56,483 bases of DNA, taken from Bacteroidota bacterium. Lineage in GTDB: Bacteria; Bacteroidota; Ignavibacteria; Ignavibacteriales; Melioribacteraceae. Where the stretch lies: positions 1 through 56,483 of the forward strand of contig JAHISP010000015.1 in the NCBI GenBank assembly GCA_018818165.1. The letters run 5' to 3'. A model generated the notes under the pieces. That model worked only from the letters and a program-made list of their open reading frames with translations, made no database searches and was not told where the DNA came from. The translations under genes and the position numbers were made by a program. Each line of letters begins with the position of its first letter. The stretch's first letter is position 1. Positions 1 through 56,483 of the stretch are shown piece after piece.

Positions 1-2
1 TA

Positions 3-1562
3 GGCAGAAATTCAACTGTTCAAGACACTGGAGTAAAATTTTGGCAATTACTCGGCATTCCTTTTGCAATAGGTTTGTTTGGAATATTTTATCAGTTTAA
101 GCGAGATTGGAAAATGGCTTCTGCCTTGATGGGGATGTTTATCTTCCTCGGGTATTTAACCGTGTTCTACCAGAACCAGCAGCAACCTCAACCTCGCGAG
201 CGTGATTACTTTTATGTGGGTGCATTCTTTGTCTACTCAATTTGGATTGCACTTGGTACTCGTGGAATTTTAGATTTTGTTACTGAACAATTTAAGAATT
301 CAGCTCTTATGAAACCATTTTATGCTTTCATGATGATCTTAATTTTTGCCGCTGTTCCCGTTACAATGTTGAACGCAAACTATCATACTCACGATAGATC
401 AAAAAATTATGTTCCTTGGGATTATGCATATAACTTACTTCAATCAGTTGCCCCTAATGCAGTGCTTTTTACAAATGGAGATAATGACACTTTCCCTCTT
501 TGGTATTTACAAGATGTTGAAGGTGTACGTCGTGATGTTAGAGTTGCATGCCTGAGCTTATTAAATACTCCTTGGTATATAAAGCAATTAAAAAATACTG
601 CACCATACGGAAGTATGAAAGTCGCTATGGGATTGGATGATAATGAAATTGATAGAATTGGACCATCGCGCTGGGAACCTAGAACTATGCGGCTTCCAGT
701 TCCACAAACTGTTTTTGCCGAGGCTGGTATTACAGATACTGCAATTACAAACAAAGGCAGTATTACATGGTTAATGAATAACACTACTTCTTTTGGTAAT
801 ATTAAAGTTGTACGAGTTCAAGATATAGCTGCACTTAACTTAATTCAAGCAGCAAAATGGGAACGTCCAATATATTACTCTGTTACTTGTACCATCGATA
901 GCAGAATAGGTCTTGATGATTATTTACAAATGGAAGGAATGGCTTTAAGATTGGTTCCTAAAAAAAATAATAGTCAAAGCAGCTACATTAATGAAAAAAT
1001 AATGAGAGAACAGTTATTTAACGAACCTGATGGCTATAGTAAAACTTATCAACCTGGATTTAAATTTAGAGGCTTAAATGATTCAACCGTTTATTTGGAT
1101 GAGAATCATCAGAGGATTTTTCAAAGTTATCGTAATCCATTTTTGTATTTAGGTTTATTTTATTTGGACCAAGGCAAGAAAACCGAAGCTGTTGAAGTGT
1201 TAGATGAAATGGAGAAAAAACTTCCACGTTCAAATGTTAAAATGCCTGATAATTTGTTATTTAATTTATCTAATTTTTATCATTCTGCTGGAGCAATGGC
1301 TCAATATAATGCAATTGTGAATGAATTAGAACCTATTATGTTGGCTCGTTTGGAAGCTAATCCAAACGATTTCCAACAACAATATAATCCTTATGTAGTT
1401 TTACGTGATATATATGAGAACAGACAGGATTATGATAAATTAGTTGAGTTATTTTCAAAACTTGAAAAGGTAATTCCTGGAGATACCAATATTCAAGGAA
1501 TTGTTGCCCGCTACAAAGCGTTGGCAAAATCTAAGCAAAATGCCGATAGCACAAATAATTAA
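3..1562 (+). CDS. DUF2723 (GT117-like) membrane protein, C-terminal part
   Basis: The reading frame is open from base 3, so the start lies outside the window and only the last ~520 residues are present. The N-terminal visible part has hydrophobic segments (around 'AIGLFGIFYQF', 'ALMGMFIFLGYLTVFY' and 'YAFMMILIFAAVPVTML'). It is followed by the motif 'NGDNDTFPLWYLQDVEGVR', typical of DUF2723 proteins in Bacteroidetes and Ignavibacteria. The last ~150 residues look like TPR-type helices (YLDQGKKTEAVEVLDEMEKK). DUF2723 proteins are multi-pass membrane proteins distantly related to protein O-mannosyltransferases (TMEM260-like, family GT117), so a role in glycan transfer at the envelope is inferred. 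Residue 'TTG' at base 75 is an internal Leu codon, not a start. Confidence 0.85.
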   Translation, partial: GRNSTVQDTGVKFWQLLGIPFAIGLFGIFYQFKRDWKMASALMGMFIFLGYLTVFYQNQQQPQPRERDYFYVGAFFVYSIWIALGTRGILDFVTEQFKNSALMKPFYAFMMILIFAAVPVTMLNANYHTHDRSKNYVPWDYAYNLLQSVAPNAVLFTNGDNDTFPLWYLQDVEGVRRDVRVACLSLLNTPWYIKQLKNTAPYGSMKVAMGLDDNEIDRIGPSRWEPRTMRLPVPQTVFAEAGITDTAITNKGSITWLMNNTTSFGNIKVVRVQDIAALNLIQAAKWERPIYYSVTCTIDSRIGLDDYLQMEGMALRLVPKKNNSQSSYINEKIMREQLFNEPDGYSKTYQPGFKFRGLNDSTVYLDENHQRIFQSYRNPFLYLGLFYLDQGKKTEAVEVLDEMEKKLPRSNVKMPDNLLFNLSNFYHSAGAMAQYNAIVNELEPIMLARLEANPNDFQQQYNPYVVLRDIYENRQDYDKLVELFSKLEKVIPGDTNIQGIVARYKALAKSKQNADSTNN

Positions 1563-1580
1563 ATTCTAAAACGATTAATC

Positions 1581-1645
1581 TGTATCGTCCTGAAAAAGGT
1601 TGACTCAAAAAAGGAATAAAAGTCAACTTATTTAAGGACGATACA
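1581..1645. repeat. 65-bp imperfect palindrome with TG...CA ends
   Basis: The left arm (1581-1605) and right arm (1621-1645) are 25 nt each, and 22 of 25 positions are complementary. Only 15 bases lie between them. The outer 11 nt (TGTATCGTCCT / AGGACGATACA) and inner 7 nt (GTTGACT / AGTCAAC) are perfect. TG...CA termini are typical of IS3-type terminal inverted repeats. With no room for a transposase, this looks like two IS ends brought together or a tiny MITE. It starts 19 bases after the DUF2723 stop, so it could also act as a transcript-end hairpin, but no U-tract follows. Confidence 0.6.
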
Positions 1646-1731
1646 TCCTACTAGTTACAACACAGCTATCTGGACGTACTATGTCACCCCTTACCAAAAT
1701 CATCAAATTATTTCAGAAATCCACAAAACAA

Positions 1732-1763
1732 AAAACCCCGAAAACGAATGTAATCGGGGTTTT
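1732..1763 (-). terminator. Intrinsic terminator of tRNA-Lys
   Basis: The arms AAAACCCCGA (1732-1741) and TCGGGGTTTT (1754-1763) pair perfectly over 10 bp with a 12-nt loop. Read on the minus strand, the hairpin is followed by TTGTTTTGTG, a T-rich run, just downstream of the tRNA. Confidence 0.75.
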
Positions 1764-1771
1764 AACTTTGT

Positions 1772-1843
1772 GCACCCTGCCGGGATCGAACCGGCGACCT
1801 GCTGATTAAGAGTCAGATGCTCTACCAACTGAGCTAAGAGTGC
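1772..1843 (-). tRNA. tRNA-Lys(CTT)
   Basis: The reverse complement folds as a 72-nt tRNA. The acceptor stem is GCACTCT/AGGGTGC with one G-U pair. A D-arm GCTC...GAGC is present, and the T-arm has GTTCGATCC. The anticodon loop is CTCTTAA, giving anticodon CUU, which reads AAG lysine codons. The 3' CCA is not encoded. The anticodon stem has one mismatched closing pair. A Rho-independent terminator follows directly. Confidence 0.95.
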
Positions 1844-1944
1844 GTTGCAAATATACTGTATTTCCATTTTTTATCAAAAACTTTTAATCCCAATTCTATT
1901 GTTTCTCTTTGTTAAATTTACATTTTATAATTACAGAGTTAAAA

Positions 1945-2847
1945 ATGAATACAATTACAAAATATCTTCTGCTTGCTTTTATTCTTTTTGTTGGATGTAC
2001 AAAGGAAGTTGAAGAAAGGAAAATAAATTCAAGCATTAATGTAACAGATGATTTAAGTGTCGTTTTTCAGTCAAATAATGCACCACAAAGAATAATTAGT
2101 TTAGCTCCAAATTTAACCGAAATGATATATGAACTTGAGCTGGATAGTTTGCTTATTGGAAACACAAAATATTGCAACTATCCAGAAGAAGCAAAGCAAA
2201 TTGAAAAAGTTGGCGATTTGTTAACTGTGGATTATGAAAAAATAGTAATGCTTAATCCCGATCTAATTTTTATAACAACAGAAGGTAACTCAAAGGAATC
2301 CTACGAAAAACTACTGAAATTAGGCTTTAAAGTTTTTGTTTCCAATCCAAGAAATTTTGAGGGAATAAAAAAAACATTTCGTGATATTTCAAAAATATTT
2401 GATCTTGAAGAGCTTGCAAAAAGCAAAATATCCATTTGGAATGAAAGAGTTGAGAGAATTGAAAAAGAGAGCAACACCATTGAGCGTAAGCGGGGAATGT
2501 TTTTAGTAAGCCTAAAACCTGTTATGCTTGCAGGAGGAAATACATTTGTAAATGAGTTTCTAAAAACAGTTGGAATTGAAAATATTGTTACCGATACTAA
2601 AGCAAACTATCCAATTTTTAGCAGGGAAGAAATTTTGCAACGAAATCCTCAAATAATAATACACACAATTTTTAACAACGATGCAGATAAAGAAATTTCT
2701 GAAAATTATCCCGAATGGAAAAAAATTGATGCGGTGAAAAATAAAAGAATAATTTTTGTTGATGCTGATTTGTTTTTTCGTCCTGGACCAAGATATTCAA
2801 TAGCAGCAGAAGTGCTTTGGAGCAAAGTAAAAGCTTTTGATTATTAA
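1945..2847 (+). CDS. BtuF-like helical-backbone metal/cobalamin receptor lipoprotein
   Basis: This is a periplasmic substrate-binding protein of the BtuF/FecB (PeriBP_2) fold, used by ABC importers of cobalamin or ferric siderophores. The start at 1945 is chosen because it gives a textbook lipoprotein signal (MNTITK...LFVGC, with the Cys as lipidation site). An in-frame start 36 bases upstream adds a non-signal-like tail. Family motifs seen are 'RIISLAPNLTEMIYEL' at the start of lobe 1, 'TKYCNYPEEA', 'KVGDLLTVDYEKIVMLNPDL', and a C-terminal 'RPGPRYSIAAEVLW'. The TKYCNYP segment is shared with BtuF-type vitamin B12 receptors, so cobalamin or another corrinoid is the best guess. No permease or ATPase gene lies beside it. 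Confidence 0.85.
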   Translation: MNTITKYLLLAFILFVGCTKEVEERKINSSINVTDDLSVVFQSNNAPQRIISLAPNLTEMIYELELDSLLIGNTKYCNYPEEAKQIEKVGDLLTVDYEKIVMLNPDLIFITTEGNSKESYEKLLKLGFKVFVSNPRNFEGIKKTFRDISKIFDLEELAKSKISIWNERVERIEKESNTIERKRGMFLVSLKPVMLAGGNTFVNEFLKTVGIENIVTDTKANYPIFSREEILQRNPQIIIHTIFNNDADKEISENYPEWKKIDAVKNKRIIFVDADLFFRPGPRYSIAAEVLWSKVKAFDY

Positions 2848-2952
2848 TTTTTTAGTTATTCAACAAGTGGAAGTCATTGCGAATACAATGTTTTTTGTTG
2901 AGTGAAGCTCTGCAAAAATCTCTTTTGGAACAATCTGCTACAGATTGCTTTA

Positions 2953-3018
2953 CGGATTTTTCCGTTGCGCCTATTACTAGTATTATCTCCAGAGGGTGAA
3001 TGTTTTTCTTAGTAATTC
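2953..3018 (-). pseudogene. Short fragment of an IS256-family transposase
   Basis: On the minus strand this reads EKHSPSGDNTSNRRNGK, matching the conserved IS256-family segment (usually YEKHxxxGxNxGNSRNGK). The same stretch matches bases 17661-17708 in inverted orientation with about four mismatches and two single-base gaps over 50 nt. The frame breaks on both sides, so it is a relic. Next to it, 2930-2950 holds a CAATCTG/CAGATTG mini-palindrome common in noncoding DNA. Confidence 0.6.
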
Positions 3019-3397
3019 TAAAACTGTTGCATTGGTGGTTTTATCTGCATTAGCCATAGTTGGAAAAAAAATTTGCATAACTCTTCAGAAATATTATATT
3101 AAAGGCAATTCTATAATTATATAAACAGACAAATGGTTTATATGATTACTTCGAAAATTATAAATTAAGAAATCTTACCAAATTTCAAAGAATAAGAAAG
3201 ATTGATTTTATTGACAATTTGCAATGATATGAAGACTCTAAGTCAGACATAGAAAAAGCGACTAATTATGCATTTTAAGAAATCTCTTAGCTGTAAGTTA
3301 GTCTTGCATTACATGTTGTATCAGAAAACCAAAACAGAATTTTATTTGAAAAGGTGGATTATCAGTAAATATAAAGAAAAGGGATTAAATACAGATT
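3019..3397. other. Gene-free stretch before the symporter operon
   Basis: I see no intact gene here. A plus-strand frame around 3142-3275 stays open for some 33 codons and continues after one stop (DYFENYKLRNLTKF... then YEDSKSDIEKATNYAF). That would fit a decayed gene, but I cannot name a family. The promoter of the downstream operon should lie in the last 150 bases. Confidence 0.4.
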
Positions 3398-4813
3398 ATG
3401 CACATAATTGATATTTCAATATTTGTAGTATATATGGCGGCAATGCTTGGTGTTGGTGTATATTTTCTTAAACGTAATAAATCGCAGGATGACTATTATG
3501 TAGGAAGTCGTAGTATGTCGTCTGTACATATTGGTTTATCTGTAGTTGCAACGGATGTAGGTGGCGGCTTTTCAATAGGACTTGGCGGATTAGGCTTTTT
3601 AATAGGAATGTCGGGCAGTTGGATGCTTTTTACAGGCATCATCGGTGCATGGATTAGTGCTATTGTGCTTATTCCCAGAATATACCCTTTGGCTAAAAAA
3701 CATAATTTTTTAAGCTTTCCCGAGGTTCTTAATTATTTCTATAGTGGTAAAGTAGCTTTAATAGCGGGCATTATTTCGTTAATTGGTTACATTGGGTTTA
3801 CTAGTTCTCAAGTATTAGCTGGTGCTAAATTAGCTGCTGCAACATTTCCCTCTATAACTATTGTAGATGCAGTTTTATTAATGGGAATAGTAGTAATTGG
3901 CTATACCGTACTTGGCGGACTTAAAGCTGTTATTTATACTGATACCATTCAATGGATAATTCTTATGGTTGGTCTAATAGTAGTAGGTATTCCGTTAGGC
4001 TTCATCAAAGTTGGAGGATGGGAAGCAATTAGAATTTATTTGCCTGATAATTTTTTAAGTTTTACCAATATTAGTCTTGTCCAATTTATTAACTGGTTAA
4101 TTACAATCGTCCCTATTTGGTTTGTGGGGATGACTTTGTATCAAAGAATATATGCTTCAAAAGATGAGAAAACAGCAAAAAAAGCGTGGTTTATAGCTGG
4201 TTTGTTCGAATGGCCAATTATGGCTTTTATGGGAATTACTTTAGGATTATTGGGCAGAGTAGCTTTTGAACAAGGAATGTTTACCGAATTTGGATATGCT
4301 CCAGGAAGTCCAATTGATGAAGAAATTGGGCTGCCTTTACTTTTAGCACATATTTTTCCAGTTGGATTAATGGGATTACTTATGTCATCATATTTTTCCG
4401 CAATTATGTCAACTGCCGATAGTTGTTTGATGGCAGCATCTGGTAATTTTACAACAGATATATTAAGGCTTTCAAAACAAAACACCAAGAGTATTAGATA
4501 TTCACAATTAGCAACATTGGTAATAGGAGTACTTGCTATCATTTTGGCTACAATGATGCAAAACGTACTTGATTTAATGTTGTATTCTTATGCTTTTATG
4601 GTTTCAGGATTATTTGTACCAGTTTTAGGGGGTCTATTTTTAAAAAATCCTTCTTCAAAAGCTGCACTGTATTCAATGCTTTTAGGTGGAGGAACTACGT
4701 TGGTACTTATTTTATCCAAAATTACATTGCCTCTTGGTTTAGATGCAAATTTCTTTGGTATTTCATTATCGGCAATAGTTTTTGTCTTTATTCAATTACA
4801 ACATAAGGTATAA
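3398..4813 (+). CDS. Sodium:solute symporter family (SSS) transporter
   Basis: This 471-residue inner-membrane protein has about 13 hydrophobic segments, typical of the SSF fold. It has the usual N-terminal 'YYVGSRSMSS' after TM1 and a glycine-rich TM2 'ATDVGGGFSIGLGGLGFLIG'. The family signature region is 'GGLKAVIYTDTIQWIILMVG', and a late 'SSYFSAIMSTADSCLMAASG' resembles the Na2-site TM8. These proteins import solutes with Na+. It is the first gene of a tight cluster: the next gene starts 44 bases downstream and the third overlaps it. Since the partners are an amidohydrolase and a racemase-like enzyme, N-acyl amino acids, D-amino acids or small peptides are the likely substrate class. The substrate itself cannot be read from sequence. 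Confidence 0.88.
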   Translation: MHIIDISIFVVYMAAMLGVGVYFLKRNKSQDDYYVGSRSMSSVHIGLSVVATDVGGGFSIGLGGLGFLIGMSGSWMLFTGIIGAWISAIVLIPRIYPLAKKHNFLSFPEVLNYFYSGKVALIAGIISLIGYIGFTSSQVLAGAKLAAATFPSITIVDAVLLMGIVVIGYTVLGGLKAVIYTDTIQWIILMVGLIVVGIPLGFIKVGGWEAIRIYLPDNFLSFTNISLVQFINWLITIVPIWFVGMTLYQRIYASKDEKTAKKAWFIAGLFEWPIMAFMGITLGLLGRVAFEQGMFTEFGYAPGSPIDEEIGLPLLLAHIFPVGLMGLLMSSYFSAIMSTADSCLMAASGNFTTDILRLSKQNTKSIRYSQLATLVIGVLAIILATMMQNVLDLMLYSYAFMVSGLFVPVLGGLFLKNPSSKAALYSMLLGGGTTLVLILSKITLPLGLDANFFGISLSAIVFVFIQLQHKV

Positions 4814-4857
4814 ATTTATTAAAATGATAACTCATTTTATAAAAATAAAATAAATAT

Positions 4858-5991
4858 ATGAATCCCAAAATAATAGCTTTTAGACATGAATTACATAAAC
4901 ATCCTGAAGTTTCCACTGATGAACATAAAACTTCTGAAAGGATAATAAACTTTATCAATGAATACAATCCTGATGAAATTATTAAACTTGGCGAAATAGG
5001 AATAGCATTTGTATTTAATGGAAAGGAGAATGGCAAAACTATAGTATTTGGATCAGAAATGGATGCTTTGCCCATCAAAGAGCAGACTGGTGCAGAATAT
5101 ACATCAGTAAACAAAAATATTGCTCATTTATGCGGGCATGATGGGCACATGGCTATTTTATCTGGTTTAGCCCAAAAAATTTCTGAAAATCCGCCAACAA
5201 AAGGAAGGGTCATTTTACTATTCCAACCAGCAGAAGAAGTTGGACAAGGCGCGCGCGAGATAACGGAAAACCCAAAATTTAAAAATATTAAGCCTGACTA
5301 TATTTTCGCATTGCATAATGTTCCCGGATATGAAAATAATAAAGTAGTACTTAAAAAAGGGAGTTTTGCCTCTGCATCAAAAGGTATGACTATTAAACTT
5401 ACAGGAAAAACAGCCCATGCGGCTGAACCCCATAATGGCATTAGTCCTGCAGATGCCATTTCTCAAATTGTTAAAAACTTGCATGAATTAAGAGATGACA
5501 AAACACAATTTAAAGATTTTGTTTTGCTCACAATCATTCACATCCAATTGGGTGAGATATCTTTTGGTACTTCACCTGGCTATGCTGAAATTAGAATTAC
5601 ATTGCGTGCTTTTGAAAATGAAGACATGGAATTACTTACAGAGAATTGCGAAAACATAATTAAGAAAATATCGAAAGCCGAAAAATTAGGTTGCGAAATT
5701 TCTTATATGGAAGAATTTCCAGCAACTGTAAATAATGATAAATGTGTTAATATTGTTGAGCAATCAGCTAAGCTAATCAATTTAGATATTGAATATATTG
5801 AAAAGCCATTTAAATGGTCGGAAGATTTTGGGTGTTTCACAGAAAAATATGATGCTTGTTATTTTGGCTTAGGTTCTGGAAAAGAACAACCTCAACTTCA
5901 TAATCCAGATTTTGATTTTCCAGATGATATAATTGAAACAGGAATAAATTTATTTTATACAATTTATAAAAGAGCCTTAAACAATGATTGA
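4858..5991 (+). CDS. M20D-type amidohydrolase (N-acyl-amino-acid / hippurate hydrolase-like)
   Basis: This is a cytoplasmic metalloamidase of peptidase family M20D (AmhX/HipO/ILR1 group) that removes acyl groups from N-acyl amino acids. Metal and catalytic motifs are all present: 'HLCGHDGHM' (Cys92, His94), 'QPAEEVGQGARE' (Glu126, Glu127), 'ALHNVPG' (His153), and C-terminal 'QLHNPDFDFPDD'. Its 377 residues fit the family. No good Shine-Dalgarno precedes the start at 4858. It lies 44 bases after the symporter gene, and its last 8 bases overlap the racemase gene, so the three are almost surely co-transcribed. The likely task is deacylation of an imported compound. Confidence 0.9.
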   Translation: MNPKIIAFRHELHKHPEVSTDEHKTSERIINFINEYNPDEIIKLGEIGIAFVFNGKENGKTIVFGSEMDALPIKEQTGAEYTSVNKNIAHLCGHDGHMAILSGLAQKISENPPTKGRVILLFQPAEEVGQGAREITENPKFKNIKPDYIFALHNVPGYENNKVVLKKGSFASASKGMTIKLTGKTAHAAEPHNGISPADAISQIVKNLHELRDDKTQFKDFVLLTIIHIQLGEISFGTSPGYAEIRITLRAFENEDMELLTENCENIIKKISKAEKLGCEISYMEEFPATVNNDKCVNIVEQSAKLINLDIEYIEKPFKWSEDFGCFTEKYDACYFGLGSGKEQPQLHNPDFDFPDDIIETGINLFYTIYKRALNND

Positions 5992-7138
5992 TATTTCATT
6001 AATTACGCTAAATGAAACTGCAGTTGAAAATAATATTACTTTTTTAAAGAAGAAACTAGGTGAAAAAGTAAAAATTTCAGCGGTTGTAAAAGCCAATGCA
6101 TACGGACATGGTATCGAAGAAATTATTCCAGTTTTTGAAAAATACGGCATTGAGCATTACTCTGTTTTTTATTACAGCGAAGCTATTAGGGTTTTTGATT
6201 GTCTTTCGAAACCAGCAACTATTATGGTTATGGGATGGTTGAGTGAAGAAAGCATTAGAGACGCAATTGAAAAGGAAATAGAATTTTATGTTTTTAATAT
6301 TGAAAGGCTAAATAGTGCAATAAAATATGCTAAAGAACTTAATTTAAGGGCTAAAATTCATCTTGAAGCAGAAACAGGAATGAACCGATCGGGCTTAAAT
6401 ATTGATGAATTAAATAAAGCTATTGCTATCATAAAAGAGAATATAGAATATATTGAGATAGCCGGATTCTGTACTCATCTTGCTGGTGCTGAAAGTGTTT
6501 CAAACGACTTCAGGATTCAAAATCAGTTTAAGAGATACAAAAAAATGTTAGCTATACTTGAAGCCAATAATTTGAATCCAAAATATAAACATGCAGCTAA
6601 TTCGGCAGCTGCATTTGTTTACCCTAAAACAAGATTGGACTTAGTTAGAGTGGGAATTATGCTCTACGGTTTTTGGTCTAGTACCGAAGTTTTTATCCAC
6701 TATATTAATTCTAAGCACAATAAAATTGATCCTTTGAAAAGAATTCTTAGATGGCATAGCCAAATTATGTCTATAAAAAAAATTAATAGCGGTGAATTTG
6801 TTGGTTACGGAATTTCCTATCTGGCACAATCAAATATCAAAACGGCTTTAGTTCCTGTCGGATATTCTTTTGGTTATAGTCGTTCTTTAAGTAATAAAGG
6901 GCGAGTTCTTATTCGCGGATGTCGCTGTAGTGTAATTGGTGTTGTAAATATGAACATGATAATAGTAGATATTTCGCATGTGAGTGACGCGAAATTAGGT
7001 GATGAAGTAGTCTTGATTGGAAAGCAAGGCGAATTAGAAATAAAAGTTAGTGCTTTTAGCGAAATAAGCGATGAACTTAATTATGAAATATTAGCGCATT
7101 TACCCGAATCAATAATACGAACAGTAATAAAGCAATAA
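5984..7138 (+). CDS. Alanine-racemase-fold PLP enzyme, divergent active site
   Basis: This is a fold-type III PLP racemase of 384 residues. The PLP lysine is Lys36 in 'AVVKANAYGHG'. Other family landmarks are 'ETGMNRSG' (usually DTGMNR), 'FCTHLAGAES', 'RVGIMLYG' and the catalytic-tyrosine region 'GYGISY'. The C-terminal domain is unusual: the standard 'VGYADGYPR' is 'VGYSFGYSR', and the near-invariant 'GRxxMDxxxVD' is 'GVVNMNMIIVD'. The conserved Asp (Asp313 in Geobacillus Alr) is therefore Asn. An insertion of about 15 residues follows RVGIMLYG. Alanine may not be the substrate; another amino acid racemase is equally possible. The gene overlaps the amidohydrolase by 8 bases, which suggests a catabolic role rather than cell-wall D-Ala supply. 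Confidence 0.85.
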   Translation: MIDISLITLNETAVENNITFLKKKLGEKVKISAVVKANAYGHGIEEIIPVFEKYGIEHYSVFYYSEAIRVFDCLSKPATIMVMGWLSEESIRDAIEKEIEFYVFNIERLNSAIKYAKELNLRAKIHLEAETGMNRSGLNIDELNKAIAIIKENIEYIEIAGFCTHLAGAESVSNDFRIQNQFKRYKKMLAILEANNLNPKYKHAANSAAAFVYPKTRLDLVRVGIMLYGFWSSTEVFIHYINSKHNKIDPLKRILRWHSQIMSIKKINSGEFVGYGISYLAQSNIKTALVPVGYSFGYSRSLSNKGRVLIRGCRCSVIGVVNMNMIIVDISHVSDAKLGDEVVLIGKQGELEIKVSAFSEISDELNYEILAHLPESIIRTVIKQ

Positions 7139-7403
7139 CAATAGCTTAATTTTTTATCTATCTCAGCACTCTTTTTTTGCACCAACGTTATTGGTTATTA
7201 AAATAATCCCTCCTATTTTCCTAAGCGGAAAAGATGAAATAAGTTTAAATTATTCAATATTTGTTATTATAAACCGTTGGATTTATAAATTTGTTTATTT
7301 AAGTTGGATTTTTGAAATGTGGAAAATTGATGTTTGTGGCAAATAGTTTGAACGGTATTTTTAGAAAAAATGTTTTAGATAAACAATATAAATTAAATAT
7401 TTA

Positions 7404-7480
7404 AAGGCGCGATAAACGCAATACATTATATCAGTAATATTTCGAGATATACGAAATGCGTGTATTGAGACGTTGGCAAC
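7404..7480 (+). repeat. Intergenic repeat element, copy A (5' of the hydrolase gene)
   Basis: This 77-nt stretch resembles 45223-45300 along its whole length and in the same orientation. Shared ends are AGGCRCRATAAACG...AAT at the left and TATTGAGAMGTTG at the right. It contains the inverted pair CAATAC (7419-7424) / GTATTG (7462-7467). Both copies sit just before an isolated accessory gene. Confidence 0.5.
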
Positions 7481-7515
7481 AATATAGTCGGCACCCTGCA
7501 TAATAAGGAAACTAT

Positions 7516-8391
7516 ATGAAAATATTCACTTACCTAATAGTATTTGCTATATTGATTATTTCGTGTAAAAATGAACGGATGAAGGATTCTAAAAATTCTG
7601 GATATATACAAATTGACAGTTCCAAAATATATTATGAGTCTTATGGACATGGTGAGCCAATAATTTTAATACATGCTGGAGTGACAGACATGCGTATGTG
7701 GGATTTTCAGATGGATGATTTATCCAAAAAATTCAAAGTAATACGTTTTGACCAGCGTGGATTTGGAAAATCAAGTATTCCCAAACAAAAATACAACCCT
7801 GTTCTAGATATTTTAGCTTTAATGAATTCGTGTAAAATTGACAAAGCACATATTGTCGGGATTTCTCTTGGAGCATTACAAGCAATTGACATAGCGATTG
7901 AATATCCAGAAAGAGTCAAGACACTAATTATATCGGGAGCAAGTTTTCCAGATTGGCAGTTGCCTAAAGATATACTGGAAAAACATATTGATTTCACAAG
8001 CTACGTACTGGAAAACGGACCGGACAGTGCAGTGAATAGAATGCTCACCGACCCTTTTTGGAGCAAGAGTATTCCTGATAAAAAGTATAAAAACGGTAGA
8101 GAATTGTTTGTGCGGGTTTTAAAAGAAAATAAGCAATCCTTTATTGTTGATTGGCAATTGAGAAATCTTCCGATTGGATTACCAGCTAGACTTGAAGATA
8201 TTGATTGTCCTGTATTGATGTTTAGACCTGAAAATGAGATGCCATCAATTATACCAATTGCCGATACAATAGCGGATAAAATTTCAAATATTAAAATTTC
8301 AACAATTGCTGATGTATCTCATTTATTGAATTTGGAGAAACCTGATTATTTTAACATGGGAATAATAGAATTTATAAATGATAATCAATGA
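7516..8391 (+). CDS. Alpha/beta-hydrolase lipoprotein
   Basis: This 291-residue alpha/beta-hydrolase fold protein is exported as a lipoprotein (lipobox LIISC, Cys17). The fold landmarks are 'GEPIILIHAG' (oxyanion strand and loop), 'FDQRGFGKS', the nucleophile elbow 'GISLGA' (Ser117), and a late 'ADVSHLLNLEKPDYF' with the catalytic His. The acid is probably in 'CPVLMFRPENEMP'. A GGAAAC ribosome site precedes the ATG. It stands alone, with no operon partner, between two repeat-like noncoding elements (7404-7480 and 8396-8542). This suggests a recently gained accessory gene. Substrate unknown. Confidence 0.85.
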   Translation: MKIFTYLIVFAILIISCKNERMKDSKNSGYIQIDSSKIYYESYGHGEPIILIHAGVTDMRMWDFQMDDLSKKFKVIRFDQRGFGKSSIPKQKYNPVLDILALMNSCKIDKAHIVGISLGALQAIDIAIEYPERVKTLIISGASFPDWQLPKDILEKHIDFTSYVLENGPDSAVNRMLTDPFWSKSIPDKKYKNGRELFVRVLKENKQSFIVDWQLRNLPIGLPARLEDIDCPVLMFRPENEMPSIIPIADTIADKISNIKISTIADVSHLLNLEKPDYFNMGIIEFINDNQ

Positions 8392-8395
8392 TATA

Positions 8396-8674
8396 CTGCT
8401 GGCAACACATAATATAAAACAGTTGGGTATCAGCTGTATACGAAGGCTTGGTTCCCGCTTCAACTTTTGTAACGGGTGATAGTGAAGTAGCTCCGAAATC
8501 CCTAACTTTCATATTGTAAAACGTTATGAGTGTGTGTAGAAAGGCAGATACAGCGGATAATTTGCTACTTAAATACAGAAAAAGGGAAAACGAGATAATG
8601 AACAGCCCACGCATAAAACAGCACATTTGCAATTAGCACGATCCAACGCTAAAACCGAAAATTGCAAAAGAGCT
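8396..8674. other. Cassette-end-like noncoding region after the hydrolase
   Basis: I find no gene here. The stretch 8396-8542 begins GGCAACACATAATATAAAAC and ends TGTAAAACGTTATGAGTGTGTG. Its ends are roughly complementary (CACATAA against TTATGAGTG) and it carries internal complementary patches. From 8600 the segment with 'AAACAGCACATTTGCAATTA' resembles repeated intergenic text I associate with Bacteroidetes genomes. That last point is from memory and untested. Confidence 0.35.
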
Positions 8675-8706
8675 ACCAAAGCCACGACCTAAATCGTGAC
8701 TTTGGT
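8675..8706 (-). terminator. Likely terminator of aconitase
   Basis: The arms ACCAAAGCCACGA (8675-8687) and TCGTGACTTTGGT (8694-8706) form a 13-bp stem with one wobble/mismatch and a 6-nt loop. It lies 8 bases beyond the aconitase stop. On the minus strand it is followed by AGCTCTTTT, a weak U-run. Confidence 0.6.
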
Positions 8707-8714
8707 ATAAATTG

Positions 8715-10976
8715 CTATTTATTTTGCAATGCAATTAAATTTAATGCACTACCAGCTTTGAACCATTCAATTTGACTTTGATTCATGGAGTGATTTAATT
8801 TAATTTCGCTAGATGAACTATCTTTGTGCATAATAACTGCATCAACTTGTTTGCCAGGAGCTAATTCGTTTAATCCAACAAGATTAAATTTATCATCTTC
8901 CAAGATTAAATCATAGTCGTTTGGATTTGCAAATGTTAATGGAAGCATACCTTGTTTTTTAAGATTTGTTTCGTGAATACGTGCAAAGCTTTTTACAATA
9001 ATCGCTTTTCCACCAAGGAAACGTGGTTCCATTGCTGCATGTTCACGGCTTGAGCCTTCGCCATAATTTTCATCGCCAACAACAACCCAATTGATTCCGG
9101 CGGCTTTGTATGCACGTGCTGCTACTGGAACAGCTCCATACTCGCCAGTTAGATGGTTTTTAACATTATTTGTTTCATCGTTATATGCGTTTACAGCACC
9201 AATAAGTAAATTGTCGGATAAGTTATCCAAATGTCCACGGAATTTTAACCATGCACCAGCCATTGAAATATGATCTGTTGTGCATTTACCTTTAGCTTTA
9301 ATAAGAACTGGCATATCGGTATAATCTTTGCCATCCCAAGGAGCAAATCTTTCAAGCAATTGCAATCTTTTGCTATCTGGTTTAATAATTACTTCAACGC
9401 TACTTCCATCTTCAATTGGGGCAAGGTAACCATTTAAGTCTTTTTCAAAACCATTTTCAGGTAACTCATCTCCAAAAGGTGAATCAAGCTTAATTTCAAT
9501 TCCATCAGCATTTATTAACGTATCTGTTTCTGGATTAAAGGTAATTTTACCTGCAATTGTAAGAGCAGTTGTAATTTCTGGGGAAGCAACAAAAGCCAAA
9601 GTGTTTGGATTTCCGTCCTGACGTTTAGCAAAATTTCTGTTAAACGAGTTAACAATACTATTGCGTTTGTTTTCAGGATTATCCATTCTGTGCCACATTC
9701 CAATACAAGGTCCGCAAGCGTTAGCCATAACTACACCGCCAAAATCAGTTAAAATTTTCAACTGTCCATCACGTTCAACTGTTGCACGAACTACTTCAGA
9801 TCCTGGAGAAATAATAAATTCAGCATTTGCTTTTAATCCCTTTTCCATTGCTTGCTTTGCAATGCTAGCAGCACGGTCAATATCTTCGTAACTACTATTT
9901 GTACAGCTTCCTATTAATCCTACACTAAGTTCTTCTGGAAAATCATTTTCTTTAACAGCATTTTTCATTTTTGATAGAGGCCAAGCACGATCTGGTGAGA
10001 AAGGTCCGTTTAAGTGTGGTTCTAATTCATCCAAATTAATTTCAAGAATTTGATCGTAGTATTTTTCTGGATTTTCGTACACGTCTTGATCAGCTTTAAG
10101 AATATCAGTATTTGCTAGTGCAAGTTCTGCAACATCAGCTCGGTTAGTTTTCTTTAAATAATCAGCCATTTTTTCATCAAATGGAAAAATAGAAGTTGTT
10201 GCACCAATTTCTGCGCCCATGTTACAAATAGTACCTTTTCCAGTGGCAGAAATAGTTTTTGTACCTTCGCCAAAATATTCAACAATTGCACCAGTGCCAC
10301 CTTTAACAGTAAGTTCGCCAGCAACTTTAAGAATTACATCTTTGGGTGAAGTCCAACCAGATAGTTTACCTGTTAATTTAATACCAATAAGTTTTGGCCA
10401 TTTTAATTCCCATGCCATTCCGCTCATTACATCAACAACATCGGCACCGCCAACACCGATAGCAACCATCCCAAGTCCGCCAGCGTTTGGAGTGTGTGAA
10501 TCAGAGCCAATCATCATTCCGCCAGGGAATGCATAATTTTCTAATACTACTTGATGAATAATACCAGCTCCAGCTTTCCAAAAACCAGCACCATATTTTT
10601 GAGTAACAGATGCAAGAAAATCATAAACTTCAGCATTTTCGTCGTTTGCTCTATCTAGGTCGGCTTTTGCATTATCGCGAGCCTGAATTAAATGGTCTGC
10701 ATGAGCGGTTGAAGGAACAGCAACGGTTTTTCTTCCAGAATGCATAAATTGTAACATTGCCATCTGAGCAGTTGCGTCTTGCATTGCAACTCTATCTGGA
10801 GCTAAATCAACATAATCAACGCCACGTTTATATTCAGTTGTGGTTTCATCCCAAAGGTGTGAATATAAAATCTTTTCTGCATATGTCATTGGTCTTCCAA
10901 GAATTTCGCGAGCTTTGCTCACTTTTTCTGAAAAACCAGCATAAACTTTTTGTATCATATCAAAATTTTCAGCCAT
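8715..10976 (-). CDS. Aconitate hydratase, mitochondrial-type
   Basis: This TCA-cycle enzyme isomerises citrate to isocitrate with a [4Fe-4S] cluster. The ~753-residue length and motifs match the mitochondrial (Aco2-like) branch found in Bacteroidetes: '[21 protein letters not shown]', the cluster cysteines in '[13 protein letters not shown]' and '[11 protein letters not shown]', and the C-terminal swivel domain with '[16 protein letters not shown]'. The start is set at 10976 ([10 protein letters not shown]), not the in-frame ATG at 10988, because that longer version would contain the ribosome site GGAGAAGAT right before the second ATG. It is a single-gene unit, convergent with the hydrolase gene and divergent from the sugar locus. 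Confidence 0.95.
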
Positions 10977-11071
10977 TATCTTCTCCATTTACTTTAAAAA
11001 TCTAATTGCAAAAAATACGGAATAATTAAAAATATTGCTAAATATCTTTATGATGTAAAACAGTTTAAAGT

Positions 11072-11128
11072 CACTCCAGTAGTAATTAAAATTGATTTCA
11101 AAAATTAAATACAAACTAAACTGGAGTG
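11072..11128. promoter_or_regulatory. Inverted repeat in the divergent promoter region
   Basis: The two 9-mers CACTCCAGT (11072-11080) and ACTGGAGTG (11120-11128) are perfect inverted copies, 39 bases apart. They lie between the divergent aconitase and UDP-glucose dehydrogenase genes. This could be a two-site operator or a long-loop hairpin. There is no U-tract to support termination. Confidence 0.35.
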
Positions 11129-11255
11129 CAAAAATTAATCTAACGTGGATTAAAATTCGTTTTTTGCATTTATTATTCTATTTTTGTATTTGGTGTTTTG
11201 CATCTGTAAACAACATGAAAATGTTCTTTTAAGAGGAATAGTTAATTTTAATAAA

Positions 11256-12632
11256 ATGAGGATTACTAAATTGAATTTCGAAAAAAAAATAGTATGTATC
11301 GGAGCAGGTTATGTTGGCGGACCAACAATGACGGTTATTGCAGACAAATGTCCACAATATAAAGTAACAATTGTTGATATTAACGAAGAAAAAATTGCTG
11401 CTTGGAAAACTGACGATTTGCCAATTTATGAGCCAGGATTGCTGGAAGTTGTAAAACGAACTCGCGATAAAAACCTATTTTTTTCAATTGATATTCCAAA
11501 AGAAATAAATGAAGCTGATATTATTTTTGTATCAGTGAACACGCCAACCAAGACTTTTGGTGAAGGAAAAGGCAAAGCTTCCGATTTGCAATATCTCGAA
11601 AAAACTGCTCATGCAATAGTTGCTGCATCAGATTCATCAAAAATTATAGTTGAAAAAAGCACACTTCCAGTTCGCACTGCAGAAGCATTAGAAAAAATAT
11701 TAAATAGCAATGCAAAAGGCATTCGATTTGACGTGGTTTCCAATCCAGAATTTTTAGCTGAAGGAACCGCAATTCGTGATTTGGAAAATCCAGACAGAGT
11801 TTTAATTGGCTCGCGAGAAACAGAAAGTGGATTAAAAGCACGCCAAACATTAGTTGACGTATACAAAAATTGGGTTCCAGATGAAAGAATAATGAGAAGC
11901 AATGTTTGGAGTTCTGAGCTTTCCAAACTTGTAGCAAACGCGTTTCTTGCTCAAAGAATTTCATCAATCAACTCAATTTCGGCTTTGTGCGAAAAAACTG
12001 GAGCGGATGTAAAAGAAATTAGCCGTGCAATTGGAGCTGATTCCAGAATAGGGAATAAATTTTTAAATGCTTCAATTGGATTTGGTGGCTCGTGTTTCAA
12101 AAAGGATATTCTAAATCTTGTTTACATTTCAGAATCGCTTGGATTAATCGAAGTGGCAGAATATTGGGAAAATGTTATTAAAATAAACGATTATCAAGAG
12201 AAACGCTTTGTAAAAAGAATGTTGGAAACAATGTTTAATACTCTTGCTAATAAAAAAATTGTTCTTTTTGGATTTGCATTTAAAGCAGATACTGGCGATA
12301 CACGCGAAACACCAGCATATTACGTTGCAAAAATGTTGTTGGAAGAACACGCAAATGTATTTATAACTGACCCCAAAGCATTAAAAAATGCGAAGATTGA
12401 TTTAGCAGAATATGGTGACAGAATTCAATATGTTGAAGATCCATACGAAGCCGCAAAAGATGCTGACGCAATTGCAATAATGACAGAATGGAACTTGTAC
12501 AAAGAATTGGATTACAAAAAAATATACGAAAGCATGAGAAAACCAGCTCATTTATATGATGGAAGAAGTATTCTAAATCAAGCTGAAATTAAAGAAATTG
12601 GATTTGATACACATACTATTGGAAAACAATAA
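11256..12632 (+). CDS. UDP-glucose 6-dehydrogenase (animal-type)
   Basis: This enzyme oxidises UDP-glucose (or a related UDP-hexose) to the uronic acid with two NAD+. About 458 residues carry the Rossmann motif 'CIGAGYVGGPTM' (residues 14-25), 'VSVNTPTK', 'EKSTLPVRTAE', 'NPEFLAEGTAI' and the catalytic Cys in 'FGGSCFKKD'. The GAGYVGGPT form is that of the animal/Bacteroidetes branch. The start at 11256 is preferred. An in-frame TTG at 11271 with GAGG nine bases upstream is an alternative, and the longer frame from 11184 is unlikely. It begins a locus for an acetamido-uronic sugar, so a UDP-GlcNAc substrate cannot be excluded. Confidence 0.92.
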   Translation: MRITKLNFEKKIVCIGAGYVGGPTMTVIADKCPQYKVTIVDINEEKIAAWKTDDLPIYEPGLLEVVKRTRDKNLFFSIDIPKEINEADIIFVSVNTPTKTFGEGKGKASDLQYLEKTAHAIVAASDSSKIIVEKSTLPVRTAEALEKILNSNAKGIRFDVVSNPEFLAEGTAIRDLENPDRVLIGSRETESGLKARQTLVDVYKNWVPDERIMRSNVWSSELSKLVANAFLAQRISSINSISALCEKTGADVKEISRAIGADSRIGNKFLNASIGFGGSCFKKDILNLVYISESLGLIEVAEYWENVIKINDYQEKRFVKRMLETMFNTLANKKIVLFGFAFKADTGDTRETPAYYVAKMLLEEHANVFITDPKALKNAKIDLAEYGDRIQYVEDPYEAAKDADAIAIMTEWNLYKELDYKKIYESMRKPAHLYDGRSILNQAEIKEIGFDTHTIGKQ

Positions 12633-12734
12633 TAAAAAGCGATAATTTTTCCAGTAAAATAATCTTCATGGGTATAACCAAATAAGCAAAATATTATATG
12701 TTGAAAACTTATGTTAGGTTCTGGATTTTGTTTG

Positions 12735-12755
12735 AAAACCTTGAAGGTTTTATTT
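12735..12755 (+). terminator. Weak hairpin after the UDP-glucose dehydrogenase gene
   Basis: AAAACC (12735-12740) and GGTTTT (12746-12751) form a 6-bp stem with a 5-nt loop, followed by ATTTT. It is short and AT-rich, so it may not terminate efficiently. Confidence 0.35.
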
Positions 12756-12847
12756 TCGAAAACAATTATTGTGTATTACAGAATATAAAAATTAAACAAA
12801 TATACTTATAAATAATACAGATTAACTCTGTAAACAATGAGGAAAAA

Positions 12848-14011
12848 ATGAACGTACAATTGTTAGACTTAAAAGCACAATATCAATCGCTAAAAAGCGA
12901 ATTGGATGCGGCATTGCTAAAAACCGCTGAATCACAATATTTTATAATGGGTCCAGAAGTAACCAAACTTGAGGATGAAATTTCGGAATATCTTGGTGCA
13001 AATCATTCTGTTGGAGTTTCATCGGGGACAGATGCGCTACTTCTTGCGTTAATGGCTTTGGATATAAAAGCTGGTGATGAAGTAATAGTCCCTACATATT
13101 CGTTTTTTGCAACCGCTGGAGTAGTTTCTCGCTTAAATGCAATTCCCGTTTTTGTTGATAGCGACCCAGTGACTTTTAACATTGATCCAACACAAATTGA
13201 AGCAAAAATTACAGACAAAACAAAAGCTATAATTCCTGTTCACTTATATGGACAAAGTGCGGACATGGATGCAATAATGGAAATTGCTAAAAAGCACAAT
13301 CTAAAAGTAGTTGAAGATGGCGCTCAAGCAATTTCCGCACAATATAAAGATGGAAAATGTGTTGGCACAATTGGCGATATTGGATGTTATTCGTTTTTCC
13401 CAAGTAAAAATCTTGGTTGCTTTGGTGATGGCGGAATGACAGTAACAATGGATGCGGATTTAGCTGAATTGCTAAAAGTAAAAAGAGTCCATGGTGGAAA
13501 GCCAAAATATTATCACAGCATGATTGGTGGCAACTTCCGTTTGGACGCAATTCAAGCTGGAGTTTTAAGTGTAAAATTGCCACACTTAGATAGCTGGTCA
13601 CAAGCAAGAAGAGATAATGCAACTCTTTATACAAAATTGTTTGTTGAAGCTGGATTAGCCGAAGAAGAAGGCAAAATATCTTTAGATGAAAATAATAAAG
13701 TTTTGCTTCCAAAAGCTGTTTACAAAGAAACTGGGCATAAAAATTATCACATTTATAACCAATATGTGATTAGAGTTGAAAAACGAGACGAACTAATTGC
13801 TCATTTGCGTTCAGCAAATATTGGATGTGAAATTTACTATCCAGTACCATTTCATAAACAAGAATGCTTCAAAGATTTGCCAAGTTCAAAGGATGAATAT
13901 CCAAATGCAGATTATGCAGCAGAGCATTCAATTGCACTTCCAATTTATCCAGAATTGACAAAAGAGCAAATTGAATATGTGGTAAATACAATAAAAGCGT
14001 TTATGGAATAG
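12848..14011 (+). CDS. DegT/DnrJ/EryC1/StrS sugar aminotransferase (WbpE-like)
   Basis: This fold-type I PLP enzyme adds an amino group to a nucleotide-linked keto sugar. Its 387 residues show the N-terminal 'QLLDLKAQYQSLKSEL', substrate loop 'GVSSGTDALLLAL', 'VEDGAQAISAQY', PLP lysine Lys187 in 'SFFPSKNLGCFGDGG', and 'HSIALPIYPELTKEQI' near the C-terminus. A GAGG ribosome site sits just before the ATG. With the Gfo/Idh oxidoreductase and hexapeptide acyltransferase downstream, this is the WbpE step of the UDP-2,3-diacetamido-2,3-dideoxyglucuronate pathway known from Pseudomonas aeruginosa O5. The pathway assignment is an inference from context. Confidence 0.88.
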   Translation: MNVQLLDLKAQYQSLKSELDAALLKTAESQYFIMGPEVTKLEDEISEYLGANHSVGVSSGTDALLLALMALDIKAGDEVIVPTYSFFATAGVVSRLNAIPVFVDSDPVTFNIDPTQIEAKITDKTKAIIPVHLYGQSADMDAIMEIAKKHNLKVVEDGAQAISAQYKDGKCVGTIGDIGCYSFFPSKNLGCFGDGGMTVTMDADLAELLKVKRVHGGKPKYYHSMIGGNFRLDAIQAGVLSVKLPHLDSWSQARRDNATLYTKLFVEAGLAEEEGKISLDENNKVLLPKAVYKETGHKNYHIYNQYVIRVEKRDELIAHLRSANIGCEIYYPVPFHKQECFKDLPSSKDEYPNADYAAEHSIALPIYPELTKEQIEYVVNTIKAFME

Positions 14012-14017
14012 AACAAA

Positions 14018-14591
14018 AAAGGAAGGCTGGAATGTTGGAATGTTGGAATGATGGAATAAAAGATGGAATATTGGAAAAAACGTGAGCTTGAACATTAATT
14101 AACAATTTGGAGTTTTGGAATTGTGGAAATAAAAAGAAAAAACATAAACAGAGGTTACACTAAGCTTAGAGTTTGGGAAGATTCGGTCTTACTTTTTAAA
14201 TTGGTTTATAAAACAAACAAAAATTTTCCCTATGAATTATCCAAAAGCAGAAACAACATTCTTGATGCCGCACATAGTATTTCAAGAAATATAGCCGAGG
14301 GGTATTGTAGAAAGAACCTTAAGGAATATCTTAACTTTCTTAATATTGCACTTGGCTCTTGTGGCGAATTGTTATCTGGAATTATTTCATTCAAAGCTAT
14401 TGAACAAATTGATGAAATCAATTTTGAAATATTAGATGAGTTACATTTTAAAGTTGAAAATGAATTATTGGGTTTGATAAAATCACTTCAAAAAAAGCAA
14501 AATGATGGTGATTGGGAGGATAAATTTTAATGAAAAATTATCCACGTATAGCAACAAACTTTATTCCATCTTTCCATTTTTCCAATATTCC
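14018..14591 (+). mobile_element. IVS-like element 1: inverted TTCCA-rich repeats around a 4-helix-bundle gene
   Basis: On the left (14018-14079), TGGAA units recur every 7-10 bases. On the right (14561-14591), the complementary TTCCA units recur. A 15-bp perfect inverted pair, GGAATATTGGAAAAA (14065-14079) and TTTTTCCAATATTCC (14577-14591), closes the element, with the 4-helix-bundle gene between. This is the layout of the intervening sequences (IVS) found in some 23S rRNA genes, but here it lies between two sugar-pathway genes. Confidence 0.55.
14123..14530 (+). CDS. Four-helix-bundle protein (23S rRNA IVS / S23 type), copy 1
   Basis: This 135-residue, all-helical protein belongs to the four-helix-bundle family encoded in 23S rRNA intervening sequences (TIGR02436-type). 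Family features visible are 'LRVWEDSVLLFKLVYKTNKNFP' in helix 1, 'SISRNIAEGY' in helix 2, and 'FLNIALGSCGEL' in helix 3. It begins with GTG at 14123; the paralogue at 15980 starts with ATG at the equivalent codon. I count 114 of 135 identical residues (84%) with that copy. Function is unknown; these proteins form pentamers and often lie in polysaccharide loci. TTCCA-rich inverted repeats flank it, and it separates two genes of one pathway. Confidence 0.88.
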   Translation: MEIKRKNINRGYTKLRVWEDSVLLFKLVYKTNKNFPYELSKSRNNILDAAHSISRNIAEGYCRKNLKEYLNFLNIALGSCGELLSGIISFKAIEQIDEINFEILDELHFKVENELLGLIKSLQKKQNDGDWEDKF

Positions 14592-14627
14592 CTTTAATAT
14601 TAATCAGTAATAAATAATGAGAAAATA

Positions 14628-15614
14628 GTGTTAAAAACAGAAAATATTAAATTAGCCATAATCGGTGCTGGACGCTGGGGCATGAATCATGTAAAAACTG
14701 CAGCTTCGCTTCTTCCACACGAAAATATTGTTGTGTTTGATTCAAATCCAGAAACAGAGCAAAAAATCAGACAAATATCAGATAAAATCCAATATTCCAG
14801 TCTTCCATTTTTCCAACATTCCAATGTGGATGATTTTAATGCTGTAATAATAGCCACACCAGCAGAAACTCACTTTGAAATTGCAAAAAAATGTATGCTT
14901 GCTGGAAAAAATGTTTTGGTAGAAAAACCAATTACACTAGTTCCCGAAGAAGCCGAAGAACTCCTTAACCTTTCCCTTAGTCTTAACCTTAAGTTAATGG
15001 TTGGACATGTTTTGCTTTTTCATCCAGCAGTTTTAAGAATTAAAGATGGAATTGAAAAAGATGAGATTGGAACTCTTCAATATATTTATAGTAACAGATT
15101 AAATCTTGGTGCAATAAGAAGTGAAGAAAATGCATTGTGGTCATTTGCTCCGCACGATATTTCGGTAATTCAATATTTGGTTGGAGATAATCCAATAGAA
15201 GTACAAGCAAATGGTGGAGCTTTTGTCCAAGAAGGAATTGAGGATTCAACACTAACATTTTTGTCATATCCAAATAATGTAAAGGCGCATATTTTTGTGA
15301 GTTGGTTACATCCCTTTAAAGAACAACGAATGGTTATAATTGGCGATAAAGGAATGTATGTATTTGAAGATTCATTAAAAACCGAAAAGTTAAAATTCTA
15401 CAAAAAAGGTTTCAAAGAAGTTGATGGAGTGATAGAAAAATTTGATGCTGATTATGAAGTAATCAATTTTGAAGAAACAATGCCATTAGCCGAAGAACAA
15501 AAGCATTTTTACTTATCAATACTAAATAACACAACTCCAAGAACCGATGGCAAACACGCGCTTGAAGTGCTGGAAATATTGGATAAAGCAACGAAGAAGT
15601 TAAAAGCGGAATGA
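14628..15614 (+). CDS. Gfo/Idh/MocA sugar oxidoreductase (WbpB-like)
   Basis: This NAD-dependent oxidoreductase would act on a nucleotide sugar, oxidising the 3-hydroxyl before transamination. In its ~328 residues I see the Rossmann start 'LAIIGAGRWGMNH', 'VIIATPAETHF', the conserved 'VLVEKPITLVPEEAEEL' with the catalytic-site Lys-Pro, 'MVGHVLLFHPAV', and 'PHDISVIQYL' in the C-terminal domain. The start codon is GTG at 14628. Bases 14791-14820 within the gene closely match the TTCCA-type intergenic repeat (26 of 30 with 14562-14591). They encode YSSLPFFQHSNV, where relatives usually have an ordinary helix of the same length. It is part of the sugar locus together with the genes at 11256, 12848 and 16454. 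Confidence 0.88.
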   Translation: MLKTENIKLAIIGAGRWGMNHVKTAASLLPHENIVVFDSNPETEQKIRQISDKIQYSSLPFFQHSNVDDFNAVIIATPAETHFEIAKKCMLAGKNVLVEKPITLVPEEAEELLNLSLSLNLKLMVGHVLLFHPAVLRIKDGIEKDEIGTLQYIYSNRLNLGAIRSEENALWSFAPHDISVIQYLVGDNPIEVQANGGAFVQEGIEDSTLTFLSYPNNVKAHIFVSWLHPFKEQRMVIIGDKGMYVFEDSLKTEKLKFYKKGFKEVDGVIEKFDADYEVINFEETMPLAEEQKHFYLSILNNTTPRTDGKHALEVLEILDKATKKLKAE

Positions 15615-15711
15615 TGGAATAAAAGATGGAATGATGGAAAGTTGGAAAGGAAACGGAATTTTGGAATAATGGAAAGATGTGCCAAAGGTCTGTGAGACTC
15701 CCTTGTACCAT

Positions 15712-15907
15712 AGCAATGCTGTCAACTTAAGAACAAAAGTCAATTTGTGTGTTCTAAATGTGGCTAAAGCCATTTTTTCTCTATTTGTTTTTATCCAGTC
15801 GCTTAAAAGCGACGGTAAAATCCGTTTACTTTAGTAAACGGATTTTAGAAAAATAAAAATTATAATGGCTTTAGCCACATTTGGATCATTAAGTTGACAG
15901 CATTGCT
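15712..15907. repeat. 196-bp nested palindrome (MITE-like)
   Basis: Four hairpin levels lie inside one another or side by side. The outer arms of 19 nt (15712-15730 / 15889-15907, AGCAATGCTGTCAACTTAA) are perfect. The second arms of 19 nt (15756-15774 / 15864-15882, AAATGTGGCTAAAGCCATT) are perfect. Inside are a 7-bp hairpin GTCGCTT/AAGCGAC (15798-15813) and a 14-bp hairpin AAAATCCGTTTACT/AGTAAACGGATTTT (15817-15846). There is no coding capacity. A non-autonomous transposable element or a structured RNA are both possible. Confidence 0.7.
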
Positions 15908-15979
15908 TCGGGGGAGCATCCCCTTGTGAGAATGTTGGGATTGATAAAACTAACAGTAATTGTATTGGAGGATTGATTA

Positions 15980-16387
15980 ATGGAATTAAAAAGGAAAAAT
16001 GTGAATAGAGGATTTACTAAACTTCGCGTTTGGGTAGATGCTATTTCTCTTTTCAAGTTAGTTTATAAAACAAATAAAAATTTTCCCTATGAGGTTTCCA
16101 AAAGTCGAAATAATATTCTTGATGCAGCTCATAGCATTTCTAGAAATATTGCTGAAGGATATTGCAGAAAAAATATAAAAGAGTTTCTTAATTTTCTAAA
16201 CATTGCACTAGGTTCTTGCGGTGAATTATTTTCGGGGATAATTTCATTCAAAGAAATTGAATTAATTAGCGAATATGACTTCGAAATTTTAGATGAACTG
16301 CATTACAAAGTAGAGAATGAATTAATTAGTTTGATAAAATCATTACAAATAAAACAAAACGAAGGTGACTGGGAAGATAAGTTTTAA
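15980..16387 (+). CDS. Four-helix-bundle protein (23S rRNA IVS / S23 type), copy 2
   Basis: This is a paralogue of the protein at 14123, also 135 residues, with about 21 substitutions. Most are conservative and they cluster in helix 1 (residues 19-23) and the helix 3-4 linker (residues 92-100). The conserved core 'SRNNILDAAHSISRNIAEGYCRKN' region (residues 42-65) is identical. The start is ATG with a GGAGGATTG ribosome-site-like stretch upstream. It lies between the oxidoreductase and acyltransferase genes of the sugar locus, so the two copies alternate with pathway genes. The strong protein conservation, with nucleotide differences spread over synonymous sites, suggests both copies are under selection. 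Confidence 0.88.
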   Translation: MELKRKNVNRGFTKLRVWVDAISLFKLVYKTNKNFPYEVSKSRNNILDAAHSISRNIAEGYCRKNIKEFLNFLNIALGSCGELFSGIISFKEIELISEYDFEILDELHYKVENELISLIKSLQIKQNEGDWEDKF

Positions 16388-16453
16388 GTTTGTGGAAGTA
16401 ACTATTCCATCATTCCATTTTTCCACCATTCCCTTAGACGAAAGGAGAAATTT

Positions 16454-17041
16454 ATGAGCGACAAAAATTATTACGTAAACCCCCACGCTGTAGTTGACGA
16501 TGGCGTTGAACTTGGCGAAGGTACAAAAGTATGGCATTTTTCACATGTGCAATCTGGTTCAAAGATTGGGAAAAAGTGTGTAATTGGTCAAAATGTAAAT
16601 GTTGGAAACAATGTTACAATAGGTAATTTTGTTAAAATCCAAAACAACGTTTCTGTTTACGAAGGTGTAACTTTAGAGGATTATGTATTCTGCGGACCAT
16701 CTATGGTTTTTACAAATATCCTAAATCCACGAAGTAAATATCCACAAGTTGGAGCAGAATTTTATATTAATACTCTTGTTAAAGAAGGTGCGTCACTTGG
16801 TGCAAATTCAACAATTGTTTGCGGACATACAATAGGACGTTTTGCAATGGTTGGCGCTGGTTCGGTTGTTACAAAAGATGTTCCAGATTTTGCGCTTGTT
16901 GTCGGAAATCCAGCAAAAGTTATTGGCTGGTGGTCAGAAGCTGGCGAAAAATTAAACTTTGATGAAAATGGTTTAGCTACTTGCTCAAGAACTGGAATTA
17001 AATACAAACTCGAAAATGGAAAAGTTGCTGAAGTAAAATAG
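16454..17041 (+). CDS. Hexapeptide-repeat acyltransferase (WbpD-like)
   Basis: This 195-residue left-handed beta-helix acyltransferase would N-acetylate the amino sugar made by the upstream aminotransferase. Hexapeptide turns run from about residue 18 to 150: '[20 protein letters not shown]', '[20 protein letters not shown]', then a loop '[17 protein letters not shown]', then '[20 protein letters not shown]'. The loop with HPRS/NPRS-type residues is standard in WbpD/WlbB enzymes. The C-terminal tail ([21 protein letters not shown]) also occurs in that group. A strong AAAGGAG site lies 7 bases before the ATG. It would be the last step of the pathway. Confidence 0.9.
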
Positions 17042-17183
17042 TATTTTTCCAATTATATTATTTTTGCGCAAATGGTGCACAATCAAAATTAATTTGTGCA
17101 TCATTTTATTTTAGGAAAGTGTGGTATTGGTTGAAGAATTTAATAATCAGCACATATAATTTTATCCATAATTTGGAATTATA

Positions 17184-17495
17184 ATGGGTGGAATTGTTTA
17201 TTGGGGATTGTTAAGAACGGCTGTGGTAATTGTTTTGTTATGGCTTTCTTACGATTATATTAAATCACAATATTTTTGGATTATTTTTGCAATAGCAATT
17301 TATGTTGTGTTGATTCATCCAATAGTTTCTCAGTATAAGGAGTTTGTTATGAAAAACAGAAATGTAATTAACAACTCCCTTTGCTCAAAATGCCAACACT
17401 TTAACGAAACTGCGGTTCTTTGCATGAAGTATGACGAACATCCAACCGATGATTTTACTCCATGCGACGGTTTAGATTGGGAAGCAAAAAACTGA
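17184..17495 (+). CDS. Small membrane protein with a four-cysteine tail
   Basis: I do not recognise a named family. The 103 residues start with two hydrophobic helices (about 5-22 and 29-49: 'AVVIVLLWLSYDYI', 'FWIIFAIAIYVVLI'). A soluble tail follows with spaced cysteines, 'CSKCQHFNETAVLCMKYDEHPTDDFTPCDG'-type; four Cys at residues 67, 70, 81 and 94. The Cys-x2-Cys...Cys...Cys pattern could bind a metal ion. It stands alone, 142 bases after the acyltransferase gene. The preceding TATTTTTG at about 17055 resembles a Bacteroidetes -7 box, but no good -33 box is visible. Confidence 0.65.
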   Translation: MGGIVYWGLLRTAVVIVLLWLSYDYIKSQYFWIIFAIAIYVVLIHPIVSQYKEFVMKNRNVINNSLCSKCQHFNETAVLCMKYDEHPTDDFTPCDGLDWEAKN

Positions 17496-17566
17496 AATTT
17501 TTAAGCCGTCATTGTGAGGGGTTGTGAGGGGTTGTGTATCAGCAAAAAAACGGTGCGTAAAAAAAG

Positions 17567-17872
17567 TAAAATCCTACGAAGATTTAATGGGCAAGGATAG
17601 AGCCACTAAATGGCTACTCAATTAGAAACTGAGTTGTCAGAACATCTTGGTTATGAAAAGCATTCACCCTCTTGAGATAATACTGGTAATAGTCGTAACG
17701 AAAAACCGATAAAACGATCAAGACAAATGAAGGGAAAATAGAGCTGACAATACCAAGAGATTATAACTCAAGCTTCGAGCCAATAGTGATTCAAATGTAT
17801 GAAAAATCACTTGGTTCAATCGAAGATAAATCATTTCTATGTATGCAAAAGGAGTACAACACGTGATATGCA
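17567..17872 (+). pseudogene. Decayed IS256-family transposase, N-terminal part
   Basis: Conceptual translation across frameshifts gives KSYEDLMGKD, then ELSEHLGYEKHSPS, then NTGNSRN, then IELTIPRDYNSSFEP, then IISMYAKG and TTRDMQ. These are the ordered conserved blocks of IS256-family (Mutator-like) transposases. At least two frameshifts and an in-frame stop (after EKHSPS) break it, and the catalytic DDE region is missing. It also matches the relic at 2953-3018 in inverted orientation. Immediately upstream, 17514-17535 carries a tandem duplication GTGAGGGGTT twice. Confidence 0.75.
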
Positions 17873-18071
17873 AAGTCCCCTTTTTATCTTTTCTATGTTA
17901 AATCTCATTCGACCCAACCCTATTGCTATTTTTTTTAACTTCTCATATATTTTTATAAGATTTGAGAAGGAATTAAAAAAATATTTTTTAAAAATGATAA
18001 TTATTATTGACATGTATCAAAAATATCTTTAACTTTACTATGAGTGTTGTAGAAATACAACAAACAAATCA
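17873..18071. other. AT-rich gene-free stretch
   Basis: This is presumably more of the decayed insertion or its landing site. An open frame at 17799-18032 exists, but its translation is the out-of-frame IS256 relic followed by low-complexity Phe/Ile text, so I do not call it a gene. Confidence 0.4.
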
Positions 18072-18116
18072 GGCTATCAAGGTTGTGCCCTCTACCTTGG
18101 TAGCCTTCCCTTTTTT
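18072..18116 (+). terminator. Strong orphan hairpin with T-tract
   Basis: The arms GGCTATCAAGGT (18072-18083) and ACCTTGGTAGCC (18094-18105) give a 12-bp stem with one G-U pair and a 10-nt loop. TTCCCTTTTTT follows. No recognised gene ends just before it, so it may end the IS256 relic transcript or an unrecognised small RNA. Confidence 0.6.
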
Positions 18117-18297
18117 AAACAGACCAGTTTGTTTTTCAACTTAATAAAATTGTATTTGATTAGAGCTCATACATAAGATTCACACAACCGAACCAGCTTC
18201 AAAGATATTTCCCAAAATATAAAAGTTTTAACGCTGTTTTATTACCAACTCTTTTTTTTTTATCAAACTGAAAACTCCATTTTTAAGAATAGCATAT

Positions 18298-18332
18298 TTG
18301 ACATCTTATTACTTATCATGACATATTCATGA
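18298..18332 (+). promoter_or_regulatory. Possible sigma70-type promoter with overlapping TCATGA sites
   Basis: TTGACA (18298-18303), a 17-base spacer and ACATAT (18321-18326) lie about 75 bases before the HEAT-like gene. Two copies of the palindrome TCATGA (18316-18321 and 18327-18332) flank the -10 hexamer, as an operator might. Confidence 0.35.
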
Positions 18333-18403
18333 CAACTTAATAATCCTATTATCGTCAAAACCATCAAACGAAACAATCAATAAACAAAAAATAGGAGTTT
18401 ATC

Positions 18404-18829
18404 ATGAAAACGGAATTTTATACTAATTTAAAAAAGTACATGATTGCAATAGTTACTTTAATGCTTTTAGCAAATGCTACATTTGCACAAGAAAAATCTT
18501 ACCAACAATTAGAGCAGAAAGATAGAATTGTTAAAAATTTAGAAAATGGAATTAATTCTAAGAATTTGGGACTAAAAAGAAGTGCAATTTATTTAGCGGG
18601 AAAATATGAAGTAGTAGAAGTAGTTCCAGAGTTGATTAAACAATTCAAGGAAAATGCTGAATCTAATATAAGATACCTAATTGCAATAGTTCTATACAAA
18701 ATTAGTGATCAAAATGGTTTAAGGTTTTTAAATAACATTGCTAAATATGAAAATGATCCAAAAGTTAAAAATGTAATTTCAATAATAATACTTGCACAAT
18801 CTGACGATAAAGTGTTAGCAAATAGATAA
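18404..18829 (+). CDS. Exported HEAT-like repeat protein
   Basis: The 141 residues begin with a signal peptide (TM-like segment 'MIAIVTLMLLANATFA', predicted cut after ATFA). The rest is helical, with HEAT-repeat character: 'GLKRSAIYLAGKYEVVEVVPELIKQF' followed by 'NIRYLIAIVLYKISDQNGLRFL', each with the alternating helix pattern of adaptor repeats. No enzyme motif is present, so a binding role in the periplasm is likely. A clear ATAGGAG site precedes the ATG by 7 bases. It is a single-gene unit with its own terminator at 18856-18898 and possible promoter at 18298. Confidence 0.7.
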   Translation: MKTEFYTNLKKYMIAIVTLMLLANATFAQEKSYQQLEQKDRIVKNLENGINSKNLGLKRSAIYLAGKYEVVEVVPELIKQFKENAESNIRYLIAIVLYKISDQNGLRFLNNIAKYENDPKVKNVISIIILAQSDDKVLANR

Positions 18830-18855
18830 TGCATATTATTTATGTTTTCCCCCCG

Positions 18856-18898
18856 GCAGATTGTTTCATAATTGTTTTTGGATGCAATCTGCTTTTTT
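18856..18898 (+). terminator. Intrinsic terminator after the HEAT-like gene
   Basis: The arms GCAGATTG (18856-18863) and CAATCTGC (18885-18892) pair perfectly over 8 bp and are followed directly by TTTTTT. Confidence 0.75.
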
Positions 18899-19013
18899 AT
18901 TTCAATTGTTCAAACAACGTTATAATAAAACATGGAATTTGCTATAAGCCTACTTTTTAGAAATGCTTCTAAAATTTTCCTTATTTTTACAATCCAAATT
19001 AGAAAGATTATAC

Positions 19014-19652
19014 ATGCTAAAAATAAATGAAATATTTTATTCAATTCAAGGTGAAAGCACTTATGCAGGAGAACGTTGCGTATTTGTTAGACTAACTGGT
19101 TGTAACTTGCGTTGTACTTATTGCGATACAGAATATGCGTTTTACGATGGTGAAGATTTGGAAATTGATTCAATAATTGAAAAGATTGAATCGTATAATT
19201 GTAATCTTGTTGAAATAACTGGTGGTGAACCCCTTTTGCAAAGTGACGTTTATCCTCTGATGACAAAACTGTGCGATGATGGTTTTGTTGTTTTGCTCGA
19301 AACAAGCGGTTCACTTTCAATAGAAAATGTTGATAAACGAGTTATTATTATTTTGGATTTCAAAACTCCATCCAGTAAAATGGATAAGAAAAATGATTTT
19401 AGAAATGTTGATTTCTTAAAAACCAAAGACGAGGTTAAGTTTGTACTTGGTTCACGCGAAGATTATGATTGGGCAAAAGGTATAATTGTAAAATACAAAC
19501 TAAATGAAAAAGTCACTATTTTGTTTTCATCCGTGTTTGGAAAAATTGAGCATGTAGAATTAGTAAACTGGATTTTAGAAGATAATTTAAATGTTCGATA
19601 TCAACTACAGATGCATAAATATATTTGGGATCCAAATAAAACTGGAGTTTAA
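19014..19652 (+). CDS. queE: 7-carboxy-7-deazaguanine synthase
   Basis: This radical-SAM enzyme converts 6-carboxytetrahydropterin to CDG on the way to queuosine. The 212-residue length fits QueE. The start at 19014 places the standard 'KINEIFYSIQGESTYAG' at the N-terminus; upstream in-frame codons look noncoding. The [4Fe-4S] cysteines are Cys30, Cys34 and Cys37 in 'GCNLRCTYCDTEYAF' (CxxxCxxC). The SAM-binding 'EITGGEPLLQ' follows, and 'DFKTPSSKM' provides the substrate loop. It lies 53 bases upstream of queD, so the pair acts in consecutive steps. No queC or queF is in the window. Confidence 0.93.
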   Translation: MLKINEIFYSIQGESTYAGERCVFVRLTGCNLRCTYCDTEYAFYDGEDLEIDSIIEKIESYNCNLVEITGGEPLLQSDVYPLMTKLCDDGFVVLLETSGSLSIENVDKRVIIILDFKTPSSKMDKKNDFRNVDFLKTKDEVKFVLGSREDYDWAKGIIVKYKLNEKVTILFSSVFGKIEHVELVNWILEDNLNVRYQLQMHKYIWDPNKTGV

Positions 19653-19705
19653 CCAAAGAAGAACGAAAACCGCAAAGGCGGAATGACGAAAAGGAAATTA
19701 TAAGA

Positions 19706-20122
19706 ATGAAAATTGCAAAAGATTTTAGATGGGAAATGGCGCACAGATTGCAGTGCCACAAAGGCAAATGTTTTAATTTACATGGTCATTCATATAAAAT
19801 GACTGTTGAGTTTGAGGGAAGTGTCGATTCAAATACTGGAATGGTTTTGGATTATTTTGAAGTAAAAGATATTGTTGCGCCTTTGGTTAATGAACTTGAC
19901 CACACAGTAATTATTTGGGAAAAGGATGAAATTTTAATTAAAAAAATATCTGAGCTAAATTCAGCTCATGTAATAGTTCCTTTTGAAAGCACAGCAGAAA
20001 ACCTAGTAGGATATTTTTTAGATAAAATTTCAAACTCAAAACTTCCAAAGGAAATTATAAAAATAAAAGTTCGTGTTTGTGAAACAGAAAACACGTATGC
20101 GGAAGATGAAATGATTTTGTAG
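19706..20122 (+). CDS. queD: 6-carboxy-5,6,7,8-tetrahydropterin synthase
   Basis: This zinc enzyme makes 6-carboxytetrahydropterin from 7,8-dihydroneopterin triphosphate, the substrate of QueE. Zinc ligands are His13 ('MAHRL'), His26 and His28 ('CFNLHGHSY'). The catalytic Cys22 is in the same motif, and 'LDHTVI' and 'CETENTYAE' complete the active site. The 138-residue length fits. The QueD branch rather than mammalian PTPS is supported by the Cys-x3-His-Gly-His motif and the neighbour queE. An AAGGAAATT ribosome site lies 5' of the ATG. Confidence 0.93.
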   Translation: MKIAKDFRWEMAHRLQCHKGKCFNLHGHSYKMTVEFEGSVDSNTGMVLDYFEVKDIVAPLVNELDHTVIIWEKDEILIKKISELNSAHVIVPFESTAENLVGYFLDKISNSKLPKEIIKIKVRVCETENTYAEDEMIL

Positions 20123-20152
20123 AGGTAGCTTATTATGCAATCTCTACAGAAA

Positions 20153-21253
20153 TTATTCTAATGCATCTAAAATTTCCTCTTTTCTTTCTTCCGATAGTTC
20201 GTCAATTGTTCTAAATGATGTAAGAATAACATCCGCTTGTTGAATAAGCTTTTTCTTGTAATATTTTGGAGCATAAATAGATGCGTCAATCATGTAAAAT
20301 CGTCCTGTTTTTTCATCTAAATATGAATAATTGATAAATGGACCGCCACCAGATTTATCGCTAAATTTCCAAAAACCTTGACTCATTAGTGCATAATGCT
20401 CGTTAAAATTTGCTTGCGTTACCATTGGTTTTGACATTCCAAAAGAAATATCAACACAAACGGAATCATCGCTAACCCTAAAATATTTTTTAGTTTCTCT
20501 ATTTCTAATATTTATTAAGCTATCATTATTTAAATATTGTGAGTTTGCATTTTCAATCCAATGAACAAAAATCCATCGTTCAACGGGTGTGTTTCTTCCA
20601 CTTCGTAACCAAACAAAATTGCCCGAAGAGTCGTTTATAGCAAGTTCAATTGCAGGTTGAACATAAATTGACCAACCATATTTGCTTAATAATTCCGCTT
20701 CTATTTTTTTATTTTCAAATCTTGGTTTAAAAAGATTGGAAAATAATCTATGGTTAGAAATATTTCTGAAAGAATAAAGTAATTCTTCGTTCCCTTTTAA
20801 GATATCCTTTTTTAACTCTTCCACAGAATTGGCAACAATAAACATCACAAGTTGATCTTTTGCCCAAAGATTTTTCTTATTGATAAAAAATTCTTCTCCA
20901 CTTTCTACAACTTTAGTAACAGACGAATCCAGAGCTTGTTTAATATATGTTGAAATTTTATCTTGCGAATCAAGCGACCCAATAAAAATTATATTCTTTC
21001 TGTTTTTAAGTTGACTTAACTTTTCGATATTTTCTCTTTTTAGAATAAATAAATTTTCTGGTTGCGGAGTATATATTATCTTTTCAAAAACATGAAGCAT
21101 TTCTGCTTCAACTTCATAATAAAGTGATGAATCGGCAATAACAATAATATCATCTTCGTTGCCTATTGCTGGTTTTTGTGAATTTGTACATGCTGAAAAA
21201 AGGAATATAGTTGAAAGTGTAATTAAGGCTAGTAGTAGTAATTTATTTTTCAT
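20153..21253 (-). CDS. DUF4837 family lipoprotein
   Basis: This 366-residue predicted lipoprotein (signal MKNKLLLLALITLS..., lipobox LFSAC, Cys21) matches the DUF4837 family, which is restricted to Bacteroidetes and relatives. Landmarks are 'DDIIVIADSSLYYEVE', 'NLFILKRENIEKL', 'NLWAKDQLVMFIVAN', and the C-terminal 'ISFGMSKPMVTQANFNEHYALMSQGFW'-region. Function unknown; the envelope is the likely site. It is convergent with queD (30 bases between the stops) and separated by a 193-base gap from the next minus-strand gene. Confidence 0.75.
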   Translation of the reverse strand: MKNKLLLLALITLSTIFLFSACTNSQKPAIGNEDDIIVIADSSLYYEVEAEMLHVFEKIIYTPQPENLFILKRENIEKLSQLKNRKNIIFIGSLDSQDKISTYIKQALDSSVTKVVESGEEFFINKKNLWAKDQLVMFIVANSVEELKKDILKGNEELLYSFRNISNHRLFSNLFKPRFENKKIEAELLSKYGWSIYVQPAIELAINDSSGNFVWLRSGRNTPVERWIFVHWIENANSQYLNNDSLINIRNRETKKYFRVSDDSVCVDISFGMSKPMVTQANFNEHYALMSQGFWKFSDKSGGGPFINYSYLDEKTGRFYMIDASIYAPKYYKKKLIQQADVILTSFRTIDELSEERKEEILDALE

Positions 21254-21446
21254 ATTAATTCTTTTATTTTTGAAATGGCAAAGTTTATACAGAATCTAAA
21301 ATAATAAGTTTCAACTGCTATTTCATGTTGTACTTTTAAGTATACCTTTTATTTTAACAGTATATTTAATTAATAAACATATTAAGTACAACTCTGGCAT
21401 TTTTATTATTAAAAATTTTATTTTTTGAGCAATCTTACATATCTAT

Positions 21447-22118
21447 TTAAACTGGAACGTTGGGTAAAATCAATTGTAAATTTGGCAGAAATAAACCATA
21501 AAGCACCGCCATAGTTAAGCAAACTGAAATTGGAATTGTTAAGTTATCATCCGCCCAACCATATGAAACATTTTCTACTATAGCTGAAACAGCAACTGCG
21601 GCAAAACCAATTAAATATTCTGTTAAACTTCCCTCAATTTTAGGTGTTGCCAGCATTACTAAACTTCCAAAAATAAAAAATGCTACTGTCCCTTCAAGAC
21701 TTTTAAAGAGAAATTTATGTTTTCCAAATTTTCTGCCAATTAAAGCGGCAAAAATATCGCCAAATATTAGTACTGCTATGCCTAGAATAACAAAAACTTT
21801 TGCAAAAAAGATAACAGTAAGTAATGCTGCAATTAATACATAAGTAGCGCCACTAAGTGTAATTTGTTTTGAGTTAATTTCATGCTCTCTAAGCATAAAT
21901 CCAAAAATTGAATAGAGTTTCTTTTTATAGGCGGGAAAAAGATAACGGGCTAAATCCATTATTAATGAAAATAAAGTTAAAGGAATTAGCATGGTAAGTG
22001 CTAATTCCTTTGTAATAAAATAATATACAATTGCTATTGAAAGGGAAAGGAGATGAATACTTTTTCTGAGTAGCTCTGCTTTGTAATCGATAGTTCCTTT
22101 ATCAAGCTTTGTCGTCAT
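21447..22118 (-). CDS. Dolichol/polyprenol-kinase-like (CTP-dependent) membrane protein
   Basis: This is a 223-residue membrane protein with about seven hydrophobic helices. It resembles the SEC59/dolichol kinase and VTE5 phytol kinase family. Characteristic pieces are 'RKSIHLLSLSIAIVY' near the start, 'FGDIFAALIGRKFGKHKF' with the 'SLEGTVAFFIFG' motif after it, and a final 'ENVSYGWADDNLTIP' (the E...DDNLxIP signature). It would phosphorylate a lipid alcohol. Its first 17 bases overlap the end of ftsH, so it is translated from the same transcript. Confidence 0.75.
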   Translation of the reverse strand: MTTKLDKGTIDYKAELLRKSIHLLSLSIAIVYYFITKELALTMLIPLTLFSLIMDLARYLFPAYKKKLYSIFGFMLREHEINSKQITLSGATYVLIAALLTVIFFAKVFVILGIAVLIFGDIFAALIGRKFGKHKFLFKSLEGTVAFFIFGSLVMLATPKIEGSLTEYLIGFAAVAVSAIVENVSYGWADDNLTIPISVCLTMAVLYGLFLPNLQLILPNVPV

Positions 22119-24174
22119 CTTTTTCGTCTAGTTTCACATCAGTTGTTTTTTCTTCTTTTCTATCTTCTTTTTCCTTTATCATGGTTTTTACATGATCTGG
22201 AATTTCTTCTGGTTCATTTTTCTTTAATGGAGGTAAATCTTCACCATTTAAAATTTTGTTTATTTCATCTGCATCCAGAATTTCTCGTTCTAATAATTCT
22301 TTTGAAAGTCTATGTAATACATCCATATTTTCTTTTAGAATATTTTCTGAACGAGTCATTGCTTCCATTACAATTATTTTAACTTCTGCATCTATTTCTT
22401 GTGCTGTTTGCTCGCTAAATTCTTGATGTTTTGTAACTTCTCTGCCAAGGAATAATTCTTCTTGTTTAGCACCATAAGAAATTGGTCCCATTTTTTCGCT
22501 CATTCCCCATTCGCAAACCATTTTTCTAGCAAGACTTGTTGCTTTTTCAATGTCATTTCCAGCGCCTGTAGTAAAATTATTGAAAACAATTTTTTCAGCT
22601 GCTCTTCCACCTAATGCATAAGTAATAACACCTTCTAAATATTCTTTAGAATATGTGTGTTTTTCATCAACAGGCAGATAGGTAGTAACTCCTAAAGCGC
22701 GTCCTCTTGGAATTATTGTAACTTTGTGAACTGGGTCTGCTTGTGGCGTTTTAAGTGCAACTAGAACATGGCCTATTTCATGATAAGCAGTAATATTTTT
22801 CTCTGTTTCAGAAATAATGAGACTTTTTCTTTCCATTCCCATCATTATTTTATCTTTAGCGTCTTCAAAATCAGACATGTCAATTGTAGTTTTATTTTTA
22901 CGTGCAGCAGACAACGCAGCTTCATTAACTAAATTTGCAAGCTCCGCACCTGATAATCCTGGTGTACCTTTAGCAAGAGTTTTTAATTTTACGCTTTCAT
23001 CTAAAGGAGTTTTACGAGTATGAACTTTAAGAATTCCTTCTCTTCCTTTCACATCAGGTCTATCAACCACAACTTGTCTATCAAAACGTCCAGGTCTTAA
23101 TAATGCAGGATCAAGTACGTCAGGTCTATTTGTCGCTGCAATTATAATAACGCCACTGTTTTGTTCAAATCCATCCATTTCAACAAGAAGCGCGTTAAGA
23201 GTTTGTTCTCTTTCATCGTGTCCGCCACCAAGTCCTGCACCACGCTGTCTTCCAACAGCATCAATTTCATCAATAAAAACTATACATGGAGCATTCTTTT
23301 TACCTTGATCAAACAAATCGCGCACTCTGCTAGCGCCTACACCAACAAACATTTCCACAAAGTCAGCACCACTAATTGAAAAGAATGGAACACCGGCTTC
23401 GCCAGCTACTGCGCGTGCCAAAAGAGTTTTACCTGTTCCTGGAGGTCCCAACAATAAAACACCGCGTGGAATTTTTCCACCTAATTTTTGAAATTTGCTA
23501 GGTTCCTTCAAAAATTCAATTACTTCTTCAAGTTCTTGCTTTGCTTCATCGGCACCAGCAACATCATTAAAAGTAACTTTTGTTTGAGTTTCTGAAATTA
23601 ATTTTGCTTTACTTTTTCCAAAGCTGAATATTCCTTTTTGTCCACCAGCACCGCCACCTTGCATTCTACGCATGAATATAACCCAAACTGCAATTATTAA
23701 AATCCAAGGTATTATTCCAAAAAGGAGAGTCATCCATTCGTTAGATTCTTTAATAAAAGTGAATTTAATATTTTTATCTTTCCAGATTTTCACTTGGTCT
23801 TGAATAATTGGTTCAACAAGAGTTGTTCTAAATTTATCAATATTTTGATTATTGATAAATTCCTTATCTTTAAGTGTTCCTTCAAAGATATAATTATTAG
23901 TTTCATCTTTAATTACTTTGGCATTGCTAATTTTATTTGTATTTACTAACACCTCATATTGATCAAAGGTAATTTCCATTCCACTTTTTGTGCCTTCGTT
24001 CATAAACTGCATTACAATAACAGCAGCAATAACAACCACGCCCCAACTTAAAACGGATTTAATAACTTTAGACCAATCAAATTCGCCATCTGGTTTTTTT
24101 GAATCGCGAATTGGATTTTTATTTGGTGCTTTTTTTTCATTTTTATTATCTGACATTTTTAATTTATTTAACAT
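22102..24174 (-). CDS. ftsH: ATP-dependent zinc metalloprotease FtsH
   Basis: This membrane-anchored AAA+ protease degrades membrane and regulatory proteins. In its 690 residues I see TM1 (about 36-57), a periplasmic segment, TM2 (about 147-168), Walker A 'GPPGTGKT' (243-250), Walker B '[10 protein letters not shown]' (297-306), the pore motif 'FVEMFVGVG', the arginine-finger region 'RPGRFDRQ', and zinc motif 'HEIGH' (465-469). The C-terminus is Lys/Glu/Asp-rich. ATG at 24174 has AAGGAG 11 bases upstream and is kept over an ATG six codons later. It lies downstream of hpt in the common tilS-hpt-ftsH order. Confidence 0.97.
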
Positions 24175-24189
24175 CTAAACTAAAACTCC

Positions 24190-24750
24190 TTAATCATTTA
24201 ATTGATAAATAGCCCTTAAGTTTCTGTATTTTTGGGCATAATCTAGTCCATATCCTATTACAAATTGATTTGTAATTTCGAAACCAATATAATCAATTTT
24301 GACATCATATTTCATACTATTGGGTTTTACAAGAAGGGAAGCATACTTTACTGAAGCGGGATTAAACTGCTTTAAAAGTCCATCTATATAATTAATTGAC
24401 AATCCAGAATCAACAATATCTTCAACAACTATAATATGTCGTTCTGAAATATCTGCATTTAATTCTTTAAGCATTTTCACATTTCCTGTTGATATTTTTT
24501 CATCGCCATAGCTCGAAAGCTTCATGAAATCCATTTCGCAGTGAATTGTAATTTGCTTTAATAAATCGGACATAAACATGAACGAACCATTTAAAACTCC
24601 AATAAATATTGGTAGTTTTCCTTCATAATCCAAAGAAATTTGCTCACCTAATTCTTTAACGCGTTCGGCAATTTTTTCTTCCGATATCATTGGAACAAAT
24701 TTTTCATTTCCAATCTGTATATAATCTTTTTGGAAATCTATTTTACCCAT
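24190..24750 (-). CDS. hpt: Hypoxanthine phosphoribosyltransferase
   Basis: This purine-salvage enzyme makes IMP/GMP from hypoxanthine/guanine and PRPP. The PRPP-binding motif is 'IVVEDIVDSG' (107-116), the 'LPIFIGVLNGSFMFMSDL' region holds the first substrate loop, and 'YIGFEITNQFVIGYGLDY' gives the base-binding part. Its 186 residues match the family. Its first 13 bases overlap the end of tilS, and ftsH follows 15 bases later. Confidence 0.93.
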   Translation of the reverse strand: MGKIDFQKDYIQIGNEKFVPMISEEKIAERVKELGEQISLDYEGKLPIFIGVLNGSFMFMSDLLKQITIHCEMDFMKLSSYGDEKISTGNVKMLKELNADISERHIIVVEDIVDSGLSINYIDGLLKQFNPASVKYASLLVKPNSMKYDVKIDYIGFEITNQFVIGYGLDYAQKYRNLRAIYQLND

Positions 24751-26108
24751 AATTTAATTATCCTTTTTGTCTCATTATTTATTTTAACACTTTCATCAAT
24801 TCTGTGATTAACAATCCAAATAATTTTATTTTCGTTAAGCACAACCATCTGATTTTTTTTATCCGCCGAATTTACTTTTGCCTCAGTTAAAAAATCTGAA
24901 ACTTTTTTAGTTCCATTTAATCCAATTGGTTTAAATTTATCGCCAGCTTTCCATTTTCTAATCGATAGTGGAAATATAATTTTATCTCCATTAATATATT
25001 CAACATTTTTTGTATTAGTGAAAGGACTTTCAAGGTTTTCAACAGCTTCGGCAATAAATATTTTCCCTTGTAATTCTACCTTTTTATTTAAATCCAGCTC
25101 AACATTATCAATTTTATTGTCAAAAATATTTTCCATATATATTTTTACAAAATTGCGTTCCCTAATTGCAGAAAGCCTTTCGCTAAGATTAACTCTGCTT
25201 CCAACTTGCAAACTAAAAAGAAATTTTATTTGAGAGATATCTTTATATGTTGGAACAATTTTAAATTTTTCTTCTAATGTGTATCTTACAGCTACATTAA
25301 AAATTTCAGAATTCATTTTTAATAATAATAAATCTGAAATTTCTAAAGCAAGGTCTGTTTTAATAATATATTTTTTAGAAATATCCTCAGCCACTTTGCT
25401 AATTATTTTGTTGCTTTCTTTAGCAATTTGAGAAAATTTAAGAAGATTACTGTCCAAAGCTGGATTTATTTTCTCTTTTAGTTTTGGAATTATTTCGTTC
25501 CTCAAAAAATTTCGTGAAAAATCATTTTTTAAGTTTGATGAATCAACTCTAAATTTAATATTATTTGCATTTACATAATTTAAAATATCTTCCTTGCTTG
25601 TAGATAATAAAGGTCTAATTATATTTTCACGTTTAATAGGAATTCCACTTGCGCCAGATAAACCAGTTCCTCTAAATAAGTTGAGCAGTAGTGTTTCTGT
25701 ATTATCATTTAAATTATGAGCGGTAACAATTTTTGTAGCTCCAATTTTTGTCGCATATTCCTGCAGCTTAAAATATCGTAAATTACGAGCAGCTGCTTCA
25801 ATTGATTCTTTGTTTTTTTTTGAGAAATCTATTACATCTACTTTTTCTGCTTTAAATTGTACCCCTAATTGTTCACAAAATGTTTTACAAAATAGTTCAT
25901 CCTCATCTGCTTCATCAATTCTAAGTGAGTGATTTATATGCATTGCAAAAATTTCAATTCCATATTTGGATTTATATTTATTAAAAAAGTGGAGGGCAGA
26001 AACGGAATCGGCTCCACCACTAAATGCAATTAAAAGTCTGTCGCTTTTTTTTACGAGATCATGGTCGCTAATGAAACGAATAATATTTTGTTCAACAATT
26101 CCTTTCAC
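24738..26108 (-). CDS. tilS: tRNA(Ile)-lysidine synthetase
   Basis: This enzyme adds lysine to C34 of tRNA-Ile(CAU) so that it reads AUA. The PP-loop 'SGGADS' (residues 30-35) binds ATP. 'AMHINHSLR' and 'TAHNLNDNTETLLLNLFRGTGLSG' are core motifs, and the C-terminal domain has 'RKWKAGDKFKPIGLNGTKKVSDFLTE'-type residues. The start is GTG at 26108 with an AAAGGG site upstream. It leads the hpt-ftsH chain, 67 bases after greA. Confidence 0.94.
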   Translation of the reverse strand: MKGIVEQNIIRFISDHDLVKKSDRLLIAFSGGADSVSALHFFNKYKSKYGIEIFAMHINHSLRIDEADEDELFCKTFCEQLGVQFKAEKVDVIDFSKKNKESIEAAARNLRYFKLQEYATKIGATKIVTAHNLNDNTETLLLNLFRGTGLSGASGIPIKRENIIRPLLSTSKEDILNYVNANNIKFRVDSSNLKNDFSRNFLRNEIIPKLKEKINPALDSNLLKFSQIAKESNKIISKVAEDISKKYIIKTDLALEISDLLLLKMNSEIFNVAVRYTLEEKFKIVPTYKDISQIKFLFSLQVGSRVNLSERLSAIRERNFVKIYMENIFDNKIDNVELDLNKKVELQGKIFIAEAVENLESPFTNTKNVEYINGDKIIFPLSIRKWKAGDKFKPIGLNGTKKVSDFLTEAKVNSADKKNQMVVLNENKIIWIVNHRIDESVKINNETKRIIKLWVK

Positions 26109-26175
26109 TTTTCCCTTTATAGAAATGAAAATATATTTTGATAAAACAGATAATGCTAGTAATTATAAGATTCCA

Positions 26176-26646
26176 CTAATCTATTGCAAGAATTTCAAAT
26201 TTAATTATACCAGCAGGAACTTGAGCTTCAACCAATTCGCCTAATTTTTTGCCCATTAGTGCTTTTCCAACGGGGGAAGTTAAAGCAATTTTTCCTTGTT
26301 GTAAATCGGCTTCTTCAGGAGAAACTAGTAAGTAATCATAGATTTTTGAGTTATTTAAATTCTTTACTTTTACATTAGAAAGTATATGAACTTCATCTTC
26401 AGGAAAAGTTGATCCATCAATAATTTGTGCTCTTGAAAGCAGGCTTTCCATTTTGCTAATTTTTAATTCCAACAAACCTTGAGCATCTTTTGCTGCATCA
26501 TATTCGGCATTTTCCGAAAGATCACCATAAGACCTAGCTTCTGCTATTGTATTAGCCATCTGTTTTCTGCCATTAGTCTTAAGTTCTTTAACTTCACCTT
26601 CTATTTCGCGAAGTCTTTCTGCTGTTAAATAAACAAAATTTGCCAC
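26176..26646 (-). CDS. greA: Transcription elongation factor GreA
   Basis: This factor rescues backtracked RNA polymerase by stimulating transcript cleavage. The 156 residues have the N-terminal coiled coil, with 'ARSYGDLSENAEYDAAK' at the tip holding the acidic Asp-Glu residues that reach the active site. The FKBP-like C-terminal domain follows, with 'SPVGKALMGKKLGE'. The start codon is GTG (26646), with GGAG eight bases upstream. It may be the first gene of the greA-tilS-hpt-ftsH-lipid-kinase unit. Confidence 0.95.
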   Translation of the reverse strand: MANFVYLTAERLREIEGEVKELKTNGRKQMANTIAEARSYGDLSENAEYDAAKDAQGLLELKISKMESLLSRAQIIDGSTFPEDEVHILSNVKVKNLNNSKIYDYLLVSPEEADLQQGKIALTSPVGKALMGKKLGELVEAQVPAGIIKFEILAID

Positions 26647-26852
26647 TTAAAAATCTCCATATTTAAAAAAAATTACCACTGCTTTTGCAGTGGATAAGTA
26701 AAGGTAACAAAATATTGATTTCATTTCAATAAAAAAAGAATGTTTTAGTATTTGATGTAAACAATATCCATTATTCAAACATGCTTTTTAGCACTAAATT
26801 TTTAATTCTTTTTAACCAAAAATATATTATTTAATACCATTTAAATCGAAAA

Positions 26853-26906
26853 AGGCGGAAACTTTAGGTTCCTCCCAGCCAAAGGATTTACCTATTGTTT
26901 CCGCCT
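26853..26906 (-). terminator. Terminator of the large adhesin-like gene
   Basis: The arms AGGCGGAAAC (26853-26862) and GTTTCCGCCT (26897-26906) pair perfectly, and an inner TAGGT/ACCTA pair extends the structure. On the minus strand TTTTTCGATTT follows. It lies 35 bases past the stop at 26942. Confidence 0.75.
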
Positions 26907-26941
26907 AACTGAAGTATTATAGTTTACTTCGAAAAATAAGA

Positions 26942-29900
26942 TTACTTGAGTAACATCATTTTCTTCGTCATATTTACATTATTACCAACTAATTTGTAGA
27001 AGTAAATTCCAGAAGTAAGATTGCTTGCATCAAAGTTGAAAGAATATTTACCAGCTGTAAAGTCTTTATTTACAATAGTAGCAACTTCTTGACCAAGCAC
27101 GTTAAATATCTTTATTGCATACAATCCTGATTCAGGAATTGAAACTTCAATTTTAGTTGAAGGATTAAATGGGTTTGGATAGTTTTGTGCTAACGCAAAC
27201 TTATTTGGAATTTCAGTTGTAGTATTTACGTCTGTAATACCATCAACTTTTTTGTAGATTGCTCCGCTGCTAGTTCCAACATAAATTGTTTGTGTAGGTT
27301 CATCAACCATAATTGAGCTAACTTCAATACCGCCCATTCCTAAACTTGACCAGCTTCCAGACAAAGGAATTGATTTTATTGAAGGAGCAACACCACTTCC
27401 AGATTTACCTAATGATCCAACAGCAAAGCTATAAACACCGCCAGCCCATGTGCTAACATATACTTTCTCGCCATAAACAGAAACTGAATAAACAAACATG
27501 TTTGGCAAGCCAATGTTAATTTGTCCCCAGCTTTCACCATTATCTGTTGATGCATAAACGCCAGCACCAGATGTGCCTGCATAAAGAGTATTGTTTGCAT
27601 CTGCTGCTATTGACCAAACACTTGCATAACCAACTGGCAATTCAACCCAAACATTGTTGTCAAAGTCAAATCTTAAAACACCAAGTCCAAATGTTCCAAC
27701 AAACAAGTTGCCATTTGCAACTGTTAAAGATTGAACAGCATAACTGCTCATTATAAGACCTTCGCTCATTTCTACCCATGTTGCACCGTTATCACTTGAA
27801 GAGAATACTCCCACGCCCCAAACAGCAGCGTAAAGAACACCATCAAGAGATGTAATTGAACGAACATCGCCATCTAGAGCTACTTTATTCCAATCTGTTC
27901 CATCTTGTTTGAATATGCCACTTTCTGTAGCAGCATAAATACTGCTATTAAATTCATATAGTGACCAAATATAAGAAACTGACATTCCGTCGTTAAGTAA
28001 CGTGAACCCAATACCATCGCTAAGGTAAATGTTTCCACCAACTGTACCAACTAAAAGACCACTGCTGCTTTGATAAATTGACCAAATCATTTCATTTAGA
28101 CCGCTTGAACCTACTTCAACCCAATCGTTGCCTGTTTCGCTATCGTCACCATTATCTGGGTTAAACTCAACATTAATAACTATTGGAGCACTTGATAGAT
28201 TGTTAGCTTCGCCACCCTCAACTTCTACTTGATCAAAACCATTAATTTCTGCACAGTTTGTAATTTCTGGGTTTCCATAAATATTACCATGGAATGGAGC
28301 AAGATTCATTTGTCCTTGTCCTTCAAAATATTTACAAATCATTTGACCATGAATAACACCAGCTACAAAGTTTACTGTTGCTTTTGGAGCAAGAACTGAA
28401 CCACGAATATCTATTCCACTAATTTCTAAATTGCTAGCTGCATGGAAATTATAAAGAACGTTACCAATTGCAGTTCCATTTACTTCTAACCCACCAGACC
28501 AAGTAACATTATTTCTATTAACATTTACTAATACAACTGAACCATTAGGAACATCTATTTGCATACTGTTTGCTGCAGAAAGATCATTTCCATCAACTTC
28601 AAACACATTTAATATTGGTTCGTTACCAGTAAGAGTTAAACCGCTCCACTCAAACGTTGTTGTTCCAGTAACTGGTTTTGTAGCCAACAAAGAAGAAAGT
28701 GCATTTAAATCAATTTCTGCTTGAGCAAAGTCAACAGGTAGTGGATGTGTAATATCAGCTTTAATAACTGAGCCATCACTACATAGGTTAATTTGTGTTA
28801 TATCTGCATGATTTCCATAAACAACATTTCCATTATAAACTTGACCTGTTGTATATGTGAGGTTTCTTCCAACAACAAGTACATCGGCGGTGCCATTTGA
28901 TGGATTTAATTTATCACCAACACTATAATTACCAAATGTTGCATTTCTACCAACTGCAACTTTACCTTCAGTATCTGATGATGGTTGAACAGCGTCTTTA
29001 ATTACAAATAAATTGTAAGGTGCTGCTGCTCCAAAATCAAAAGTTGGAGCTTCGCTCATTGCTAGATAATCAACTTTTACCGAAATAGTTAAGCTTTTGC
29101 TATCACCAGCATTAAGATCGCCAACAGTCCAGATTCCAGATGTTTCGTCATAACCAGCTGGTGCTGAAGATTGGTACACTAATCCAGTTGGAAGTACGTC
29201 AGTAACTGTAATTCCAGTTCCGTTTGTTGTGCTATTGTTTGTAATAGTAATTGTATAAGTAATAACTTCTTCGTCATTTGGAGTTGTATTACTTGCTGTT
29301 TTAACAATACTTAAATCAAAGTCATTTGTTGGAACTGTGTACATTCCAGCATCTAATGACATATTATTATCGCCAGCAACAAGAGAAACACATTCTGTTT
29401 TTCCGTTTGTTACATCTGCATCAGAATCTTTTTCAACATCTGAGCCTTCATTTATTGATGTAAATAAGTAACCATTTGGAAGAACAAATTCTACATAATA
29501 GCTACCTGGTTCTAAATTGTCGAATAAATAATTTCCATCAGAATCTGTAGTGGTTGTTGAAACAAATGCATCTAAACAAGTGTAAAGATTAACCACAACA
29601 CCGTTTACACCATCTTCATCTAAATCTTGAATTCCGTCTTTGTTATCATCATACCAAACTTTATCGCCAAGTGATGCTTTTTCAACACAAAGAATTTCAA
29701 CAGTGTGGCTATCGTCATAGCGAATATCATCAACATAATCACCGTTTGGCATTTGAGGATGACCAATTGCATATGCTTCATTAACAAGATTTCCACCACA
29801 AACTACATTGTTTGTAGAGTATGTTCTTGTAATAGTCCAAGGTTCACCTGGTTCAACAACACCATTAGCTAATGAATGATCTCCATTTGGGTTTATCATC

Positions 29901-31873
29901 GCATCATATATTGTGGCGCCACCAGCTAGAACTATATCGCCAGTATTAAAAACTGTGAAAGTATAAGTAATAAAATCGCCAGCAGTAACTGATGCTGGAC
30001 CTGTTTTCTCGAAAGTCATTGCTGTGTGAAAAAATCCAAAATCAACTGTAGGATTGTCTTCACAATTAATAGTAACTGTTGCGCTATTGTTTTCGTCGCC
30101 ATCACTATCTAGTTCGTCAGAGTTACCTTCGTTTGAAGGAGTTAAATACCACTTTTCACTTGCAGAACTTTCAAAAACTCCACCAGCATTAAAGTTAACA
30201 TCAGCAACTTTAACCGTGTAAGTTCCATTTGCTAAAGCTGTAAATTCATAGTGTCCAGTATTATCTGTATTGATAGATGAAAGAAGATTTGCACCATCAT
30301 ATAATTCAACAACTACATTTTCAATACCAAGTTCAGCTTCGTCTTGAATTCCGTTTACATTTGAATCGTGCCAGATATAATTACCAAGTGTGCTTTCGCA
30401 ATCTTGAATTGTTCCTTCACAAGTTAAATCACCTTTATTAACTGTTCCATTATCAAAATTTTCATTTATTGCAGTAGCAGCGTCATTAATTTGACTATAA
30501 GTATAATTTGGATTAGGAGTACCACCAATTGCCGCATTTGCAAGAGCAAGAAATTCATAAATGGTCATTCCATCAAAATCACCACCATCAAAAACTAAAC
30601 TTCCCAATGGGGTTAAATTTGAACCTAAAACACCAGCATCGTGAAAATATACATTCAATGTTAGTGCAACAAGTTGACCAGCTAAAATTCCAGCTGATGT
30701 TCCATGTTCTGGATTTTTATAATTTTGGGTAAAATAGCTCGAAGTTCCCCCTGCTGGTAAAAATTCCTTAACATCATCAGAGTTTTCTAAAAGTAGCTTA
30801 TAATTACCTCCAATAGTTAATCCATCAGGGAAGACATTTTCAAAATTGTTTTTTCTAATTTTTCCTGGACCACTATTATCTTTGCTTCCCCATCCACCTT
30901 GTGTAAATGTTGTATAATTCTCTAAATCGCAATCGCCTGGTGTGTACCAATTTACTTCTGCAGTAGCTGAAGCATTGGCAATTGTTGGTGTTGCAAGTAC
31001 CATCTTTTGTGTACCATTTGGATTTGCGATATGAAAATATTGTGTTCCATGAGGAATTACTGCTTGAGCAGTTGCTGTAATTAGCGCAATACTTCCACCA
31101 TCTTGAGACAATGTAAATGAAGCTTCACCATTTGCATCTGTTGTTACTTGAGCAGTATTTAACGTACCACTAGTTGTGGTCAAATTAATTACTAAACCAG
31201 CAAAAAAGTCTCCATCAGTGTCGTATGATGAAATAACAAAATTAGCAGATTCACCATCATTTAAATTTTTAGAAGCAGGAGTAATTGTAAAATAATCAGG
31301 ATAAACAGATGAAGTTGCATTTGCCTCTACATCTGCAATAATATCATTTACTCTTGTTTTAATTTTCGAAGATTCTATTGTTGAAGCGTCCAAACCATCT
31401 GAATAATGCCAAATAGCCGTCTGAATTGCAGAAGCTTCTTCTTTTTCGCTTAAGGTTGTAACGTTATCAGTAACAAATGGATAATAATTATTTAAGATGT
31501 AAGTTATCTCAATTGGTGTTGGTCCCTCATCAGTATAAGGGTTTGAGTTACCAGTTGCCCAATTATGACCAATATCGATACAATAAAATTTTACACTACT
31601 CCCATCAACAGTTGCATTAATTGTACCCGCCCAGTCATTAAGAGTGCCAGAACTGAGTGGGTTCTCAAATTTAACATATTGACCTTTATCTGTACTGTTA
31701 ACAATTGCAGTACTAGTACCTTGTGCATCCTTCTTGTTTCCATTTTCTGAAACAGAAGAAAATTTTGCAATATTCTTTTGTGAGGATGCTTTATCTTGTG
31801 CGATGGATTGCCCGATAAACAGAAGAGATAAGAATATGATTGTAAAAAAACCAAATAGTGTGTTTTTTTTCAA
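26942..31873 (-). CDS. Giant exported thioester/SdrB-like/anchor-A/propeller protein with T9SS sorting domain
   Basis: The 1643 residues begin with a signal peptide (cleavage near SIA-QD). Order of parts: a thioester-type domain with Cys98 ('VKFYCIDIGHN') and Gln151 ('AIQTAIWHYSDG'); an Ig-like domain with 'TTDANGEASFTL' (about 190-275); a Cys-poor middle part; SdrD-B-like domains with 'GNYIWHDSNVNGIQDEAELG' (about 497) and 'LGDKVWYDDNKDGIQDLDED' (about 735); a DUF11-like domain (about 850-935); a choice-of-anchor-A domain (about 945-1220); a propeller of BNR/sortilin-like repeats (about 1265-1530); and a final type IX secretion sorting domain beginning 'NYPNPFNPSTKI' (about 1565). TTG at 31873 has GGAG seven bases upstream. 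It is likely a surface adhesin. Confidence 0.85.
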   Translation of the reverse strand: MKKNTLFGFFTIIFLSLLFIGQSIAQDKASSQKNIAKFSSVSENGNKKDAQGTSTAIVNSTDKGQYVKFENPLSSGTLNDWAGTINATVDGSSVKFYCIDIGHNWATGNSNPYTDEGPTPIEITYILNNYYPFVTDNVTTLSEKEEASAIQTAIWHYSDGLDASTIESSKIKTRVNDIIADVEANATSSVYPDYFTITPASKNLNDGESANFVISSYDTDGDFFAGLVINLTTTSGTLNTAQVTTDANGEASFTLSQDGGSIALITATAQAVIPHGTQYFHIANPNGTQKMVLATPTIANASATAEVNWYTPGDCDLENYTTFTQGGWGSKDNSGPGKIRKNNFENVFPDGLTIGGNYKLLLENSDDVKEFLPAGGTSSYFTQNYKNPEHGTSAGILAGQLVALTLNVYFHDAGVLGSNLTPLGSLVFDGGDFDGMTIYEFLALANAAIGGTPNPNYTYSQINDAATAINENFDNGTVNKGDLTCEGTIQDCESTLGNYIWHDSNVNGIQDEAELGIENVVVELYDGANLLSSINTDNTGHYEFTALANGTYTVKVADVNFNAGGVFESSASEKWYLTPSNEGNSDELDSDGDENNSATVTINCEDNPTVDFGFFHTAMTFEKTGPASVTAGDFITYTFTVFNTGDIVLAGGATIYDAMINPNGDHSLANGVVEPGEPWTITRTYSTNNVVCGGNLVNEAYAIGHPQMPNGDYVDDIRYDDSHTVEILCVEKASLGDKVWYDDNKDGIQDLDEDGVNGVVVNLYTCLDAFVSTTTTDSDGNYLFDNLEPGSYYVEFVLPNGYLFTSINEGSDVEKDSDADVTNGKTECVSLVAGDNNMSLDAGMYTVPTNDFDLSIVKTASNTTPNDEEVITYTITITNNSTTNGTGITVTDVLPTGLVYQSSAPAGYDETSGIWTVGDLNAGDSKSLTISVKVDYLAMSEAPTFDFGAAAPYNLFVIKDAVQPSSDTEGKVAVGRNATFGNYSVGDKLNPSNGTADVLVVGRNLTYTTGQVYNGNVVYGNHADITQINLCSDGSVIKADITHPLPVDFAQAEIDLNALSSLLATKPVTGTTTFEWSGLTLTGNEPILNVFEVDGNDLSAANSMQIDVPNGSVVLVNVNRNNVTWSGGLEVNGTAIGNVLYNFHAASNLEISGIDIRGSVLAPKATVNFVAGVIHGQMICKYFEGQGQMNLAPFHGNIYGNPEITNCAEINGFDQVEVEGGEANNLSSAPIVINVEFNPDNGDDSETGNDWVEVGSSGLNEMIWSIYQSSSGLLVGTVGGNIYLSDGIGFTLLNDGMSVSYIWSLYEFNSSIYAATESGIFKQDGTDWNKVALDGDVRSITSLDGVLYAAVWGVGVFSSSDNGATWVEMSEGLIMSSYAVQSLTVANGNLFVGTFGLGVLRFDFDNNVWVELPVGYASVWSIAADANNTLYAGTSGAGVYASTDNGESWGQINIGLPNMFVYSVSVYGEKVYVSTWAGGVYSFAVGSLGKSGSGVAPSIKSIPLSGSWSSLGMGGIEVSSIMVDEPTQTIYVGTSSGAIYKKVDGITDVNTTTEIPNKFALAQNYPNPFNPSTKIEVSIPESGLYAIKIFNVLGQEVATIVNKDFTAGKYSFNFDASNLTSGIYFYKLVGNNVNMTKKMMLLK

Positions 31874-32370
31874 TTTAGTCTCCGTTGTTATTAATTAAAA
31901 TTTGTTGTTTTTTTTTTTGCTTTTTACGCATTCTTTGTTCGCAATTTTAATGCCAAAAACAATTGATTTAATTATCGATTATTTTTAATGTTTTTAAATA
32001 GCAATAAGAATTTATTGTGTTTCAGAATGAGAAACACGCTATTTTAATGTCTTATTCTATTACATAAACTACTTAAATTTTAAATTATTCTATGTTTAAA
32101 TTTTTAGATTTTCCTCTTTTTAACGTTCAATTCTTTTTTTCTAATACTTTTTTTGACATAATAGCGACCTAGAATCTAACTTTTTTTAAGTATGTATCAA
32201 TATGAGAATAGCATCTTTTTTGTAAGACTGATAACATTAACCAAAATAAGACCTATAAAAAAAAAGTAACGTTGTTCAATAAATTATTACTCTGGAAATA
32301 AAAGCGATTGATTGTATCTTTGTTCAACTAAATAAAAATTTTTGAATAAATATTAGAATTAGGTTTTACA
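31874..32370. other. 497-base AT-rich divergent promoter region
   Basis: There is no gene here. It separates the adhesin-like gene (minus) from the YgjV-like gene (plus) and must hold both promoters. A TTGACA occurs at 32154 and TATCTTTG, resembling a Bacteroidetes TAnnTTTG -7 box, at about 32319. Long T-runs dominate 31900-31920. Confidence 0.4.
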
Positions 32371-33000
32371 ATGGATTCATATTATCAAATAATTGGATAT
32401 GTTGGCTCGTTATTAGTAGCTTTATCACTTTCCATGAAAAATATTCGTCTTTTAAGACGAATAAATATTGTTGGTGCTTTTACATTTTCAATGTACGGAT
32501 TATTAATTGGAGCGATGCCTGTTTTTATATTAAACGGATATATTGTACTAATTGATATTTACTATCTTTACAAAATGTACACCACAGAAGAACAATTTAA
32601 AATGGTTCCTGTGCTTGATAAAAAACATAATTATCTAAAATTATTCTTGGAATATTATCTTAATGATATTTTGCAATTTTTCCCCAACTTTAATAGAGAC
32701 AAGCTAGATAGTTTAGAATGTTTCTTTTTACTACGAGATTTACGTCCCGTTGGTCTCTTAATATTTGAGGAAATTTCTAACAAGGAAATTAAAATTCACA
32801 TTGATTATGTAATTCCTGAATATCGCGATTTAAAATCGGGAAAGTATTTGTACAATTCCGAAATTAAATATCTTAAAAATCTTGGATATGAATTAATTTC
32901 CACAGAATCTAATGTAAAAGCACATGTTAAATATTTAATAAATGTTGGCTTCCAAAAATCTTCGGAAAATAATTTGCTCTATACAAAAGTAATACTATAA
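32371..33000 (+). CDS. YgjV-type membrane domain with GNAT-like C-terminus
   Basis: The first ~75 residues form three short transmembrane helices of YgjV type ('IIGYVGSLLVALSLSMKNIRLLRRINIVG', 'FTFSMYGLLIGAMPVFILNGYIVLIDIYYLY'). The remaining ~120 residues look like an acetyltransferase-type (GNAT) fold: 'RPVGLLIFEEI', 'HIDYVIPEYRDLKSGKYLY' and 'EIKYLKNLGYELISTE', with 'VKYLINVGFQKS' at the place of the GNAT C-terminal helix-strand. The acetyl-CoA loop (QxxGxG/A) is degenerate, so activity is uncertain. Function unknown. It is upstream of glutaredoxin by 58 bases. Confidence 0.7.
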   Translation: MDSYYQIIGYVGSLLVALSLSMKNIRLLRRINIVGAFTFSMYGLLIGAMPVFILNGYIVLIDIYYLYKMYTTEEQFKMVPVLDKKHNYLKLFLEYYLNDILQFFPNFNRDKLDSLECFFLLRDLRPVGLLIFEEISNKEIKIHIDYVIPEYRDLKSGKYLYNSEIKYLKNLGYELISTESNVKAHVKYLINVGFQKSSENNLLYTKVIL

Positions 33001-33058
33001 TGAATCCTTTTTCATTGTTTTTCATCAAATTGTATTAAATTATTGGAGAATTTTATAA

Positions 33059-33310
33059 ATGGAACTGAAAACTCAGCCAAAAGTTGTTATATTTACAACA
33101 CCAACTTGTAGTTATTGTAATATTGCAAAAAGATACTTCAGGGAAAAGAAAATTAAATTTACAGATGTTGATGTTTCAAGAGACCAAAGGGCTGCTGCAG
33201 ATATGCAACGCAGAACTGGTCAACAAGGTGTACCTGTAATTATGATTGCAAATAAACCAATTGTTGGATTTGATAAAACTAAAATTAATAATATGTTAAA
33301 CATAAAATAA
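33059..33310 (+). CDS. Glutaredoxin family protein
   Basis: This 83-residue thiol-disulfide oxidoreductase has the redox motif Cys17-Ser-Tyr-Cys20 in 'TTPTCSYCNIAKRYF', the cis-proline loop 'GVPVIMI', and 'VGFDKTKINNML' at the end. A WxxQ-less, NrdH/YruB-like short glutaredoxin is the best match. GGAG lies nine bases before the ATG. It is separated from groES by only 10 bases, so the two are probably co-transcribed. Confidence 0.88.
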   Translation: MELKTQPKVVIFTTPTCSYCNIAKRYFREKKIKFTDVDVSRDQRAAADMQRRTGQQGVPVIMIANKPIVGFDKTKINNMLNIK

Positions 33311-33320
33311 CGGAGTTAAT

Positions 33321-33593
33321 ATGAAAGTAAAACCATTAGACGACAGAGTTCTTGTTGAAGTTGCTGCTGAAGTAGAAAAAACTGTTTCTGGTTTAATTAT
33401 TCCAGATACTGCTAAAGAAAAACCTCGTATGGGTAAAGTTGTTGCAGTTGGAACAGATGAAGATTTACAAGAATTAATTAAAGTTGGCGATAATATCCTT
33501 TTTGCAAAATACGGTGGTGAAGATATTACTGTTGGTAAAGACGAATATAAAATAGTTCAACGTGCAGATATTCTTGCTGTAATAGAAGATTAA
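33321..33593 (+). CDS. groES: Co-chaperonin GroES
   Basis: The 90 residues match GroES throughout: 'KPLDDRVLVEV', the mobile loop 'EKTVSGLIIPDTAKEKP' that binds GroEL, 'GKVVAVG', and 'LFAKYGGEDITVGKDEYKIV'. It caps the GroEL folding chamber in the cytoplasm. Unlike the usual arrangement, groEL does not follow; a terminator does (33659-33695), and the next gene is convergent. No groEL is in the window. A GGAG site lies before the ATG. Confidence 0.95.
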   Translation: MKVKPLDDRVLVEVAAEVEKTVSGLIIPDTAKEKPRMGKVVAVGTDEDLQELIKVGDNILFAKYGGEDITVGKDEYKIVQRADILAVIED

Positions 33594-33658
33594 TTATTTA
33601 ATATGTTTGCAATGAGTCTTCATTTAGACAGCGTTGCAATTAAAATATATTTAGGTTT

Positions 33659-33695
33659 AAAACCAATCCTAGTAAATTAGGATTGGTTTTTTTTT
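33659..33695 (+). terminator. Terminator of groES, overlapping the convergent gene
   Basis: The arms AAAACCAATCCTA (33659-33671) and TAGGATTGGTTTT (33678-33690) form a perfect 13-bp stem with a 6-nt loop, followed by TTTTT. The right arm overlaps the last codons and stop of the minus-strand gene at 33677. Confidence 0.85.
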
Positions 33696-34117
33696 AGCTT
33701 TTCGATATATGAATAAATTTTACATCCAACGCAATAACTAAAAATACCTTCAAGTGAAGCAAATAATATTAGCATAGTACTTAAAATTATTGAAATTGCT
33801 TGGAAATTTAGAACCGCAAAAACCAAAATTAGTGAGCTCATAATAAATCCTAATTTTGCAGCAAATATTTTAGGACTTCCATCAATTAATTTGGGCTTAT
33901 TATTAGTAATCCGTAATAAACTTTTACTTAATCCAGTATAAAAACTATACAGAGGGTCAATAAATCCTCTAATAAAAAAATCTATTGCCAAGAATGCAAT
34001 TAATAATTTATATGATGTTACTATAAATAACGCAACCGAAATGGCGGATAAAAGCGCATTTATCCTTGCTGCTTTTTCATCTACTTGTTTAAACGATATG
34101 GGACAAACTTCACTCAA
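33677..34117 (-). CDS. DUF4395 family membrane protein
   Basis: About 146 residues with four hydrophobic segments. DUF4395 hallmarks are the N-terminal 'EVCPISFKQVDEKAARINAL', 'AIDFFIRGFIDPLYS' and the C-terminal paired cysteines 'FSYCVGCKIY'. The start is set at TTG 34117 because AAGGAG lies six bases upstream and the protein then starts at the conserved SEVCP. The longer frame from 34168 lacks a ribosome site. Function is unknown; DUF4395 often neighbours thiol-redox genes, and here a glutaredoxin gene lies close by on the other strand. Confidence 0.75.
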   Translation of the reverse strand: MSEVCPISFKQVDEKAARINALLSAISVALFIVTSYKLLIAFLAIDFFIRGFIDPLYSFYTGLSKSLLRITNNKPKLIDGSPKIFAAKLGFIMSSLILVFAVLNFQAISIILSTMLILFASLEGIFSYCVGCKIYSYIEKLKKNQS

Positions 34118-34404
34118 TAAAAACTCCTTTTTATAAAAAGACAATAACTCTATTTTTCTGTTACACAATTTACAAAAATTTTCTAATTATGTTTTATGTT
34201 TATAAATAAATTTGTTATAAAATTTACTGTTCTCTTAAACTCAGTTAAATCAATATTCAAAAAAGAGATAAGAGGCAATGAAAAGGGAAAATGTTGGTTT
34301 TAAAAATTCAAGTAATCTTCAATTAATAAACAATGTTATTTGAATTACACTGCACAACATTAACATACTATTGGAATTTTTGGGTTTGTGGTAAAAAATA
34401 GGTT
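34118..34404. other. Gene-free stretch
   Basis: This is the promoter region of the DUF4395 gene (minus) followed by the trailing side of the PLP-enzyme gene. I see no gene, repeat or strong signal in it. Confidence 0.4.
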
Positions 34405-34437
34405 AAAAGCAGTGAACAAATTTTGCTCACTGCTTTT
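34405..34437 (-). terminator. Terminator of the Cys/Met PLP enzyme gene
   Basis: AAAAGCAGTGA (34405-34415) and TCACTGCTTTT (34427-34437) form an 11-bp stem with an 11-nt loop. It lies 12 bases past the stop at 34449, and T/A-rich flanks would allow it to work in both directions. Confidence 0.7.
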
Positions 34438-34448
34438 TTAAAAACGAC

Positions 34449-35633
34449 TTAAACTTTATCTAAAGCTTGTTCTAAATCATAAATAATATCTTCAACATTT
34501 TCAATTCCAACAGAAAGACGAACTAGACCATCTGTAATTCCTGCAATTTCTCTAATTTCTTTACCCATTGAAGCATGAGTCATGCTTGCTGGATGTTGTA
34601 TTAAAGATTCAACTCCGCCCAAACTAACCGCAAGTTGAGATAGTTTAACTGAGTTCATTAAAGTTTCGCCAGCAGAAAATCCACCTTTAACTTCAAAAGT
34701 AATCATTCCACCTTGGGCTTTATGTTGTCTTTGTGCAATTTCATATTGAGGATGTGATTTTAATCCAGGATAACGAACCCACGCAATTTTTGGGTGAGCT
34801 TCAAGCCACTCAGCAACTTTTTGAGCAGATTCACAATGACGTTCCATTCTTAAAGCAAGTGTTTTTAATCCACGATGAACCAAAAAAGAATTAAATGGAT
34901 CAATAACTCCGCCAGTTTGATTTAGTGTTTTTCTAAAATGTTTGTAAGCTTCCTCATCTTTAACAATAACAATTCCACCAACAACATCTGCATGACCGTT
35001 TAGGAATTTTGTTAAACTATGAAGCACAACATCGGCACCTAAATCCAAAGGTTTTTGAAGTGCTGGGGACATAAATGTATTATCAACAACAAGTTGAGCA
35101 TTTGCTTCGTGTGCAATTTTGGCCGTTTCAACTAAATCTGCAATTGCAAGAGTTGGGTTTCCTGGAGTTTCAATGTAAACAACTTTTGTGTTTGGCTTAA
35201 TTGCGTTTTTAATTGCATCTAAATTTGAGGCATCAACGAACGTGGTTTCCACTCCAAATTTTGAAAAAACTGTTTTTAATAAAGTAACTGTTGGTCCATA
35301 AACAGCTTCTGAACAAACAACATGATCTCCTGTGGAAAGAAGTGCAGAAAATACTGTATGAACCGCCGCCATTCCACTTCCACAACCAAGTGCTTTGTGA
35401 CCATTCTCCAGTGCCGCAATTGCATCTTCCATTGCCTCTATTGTAGGATTAAGCATGCGAGTATAAATATAGCCCTTTTGCTCACCTTTAAATAAAGAAC
35501 CTCCATGTTGAGCTGATTCAAATTTAAAAGTTGATGTTTGATAAATTGGTGGCACAACGGGTCCGTGTTCGTATTCTCCTATTCCCGAATGAACACATTT
35601 TGAATCAAAACCTAGATTCTTGACTTTTGACAT
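34449..35633 (-). CDS. Cys/Met-metabolism PLP enzyme (cystathionine gamma-synthase / methionine gamma-lyase type)
   Basis: This fold-type I PLP enzyme of about 394 residues belongs to the trans-sulfuration family. Motifs are 'VHSGIGEYEHGPVVPPIYQTSTF', 'GYIYTRMLNPT', 'GCGSGMAAVHTVF' and the PLP lysine in 'LHSLTKFLNGHADVVGG'. The text 'GCGSGMAA' is common in methionine gamma-lyases, but their catalytic Cys in the 'YGCT' loop is Pro here (EAVYGPTVTLL), so lyase activity on methionine is doubtful. Cystathionine synthase or lyase is equally likely. The start is ATG 35633 with AAGGAG ahead, not the TTG 24 bases upstream, which would place the ribosome site inside the gene. Confidence 0.88.
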   Translation of the reverse strand: MSKVKNLGFDSKCVHSGIGEYEHGPVVPPIYQTSTFKFESAQHGGSLFKGEQKGYIYTRMLNPTIEAMEDAIAALENGHKALGCGSGMAAVHTVFSALLSTGDHVVCSEAVYGPTVTLLKTVFSKFGVETTFVDASNLDAIKNAIKPNTKVVYIETPGNPTLAIADLVETAKIAHEANAQLVVDNTFMSPALQKPLDLGADVVLHSLTKFLNGHADVVGGIVIVKDEEAYKHFRKTLNQTGGVIDPFNSFLVHRGLKTLALRMERHCESAQKVAEWLEAHPKIAWVRYPGLKSHPQYEIAQRQHKAQGGMITFEVKGGFSAGETLMNSVKLSQLAVSLGGVESLIQHPASMTHASMGKEIREIAGITDGLVRLSVGIENVEDIIYDLEQALDKV

Positions 35634-35883
35634 TTTTAATTTCTCCTTTTTAGTCAAAGACTACAATAATTTTTAAATATAATTTATGTTCTAAATTATA
35701 TTTTTAATAAATAAAAACAAAAAAATTCTTCTACATTTTATTTGATTAAGATAATTCGTTATCAAGGTTCCGAAAATTGGTTTAACTTATTTTTACAATT
35801 TATCTTATTTTTAACAAACAAGATTTAACCTATTCTAATAATTCTTATTTAATAGTAAATATTAATTTTCTAAAGGAGTTGGC

Positions 35884-36492
35884 ATGAAAAATTCACTAAT
35901 TATGTTATTAGCTATTTTAATCAGCATTCTTTTAATCTCCTGTTCTGATGACAGTTTAACAAATACTAAAACAAGCAAACCTGGATATGACTTTAATGGG
36001 GGATTTGAAACTTCTGTAAATAAATTCAATGACGACGATGGTTGGATCCCAACTATTCTGCCTGAAACTAAAGAATTTACAAATTTTGTTTGGGGAGCAG
36101 ATGAAAAACATTCTGGCAACTACTCGGTCGCAATAAGTATAGATGCAAATCACCCAACAGATAGATTGATAGCATATAATTGGACAAAACTATTTAAACC
36201 ATTTGAAATAAACAATGAGTATGAAGTAAAAGGCTGGATAAAAACTTTGAACTTGCAATCTTCTGCTTTTATAGTAGTACAATGTTGGAATAGTAGTAAT
36301 GAGATGGTTGGATTTTTCACAACCCAAAGAGAGCATCCTATTGGTGGAACAACCGACTGGACAGAAGTTAAAACTAAATTTACTCCTCCAGAAAATACAG
36401 ATAATGTAAGAATAAGATTAGGACTCGGGGCTCCAGAAAATAGCGGTTGTGAAGTTTGGTTTGATGATATTAATATTGAGGCCGTAAAATAA
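35884..36492 (+). CDS. Lipoprotein with a carbohydrate-binding-like jelly-roll
   Basis: The 202 residues have a lipobox LLISC (Cys20). A beta-rich domain follows with 'FNGGFET' at the start, 'EKHSGNYSVAIS', 'NNEYEVKGWIKT', 'DWTEVKTKFTPPENTDNVRIRLGLG' and 'EVWFDDINIE' at the end. That is the classic pattern of CBM4/9-like or discoidin-like jelly-roll domains. Ligand unknown; it would sit on the outer face of the envelope. AAAGGAG lies six bases before the ATG. Its terminator (36508-36538) is shared with gyrA, which is convergent. Confidence 0.75.
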   Translation: MKNSLIMLLAILISILLISCSDDSLTNTKTSKPGYDFNGGFETSVNKFNDDDGWIPTILPETKEFTNFVWGADEKHSGNYSVAISIDANHPTDRLIAYNWTKLFKPFEINNEYEVKGWIKTLNLQSSAFIVVQCWNSSNEMVGFFTTQREHPIGGTTDWTEVKTKFTPPENTDNVRIRLGLGAPENSGCEVWFDDINIEAVK

Positions 36493-36507
36493 CATTTCAT
36501 TAATGCA

Positions 36508-36538
36508 AAAAAGCCGTGAATATAATCCACGGCTTTTT
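36508..36538. terminator. Bidirectional terminator between the lipoprotein gene and gyrA
   Basis: AAAAAGCCGTG (36508-36518) and CACGGCTTTTT (36528-36538) form a perfect 11-bp stem with T-runs on both strands. Confidence 0.8.
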
Positions 36539-36577
36539 AATATTTACTTAAAGTTTCAGAAAAACAAATTTTACATT

Positions 36578-39061
36578 TTACAAAGTTGGATTTTCATCTT
36601 CCTCAACTTCTTTTCCGTTTCCATTTGTATCGGCAGTATCGTCAAAAACTACTTTTGCAATATCTGCAATTGAATCGTCTTCCTTAAGTCTAATTACTCT
36701 AACGCCTTGAGTATTGCGTCCCATAACACGAATATCTTTAAGTCCTTGACGAATTACCATTCCTTGAGTAGTAATAATAACCAATTCATCGTTATCATTA
36801 ACTTCCATAAGTGCAATTAGCTTACCGTTTTTATCACCAGCTTTAATGGTTTTAATCCCTTTACCACCACGGTTGGTAACGCGATAGTCTTCAATGCTAC
36901 TTCGCTTTCCGTATCCTTTATCTGTAATAACAAGCAAAGCTGAAACGCTGCGAACAACAATAAATCCAACAACTTCATCACCAGGTGAAAGTCTTATTCC
37001 TCTAACACCTGTTGAAGTTCTGCCCATATCACGGACTTTTGATTCTTCAAAACGGATTGCCATTCCATCTTTTGTTCCAATAATTAAATCATTGTTTCCA
37101 TCTGTCATTTTAACAGCTATTAATTTATCGCCAGGAATTAAATTTATTGCATTAATTCCACCACGACGAACATTTGCATATGCAGAAAGAACAGTTTTTT
37201 TAATAGTTCCATTTTGAGTAGCCATAACAAGGAACTTATCGCTTGTATATTCTTTAACCGTTACAAATGCTGTAATTTTATCATCTTTGTCTTTTTCAAG
37301 AAGATTTACTATTGAGCGTCCACGAGCTGCACGACCAACATCTGGAATTTCGTGAACCTTTAGCCAATAAGCACGACCAAGGTCTGTAAAGAACATTATA
37401 TATTGATGAGTTGAAGCAATAAACATATGTTCTATAAAATCTTCATCCTTAGTACCGGCACCGCTTACTCCACGTCCGCCACGAGCTTGTCTTCTGTAAC
37501 CACTAACTGGAAATCTTTTTATAAATCCGCTATGAGAAATTGTAACAACAACATCTTCTTCGGCAATTATATCTTCTAGTGAAAATTCTTTAGGGTCATG
37601 AATAATATCGGTTCTTCTTGCATCACCAAATTTATCTCTTACTTCAAGAAGTTCTGTTTTAATAATTAAAAAACGTTTAACTTCATCTTCTAAAATTCCT
37701 TGAAGGCGTTCAATTAATTTAATTACTTCTTTATATTCATCTTCTATTTTTTGGCGTTCAAGACCAGTAAGTCTTTGTAAACGCATATCTAAAATAGCTT
37801 TTGCTTGTATTTCGGATAAACCAAATTTGCTCATTAAATTATTACGAGCTGTCTCTGTATCTTGCGATGCTCTAATAGTTTTAATTACTTCATCTATATT
37901 ATCAAGAGCAATTATGTAGCCTTCCAAAATGTGCGCCCGTCTTTCGGCTGCTTCCAATTCATATTTTGTTCTACGAATTAAAACATCCATTCTATGATCA
38001 ACATAATGTTTAATCATTTCTTGTAAGGTTAGTACTTTTGGAATTCCTTTTACAAGTGCAAGCATAATAACACCAAACGTAACTTGCATTTGTGTGTGCT
38101 TAAATAATTGATTTAAAACCACAGATGGTTGTCCATCACGTTTTAGTTCAATAACCACACGCATTCCATCTCTATCCGATTCATCTCTAAGATTTGAAAT
38201 ATCAGTAAGAGTTCCAGCACGAACCAATTCAGCCATTTTTTCAATTAAGTTTGCTTTATTAACTTGATAAGGTAACTCTGAAATTATAATTGATTCGCGA
38301 TCATTTTTATGGGTTTCAACATTTGCTTTAGCCCTAATAACAACCCTGCCTCTACCTGTTGTATAAGCAGAACGAACTCCTTCATAACCATAAATAAATC
38401 CACCAGTAGGAAAATCTGGAGCTGTGATGTGTTTCATTAAATCAGCAGAAGTAATTGTTGGATCATCAATATATGCAACAACACCGTTTATTGCTTCGGT
38501 AATGTTATGTGGAGGAATGTTTGTTGCCATTCCAACCGCAATTCCACTAGCACCATTAATTAACAGTGTTGGAATATATGATGGCATAACAGTAGGTTCT
38601 TGAAGAGAATCATCAAAGTTTGGAGCAAAATCACATGTGTTTTTTTCAAGATCTTTTAGCATTAATTCAGAAATTTTTGACATACGAGCTTCGGTATAAC
38701 GCATTGCAGCAGCCGAATCTCCATCAACCGAGCCAAAGTTTCCTTGTCCATCAACTAGTGGATAACGCAACGAAAATGATTGAACCATTCTAACCATGGA
38801 ATCATATACCGCGGTATCTCCATGAGGGTGGTACTTTCCTAGCACTTCACCAACAATTCTTGCTGATTTTTTATATGGTTTGTTAAAAGCTAAGCCAAGT
38901 TCGTGCATTCCGTATAAAACGCGACGGTGAACTGGTTTAAGACCATCGCGAACATCTGGCAGCGCTCTTGAAACAATAACAGACATCGAATAATCGATGT
39001 ATGATGATTTCATTTCATCTTCAAGAGTTACTGGTAAAACTTTTTCAAAAAATGTAGCCAT
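36578..39061 (-). CDS. gyrA: DNA gyrase subunit A
   Basis: The breakage-reunion subunit of DNA gyrase, 827 residues. The catalytic tyrosine is Tyr122 in '[10 protein letters not shown]', matching E. coli numbering exactly. The quinolone region reads '[15 protein letters not shown]', so the E. coli Ser83 position is Thr83 and Asp87 is kept. The 'GyrA box' is 'QARGGRG' and the C-terminal beta-pinwheel follows, ending in an acidic tail. It lies 33 bases downstream of gyrB in the dnaN-recF-DUF721-gyrB-gyrA chain. Confidence 0.97.
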
Positions 39062-39094
39062 AATTTTTCTTCTTTTTATATATTTTAAAATTTA

Positions 39095-41050
<1,956 letters not shown>

Positions 41051-41057
41051 TTACCTT

Positions 41058-41360
41058 TTATGAAATAAATTTAATTCTGTCTATTTCTATATCATTTATA
41101 TTGTTTTTAATTTTACTAATTATTGCAGCTTGTTTAAGATTTAACTCACTTCTCCAAACTGAATTTTCAACTTTTAGAAATAAAATTTTTCTGTTAAACT
41201 TTATAGCTTTAGCAATTGTTTTTAACTCTGGAAAAATTTCAGAAAATTTATTAATAACTTCTTCTTCCTTTGCTTTTATTACAATTTTACTAAACTCTTT
41301 TTCCTTAAAAAGAATATCCGATATACTTCTAAAATTATTAGGCATTAGTAATTTGCCCAT
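41058..41360 (-). CDS. DUF721 / DciA-like protein
   Basis: This 100-residue protein resembles the DUF721 family, whose DciA members load the replicative helicase in bacteria lacking DnaC/DnaI. Typical features are the N-terminal short helix 'ISDILF', 'FPELKTIAKAIKFNRKILFLKVENSVWRSELNLKQAAIISKIKNN' (the K-homology-like beta-alpha unit around 'VWRSELNL'). It lies between recF and gyrB, overlapping recF by 23 bases. An ATG five codons later is an alternative start. A helicase-loader role is inferred from family and location beside replication genes. Confidence 0.75.
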   Translation of the reverse strand: MGKLLMPNNFRSISDILFKEKEFSKIVIKAKEEEVINKFSEIFPELKTIAKAIKFNRKILFLKVENSVWRSELNLKQAAIISKIKNNINDIEIDRIKFIS

Positions 41361-42450
41361 TTTTAATATTTAGAATAAAATCGTTATCACTTTTTGTTAA
41401 ATAATCAAAATTGGATAAATCTGTTAACGTTATAAATGCTTGACCAATTTCTTTCAAATATTCGCTTATTTTATTTGCTCTAAAAGCATCCAATTCACCA
41501 AAAATATCATCCATTAAAAATATTGGGGTTCTTCCAATAATATTTTTAAGATAAAAGAATTCACCAAATCTAAGAGCAATTAAAAATGTTTTATGCTGAC
41601 CTTGAGAACCATATTTTTTTAATTCATTTTTATTTATTCTAAAAATAAATTCATCTCTATGTGGTCCAACTAAATTTGTTCCTCTTGCTATTTCCAAATT
41701 TTCATATTTTTTCAATTCACCATTAAAGGCGGTTCTAATATCACTTATATCAGAATTATTAAGAAACGAATATTCAATTGATGGAATTTCTAAGTTGTCC
41801 ATTATTTTTTTATAAGAAATTTGAATGTATTCTTTAAATATTTTTAAGAACTTAATTCTGTGTTCAATAATTTCTGTACCTTGATTAACCAGCGACTCTG
41901 TCCAAACATTAAGTTCATCAAAAAGTTTTTTCGATTTACTTTCCTTTATTTGATTAAGAAGGGAAGATCGCTGTTTCAAAGTTCTATTATAATCCAACAA
42001 AATTTTTAAATATGTACTGCTTGCCTGTGAAATAACCGAATCAAAATATTTTCTTCTATCACCTGGTGAACCTTGTGTTATTAAATGATTTGCAGGTATA
42101 AGAGTAACAACAGGAAATTTTCCTATTAAATTTGCGGCTCTTCCAATATTTTTTTCATCTACAAAAATTGATTTTTTATTTTCATCTTTGTTAAAATAAA
42201 CTCTTACACTGTTATTAGTTAAATCAGTAAAATTTCCAATAACATTAAAATATGATTCATTAAACGAAACCACTTCCAAGTCTTTAGATTGAGTTAAATT
42301 TTTTGATGTACAGAGATAATAGATTGATTCTATAAGGGAGGTTTTACCCTGACCATTTCCACCAACAATATAATTTAGATGTTTTGAAAAATTAATTTTT
42401 GTTTCACTGTGTAATCTATAATTTTTCAATTCTATCTTATTTATAACCAT
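41338..42450 (-). CDS. recF: DNA replication and repair protein RecF
   Basis: This SMC-like ATPase helps RecO/RecR load RecA at gaps. The Walker A motif is 'GGNGQGKTSLIESIYYL' (30-46), 'PNHLITQGSPGDRRKYFDSVI' is the family's central signature with the GSP..RR core, 'GPHRDEFIF' is the signature region, and 'IFLMDDIFGELDAFRANKI' is Walker B plus D-loop. Length 370 fits. It begins two bases after the dnaN stop, and its end overlaps DUF721 by 23 bases. Confidence 0.95.
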   Translation of the reverse strand: MVINKIELKNYRLHSETKINFSKHLNYIVGGNGQGKTSLIESIYYLCTSKNLTQSKDLEVVSFNESYFNVIGNFTDLTNNSVRVYFNKDENKKSIFVDEKNIGRAANLIGKFPVVTLIPANHLITQGSPGDRRKYFDSVISQASSTYLKILLDYNRTLKQRSSLLNQIKESKSKKLFDELNVWTESLVNQGTEIIEHRIKFLKIFKEYIQISYKKIMDNLEIPSIEYSFLNNSDISDIRTAFNGELKKYENLEIARGTNLVGPHRDEFIFRINKNELKKYGSQGQHKTFLIALRFGEFFYLKNIIGRTPIFLMDDIFGELDAFRANKISEYLKEIGQAFITLTDLSNFDYLTKSDNDFILNIKNGQITNA

Positions 42451-42452
42451 TT

Positions 42453-43586
42453 TTAGTTATTTAGCCGCACTGGCATAATTAACATCATTAAATCTTGTTT
42501 TTCATTCTTTACACTTGGTACAACTATTACAGCTTTATTTGCTGAATGTAATCTAAATATAATTTCTTCTTCTGAAACTAAATGACTAAGTACATCATTT
42601 ACATATTGAGAATTAAAACCAATATCAATTGGAGTTCCGCTATATTTACAAATAATATTTTCTTTACCAAAATTACCCATATCAACGTCTTCTGCTGATA
42701 TTTCAAGACTATTTTCCGAAATAGAAAATTTAACTCTACGAGTGCTTGAAGTAGCTGAAAATAGCATCATTCTTTTAATAGCTGATAATAATTCCTTTGT
42801 TTTAAGCTGTAGCTCAAATTCATTTTCTAATGGAATTACACTTCTATACTCTGGATATTTTTGTCCAATCAACCTTGTTATTAATTCAATATCATTTAAT
42901 TTAAATGATATATGTGTATTACTCATATATACTTTTACATCTTTTTCATCTAAAATCTTTTGAAGTACAGAAATTGCTTTTTCTGGAACAACATATTTGT
43001 CTGTAATTTCTTCTTCTGGTTTAATTGTATGTTTTAAAAGATTAGCAAGTCTATGACCATCAGTTGCAACAAATCGTAAACCTTCTTCTTCAAACTCAAG
43101 TAGTGTTCCCATCATTGCTGGGCGCATTTCTTCTTTACTCATTGCAAATGATGTAATATCAAAAGCATTTTTTAAGTCGTAACCATTTATTAAAACTTCT
43201 TTTATATCGTCTTCTTCTGTAGGAAAGGTAGGAATTTCTGGATATTCATCCGAACTAAGATAACTTATTGAATATTCGCCATTATCTGTTTTTAAATTTA
43301 TTTTATGATTATCTGTAATCATAAAATTTACTGTAGTATCACCAAGTGATTTCAAAATATCGTGAGTTAATTTTGCTGGAACAACAATTGAAATATCACT
43401 TTCAGCAACAATGCTAATTGAAGATTTCATTGAAATTTCTAAGTCTGTAGCAATAATTGTTAAAAAACCATCTTTAATTTCAAAAAGAAAATTCTCTAAA
43501 ATTGACATTGGTGTTCTTGTTGGAACGGCAGGAATTATCTTTGTAAGTAACTTTTCTAATTCTTTACTATTGACTTTAAATTCCAT
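42453..43586 (-). CDS. dnaN: DNA polymerase III beta clamp
   Basis: The sliding clamp, 377 residues from the chosen start (MEFKVNSKELEKLL). ATG 43586 is preferred because CGGAG lies seven bases before it, while the longer in-frame start 45 bases upstream has none. Clamp features: 'RTPMSILENFLFEI', 'LTIIATDLEISMKSS', 'FVATDGHRLA', 'DVDMGNFGKENI' and the C-terminal 'DLMMLIMPVRLN' that forms the partner-binding pocket. It is the first gene of the replication operon, and the presumed origin lies directly upstream. No dnaA precedes it. Confidence 0.96.
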   Translation of the reverse strand: MEFKVNSKELEKLLTKIIPAVPTRTPMSILENFLFEIKDGFLTIIATDLEISMKSSISIVAESDISIVVPAKLTHDILKSLGDTTVNFMITDNHKINLKTDNGEYSISYLSSDEYPEIPTFPTEEDDIKEVLINGYDLKNAFDITSFAMSKEEMRPAMMGTLLEFEEEGLRFVATDGHRLANLLKHTIKPEEEITDKYVVPEKAISVLQKILDEKDVKVYMSNTHISFKLNDIELITRLIGQKYPEYRSVIPLENEFELQLKTKELLSAIKRMMLFSATSSTRRVKFSISENSLEISAEDVDMGNFGKENIICKYSGTPIDIGFNSQYVNDVLSHLVSEEEIIFRLHSANKAVIVVPSVKNEKQDLMMLIMPVRLNN

Positions 43587-43631
43587 TAATTTACTCCGAA
43601 TTTTATAGTTTATAACATGGAAATATACCAA

Positions 43632-43996
43632 AACTAATACATTTTAACAATTTAGTTATTTTAAATAAAAAATTTACAAATCAATAGAATACGTTACATT
43701 TATTTCATAATTTTTAATTTTAACTCTTATACACACAATTATTAATATTAGTTTATTTCATTTAAATATTTAATAATAATAGTAGTAATGTTAATATGTT
43801 AATAAGTCTTATTTGTTTTGATTTTAATGTAAAAATAAAATATTTTCACTTATGTAAATTGTTAGTAACTATTTTATAAATATAGGTTGCTAACAAATAA
43901 AAACTTACTGAGTGTAAAGTGAGTTTTATCAACATATTTTACACGCACAACTAACATGTTATCAACATATAAAATTGACTAATTTTTGAGATTATT
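43632..43996. other. Candidate replication origin (oriC)
   Basis: This 365-base, very AT-rich gap lies between divergent dnaN (minus) and an Ntn hydrolase gene (plus). It contains DnaA-box-like 9-mers: TTATACACA at 43727-43735, TTATCAACA at 43926-43934 and TTATCAACA at 43959-43967, the last two in direct orientation 33 bases apart. Long runs of A/T at 43740-43800 could serve as an unwinding element. Gene direction switches here. I infer an origin, since the dnaN-recF-gyrB-gyrA operon typically borders one. Confidence 0.55.
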
Positions 43997-45214
43997 ATGA
44001 CAAAAAAATATATAATTCTGATTCTTTTATTTTCAGTTAAAGCTATATTTCCTTGCACTACTGCAATTGTATCTGGCAAATTTACAAAATCTGGAAGACC
44101 TTTATTACTAAAACATAGAGATTCTGGTTTTGAACAAAATAAACTAATGTTTTTTGAGGATGGAAAATACAAATATATCGGATTAGTTAATTCCGAAGAT
44201 AAACTTGGGAAAGAAGTCTGGGGCGGAGTTAATAGCGAAGGTTTTGCTATAATTAATTCTGCTTCTTACAATCTAAAACCTGATTCTGATACTACAAAAT
44301 TAATGGATAAAGAAGGCATTGTTATGAAATTAGCACTTCAAGAATGTGCAACAATTAAAGACTTTGAAAATTTGTTGTTAAATATGAATAAACCACTTGG
44401 AGTTGAAGCTAATTTTGGAGTAATTGATGCAAAAGGTGGAGCCGCTTATTATGAAACAAATAATTTTACTTTTAACAAAATAGATGCAAATGATTTAAGC
44501 GTTGCTCCTTTTGGATATTTAATAAGAACTAATTATTCATTTGTTACAGATAAAAATGATGGATATGGATATATTCGTTATAATACAGCAAATGAATTGT
44601 TTTATGAGGCTGCTATTGAGGATAATTTATCTGTTAACTTTATTTTACAAGATGTAAGCAGATCTTTAAAACATTCCCTTTTAAATGTTGATTTGAAGAA
44701 AAATATTGAAGTTAGCGAAACTGAAAACAAACTAATTTTATTTCAAGATTTTATTCCAAGAAATAGCTCTTGTGCAACCATTTTAATAGAAGGTGTAAAA
44801 CAAAATGAATCGCCAGAATTAGCAACACTTTGGACAGTTTTGGGTTTTCAATTAACTTCTGTAGCAATTCCAACATGGGTTAAAAGCGGATCAGAATTAC
44901 CAAAGTTATTGCTTGCCGATAATTCAGGAAATGCTCCTCTGTGCGAAAAAGCATTAAAATTAAAAGAAGAACTTTTTCCTGTAAAACTAGGAAATGGAAG
45001 TAGTTATATAAATATTTCAAAAGTAATAAATAAAGAAAAAACAGGAGTTCTTCAAAAACTTAAACCTTTGGAAGATAATATTTTGAATAAAACATACGAA
45101 AAACTATCCATTTGGAGAGATGAAAAACATCTTCCAAAAGAAGAAGTTAAAAACTTATATAACTATATTGAAAAGGAAATTACACAGTTTTATAAAAATG
45201 AATTTGATAAATAA
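43997..45214 (+). CDS. Exported Ntn-hydrolase (C45 / linear-amide C-N hydrolase-like)
   Basis: The 405 residues start with a hydrophobic signal peptide, after which the first mature residue would be Cys20 in 'FPCTTAIVSGKFTKSGRPLLLKHRDSG'-type sequence. In Ntn hydrolases of this group (choloylglycine hydrolase / acyl-CoA:6-APA acyltransferase family), a cysteine freed at the N-terminus is the nucleophile, and the 'GRPLLLKHRDSG' turn with Arg/Asp is conserved. 'WGGVNSEGFAIINSASYN' is the second core strand. The C-terminal ~100 residues are helical. Substrate unknown; an amide bond outside the cytoplasm is likely. Confidence 0.7.
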   Translation: MTKKYIILILLFSVKAIFPCTTAIVSGKFTKSGRPLLLKHRDSGFEQNKLMFFEDGKYKYIGLVNSEDKLGKEVWGGVNSEGFAIINSASYNLKPDSDTTKLMDKEGIVMKLALQECATIKDFENLLLNMNKPLGVEANFGVIDAKGGAAYYETNNFTFNKIDANDLSVAPFGYLIRTNYSFVTDKNDGYGYIRYNTANELFYEAAIEDNLSVNFILQDVSRSLKHSLLNVDLKKNIEVSETENKLILFQDFIPRNSSCATILIEGVKQNESPELATLWTVLGFQLTSVAIPTWVKSGSELPKLLLADNSGNAPLCEKALKLKEELFPVKLGNGSSYINISKVINKEKTGVLQKLKPLEDNILNKTYEKLSIWRDEKHLPKEEVKNLYNYIEKEITQFYKNEFDK

Positions 45215-45222
45215 TTAACCTA

Positions 45223-45300
45223 TAGGCACAATAAACGAAATCCGTAATAATAGTTACATAACTTAATATACACGCAATGTGTTTATTGAGAAGTTGCGCA
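45223..45300 (+). repeat. Intergenic repeat element, copy B (5' of the SLATT gene)
   Basis: This 78-nt element resembles 7404-7480 end to end. It includes the inverted pair CAATAAAC (45229-45236) / GTTTATTG (45281-45288). It ends 41 bases before the SLATT gene start. The 3' side of that gene (45922-45975) carries another short element ending in GACGTTACAAC, comparable to the GACGTTGGCAAC end of copy A. Confidence 0.5.
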
Positions 45301-45341
45301 AAATTCCTAATTATGATATTTATATATATAGAAGGAAAGAA

Positions 45342-45923
45342 ATGATAAAAGAAGAATTAGATTTTAAACTTTGGTCAACAAAAATAACTAGATTCAATTC
45401 TGCTAAAAGACTCTATAAATGGAAGAAATTCATACATATATCATTACTTATCATTGCAATTTATCTTGTTATTCTTTCTGTTATTATTTTTTCGGGAAAC
45501 ATTAAAACAGACGCATTAGAGGTTGCCAATTTTATTAATATTTGTTTATCTATAGTAATTTTTTCTATGGGATTAGCAATAAATCTAAATGACATTGAAA
45601 AAAGAGCGGAAAAGCAACATGAATGTGGAAGAAAAATCAGTAAACTATTAAATCAATCTAAATCTGCTGAAGCAGATATTGAAAAAATTATAGAAGAATA
45701 CGATAAAATTTTGGATAACTATGAGAATCATGCAACAATAGATTTTTATTTGTTCTGTCTAAATCAAAGAAACCGTTTTAATTCGAATCAAAAAGATCGA
45801 ATTCCTAATTTTTTGCAATTGTGGATTATTACCCCAATAATGAATTTCATAATTTTTTATATTTTATATTTTGCAATAATTATAACGCCAGGATTATTTA
45901 TTTGGAATATTCTGAAATTGTAG
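45342..45923 (+). CDS. Orphan SLATT-domain (SLATT_5-like) 2TM immune-effector-type protein
   Basis: From ATG 45342 (GAAGGAAAG ribosome site just upstream; the in-frame extension to 45279 lies in the repeat) the protein has 193 residues. It fits the SLATT superfamily (SMODS and SLOG-associating two-transmembrane effectors). The N-terminal 'WSTKITRFNSAKRL' is followed by TM1 (about 30-50), TM2 (about 61-80), an amphipathic 'RAEKQHECGRKISKLL' helix, and 'EEYDKILDNYENHATIDFY', the signature of SLATT_5. A further hydrophobic segment (about 160-183) ends it. SLATT proteins are proposed pore-forming suicide effectors in CBASS and retron-type defence. No nucleotidyltransferase, SLOG protein or reverse transcriptase is adjacent. 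Confidence 0.78.
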   Translation: MIKEELDFKLWSTKITRFNSAKRLYKWKKFIHISLLIIAIYLVILSVIIFSGNIKTDALEVANFINICLSIVIFSMGLAINLNDIEKRAEKQHECGRKISKLLNQSKSAEADIEKIIEEYDKILDNYENHATIDFYLFCLNQRNRFNSNQKDRIPNFLQLWIITPIMNFIIFYILYFAIIITPGLFIWNILKL

Positions 45924-45981
45924 CACTGAACATAATCAGTAGCTTTCTATAACATAGCGTATATGACGTTACAACAAAAAA

Positions 45982-47406
45982 TTAATCAACTTTATCATTA
46001 GTTAAATTGGTTGGTATTTCAACAATAAAAGTTGTTCCTTTTCCTAACTTACTTTTTACCCACACTTTTCCGTTGTGCGCTTCAACAATTTTTTTTACAA
46101 TCCAAAGACCAAGACCTGAACTACTTTCATTACCAGTTGGTTTTGCTGATAGAGTTGCTCCCTTTTTAAATATCTTTTTTAGATCTTCATCAGATATGCC
46201 AACACCAGTATCGCTAACTTCAATAGTTACTTTTGAATTAGTGAAAAAAGCTTCCAGAATTACTTCTGTGTCTTTTGGTCCATATTTTATTGCATTATTA
46301 ATAAGGTTATCAATAACTTCCTTAATCTTATTTGGATCAAAATAAAAGTTTGGTAATGTGGCTGAAGATCTGTTTATTATTCTAATATCTTTTTTGTTTG
46401 CATATGCATTATTAATTGTAAAAACAGTATCAATCACTTTTTTTAGAGAAGCATCTTCTAATGTTATTAAATTTTGTTCAGTGTTATTTGAAATGGATGT
46501 GGATAATTCCTCGGTTAATTTAAAAATACTCTCAGAGGAAGCAACAAGACCTTCCATAATTTCTTGTTGTTCTTGAGCAGTTAAATCAAAATCATCTAAT
46601 AACTGAATTAAACCTTTCATTGCAGCTGCTGGATTTTTTAAATCATGAATAGCAACGGCGTATAATTCGTCTTTCTGAATATGTAAATCCTCGAGTTGAC
46701 TTTTTTTGACCAAAAGGTTTTCTTTTTGATTTAATAATTCAACATTGGCATCCTCAAGATTTCCAATTATTCGTTCCATCTTTTTTATATTAAAATTTAA
46801 TGTTTTATTTGCAGCATTTAAATCAGAATAGCTCTTTTTTAAAACACTATATGCTTGATCTAAATTAACATATTCCTCTTGCTCAGTTATTATTACTTTT
46901 TTATTGGTTTTAATAAATAATAAGTATAGAATTAAAATAAATTCGAGCAAAAGAACAGAAAATAAAATATATAATGCCATTGGCGGAAGACTAAACAAGC
47001 TTTTATTCTCAAAATTTGCAATACTCTCTCTTACAATAAATTTAATATTTGTTGGAATTATTTCATTATTTTCATCAAAATAAGCCTGAACGTTTAATAT
47101 ATAAACGCCCTCGGGTAGATTTGCAAAAGTAATTTTATTGTCTGTTATTGTCTTTTTAATCTCACCGTTATTGAAATCTATCAAAAAAGATAAGGGGGAT
47201 GAAGATGAATATTTATATTTTCTTCCAAATACAAATGTAATTTTATCAGAAGGTTCAATAATTATATCTGATGAAAAGGCATTTTCCAATAAAATATTAT
47301 TTATAAATATTTCTGATATTTCTGTTTGAATATCATCTGCAAAAACAGTGTTAAAAGACAAACCGCAACTTAAACTTACTATAATAATAAAAAATACTTT
47401 TTTCAT
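45982..47406 (-). CDS. Sensor histidine kinase (orphan)
   Basis: The 474 residues have a signal peptide, a periplasmic Y_Y_Y-like beta domain (about 50-127; 'KITFANLPEGVYILNVQAYF'), a TM helix (about 143-165), a coiled coil (about 175-245), the HisKA H-box 'YAVAIHDLKNPAAAM' with His254, and a HATPase domain: 'NLINNAIKYG' (N box), 'DTGVGISDEDLKKIFKKG' (G1/F) and 'SSGLGLWIVKKIVEAHNG' (G2). No response regulator is adjacent. The Y_Y_Y type of sensor is usual in Bacteroidetes kinases, but the propeller part is absent here. Confidence 0.9.
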   Translation of the reverse strand: MKKVFFIIIVSLSCGLSFNTVFADDIQTEISEIFINNILLENAFSSDIIIEPSDKITFVFGRKYKYSSSSPLSFLIDFNNGEIKKTITDNKITFANLPEGVYILNVQAYFDENNEIIPTNIKFIVRESIANFENKSLFSLPPMALYILFSVLLLEFILILYLLFIKTNKKVIITEQEEYVNLDQAYSVLKKSYSDLNAANKTLNFNIKKMERIIGNLEDANVELLNQKENLLVKKSQLEDLHIQKDELYAVAIHDLKNPAAAMKGLIQLLDDFDLTAQEQQEIMEGLVASSESIFKLTEELSTSISNNTEQNLITLEDASLKKVIDTVFTINNAYANKKDIRIINRSSATLPNFYFDPNKIKEVIDNLINNAIKYGPKDTEVILEAFFTNSKVTIEVSDTGVGISDEDLKKIFKKGATLSAKPTGNESSSGLGLWIVKKIVEAHNGKVWVKSKLGKGTTFIVEIPTNLTNDKVD

Positions 47407-47547
47407 TTTTCTTACAATATTGTTTCTAATAAATTATTGTCGAAAAAAAATGTGGAATTTAAACGCATAAACCAAATAAATTATACAACATAAGTTTGCT
47501 TTGCTTAGATAGAATCAATAAATTGGTATTATAATTAGGAGAATTGT

Positions 47548-47940
47548 ATGACAGACAATATAAAACTTTCCATAACTGTTCCAGTTGAACCAAATATTAT
47601 TTATAATGCTTGGCTTGATAGTAAAACACATTCTGCATTTACTAGAAGCAAAGTTCATATTAATAAAAAAGTTGGAAGTAGATTTACGGCAGTTGATGGA
47701 TATGTTGAAGGTGAATTAAAACAGATGATTTTATCAAAACAAATAGTTATGAGCTGGCGTACTACAGATTTTCCGGATGACGCAGAAGATTCGTTATTAA
47801 CTGTTAATTTTGAAAATTTAAATGGCGCGACAAAAGTTGTACTTTTACATGAAAATCTTCCAGAAGGCGATGGTAAAAAATATCGCAAAAGTTGGAAAGA
47901 TAATTACTTTGTTCATATGAAGGATTACTTTTCTTTATAG
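47548..47940 (+). CDS. AHSA1/SRPBCC-type ligand-binding protein
   Basis: The 130 residues belong to the START-like (SRPBCC) fold, AHSA1 subgroup: 'LSITVPVEPNIIYNAWLDSKTHSAFT' near the N-terminus, 'GSRFTAVDGYVEGELKQM', 'IVMSWRTTDFPDDAEDSLLTVNFE' in the central sheet, and 'KSWKDNYFVHMKDYF' in the C-terminal helix. Such small proteins bind hydrophobic ligands; no catalytic residues are known. A TTAGGAG site lies six bases before the start. It is 31 bases upstream of the rhomboid gene. Confidence 0.8.
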   Translation: MTDNIKLSITVPVEPNIIYNAWLDSKTHSAFTRSKVHINKKVGSRFTAVDGYVEGELKQMILSKQIVMSWRTTDFPDDAEDSLLTVNFENLNGATKVVLLHENLPEGDGKKYRKSWKDNYFVHMKDYFSL

Positions 47941-47971
47941 CAGTATCTTTCTTTAATACTAATAATCTATT

Positions 47972-48619
47972 ATGTCAGAAGAGAAAAAGAAATTTGTTGC
48001 TAGCCTTAAGTTTCCATTTCTCTTTATTTTTCTTGTTTGTGTAATAGAACTTATTAGCTACATTTTTGACTTAAATTTTGTACAGCTTGGAATTTTACCA
48101 CGTAACACATATGGATTAATAGGAATTTTAACAGCCCCATTAATTCATTCTAGCTTAGAACATCTTTATTCAAATGTTATTCCTCTTTTCGTTTTAGGCT
48201 CGTCAATTTTCTATTTCTATCCAATAAGTTCAAAACAAGTAGTTACTATCATTTATTTTTTTACAAATATTTTAGTTTGGATATTGGCTCGTGAAAGCTA
48301 TCACATAGGTGCTAGTGGAATAGTATATGGACTTTTTTCCTTTCTTCTTTTTAGTGGAATTTTCAGAAAAGATACTCGAGCAATTACACTTAGTTTACTA
48401 ACAATATTTTTATATGGTGGTTTAGCTTATGGAATATTTCCTACGAAGGAAGGTATATCGTGGGAATCGCATCTGTTTGGATTTTTAATAGGTATATTTA
48501 CTGCCTATAGTTTTAGAAAAAAAGACACTTATAAAAAGTATGATTGGGAAGACGAAGAACTGGATATAGATGTTCGTGAACTTAAAATTTCACATAAAAG
48601 AGAAACAGAGGATTTTTAA
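47972..48619 (+). CDS. Rhomboid family intramembrane serine protease
   Basis: Intramembrane protease, 215 residues with about six TM helices. The catalytic pair is Ser115 in 'HIGASGIVYGLFSFLLFSG' (GxSG) and His167 in 'WESHLFGFLIGI'. The loop1/TM2 residues 'HSSLEHLYSNVIPLFVLGS' (His-x3-Asn type, 'EHLYSN') also fit. A charged, acidic C-tail (DWEDEELDIDVREL) is cytoplasmic. The downstream gene abuts with no gap, so translation is probably coupled. Confidence 0.9.
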   Translation: MSEEKKKFVASLKFPFLFIFLVCVIELISYIFDLNFVQLGILPRNTYGLIGILTAPLIHSSLEHLYSNVIPLFVLGSSIFYFYPISSKQVVTIIYFFTNILVWILARESYHIGASGIVYGLFSFLLFSGIFRKDTRAITLSLLTIFLYGGLAYGIFPTKEGISWESHLFGFLIGIFTAYSFRKKDTYKKYDWEDEELDIDVRELKISHKRETEDF

Positions 48620-49756
48620 ATGAAATTAATTGTAGATGAAAATATTGTTTTGGGAAAAGAAGCTTTTGAATCTTTTGGTCAAGTCGTTTTCCAAAATGGA
48701 AGAGCAATTACAAACCACTGTTTGAAAAATGCGGATGTATTAATAGTTCGTTCAATTACAGATGTAAATGAAAAATTACTTAAAGAAACTAATGTTAAAT
48801 TTGTTGGAACAGCAACAATTGGAACAGATCATATTGATTTAGATTATCAAAAAAAAAATAGTATTCAATTTTCAAGCGCGGCTGGGTGTAATTCTTTTTC
48901 AGTAGCTGAATATGTTTTTTCAGCTATCTCACATTTGGTAATTAAACACAATTTAAATTTATCAAATATGAGTATTGGTGTTGTTGGATATGGAAATATT
49001 GGAACCAAGGTTGTTAAAATTGCAAAAGCTCTTGGAATGAAAGTTATAATTAATGATCCTCCACTTGAAAGAATTTCTAATCAAAATATATTTTCACCAC
49101 TTGAAGACGTATTAAAATGCGATATAATTACATTTCATGTGCCGTTAAATCTGGATGGAATTGATAAGACGGTTCACCTTTTAAACGAACAAAATCTTTC
49201 AAATTTAAAAGAGAACACAATATTAATTAATTCGTCTCGAGGACCTGTTGTTGATAATAATGCTTTAAAAATGAGACTGAAATTAAAAAATAATATACAC
49301 ACCGTTTTGGATGTTTGGGAAACGGAGCCAAATTTTGATATAGATTTATTTAAATTAGTAGAAATTGGAACTCCGCACATTGCTGGCTATTCATATGAAG
49401 GTAAAATTAATGGCACAAAAATAATTTATGATGCTTTATCAAATTATTTAAAAACACCAGCTACTTGGAAACCAAATTTTGATAAGGTTGTAGATAACAA
49501 AATAGAAATATCGGATAACGAAAATTTTGTGCAAATTATTCAAAAATTATTTAACAAATCATATAAAATAATAGATGATGATTCTTTGATGAGAAAAGTC
49601 TTTGATTTTGCTGAAGATGAAAGAGGAAAGCATTTTGATATGCTAAGAAAAACTTATAGAAAAAGAAGAGAGTTAAATAATTATGAAGCCATAATTAAAA
49701 CCGAGAATTCTGAATTATTGAACCTATTAAAAGTATTACGAATAAATGTTTTGTGA
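48620..49756 (+). CDS. pdxB: 4-phosphoerythronate dehydrogenase-like (PdxB family)
   Basis: D-isomer-specific 2-hydroxyacid dehydrogenase with a PdxB-type C-terminal domain, 378 residues. Features: 'MKLIVDENIVLGKEAFESFG' at the start (typical PdxB opening), 'VVGYGNIGTKVVKIAKALGM' (NAD motif GxGxxG), 'TFHVPLN', the active-site 'LINSSRGPVVDN' Arg and 'PHIAGYSYEGKINGTKIIYDALS' with His. The C-terminal part (DUF3410-like, KNSYKII-region) is present. PdxB oxidises 4-phosphoerythronate in pyridoxal-phosphate synthesis of the DXP-dependent route. It abuts the rhomboid gene, which has no known link. Confidence 0.85.
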   Translation: MKLIVDENIVLGKEAFESFGQVVFQNGRAITNHCLKNADVLIVRSITDVNEKLLKETNVKFVGTATIGTDHIDLDYQKKNSIQFSSAAGCNSFSVAEYVFSAISHLVIKHNLNLSNMSIGVVGYGNIGTKVVKIAKALGMKVIINDPPLERISNQNIFSPLEDVLKCDIITFHVPLNLDGIDKTVHLLNEQNLSNLKENTILINSSRGPVVDNNALKMRLKLKNNIHTVLDVWETEPNFDIDLFKLVEIGTPHIAGYSYEGKINGTKIIYDALSNYLKTPATWKPNFDKVVDNKIEISDNENFVQIIQKLFNKSYKIIDDDSLMRKVFDFAEDERGKHFDMLRKTYRKRRELNNYEAIIKTENSELLNLLKVLRINVL

Positions 49757-49793
49757 AATTTGAAATACACAACACAAAAAAGACTTTGCCAAT

Positions 49794-50462
49794 ATGAAAA
49801 AACAGACACTTAAAATAATTTTAATTCTAATGGCTTTATTTTGTGCTAATTTGTATTCGCAATCAAAATCTGGATTTCAAATAGCACGCTTAAAATATTC
49901 AGGTGGCGGTGATTGGTATAATGATCCATCTGCTGAGGTAAATCTTTTAAAATTTGTACAGAATGAAACAACCATTAAAGTAAATCCAGAGTATGTTTTT
50001 GTTGATGTTTCAAGCAACGACATTTTTAATTATCCGTTTTTATTTATAACAGGGCACGGTAATATTGTACTTTCCGAAAGCGAAGTAAGCAGATTAAAGC
50101 TGTATTTGGAGCGCGGAGGATTTATTTATATTGATGATGATTATGGAATAGATAAACCAATTAGGCGAGAAACAAAAAAAATATTTCCAAATCAGAATTT
50201 TGTTGAACTACCATTTAATCATAAAATTTACCATGCTTTTTACAACTTTGAATATGGTCCACCAAAAACTCACGAACATAATAACAATCCACCACAAGGG
50301 TTTGGTTTGTTTATTGGAAAAAGATTAGCTGTATATTATACCTACGAAAGCAATCCTAGTGATGGATGGGTGGATAAAGAAGTATATAACGACTCAGATG
50401 CAAAAAGATTGGAAGCTTTAAAATTTGGAACAAACATTATAATTTATTCATTATCAAACTAA
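49794..50462 (+). CDS. DUF4159 domain exported protein
   Basis: The 222 residues have a signal peptide (MKKQTLKIILILMALFCANLYSQ) and a DUF4159 domain: 'FQIARLKYSGGGDWYNDPSAE', 'PFLFITGHGNIVLSESEV', 'RLKLYLERGGFIYIDDDYG', 'RRETKKIFPNQNFVELPFNHKIYH'. DUF4159 is related to glutamine-amidotransferase-like folds but lacks the catalytic Cys-His pair. It usually travels with DUF4175 and AAA-type/BatA genes in Bacteroidetes and relatives, as here. Role unknown; 5 bases separate it from the next gene. Confidence 0.8.
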   Translation: MKKQTLKIILILMALFCANLYSQSKSGFQIARLKYSGGGDWYNDPSAEVNLLKFVQNETTIKVNPEYVFVDVSSNDIFNYPFLFITGHGNIVLSESEVSRLKLYLERGGFIYIDDDYGIDKPIRRETKKIFPNQNFVELPFNHKIYHAFYNFEYGPPKTHEHNNNPPQGFGLFIGKRLAVYYTYESNPSDGWVDKEVYNDSDAKRLEALKFGTNIIIYSLSN

Positions 50463-50467
50463 AAACT

Positions 50468-53400
50468 TTGAACGAAATAGATAGCAAAATAAACAATGTA
50501 AAAAATAGACTTAAACGCCTTTATAGAAAAATTAATTTTATTAATTTATTAAATGGCTTGTTAACACTAATTATAATTACATTAGCAATAAATTTAATGC
50601 TGTCTCTGTTGGAGCAATTGGGTTTAAGTTCTGTAAAAGAAAGAACAATTCTTTTTAGTGTTGGAATTTTGTGTTTTACTGTTGGGTCAATATTCTTTGT
50701 ACTAATTCCAGCCGTAAAAATTTTTAAGCACTTAAACACAAAAGACTACCATAAACTTGCCAAAATAGTTGGTACATATTTTTTAGAAATTGACGATAAA
50801 CTGCTTAATACATTTCAATTGTATGAAGATAAAAACAAATCCGAATTAAAAGATGCTGCAATTATTTCTGAAATAGTTAAAACAGAAAAATATAATTTTA
50901 ATTCAGTTATTTCGTTTGTGTCATTGAAAAAAAAAATATTGATAGCAATAACGGCAATAGTTTTAACAGTTATTGTTTTTGTTGCTTTTGAATCTTTGCG
51001 AAATTCAACTTTGAGAATTATTAATTATTCCCACGAATATATTATTCCGCAGAAATATTCATTTTTTATTGAACCTCAAAATACTACTGTTACAAAAGGG
51101 GAAAATGTTTTAATTAAAATTGAAATTATTGGTGCTCAACCTTCCTATGTTACTTTGTTTTTTAAAGACACAGAAAATCAAAATTATCAAGCGAAAACAC
51201 TTACTCCTGATTCAAATAAAATATTTAACTACACAATAAATTCAATAGTAAACACAACAAATTATTTTGTTTCTTCTGAAGATATCAAGAGCAATGAATT
51301 TACTATAACAGTATTGGACAAGCCAATAATAAGTGAGCTTAAAATTAAAATAATTCCACCTAGTTACACAAACATGGAAAGCGTAATTCAAAAAGATAAT
51401 GGAAATATTTATGCTATTACAGGTAGCAAGGTAGAATTATTAATTAATTCCAACAAAGAGCTGTTAAAAGGCTCAATACATTTTAGTGATAGCTCAAATG
51501 TAAATTTAATTATTGACAAAACGGAAGGACAAACTAGCTTTAAAGTTTTGAGGGATAAAAATTACAAAATATTAATAGAAGACATATTTGGGAATAGTAA
51601 TGACACTCCTATTGAATTTGCTATAAAAACTAAGCAAGATCAGTTTCCAATTCTTGAAGTGGTAAAACCAGCGGATGATATTGAACTAACAAAATCGGAA
51701 ATGGTTTCAACAGAACTAATTATTAAAGACGATTATGGTTTTGATAAATTAATCTTAAGTCATAAACTCACAAAAACTAATTTTGGAAATATTGAGGATT
51801 CTTATTCTTCGAAACTAATTCCAATTAAGAATAAGTTTACAAGCCAAGAGGTTTATTACTCGTGGGTTTTATCGGATTTAATGTTAGCGTCGGGTGATAT
51901 TGTATCGTTTTATTTTGAACTTTTTGATAACGATAATGTTAGTGGACCGAAGTCCGTTAAATCAAAAATATATCAACTACGTGTACCAACTATGGAAGAG
52001 CTTTTTAAAAATGCTGATAATGTTCAAGAGGAAGTAAAAACCGACTTAACAGAAACACTAAAAGAAGCAGAAAAACTCAAAGAAGATATGAAGAAATTGA
52101 GTAACGAATTAAAAAAAGATGATAAAGAAATATCGTGGGAGGAAAAGAAAAAAATTAAGGAAACTGCTGAGCGATTTGAAAAATTACAAAACGATATTGC
52201 TGAAGCACAAAAAAAGATAGATGAAACAAAACAAAATTTAGAGGAAAACAATCTTTTATCAAAAGAGACTTTGCAAAAATATAACGAACTGCAGAAGCTA
52301 ATGGATGAAATGAATAGCGATGAAATGAAGAAAGCTTTGGAGCAAATGCAAAAGCAAATGGAAATGATGAATCGTGATAAAGCCCAGCAATCAATGGAGG
52401 ATATGCAGTTTAATGAAGAAATGTTTAAAAAAAGCATTGAACGTACGGTTAATCTTCTTAAGCGAATTCAGATAGAACAAAAAATGGACGAGGTTATTAA
52501 ACGTACTGAGGAGCTTCAAAAAGATATTGATGATTTAAAAAAGGAAACAGAAAAAAGCAATCTTTCTGATGAATCGCAAAAAAATGATTTGGCAAAAAAA
52601 GAGGAAGATATTTCCAAACAACTAGAGCAGCTGAAAGAAGAAATGAAAAAGTTGCAGGAAAAAATGAGTGAATTCAAAGAAATGCCAAATAAAAAGATGG
52701 ATGAACTTCAAAAAGAAATGGATTCTCAAAAAAACGAAGAACTTGCTGAGCAAATGAAAGACATGCTTCAACAAGAATTGAAAACAGAAGCAATAAACCA
52801 GATGCAAAAACTTTCAAAAAATATGGAGAATATGAAAAACCAAATGGGACAAATGCAACAGCAGATGCAGCAGCAAAATCAAATGGAAGTCCTATTTGAA
52901 ATGATGAAAGGAATAAACAATCTGCTCTCTTTGTCAAAAGAAGAAGAGTTATTAAAAAATAGCATGCAGAACAGTAATCCAAACAGCCAACAGTCAGTAA
53001 ATAATATTCAAAAGCAAAAAGAAATTTCAGATGGATTGGAAAAGACACTAAAAAGCTTATCCGAATTATCGCAAAAAACATTTGCCATTTCGCCTGAAAT
53101 GGGAAAAGCACTAGGCAATGCAAGCAGAGAAATGAATAGCGCTATGCAATCAATGCAAAATGGCAATAGTCCAATGGTAATGCTTGGACAAACAGGCGCA
53201 ATGAAATATTTGAATGAAGCCGCTACAATGATGAAAGGCAATATGGAGCAGATGATGAATAGTGGTGGCGGACAAGGTGGTGGAATGTCAATGATGCAGC
53301 AAATGCAACAGATGTCACAACAGCAGATGAACATTAATAAAATGACTCAGCAAATGAAGAGTGGTCAACTAACGCCACAACAACAAGCGGGAATGCAAAG

Positions 53401-53836
53401 GCTTTCTCAACAGCAGGAAATGATTAGAAAGTCGCTTGAACAATTGAATAAAGAGAGCAAAGAACGTGGGGAATCAAAAACACTTACATCAAATTTGGAA
53501 AAAGTTCTTGAGGAAATGAAAGAAGTAATTACAAATATGAACACAAACAAAATTGATGATAACCTTATCCAGAGCCAAGAAAAAATATTATCTAAATTAC
53601 TAGATTCACAAAGATCTATAAATGAAAGGGATTACGAAAAAAACAGAGAATCAAATTCTGGAAATTCGTTTATTAGAAATTCGCCTGATGAGATAAAAGC
53701 AAATAATGAACAGAATAAGATTAAAGAAGAATTAATGAAACTAATCAATGAAGGATATTCAAAAGATTATGAAGAGTTAATTAAAAAATATTATAATATT
53801 TTAGAAAAGGAAAAAGAGAATGAAAATGTTAAATAA
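50468..53836 (+). CDS. DUF4175 family large membrane protein
   Basis: The 1122 residues begin with TTG at 50468, which lies 5 bases after the DUF4159 stop; no later start precedes TM1. Three TM helices (about 23-45, 58-80, 158-178) are followed by a ~300-residue beta-rich extracytoplasmic part ('ISELKIKIIPPSYTNMESV'-type repeats). From about residue 510 a long coiled coil follows, rich in Glu, Lys, Met and Gln ('QMQKQMEMMNRDKAQQSM'), with a Gln/Met/Gly-rich low-complexity end. This matches DUF4175, found next to DUF4159. Function unknown; a structural or signalling role at the membrane is inferred. Confidence 0.82.
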   Translation: MNEIDSKINNVKNRLKRLYRKINFINLLNGLLTLIIITLAINLMLSLLEQLGLSSVKERTILFSVGILCFTVGSIFFVLIPAVKIFKHLNTKDYHKLAKIVGTYFLEIDDKLLNTFQLYEDKNKSELKDAAIISEIVKTEKYNFNSVISFVSLKKKILIAITAIVLTVIVFVAFESLRNSTLRIINYSHEYIIPQKYSFFIEPQNTTVTKGENVLIKIEIIGAQPSYVTLFFKDTENQNYQAKTLTPDSNKIFNYTINSIVNTTNYFVSSEDIKSNEFTITVLDKPIISELKIKIIPPSYTNMESVIQKDNGNIYAITGSKVELLINSNKELLKGSIHFSDSSNVNLIIDKTEGQTSFKVLRDKNYKILIEDIFGNSNDTPIEFAIKTKQDQFPILEVVKPADDIELTKSEMVSTELIIKDDYGFDKLILSHKLTKTNFGNIEDSYSSKLIPIKNKFTSQEVYYSWVLSDLMLASGDIVSFYFELFDNDNVSGPKSVKSKIYQLRVPTMEELFKNADNVQEEVKTDLTETLKEAEKLKEDMKKLSNELKKDDKEISWEEKKKIKETAERFEKLQNDIAEAQKKIDETKQNLEENNLLSKETLQKYNELQKLMDEMNSDEMKKALEQMQKQMEMMNRDKAQQSMEDMQFNEEMFKKSIERTVNLLKRIQIEQKMDEVIKRTEELQKDIDDLKKETEKSNLSDESQKNDLAKKEEDISKQLEQLKEEMKKLQEKMSEFKEMPNKKMDELQKEMDSQKNEELAEQMKDMLQQELKTEAINQMQKLSKNMENMKNQMGQMQQQMQQQNQMEVLFEMMKGINNLLSLSKEEELLKNSMQNSNPNSQQSVNNIQKQKEISDGLEKTLKSLSELSQKTFAISPEMGKALGNASREMNSAMQSMQNGNSPMVMLGQTGAMKYLNEAATMMKGNMEQMMNSGGGQGGGMSMMQQMQQMSQQQMNINKMTQQMKSGQLTPQQQAGMQRLSQQQEMIRKSLEQLNKESKERGESKTLTSNLEKVLEEMKEVITNMNTNKIDDNLIQSQEKILSKLLDSQRSINERDYEKNRESNSGNSFIRNSPDEIKANNEQNKIKEELMKLINEGYSKDYEELIKKYYNILEKEKENENVK

Positions 53837-54341
53837 CTTCATTCTATTTGTAGATAAAACAAACAGTATTATTGGAAAATATTCATCGTGGCTAACAACC
53901 ATGTTGGTTCTGGTTGTTGTATATGATGTTATATTGCGCTACGTGTTTAACCAATCCAGCGTTGGTATGCAAGAATTGGAATGGCATATATTTGCTATCC
54001 TTTTTTTAATGGGTTCAGCCTTTACGCTTTTAAAAGATGACCACGTAAGGGTTGATTTGTTTTATTCAAGATTTGAAGAAAAGAAAAAAGCATTGATTAA
54101 TATCATTGGTATTATTGTTTTTTTTATCCCATTTGTTTTGTTAATAATTTACACATCTATTAATTATGTAGATAACTCAATTGTATTAAATGAAGCATCT
54201 CCAGATCCAGGTGGTCTTCCAGCTCGCTATATTTTGAAAGCATTTATTCCTATCTCATTTTTCTTTTTATTGCTTCAAGGTTTTTCATTACTATTTAAAT
54301 CAATTATTACAATCAAAAACATTAACACAGAGAAAAATTAA
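53820..54341 (+). CDS. TRAP transporter small permease (DctQ-type)
   Basis: The 173 residues have four TM helices and the DctQ signature ('TTMLVLVVVYDVILRYVF', 'GMQELEWHIFAILFLMGSAFTL', 'LLKDDHVRVDLFYSRF'). It partners the large permease directly downstream, which starts on its stop codon (TAATG). The start overlaps the DUF4175 gene by 17 bases, with an AAGGAAAAAGAG site upstream. TRAP transporters import organic acids with Na+. The required periplasmic DctP receptor is not in the window. Confidence 0.9.
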   Translation: MKMLNNFILFVDKTNSIIGKYSSWLTTMLVLVVVYDVILRYVFNQSSVGMQELEWHIFAILFLMGSAFTLLKDDHVRVDLFYSRFEEKKKALINIIGIIVFFIPFVLLIIYTSINYVDNSIVLNEASPDPGGLPARYILKAFIPISFFFLLLQGFSLLFKSIITIKNINTEKN

Positions 54342-55657
54342 TGGAGTATTTACCGCTAATATTTTTTGGAATAGTTCTACTAATGCTTATGACTGGATTT
54401 CCTGTAGCATTTACACTGGGTGGAGTTTCATTACTTTTTGGATTGGCAACATTTGGAATAGATTTTTTTAATTTGCTGCCCATGAGAATTTGGGGAATAA
54501 TGAATAACTATATTCTACTTGCAGTTCCTCTCTTTATTTATATGGGTGTAATGTTTGAAAAATCTGGATTAGCCGAAGAGCTTCTTGAAACAATGGCGCT
54601 TTTGTTTGGTAAGCTTCGAGGTGGAATGGCTATTTCTGTACTAATTGTTGGGGCTCTTCTTGCAGCAGCAACAGGAATAGTTGGAGCAACTGTTGTAACA
54701 ATGGGAGTTTTAACCCTTCCAACAATGTTAAAAAAAGGGTACAGTCCAGAAGTCGCGACCGGTATTATTTCTGCATCTGGAACTCTTGGACAAATTATTC
54801 CGCCTAGCATTGTACTTGTATTGCTTGGTAGTGTATTAAATATTTCTGTTGGTGAACTTTTTATCGCGGCGGTTATTCCTGGTCTTTTGTTAGTATTTCT
54901 CTATTTAATTTGGTTAATAATAATTGCAATTTTTAAACCAAAACTTGCTCCATCAATGCCAAAAGAGGATTTGCTAAACTTTCAAAACTCAAATAAATTT
55001 AAAAAAATTATTATTGCGTTTATTGCTCCCTTCTTTTTAATTACAGCAGTGCTGGGTTCAATCTTTGCTGGTGTTGCTTCGCCAACTGAAGCCGCTGCTG
55101 TCGGTGCTTTAGGAGCTGCCCTTCTTACTATAATTAGAGGAAAATTTACAAAATCAATTTTTAATGATGTAATGATTCGCACAATGTCATTGACAAGTAT
55201 GACTTTTATGATATTAATAGGAGCCGCCGCCTTTGGACTTGTTTTTAGAGGAATGGGAGGAGATATAGTTTTGACAAATTTAATTCTTAACAATAATATT
55301 GAACCTCATCATTTTCTTTTAATTGTTATGATGCTAATATTTGTCGCTGGTTTTTTTATAGATTTTATAGAAATTGTCTTTATAATAGTTCCAGTTGTGG
55401 CTCCAATATTTGTGCATTTAAATATTGATCTTCTTTGGATTGGAATTTTAATTGCCGTTAATTTACAAACATCATTTCTTACTCCACCATTTGGATTTGC
55501 TCTTTTCTTTTTAAAAGGTGTTGCCCCAGAAGGAGTTACAACAAAACATATTTACAAAGGAGTTATTCCATATGTTGTTATTCAACTAATTGGTTTAGCC
55601 CTTTTAATTATGTATCCAGAAATAGTTCTTTGGTTGCCTAAATATTTTGGACATTAA
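54341..55657 (+). CDS. TRAP transporter large permease (DctM-type)
   Basis: The 438-residue ion-transporter-superfamily permease has about 12 TM helices. Signatures are 'MTGFPVAFTLGGVSLLFGL', 'ILLAVPLFIYMGVMFEKSGLAEELL', 'GALLAAATGIVGATVVTMGVLTLPTMLKKGYSPEVATGIISASGTLGQIIPPSIV'-region, and 'NLQTSFLTPPFGFALFFLKG'. It couples with the DctQ subunit upstream (1-base overlap). Mannitol/chloroaromatic-type DctM proteins resemble it most, which leaves the substrate open. Confidence 0.93.
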   Translation: MEYLPLIFFGIVLLMLMTGFPVAFTLGGVSLLFGLATFGIDFFNLLPMRIWGIMNNYILLAVPLFIYMGVMFEKSGLAEELLETMALLFGKLRGGMAISVLIVGALLAAATGIVGATVVTMGVLTLPTMLKKGYSPEVATGIISASGTLGQIIPPSIVLVLLGSVLNISVGELFIAAVIPGLLLVFLYLIWLIIIAIFKPKLAPSMPKEDLLNFQNSNKFKKIIIAFIAPFFLITAVLGSIFAGVASPTEAAAVGALGAALLTIIRGKFTKSIFNDVMIRTMSLTSMTFMILIGAAAFGLVFRGMGGDIVLTNLILNNNIEPHHFLLIVMMLIFVAGFFIDFIEIVFIIVPVVAPIFVHLNIDLLWIGILIAVNLQTSFLTPPFGFALFFLKGVAPEGVTTKHIYKGVIPYVVIQLIGLALLIMYPEIVLWLPKYFGH

Positions 55658-55675
55658 TTAAATGGAAATATAATT

Positions 55676-56191
55676 ATGCAAAACAATATTAATATATTTC
55701 CACAAATTGAAACTGAAAACTATTTGCTTCGTAGATTAAAAAACGAAGATGCAGAAGCTGTATTTCTAATTAGATCGAACAAACAAATTGCAAAATATAT
55801 TGATAGACCACTTGCAAAATCTCTTGATGATGCCTTACAATTTATAGCAAAAATAGATGCTGGAATTTTGAAAAATGATGCAGTTTATTGGGCTATTTGT
55901 AGTAAAACAACCAGCAAAATTGTTGGGACAATCACGCTTTGGCAAATTTCGGAAGTTAATAAAACAGCAGAAATTGGATTTGAACTCTTGCCTGAATATC
56001 AAGATATGGGAATTCTGCAAGAAGTAATTCCAAAAGTAATTGAATTTGGTTTTAACAATCTAAAATTAGTAGAAATTATTGGCGAAGTTGCTCCAGATAA
56101 TTCTAAATCAGTTGCACTTTTGAAGAAATATGGATTTAAACTAAAAAGCAAACTTAAAAACACACAGCTTTATGCATTAACTCAAAATTAA
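55676..56191 (+). CDS. GNAT-family N-acetyltransferase (RimJ/RimL-like)
   Basis: The 171 residues carry a RimJ/RimL-type GNAT fold: 'IETENYLLRRLKNEDAEAVFLIRSN', 'IVGTITLWQISEVNKTAEIGFELLPEYQDMGILQEVIPKVIEFGF' (acetyl-CoA loop around 'EYQDMGI', a slightly degenerate QxxGxG), and 'EIIGEVAPDNSKSVALLKKYGFKL' (the usual 'N..S..lleklGF' end). The substrate is unknown. It follows the TRAP permease gene by 18 bases and may be in its operon. Confidence 0.88.
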   Translation: MQNNINIFPQIETENYLLRRLKNEDAEAVFLIRSNKQIAKYIDRPLAKSLDDALQFIAKIDAGILKNDAVYWAICSKTTSKIVGTITLWQISEVNKTAEIGFELLPEYQDMGILQEVIPKVIEFGFNNLKLVEIIGEVAPDNSKSVALLKKYGFKLKSKLKNTQLYALTQN

Positions 56192-56275
56192 ATCACAAAA
56201 TAAACTTCCAAAGTTTTATCATTATTAAATAGCCGATTTGTCTCCTGTTTTCGACACTGGGACACCCTGAGAGCC

Positions 56276-56483
56276 TTATAGATTAAATAATTTAGCTAAA
56301 TATTTTTGTTCATCATTAAGCCATAATGTTTTTGAAATAGTATTATCAGAATTAGGCACCTTAACTTTCACACAATATATAGTTTTAGCAATATCTATAG
56401 CTTTTTCGGGAGATAGCGAAGCTTTCTTTTCTTTAAGTTGTCTTTCTAATTCTTTATATATTTTATAAGCTACAAATGAAATA
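56276..56483 (-). pseudogene. C-terminal end of an IS1634/IS4-like transposase (runs off the window)
   Basis: On the minus strand the frame is open from the window edge to the stop at 56276-56278: SFVAYKIYKELERQLKEKK, SLSPEKAIDIAKTIYCVKVK and ISKTLWLNDEQKYLAKLFNL. This resembles the C-terminus of IS1634-type (IS4 superfamily) transposases, where 'YKELERxLK' and 'EQxYLAKLF' recur. Whether the full gene is intact cannot be seen. The sequence 56236-56272 with GACACTGGGACACCCTGA is a possible IS end. Confidence 0.6.

What the first reader, a model, noticed from the sequence alone, without database searches (positions are those of the whole stretch)
14018..16434. IVS-type genes as free-standing inverted-repeat elements inside a sugar operon
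Two four-helix-bundle genes (84% identical proteins) of the kind known from 23S rRNA intervening sequences each lie between complementary TTCCA/TGGAA arrays. These include perfect inverted pairs of 14-15 nt. That mirrors rRNA IVS architecture, but here the elements sit between genes of one biosynthetic pathway. They may form a mobile or RNA-based element class independent of rRNA.
Basis: partly seen in the sequence, partly recalled or inferred. Interest (0 to 1): 0.75.

Follow-up and report, generated by a model that had tools for sequence, protein, structure and literature searches.

The report
Repeat-armed IVP genes inside operons
A small bacterial gene family known from inserts in ribosomal RNA also sits, again and again, between ordinary genes as a one-gene element with matching inverted repeat arms, which may explain both an uncharacterised protein family and some unexplained bacterial repeats.

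Summary
Both window genes are 23S_rRNA_IVP (PF05635) genes between a TGGAA and a TTCCA array, with perfect inverted pairs of 15 and 14 nt. Of 152 IVP loci, 79 have flanks more complementary than any of 100 shuffles, against 1 of 140 control genes. Motifs differ between elements, but both arms of one element match: eleven nuoC|nuoD copies keep matching arms while the motif drifts (22 of 20000 permutations). IVP genes lie in sense between co-directional genes in 84 of 90 cases. Related junctions are empty, hold arms without the gene, or hold other IVP subfamilies. Five of six fetched cyanobacterial plasmid IVP genes show the plan, one with empty and gene-less counterparts. So these are free-standing IVS-like elements, independent of rRNA. 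Not shown: how they move, or an RNA mechanism; G-U pairs are no commoner than A-C mismatches (129:123). Against: 73 of 152 loci fail the test, and PF13366 (18 of 26) and some GIY-YIG genes (7 of 19) pass it.

The parts
12848..14011 (+). DegT/DnrJ/EryC1 aminotransferase gene (WbpE-like, name recalled), upstream neighbour
   Evidence: PF01041 E 1e-115
14025..14128 (.). left arm of element 1: TGGAA array (core 14028-14076, further units 14109-14128)
   Evidence: perfect 15-nt inverted pair with 14577-14591
14123..14530 (+). IVP1, 135 aa four-helix-bundle (S23/IVP) gene; GTG start at the edge of the array, start codon uncertain
   Evidence: on contig C93 the same gene keeps only about its last 40 codons between intact arms
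14560..14592 (.). right arm of element 1: TTCCA array
   Evidence: arms pair in the predicted RNA fold, z -3.16
14628..15614 (+). GFO/IDH/MocA oxidoreductase gene (WbpB-like, name recalled) between the two elements
14791..14823 (.). TTCCA array inside the oxidoreductase ORF; a matching array also on C93 and in G002
15606..15676 (.). left arm of element 2: TGGAA array
   Evidence: 14-nt perfect pairs with the right arm
15688..15930 (.). MITE-like hairpin repeat inserted in element 2 between left arm and IVP2 (ends approximate); absent from the paralogous operon on C93
   Evidence: empty site in C93; 38 match rows in the genome, several being pieces of one copy
15980..16387 (+). IVP2, 135 aa four-helix-bundle (S23/IVP) gene
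   Evidence: dN/dS 0.11 against the C93 copy; phmmer match to 2gsc, E 4.9e-8
16403..16432 (.). right arm of element 2: TTCCA array
16454..17041 (+). hexapeptide acyltransferase gene (WbpD-like, name recalled), downstream neighbour

Best explanation
Each unit (left arm, IVP gene, right arm) is a free-standing IVS-like element: a one-gene element that lodges between two genes of a transcription unit, in sense, and carries two inverted arms of short degenerate tandem repeats (about 7-10 nt by eye, 8 nt here) that belong together and change together. Shown: the architecture, its spread over many genomes, element-specific arm matching, sense placement, purifying selection on the protein, several separate lineages at one junction, empty sites, and gene-less forms. 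Inferred: the gene is expressed by read-through of the host operon; the elements spread now and then to new intercistronic sites, are then inherited for long times and decay by loss of the gene; the IVP protein (the Xanthomonas relative is a pentamer, PMC4990558 passage) acts on its own arms. I think matching is renewed at the DNA level, one arm being copied from the other by hairpin template switching, rather than by selection on an RNA stem; whether the moving form is RNA or DNA is open.
For: Arms: 79 of 152 IVP loci exceed all 100 shuffles of their own flanks (order set 65 of 120, phylum-wide draw 12 of 28, other named loci 2 of 4) against 1 of 140 control genes, and 1 of 24 genes within 700 bp of an IVP gene; 13-16 of 32-37 representatives at 50% identity. 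An element's own downstream flank beats at least 95% of other elements' in 69 of 119. Concerted change: 11 nuoC|nuoD copies form one clade (support 0.78), own arms 15.05 against cross 10.93, 22 of 20000 permutations. Sense: ++ 84 of 90, -- 0 of 90, controls 74 and 6 of 105 (p 4e-5). Selection: dN/dS median 0.12 over 70 usable of 145 pairs; 0.04-0.25 in the 30 with dS under 1.5. Movement: junction states; nine IVP genes before the transferase gene fall at seven places in the tree, and the nearest relative of IVP2 and its C93 duplicate is IVP1, at the other junction (support 0.94); Nostoc plasmids full, empty and gene-less. Other phyla: 5 of 6 cyanobacterial plasmid IVP genes fetched, of 9 records found.
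Against: 73 of 152 IVP loci do not pass the arm test, IVP2 of the window among them (an insert explains that one). The sample is mostly the best-scoring matches. No target-site duplication is seen; in the Nostoc case the element replaces part of the spacer. No other ORF of 70 aa or more lies wholly between the arms in the window. No IVP relative in phages or viral contigs with this protein as query. GU 129 against AC 123 gives no sign of RNA-stem selection, so the sense placement may only mean that the gene needs read-through expression. Within the TGGAA subfamily own-arm matching is only slightly better than cross matching (16.24 against 14.78, 378 of 20000). GIY-YIG genes, which I take for another kind, pass the arm test in 7 of 19.
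Confidence: 0.62

Rival explanations
1. RNA-level IVS: the arms pair in the operon mRNA, RNase III cuts the stem and the IVP-coding loop is processed, as in fragmented 23S rRNA; selection keeps the stem.
For: Predicted folds join the arms around the ORF and are more stable than all 100 shuffles: window element 1 z -3.16, Nostoc plasmid element z -5.52. Sense placement 84 of 90. rRNA IVSs are cut this way (PMC4990558 passages).
Against: Among mismatches in 79 elements G-U wobble (129) is no commoner than A-C (123), p 0.75, though only G-U would be tolerated in the sense transcript. Inserts between cistrons need no excision.
Confidence: 0.2
2. The arrays are an independent family of dispersed repeats or hairpins, and IVP genes insert into or hitch-hike with them; the arms are a target, not part of the element.
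For: TTCCA arrays occur without an IVP gene nearby in the same genome (C1, C16, C22, C35, C43, C59, C73, C88) and in G002, which has no close copy of this IVP. G002 has gene-less hairpins at both junctions. PF13366 genes have arms too, 18 of 26.
Against: Arm motif follows the IVP subfamily (Mantel r 0.41, permuted maximum 0.12); arms change in concert at inherited copies; a deletion remnant with both arms exists (C93), so gene-less forms can be relics. Clean empty sites lack arms (G029, G031; C057 plasmids).
Confidence: 0.22
3. Ordinary operon genes whose flanks happen to carry common hairpins or simple repeats.
For: Purifying selection and long inheritance at nuoC|nuoD would fit a host gene.
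Against: 1 of 140 control genes shows such arms; no IVP gene follows the oxidoreductase gene in 8 of 13 related loci read (one of the other 5, G158, was recognised by the profile).
Confidence: 0.04

Closest known systems
23S rRNA intervening sequence (IVS) with S23p/IVP ORF, e.g. of Coxiella and Leptospira
   Same: PF05635-type ORF inside terminal inverted repeats; tandem heptamers before the ORF in Coxiella (PMC4990558, passages); scattered presence
   Different: Here between protein genes, not in rRNA; motif differs per element; longer arrays; gene-less forms; no need for excision
IVP ORFs in rRNA insertions of CPR bacteria (PMC11270868, passages)
   Same: IVP ORFs inside insertions; ORF-less insertions are reported at some of the same sites (said there of sites with LAGLIDADG ORFs)
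   Different: rRNA only; the terms 'inverted repeat' and 'four helix' do not occur in the text held
STRR heptamer repeats of cyanobacteria and TAACTGA arrays (PMC2670836 passages; PMC4679880 outline, abstract and passages)
   Same: Intergenic 7-nt tandem arrays, some forming hairpins, function unknown
   Different: Not linked to IVP genes in the passages seen; here such arrays are paired arms of IVP genes on Nostoc, Geminocystis and Calothrix plasmids; that they are the same thing is my inference
REP/REPIN elements with RAYT (recalled; PMC3116915 seen in listings only)
   Same: One gene with inverted repeats plus dispersed solo copies
   Different: No Y1 transposase in the unit; repeats are diversifying arrays, not a fixed palindrome
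Avd of diversity-generating retroelements (PMC10053308 passages)
   Same: Related protein family
   Different: No reverse transcriptase lies between the arms; the wider neighbourhood was not searched for one

Membership tests
S23p/IVP protein family (PF05635, TIGR02436) | profile match over the curated cut-off | tested here: met
   71.7 and 76.5 bits against 33.8; 68.5 and 72.6 against 24
rRNA intervening sequence (IVS) | lies within an rRNA gene | tested here: not met
   neighbours are sugar-nucleotide-type genes; no Rfam match at gathering score in 11000-18000
rRNA intervening sequence (IVS) | terminal inverted repeats that can form a stem around the ORF | tested here: met
rRNA intervening sequence (IVS) | excision of the RNA by RNase III | not testable with these tools
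   needs RNA work
Insertion sequence or MITE | transposase, or ends and target duplications like those of one | tested here: inconclusive
   no other ORF of 70 aa or more wholly between the arms; no duplication visible at the Nostoc junction; not searched systematically
REP/RAYT | Y1 (HUH) transposase gene flanked by REP | tested here: not met
   the ORF between the arms is PF05635
Group I or II intron, or other Rfam element | Rfam match | tested here: not met
   none at gathering score in the window stretch or in 8 related loci
Diversity-generating retroelement | reverse transcriptase with template and variable repeats nearby | not tested
   no search for reverse transcriptases was made

The most novel reading that the evidence does not exclude
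A large, undescribed class of one-gene elements of bacteria: an IVP or a PF13366 (GxxExxY) nuclease gene between two diversifying tandem-repeat arms that are kept complementary by copying each other, lodged in sense inside operons, present on chromosomes and plasmids of several phyla, and the source of much of the unexplained dispersed heptamer/octamer repeats (cyanobacterial STRRs, TTCCA arrays). rRNA IVSs would be the special case that landed in rRNA.
Probability: 0.42. Interest if true: 0.92.

Novelty: new variant of a known kind. Interest (0 to 1): 0.78.

Why it matters
PF05635 matches occur in 157 of 198 genomes drawn from this phylum and the family has no known function (PMC4990558 passage); the origin and role of rRNA IVSs have been unclear since 1990 (same paper). 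If the free-standing genes are the same kind of element, the rRNA cases become a minority of a much larger class, a likely partner of the protein (its arms) is named, and a long-standing repeat problem (STRR-like arrays) gets a testable source. Arms that drift yet stay complementary also offer a natural test system for hairpin template switching.

Tried and rejected
Rejected: chance; ordinary operon gene (control 1 of 140; empty junctions); that TTCCA itself is the class-defining motif (other subfamilies have other motifs). Counting TTCCA alone around the other subfamilies showed nothing; their arms came to light only when the flanks were read.

Led nowhere: the genome-contig scan gave only 6 relatives, 33-49% identical; phages and viral contigs gave none; PADLOC none up to E 0.01; Rfam none; the G-U against A-C test was negative. 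GIY-YIG genes as a further comparison: 7 of 19 pass the arm test, several with terminator-like hairpins, so the test is not specific to this class. An earlier, softer control: 6 of 131 genes above the pooled 99th percentile of shuffles against 68 of 119 IVP genes; 4 of those 6 adjoin IVP elements by their coordinates.

Rows dropped and slips: of 217 profile hits 152 were kept (dropped: same domain seen twice, domain under 90 aa, flank under 300 nt, runs of N). GxxExxY 26 of 30 and GIY 19 of 30 loci were usable. Orientation was scored for the 90 of 152 with 900-nt flanks and ORFs of at least 100 codons on both sides. The transferase motif found 7 IVP genes and missed the C93 duplicate of IVP2 and the G159 gene; with both added G026 and G159 are sisters, so nine genes make seven places. 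The TGGAA permutation (685 of 20000) held one unrelated IVP gene by mistake; one search repeats it without that one (21 members, one from outside the order; 378 of 20000).

Papers: PMC4990558, PMC3936711, PMC10910872, PMC10053308, PMC11270868, PMC4679880 and PMC2670836 were seen as passages found by terms (PMC4679880 also outline and abstract); others only as search listings. That arms of free-standing IVP genes are not in print rests on searches of one open-access library.
Full report
What is in the window. The two genes at 14123-14530 and 15980-16387 belong to PF05635/TIGR02436, are 84% identical, and lie in the two gaps between an aminotransferase, an oxidoreductase and a hexapeptide transferase gene (the Wbp names are recalled). 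Each has a TGGAA array before it and a TTCCA array after it; perfect inverted pairs are 15 and 14 nt long. TTCCANNNTTCCA occurs 15 times against 0.29 expected. The predicted RNA fold of element 1 joins the arms around the ORF (z -3.16). A TTCCA array also lies inside the oxidoreductase ORF, and a repeat with many matches in the genome has landed between the left arm and IVP2.

The same genome. It holds 7 IVP genes. A second copy of the operon on contig C93 (92-96% identical DNA in the long pieces) keeps IVP2, lacks the 243-bp repeat, and has lost most of IVP1 while keeping both arms. The triple TTCCA pattern has 31 hits against 2 for the reversed pattern; eight contigs have arrays with no IVP gene nearby, and some of these lie next to arrays of other motifs.

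Relatives. In 58 related genomes 54 have PF05635 matches and 22 have the triple TTCCA pattern. One search returned 30 loci for the window protein from 164 genomes of the order: one is the window's own. By eye, the 18 others with at least 50% identity show TGGAA (or TGGAG) arrays before and TTCCA (or CTCCA) arrays after the gene, and the 11 at about 40% show the same layout with other motifs such as TGAATGGA or TGGATGGT. By the shuffle test 12 of the 18 pass, 5 fail and 1 was not tested; of the 11, 5 pass, 3 fail and 3 were not tested. Other subfamilies again have their own motifs.

Measurement. I took 300 nt on each side of every usable IVP gene and scored the best local complementarity. In 119 genes the own score averaged 16.6 against 9.6 for flanks of different elements and 9.5 for shuffles; the own downstream flank beat at least 95% of the others in 69 of 119. 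In the enlarged set 79 of 152 exceed all 100 shuffles: 65 of 120 (order), 12 of 28 (phylum-wide draw, some again from this order), 2 of 4 (other named loci: L079 of Omnitrophota and L081 of an uncultured bacterium pass, L080 and L084 do not). Of control genes 1 of 140 does, and 1 of 24 genes within 700 bp of an IVP gene. With one representative per 50% identity group it is 13-16 of 32-37. In the passing 79 the arms have a median of 29 nt and 88% identity, lie 41 nt before the start and 18 nt after the stop, and the upstream arm is richer in G than C in 70, the reverse in 6, equal in 3. So the arm layout is common but not universal by this test; 73 of 152 do not pass.

Arms change together. Motifs resemble each other only between proteins above roughly 50-60% identity (Mantel r 0.41, maximum of 1000 permutations 0.12), and even at 62% they can be unrelated (L135, L136). 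Eleven IVP genes sit between nuoC and nuoD in different genomes and form one clade (support 0.78), so they look like one old, inherited insertion; their arms have drifted, yet own arms match better than swapped ones (15.05 against 10.93, 22 of 20000 permutations). Taken singly 6 of the 11 pass the shuffle test (list). In the TGGAA subfamily the effect is small (16.24 against 14.78, 378 of 20000).

Sense placement and selection. IVP genes have both neighbours in their own direction in 84 of 90 cases and both against in 0; control genes 74 and 6 of 105; PF13366 genes 23 and 0 of 25; GIY-YIG genes 9 and 5 of 17. dN/dS has a median of 0.12 over 70 usable of 145 pairs, many with saturated dS; it is 0.04-0.25 in the 30 pairs with dS under 1.5.

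Empty and changing sites. Thirteen loci around the oxidoreductase gene were read. After it, G029 and G031 have gaps of about 35-40 bp with nothing in them; G018 has about 126 bp without an IVP gene; G004 has gaps with other sequence and no TTCCA array; in G001 and G007 another gene follows; G017 has a gene-less hairpin of the TGAATG type; G002, whose oxidoreductase is the closest in the family (96%), has gene-less TGGAA/TTCCA hairpins at both junctions; G019 has a member of the TGGAA subfamily (with a stop codon); G026 and G159 have IVPs of the 40% group with another motif; G021 has an IVP match further on; G158 has an IVP recognised by the profile. Nine IVP genes before the transferase gene fall at seven places in the protein tree: IVP2 with its C93 duplicate, G026 with G159, and five alone; IVP2 and its duplicate are closest to IVP1 at the other junction (support 0.94). 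In named records, the junction between a TraM-domain gene and the next gene holds an IVP element on Nostoc edaphicum pNe_5 and on a Nostoc C052 plasmid, is empty (51-52 bp) on two Nostoc C057 plasmids and on UHCC 0926 pn2, holds arms without the gene on Nostoc ATCC 53789 pNsp_c, and an unrelated insert on pNsp_b; a sixth record begins at the junction and shows nothing. The element replaces part of the spacer; no target duplication is visible.

Other phyla and another gene. Of 9 cyanobacterial plasmids with an IVP relative, I fetched 6; 5 pass the arm test, most with plain short arrays such as GGGAACA. They look like the STRR repeats described without function in this group (PMC2670836 passages); that equation is mine. 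PF13366 genes show arms in 18 of 26.

Mechanism. Architecture, sense placement, gene-less forms and scattered presence make these IVS-like elements that live in operons. The one test that separates RNA pairing from DNA-level matching found G-U 129 and A-C 123, so I favour arm matching kept up by DNA copying between arms, with the RNA stem as a possible but unproved functional form. How new sites are reached is unknown; host recombination or an enzyme in trans are open.

Known or new. The rRNA IVS is the closest known thing and shares ORF, terminal inverted repeats and, in Coxiella, heptamers before the ORF (PMC4990558 passages). The present units fail its defining place, so they are not rRNA IVSs; they have the same plan. 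IVP genes were noted before between unrelated genes, for example cmr3 and cmr2 of Pleurocapsa (PMC3936711 passage), without arms in the passage I saw. I found no description of the arms in nine library searches.

Noticed in passing
window 15688-15930: MITE-like hairpin repeat with 38 match rows in the own genome, inserted in element 2 and absent from the C93 copy of the operon.
   Followed up: partly
window 14791-14823: A TTCCA array is read inside the oxidoreductase gene; a matching array is on C93 and in G002.
   Followed up: no
L183 about 2680-3380 (G014:C26): An IVP gene of the TGGAA subfamily is split by a small ORF that looks like a GIY-YIG nuclease, with short inverted ends (by eye; family not searched).
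   Followed up: partly
L253-L282: PF13366 (GxxExxY, PD-(D/E)XK) genes have matching inverted repeat arms in 18 of 26 loci and lie in sense between co-directional genes in 23 of 25.
   Followed up: partly
G046:C1:120132-122135, G048:C1:2945594-2947066, G035:C1:1733881-1734727: Tandem rows of GIY-YIG genes with equal scores at fixed spacing (450, 315 and 317 bp).
   Followed up: no
L039 2931-3190, L040 4868-5420: Solo arrays in the own genome are mosaics of several motifs side by side (TTCCA, TGTCTCATATC-like, CTTCTCA-like).
   Followed up: no
L191 near its end (G003:C42): A GCGAATA heptamer array near a TGGAA array.
   Followed up: no
L038 (contig C93, 10.6 kb): Second copy of the aminotransferase-oxidoreductase-transferase operon in the same genome, 92-96% identical; own paralogue or a second strain in the assembly was not settled.
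   Followed up: partly
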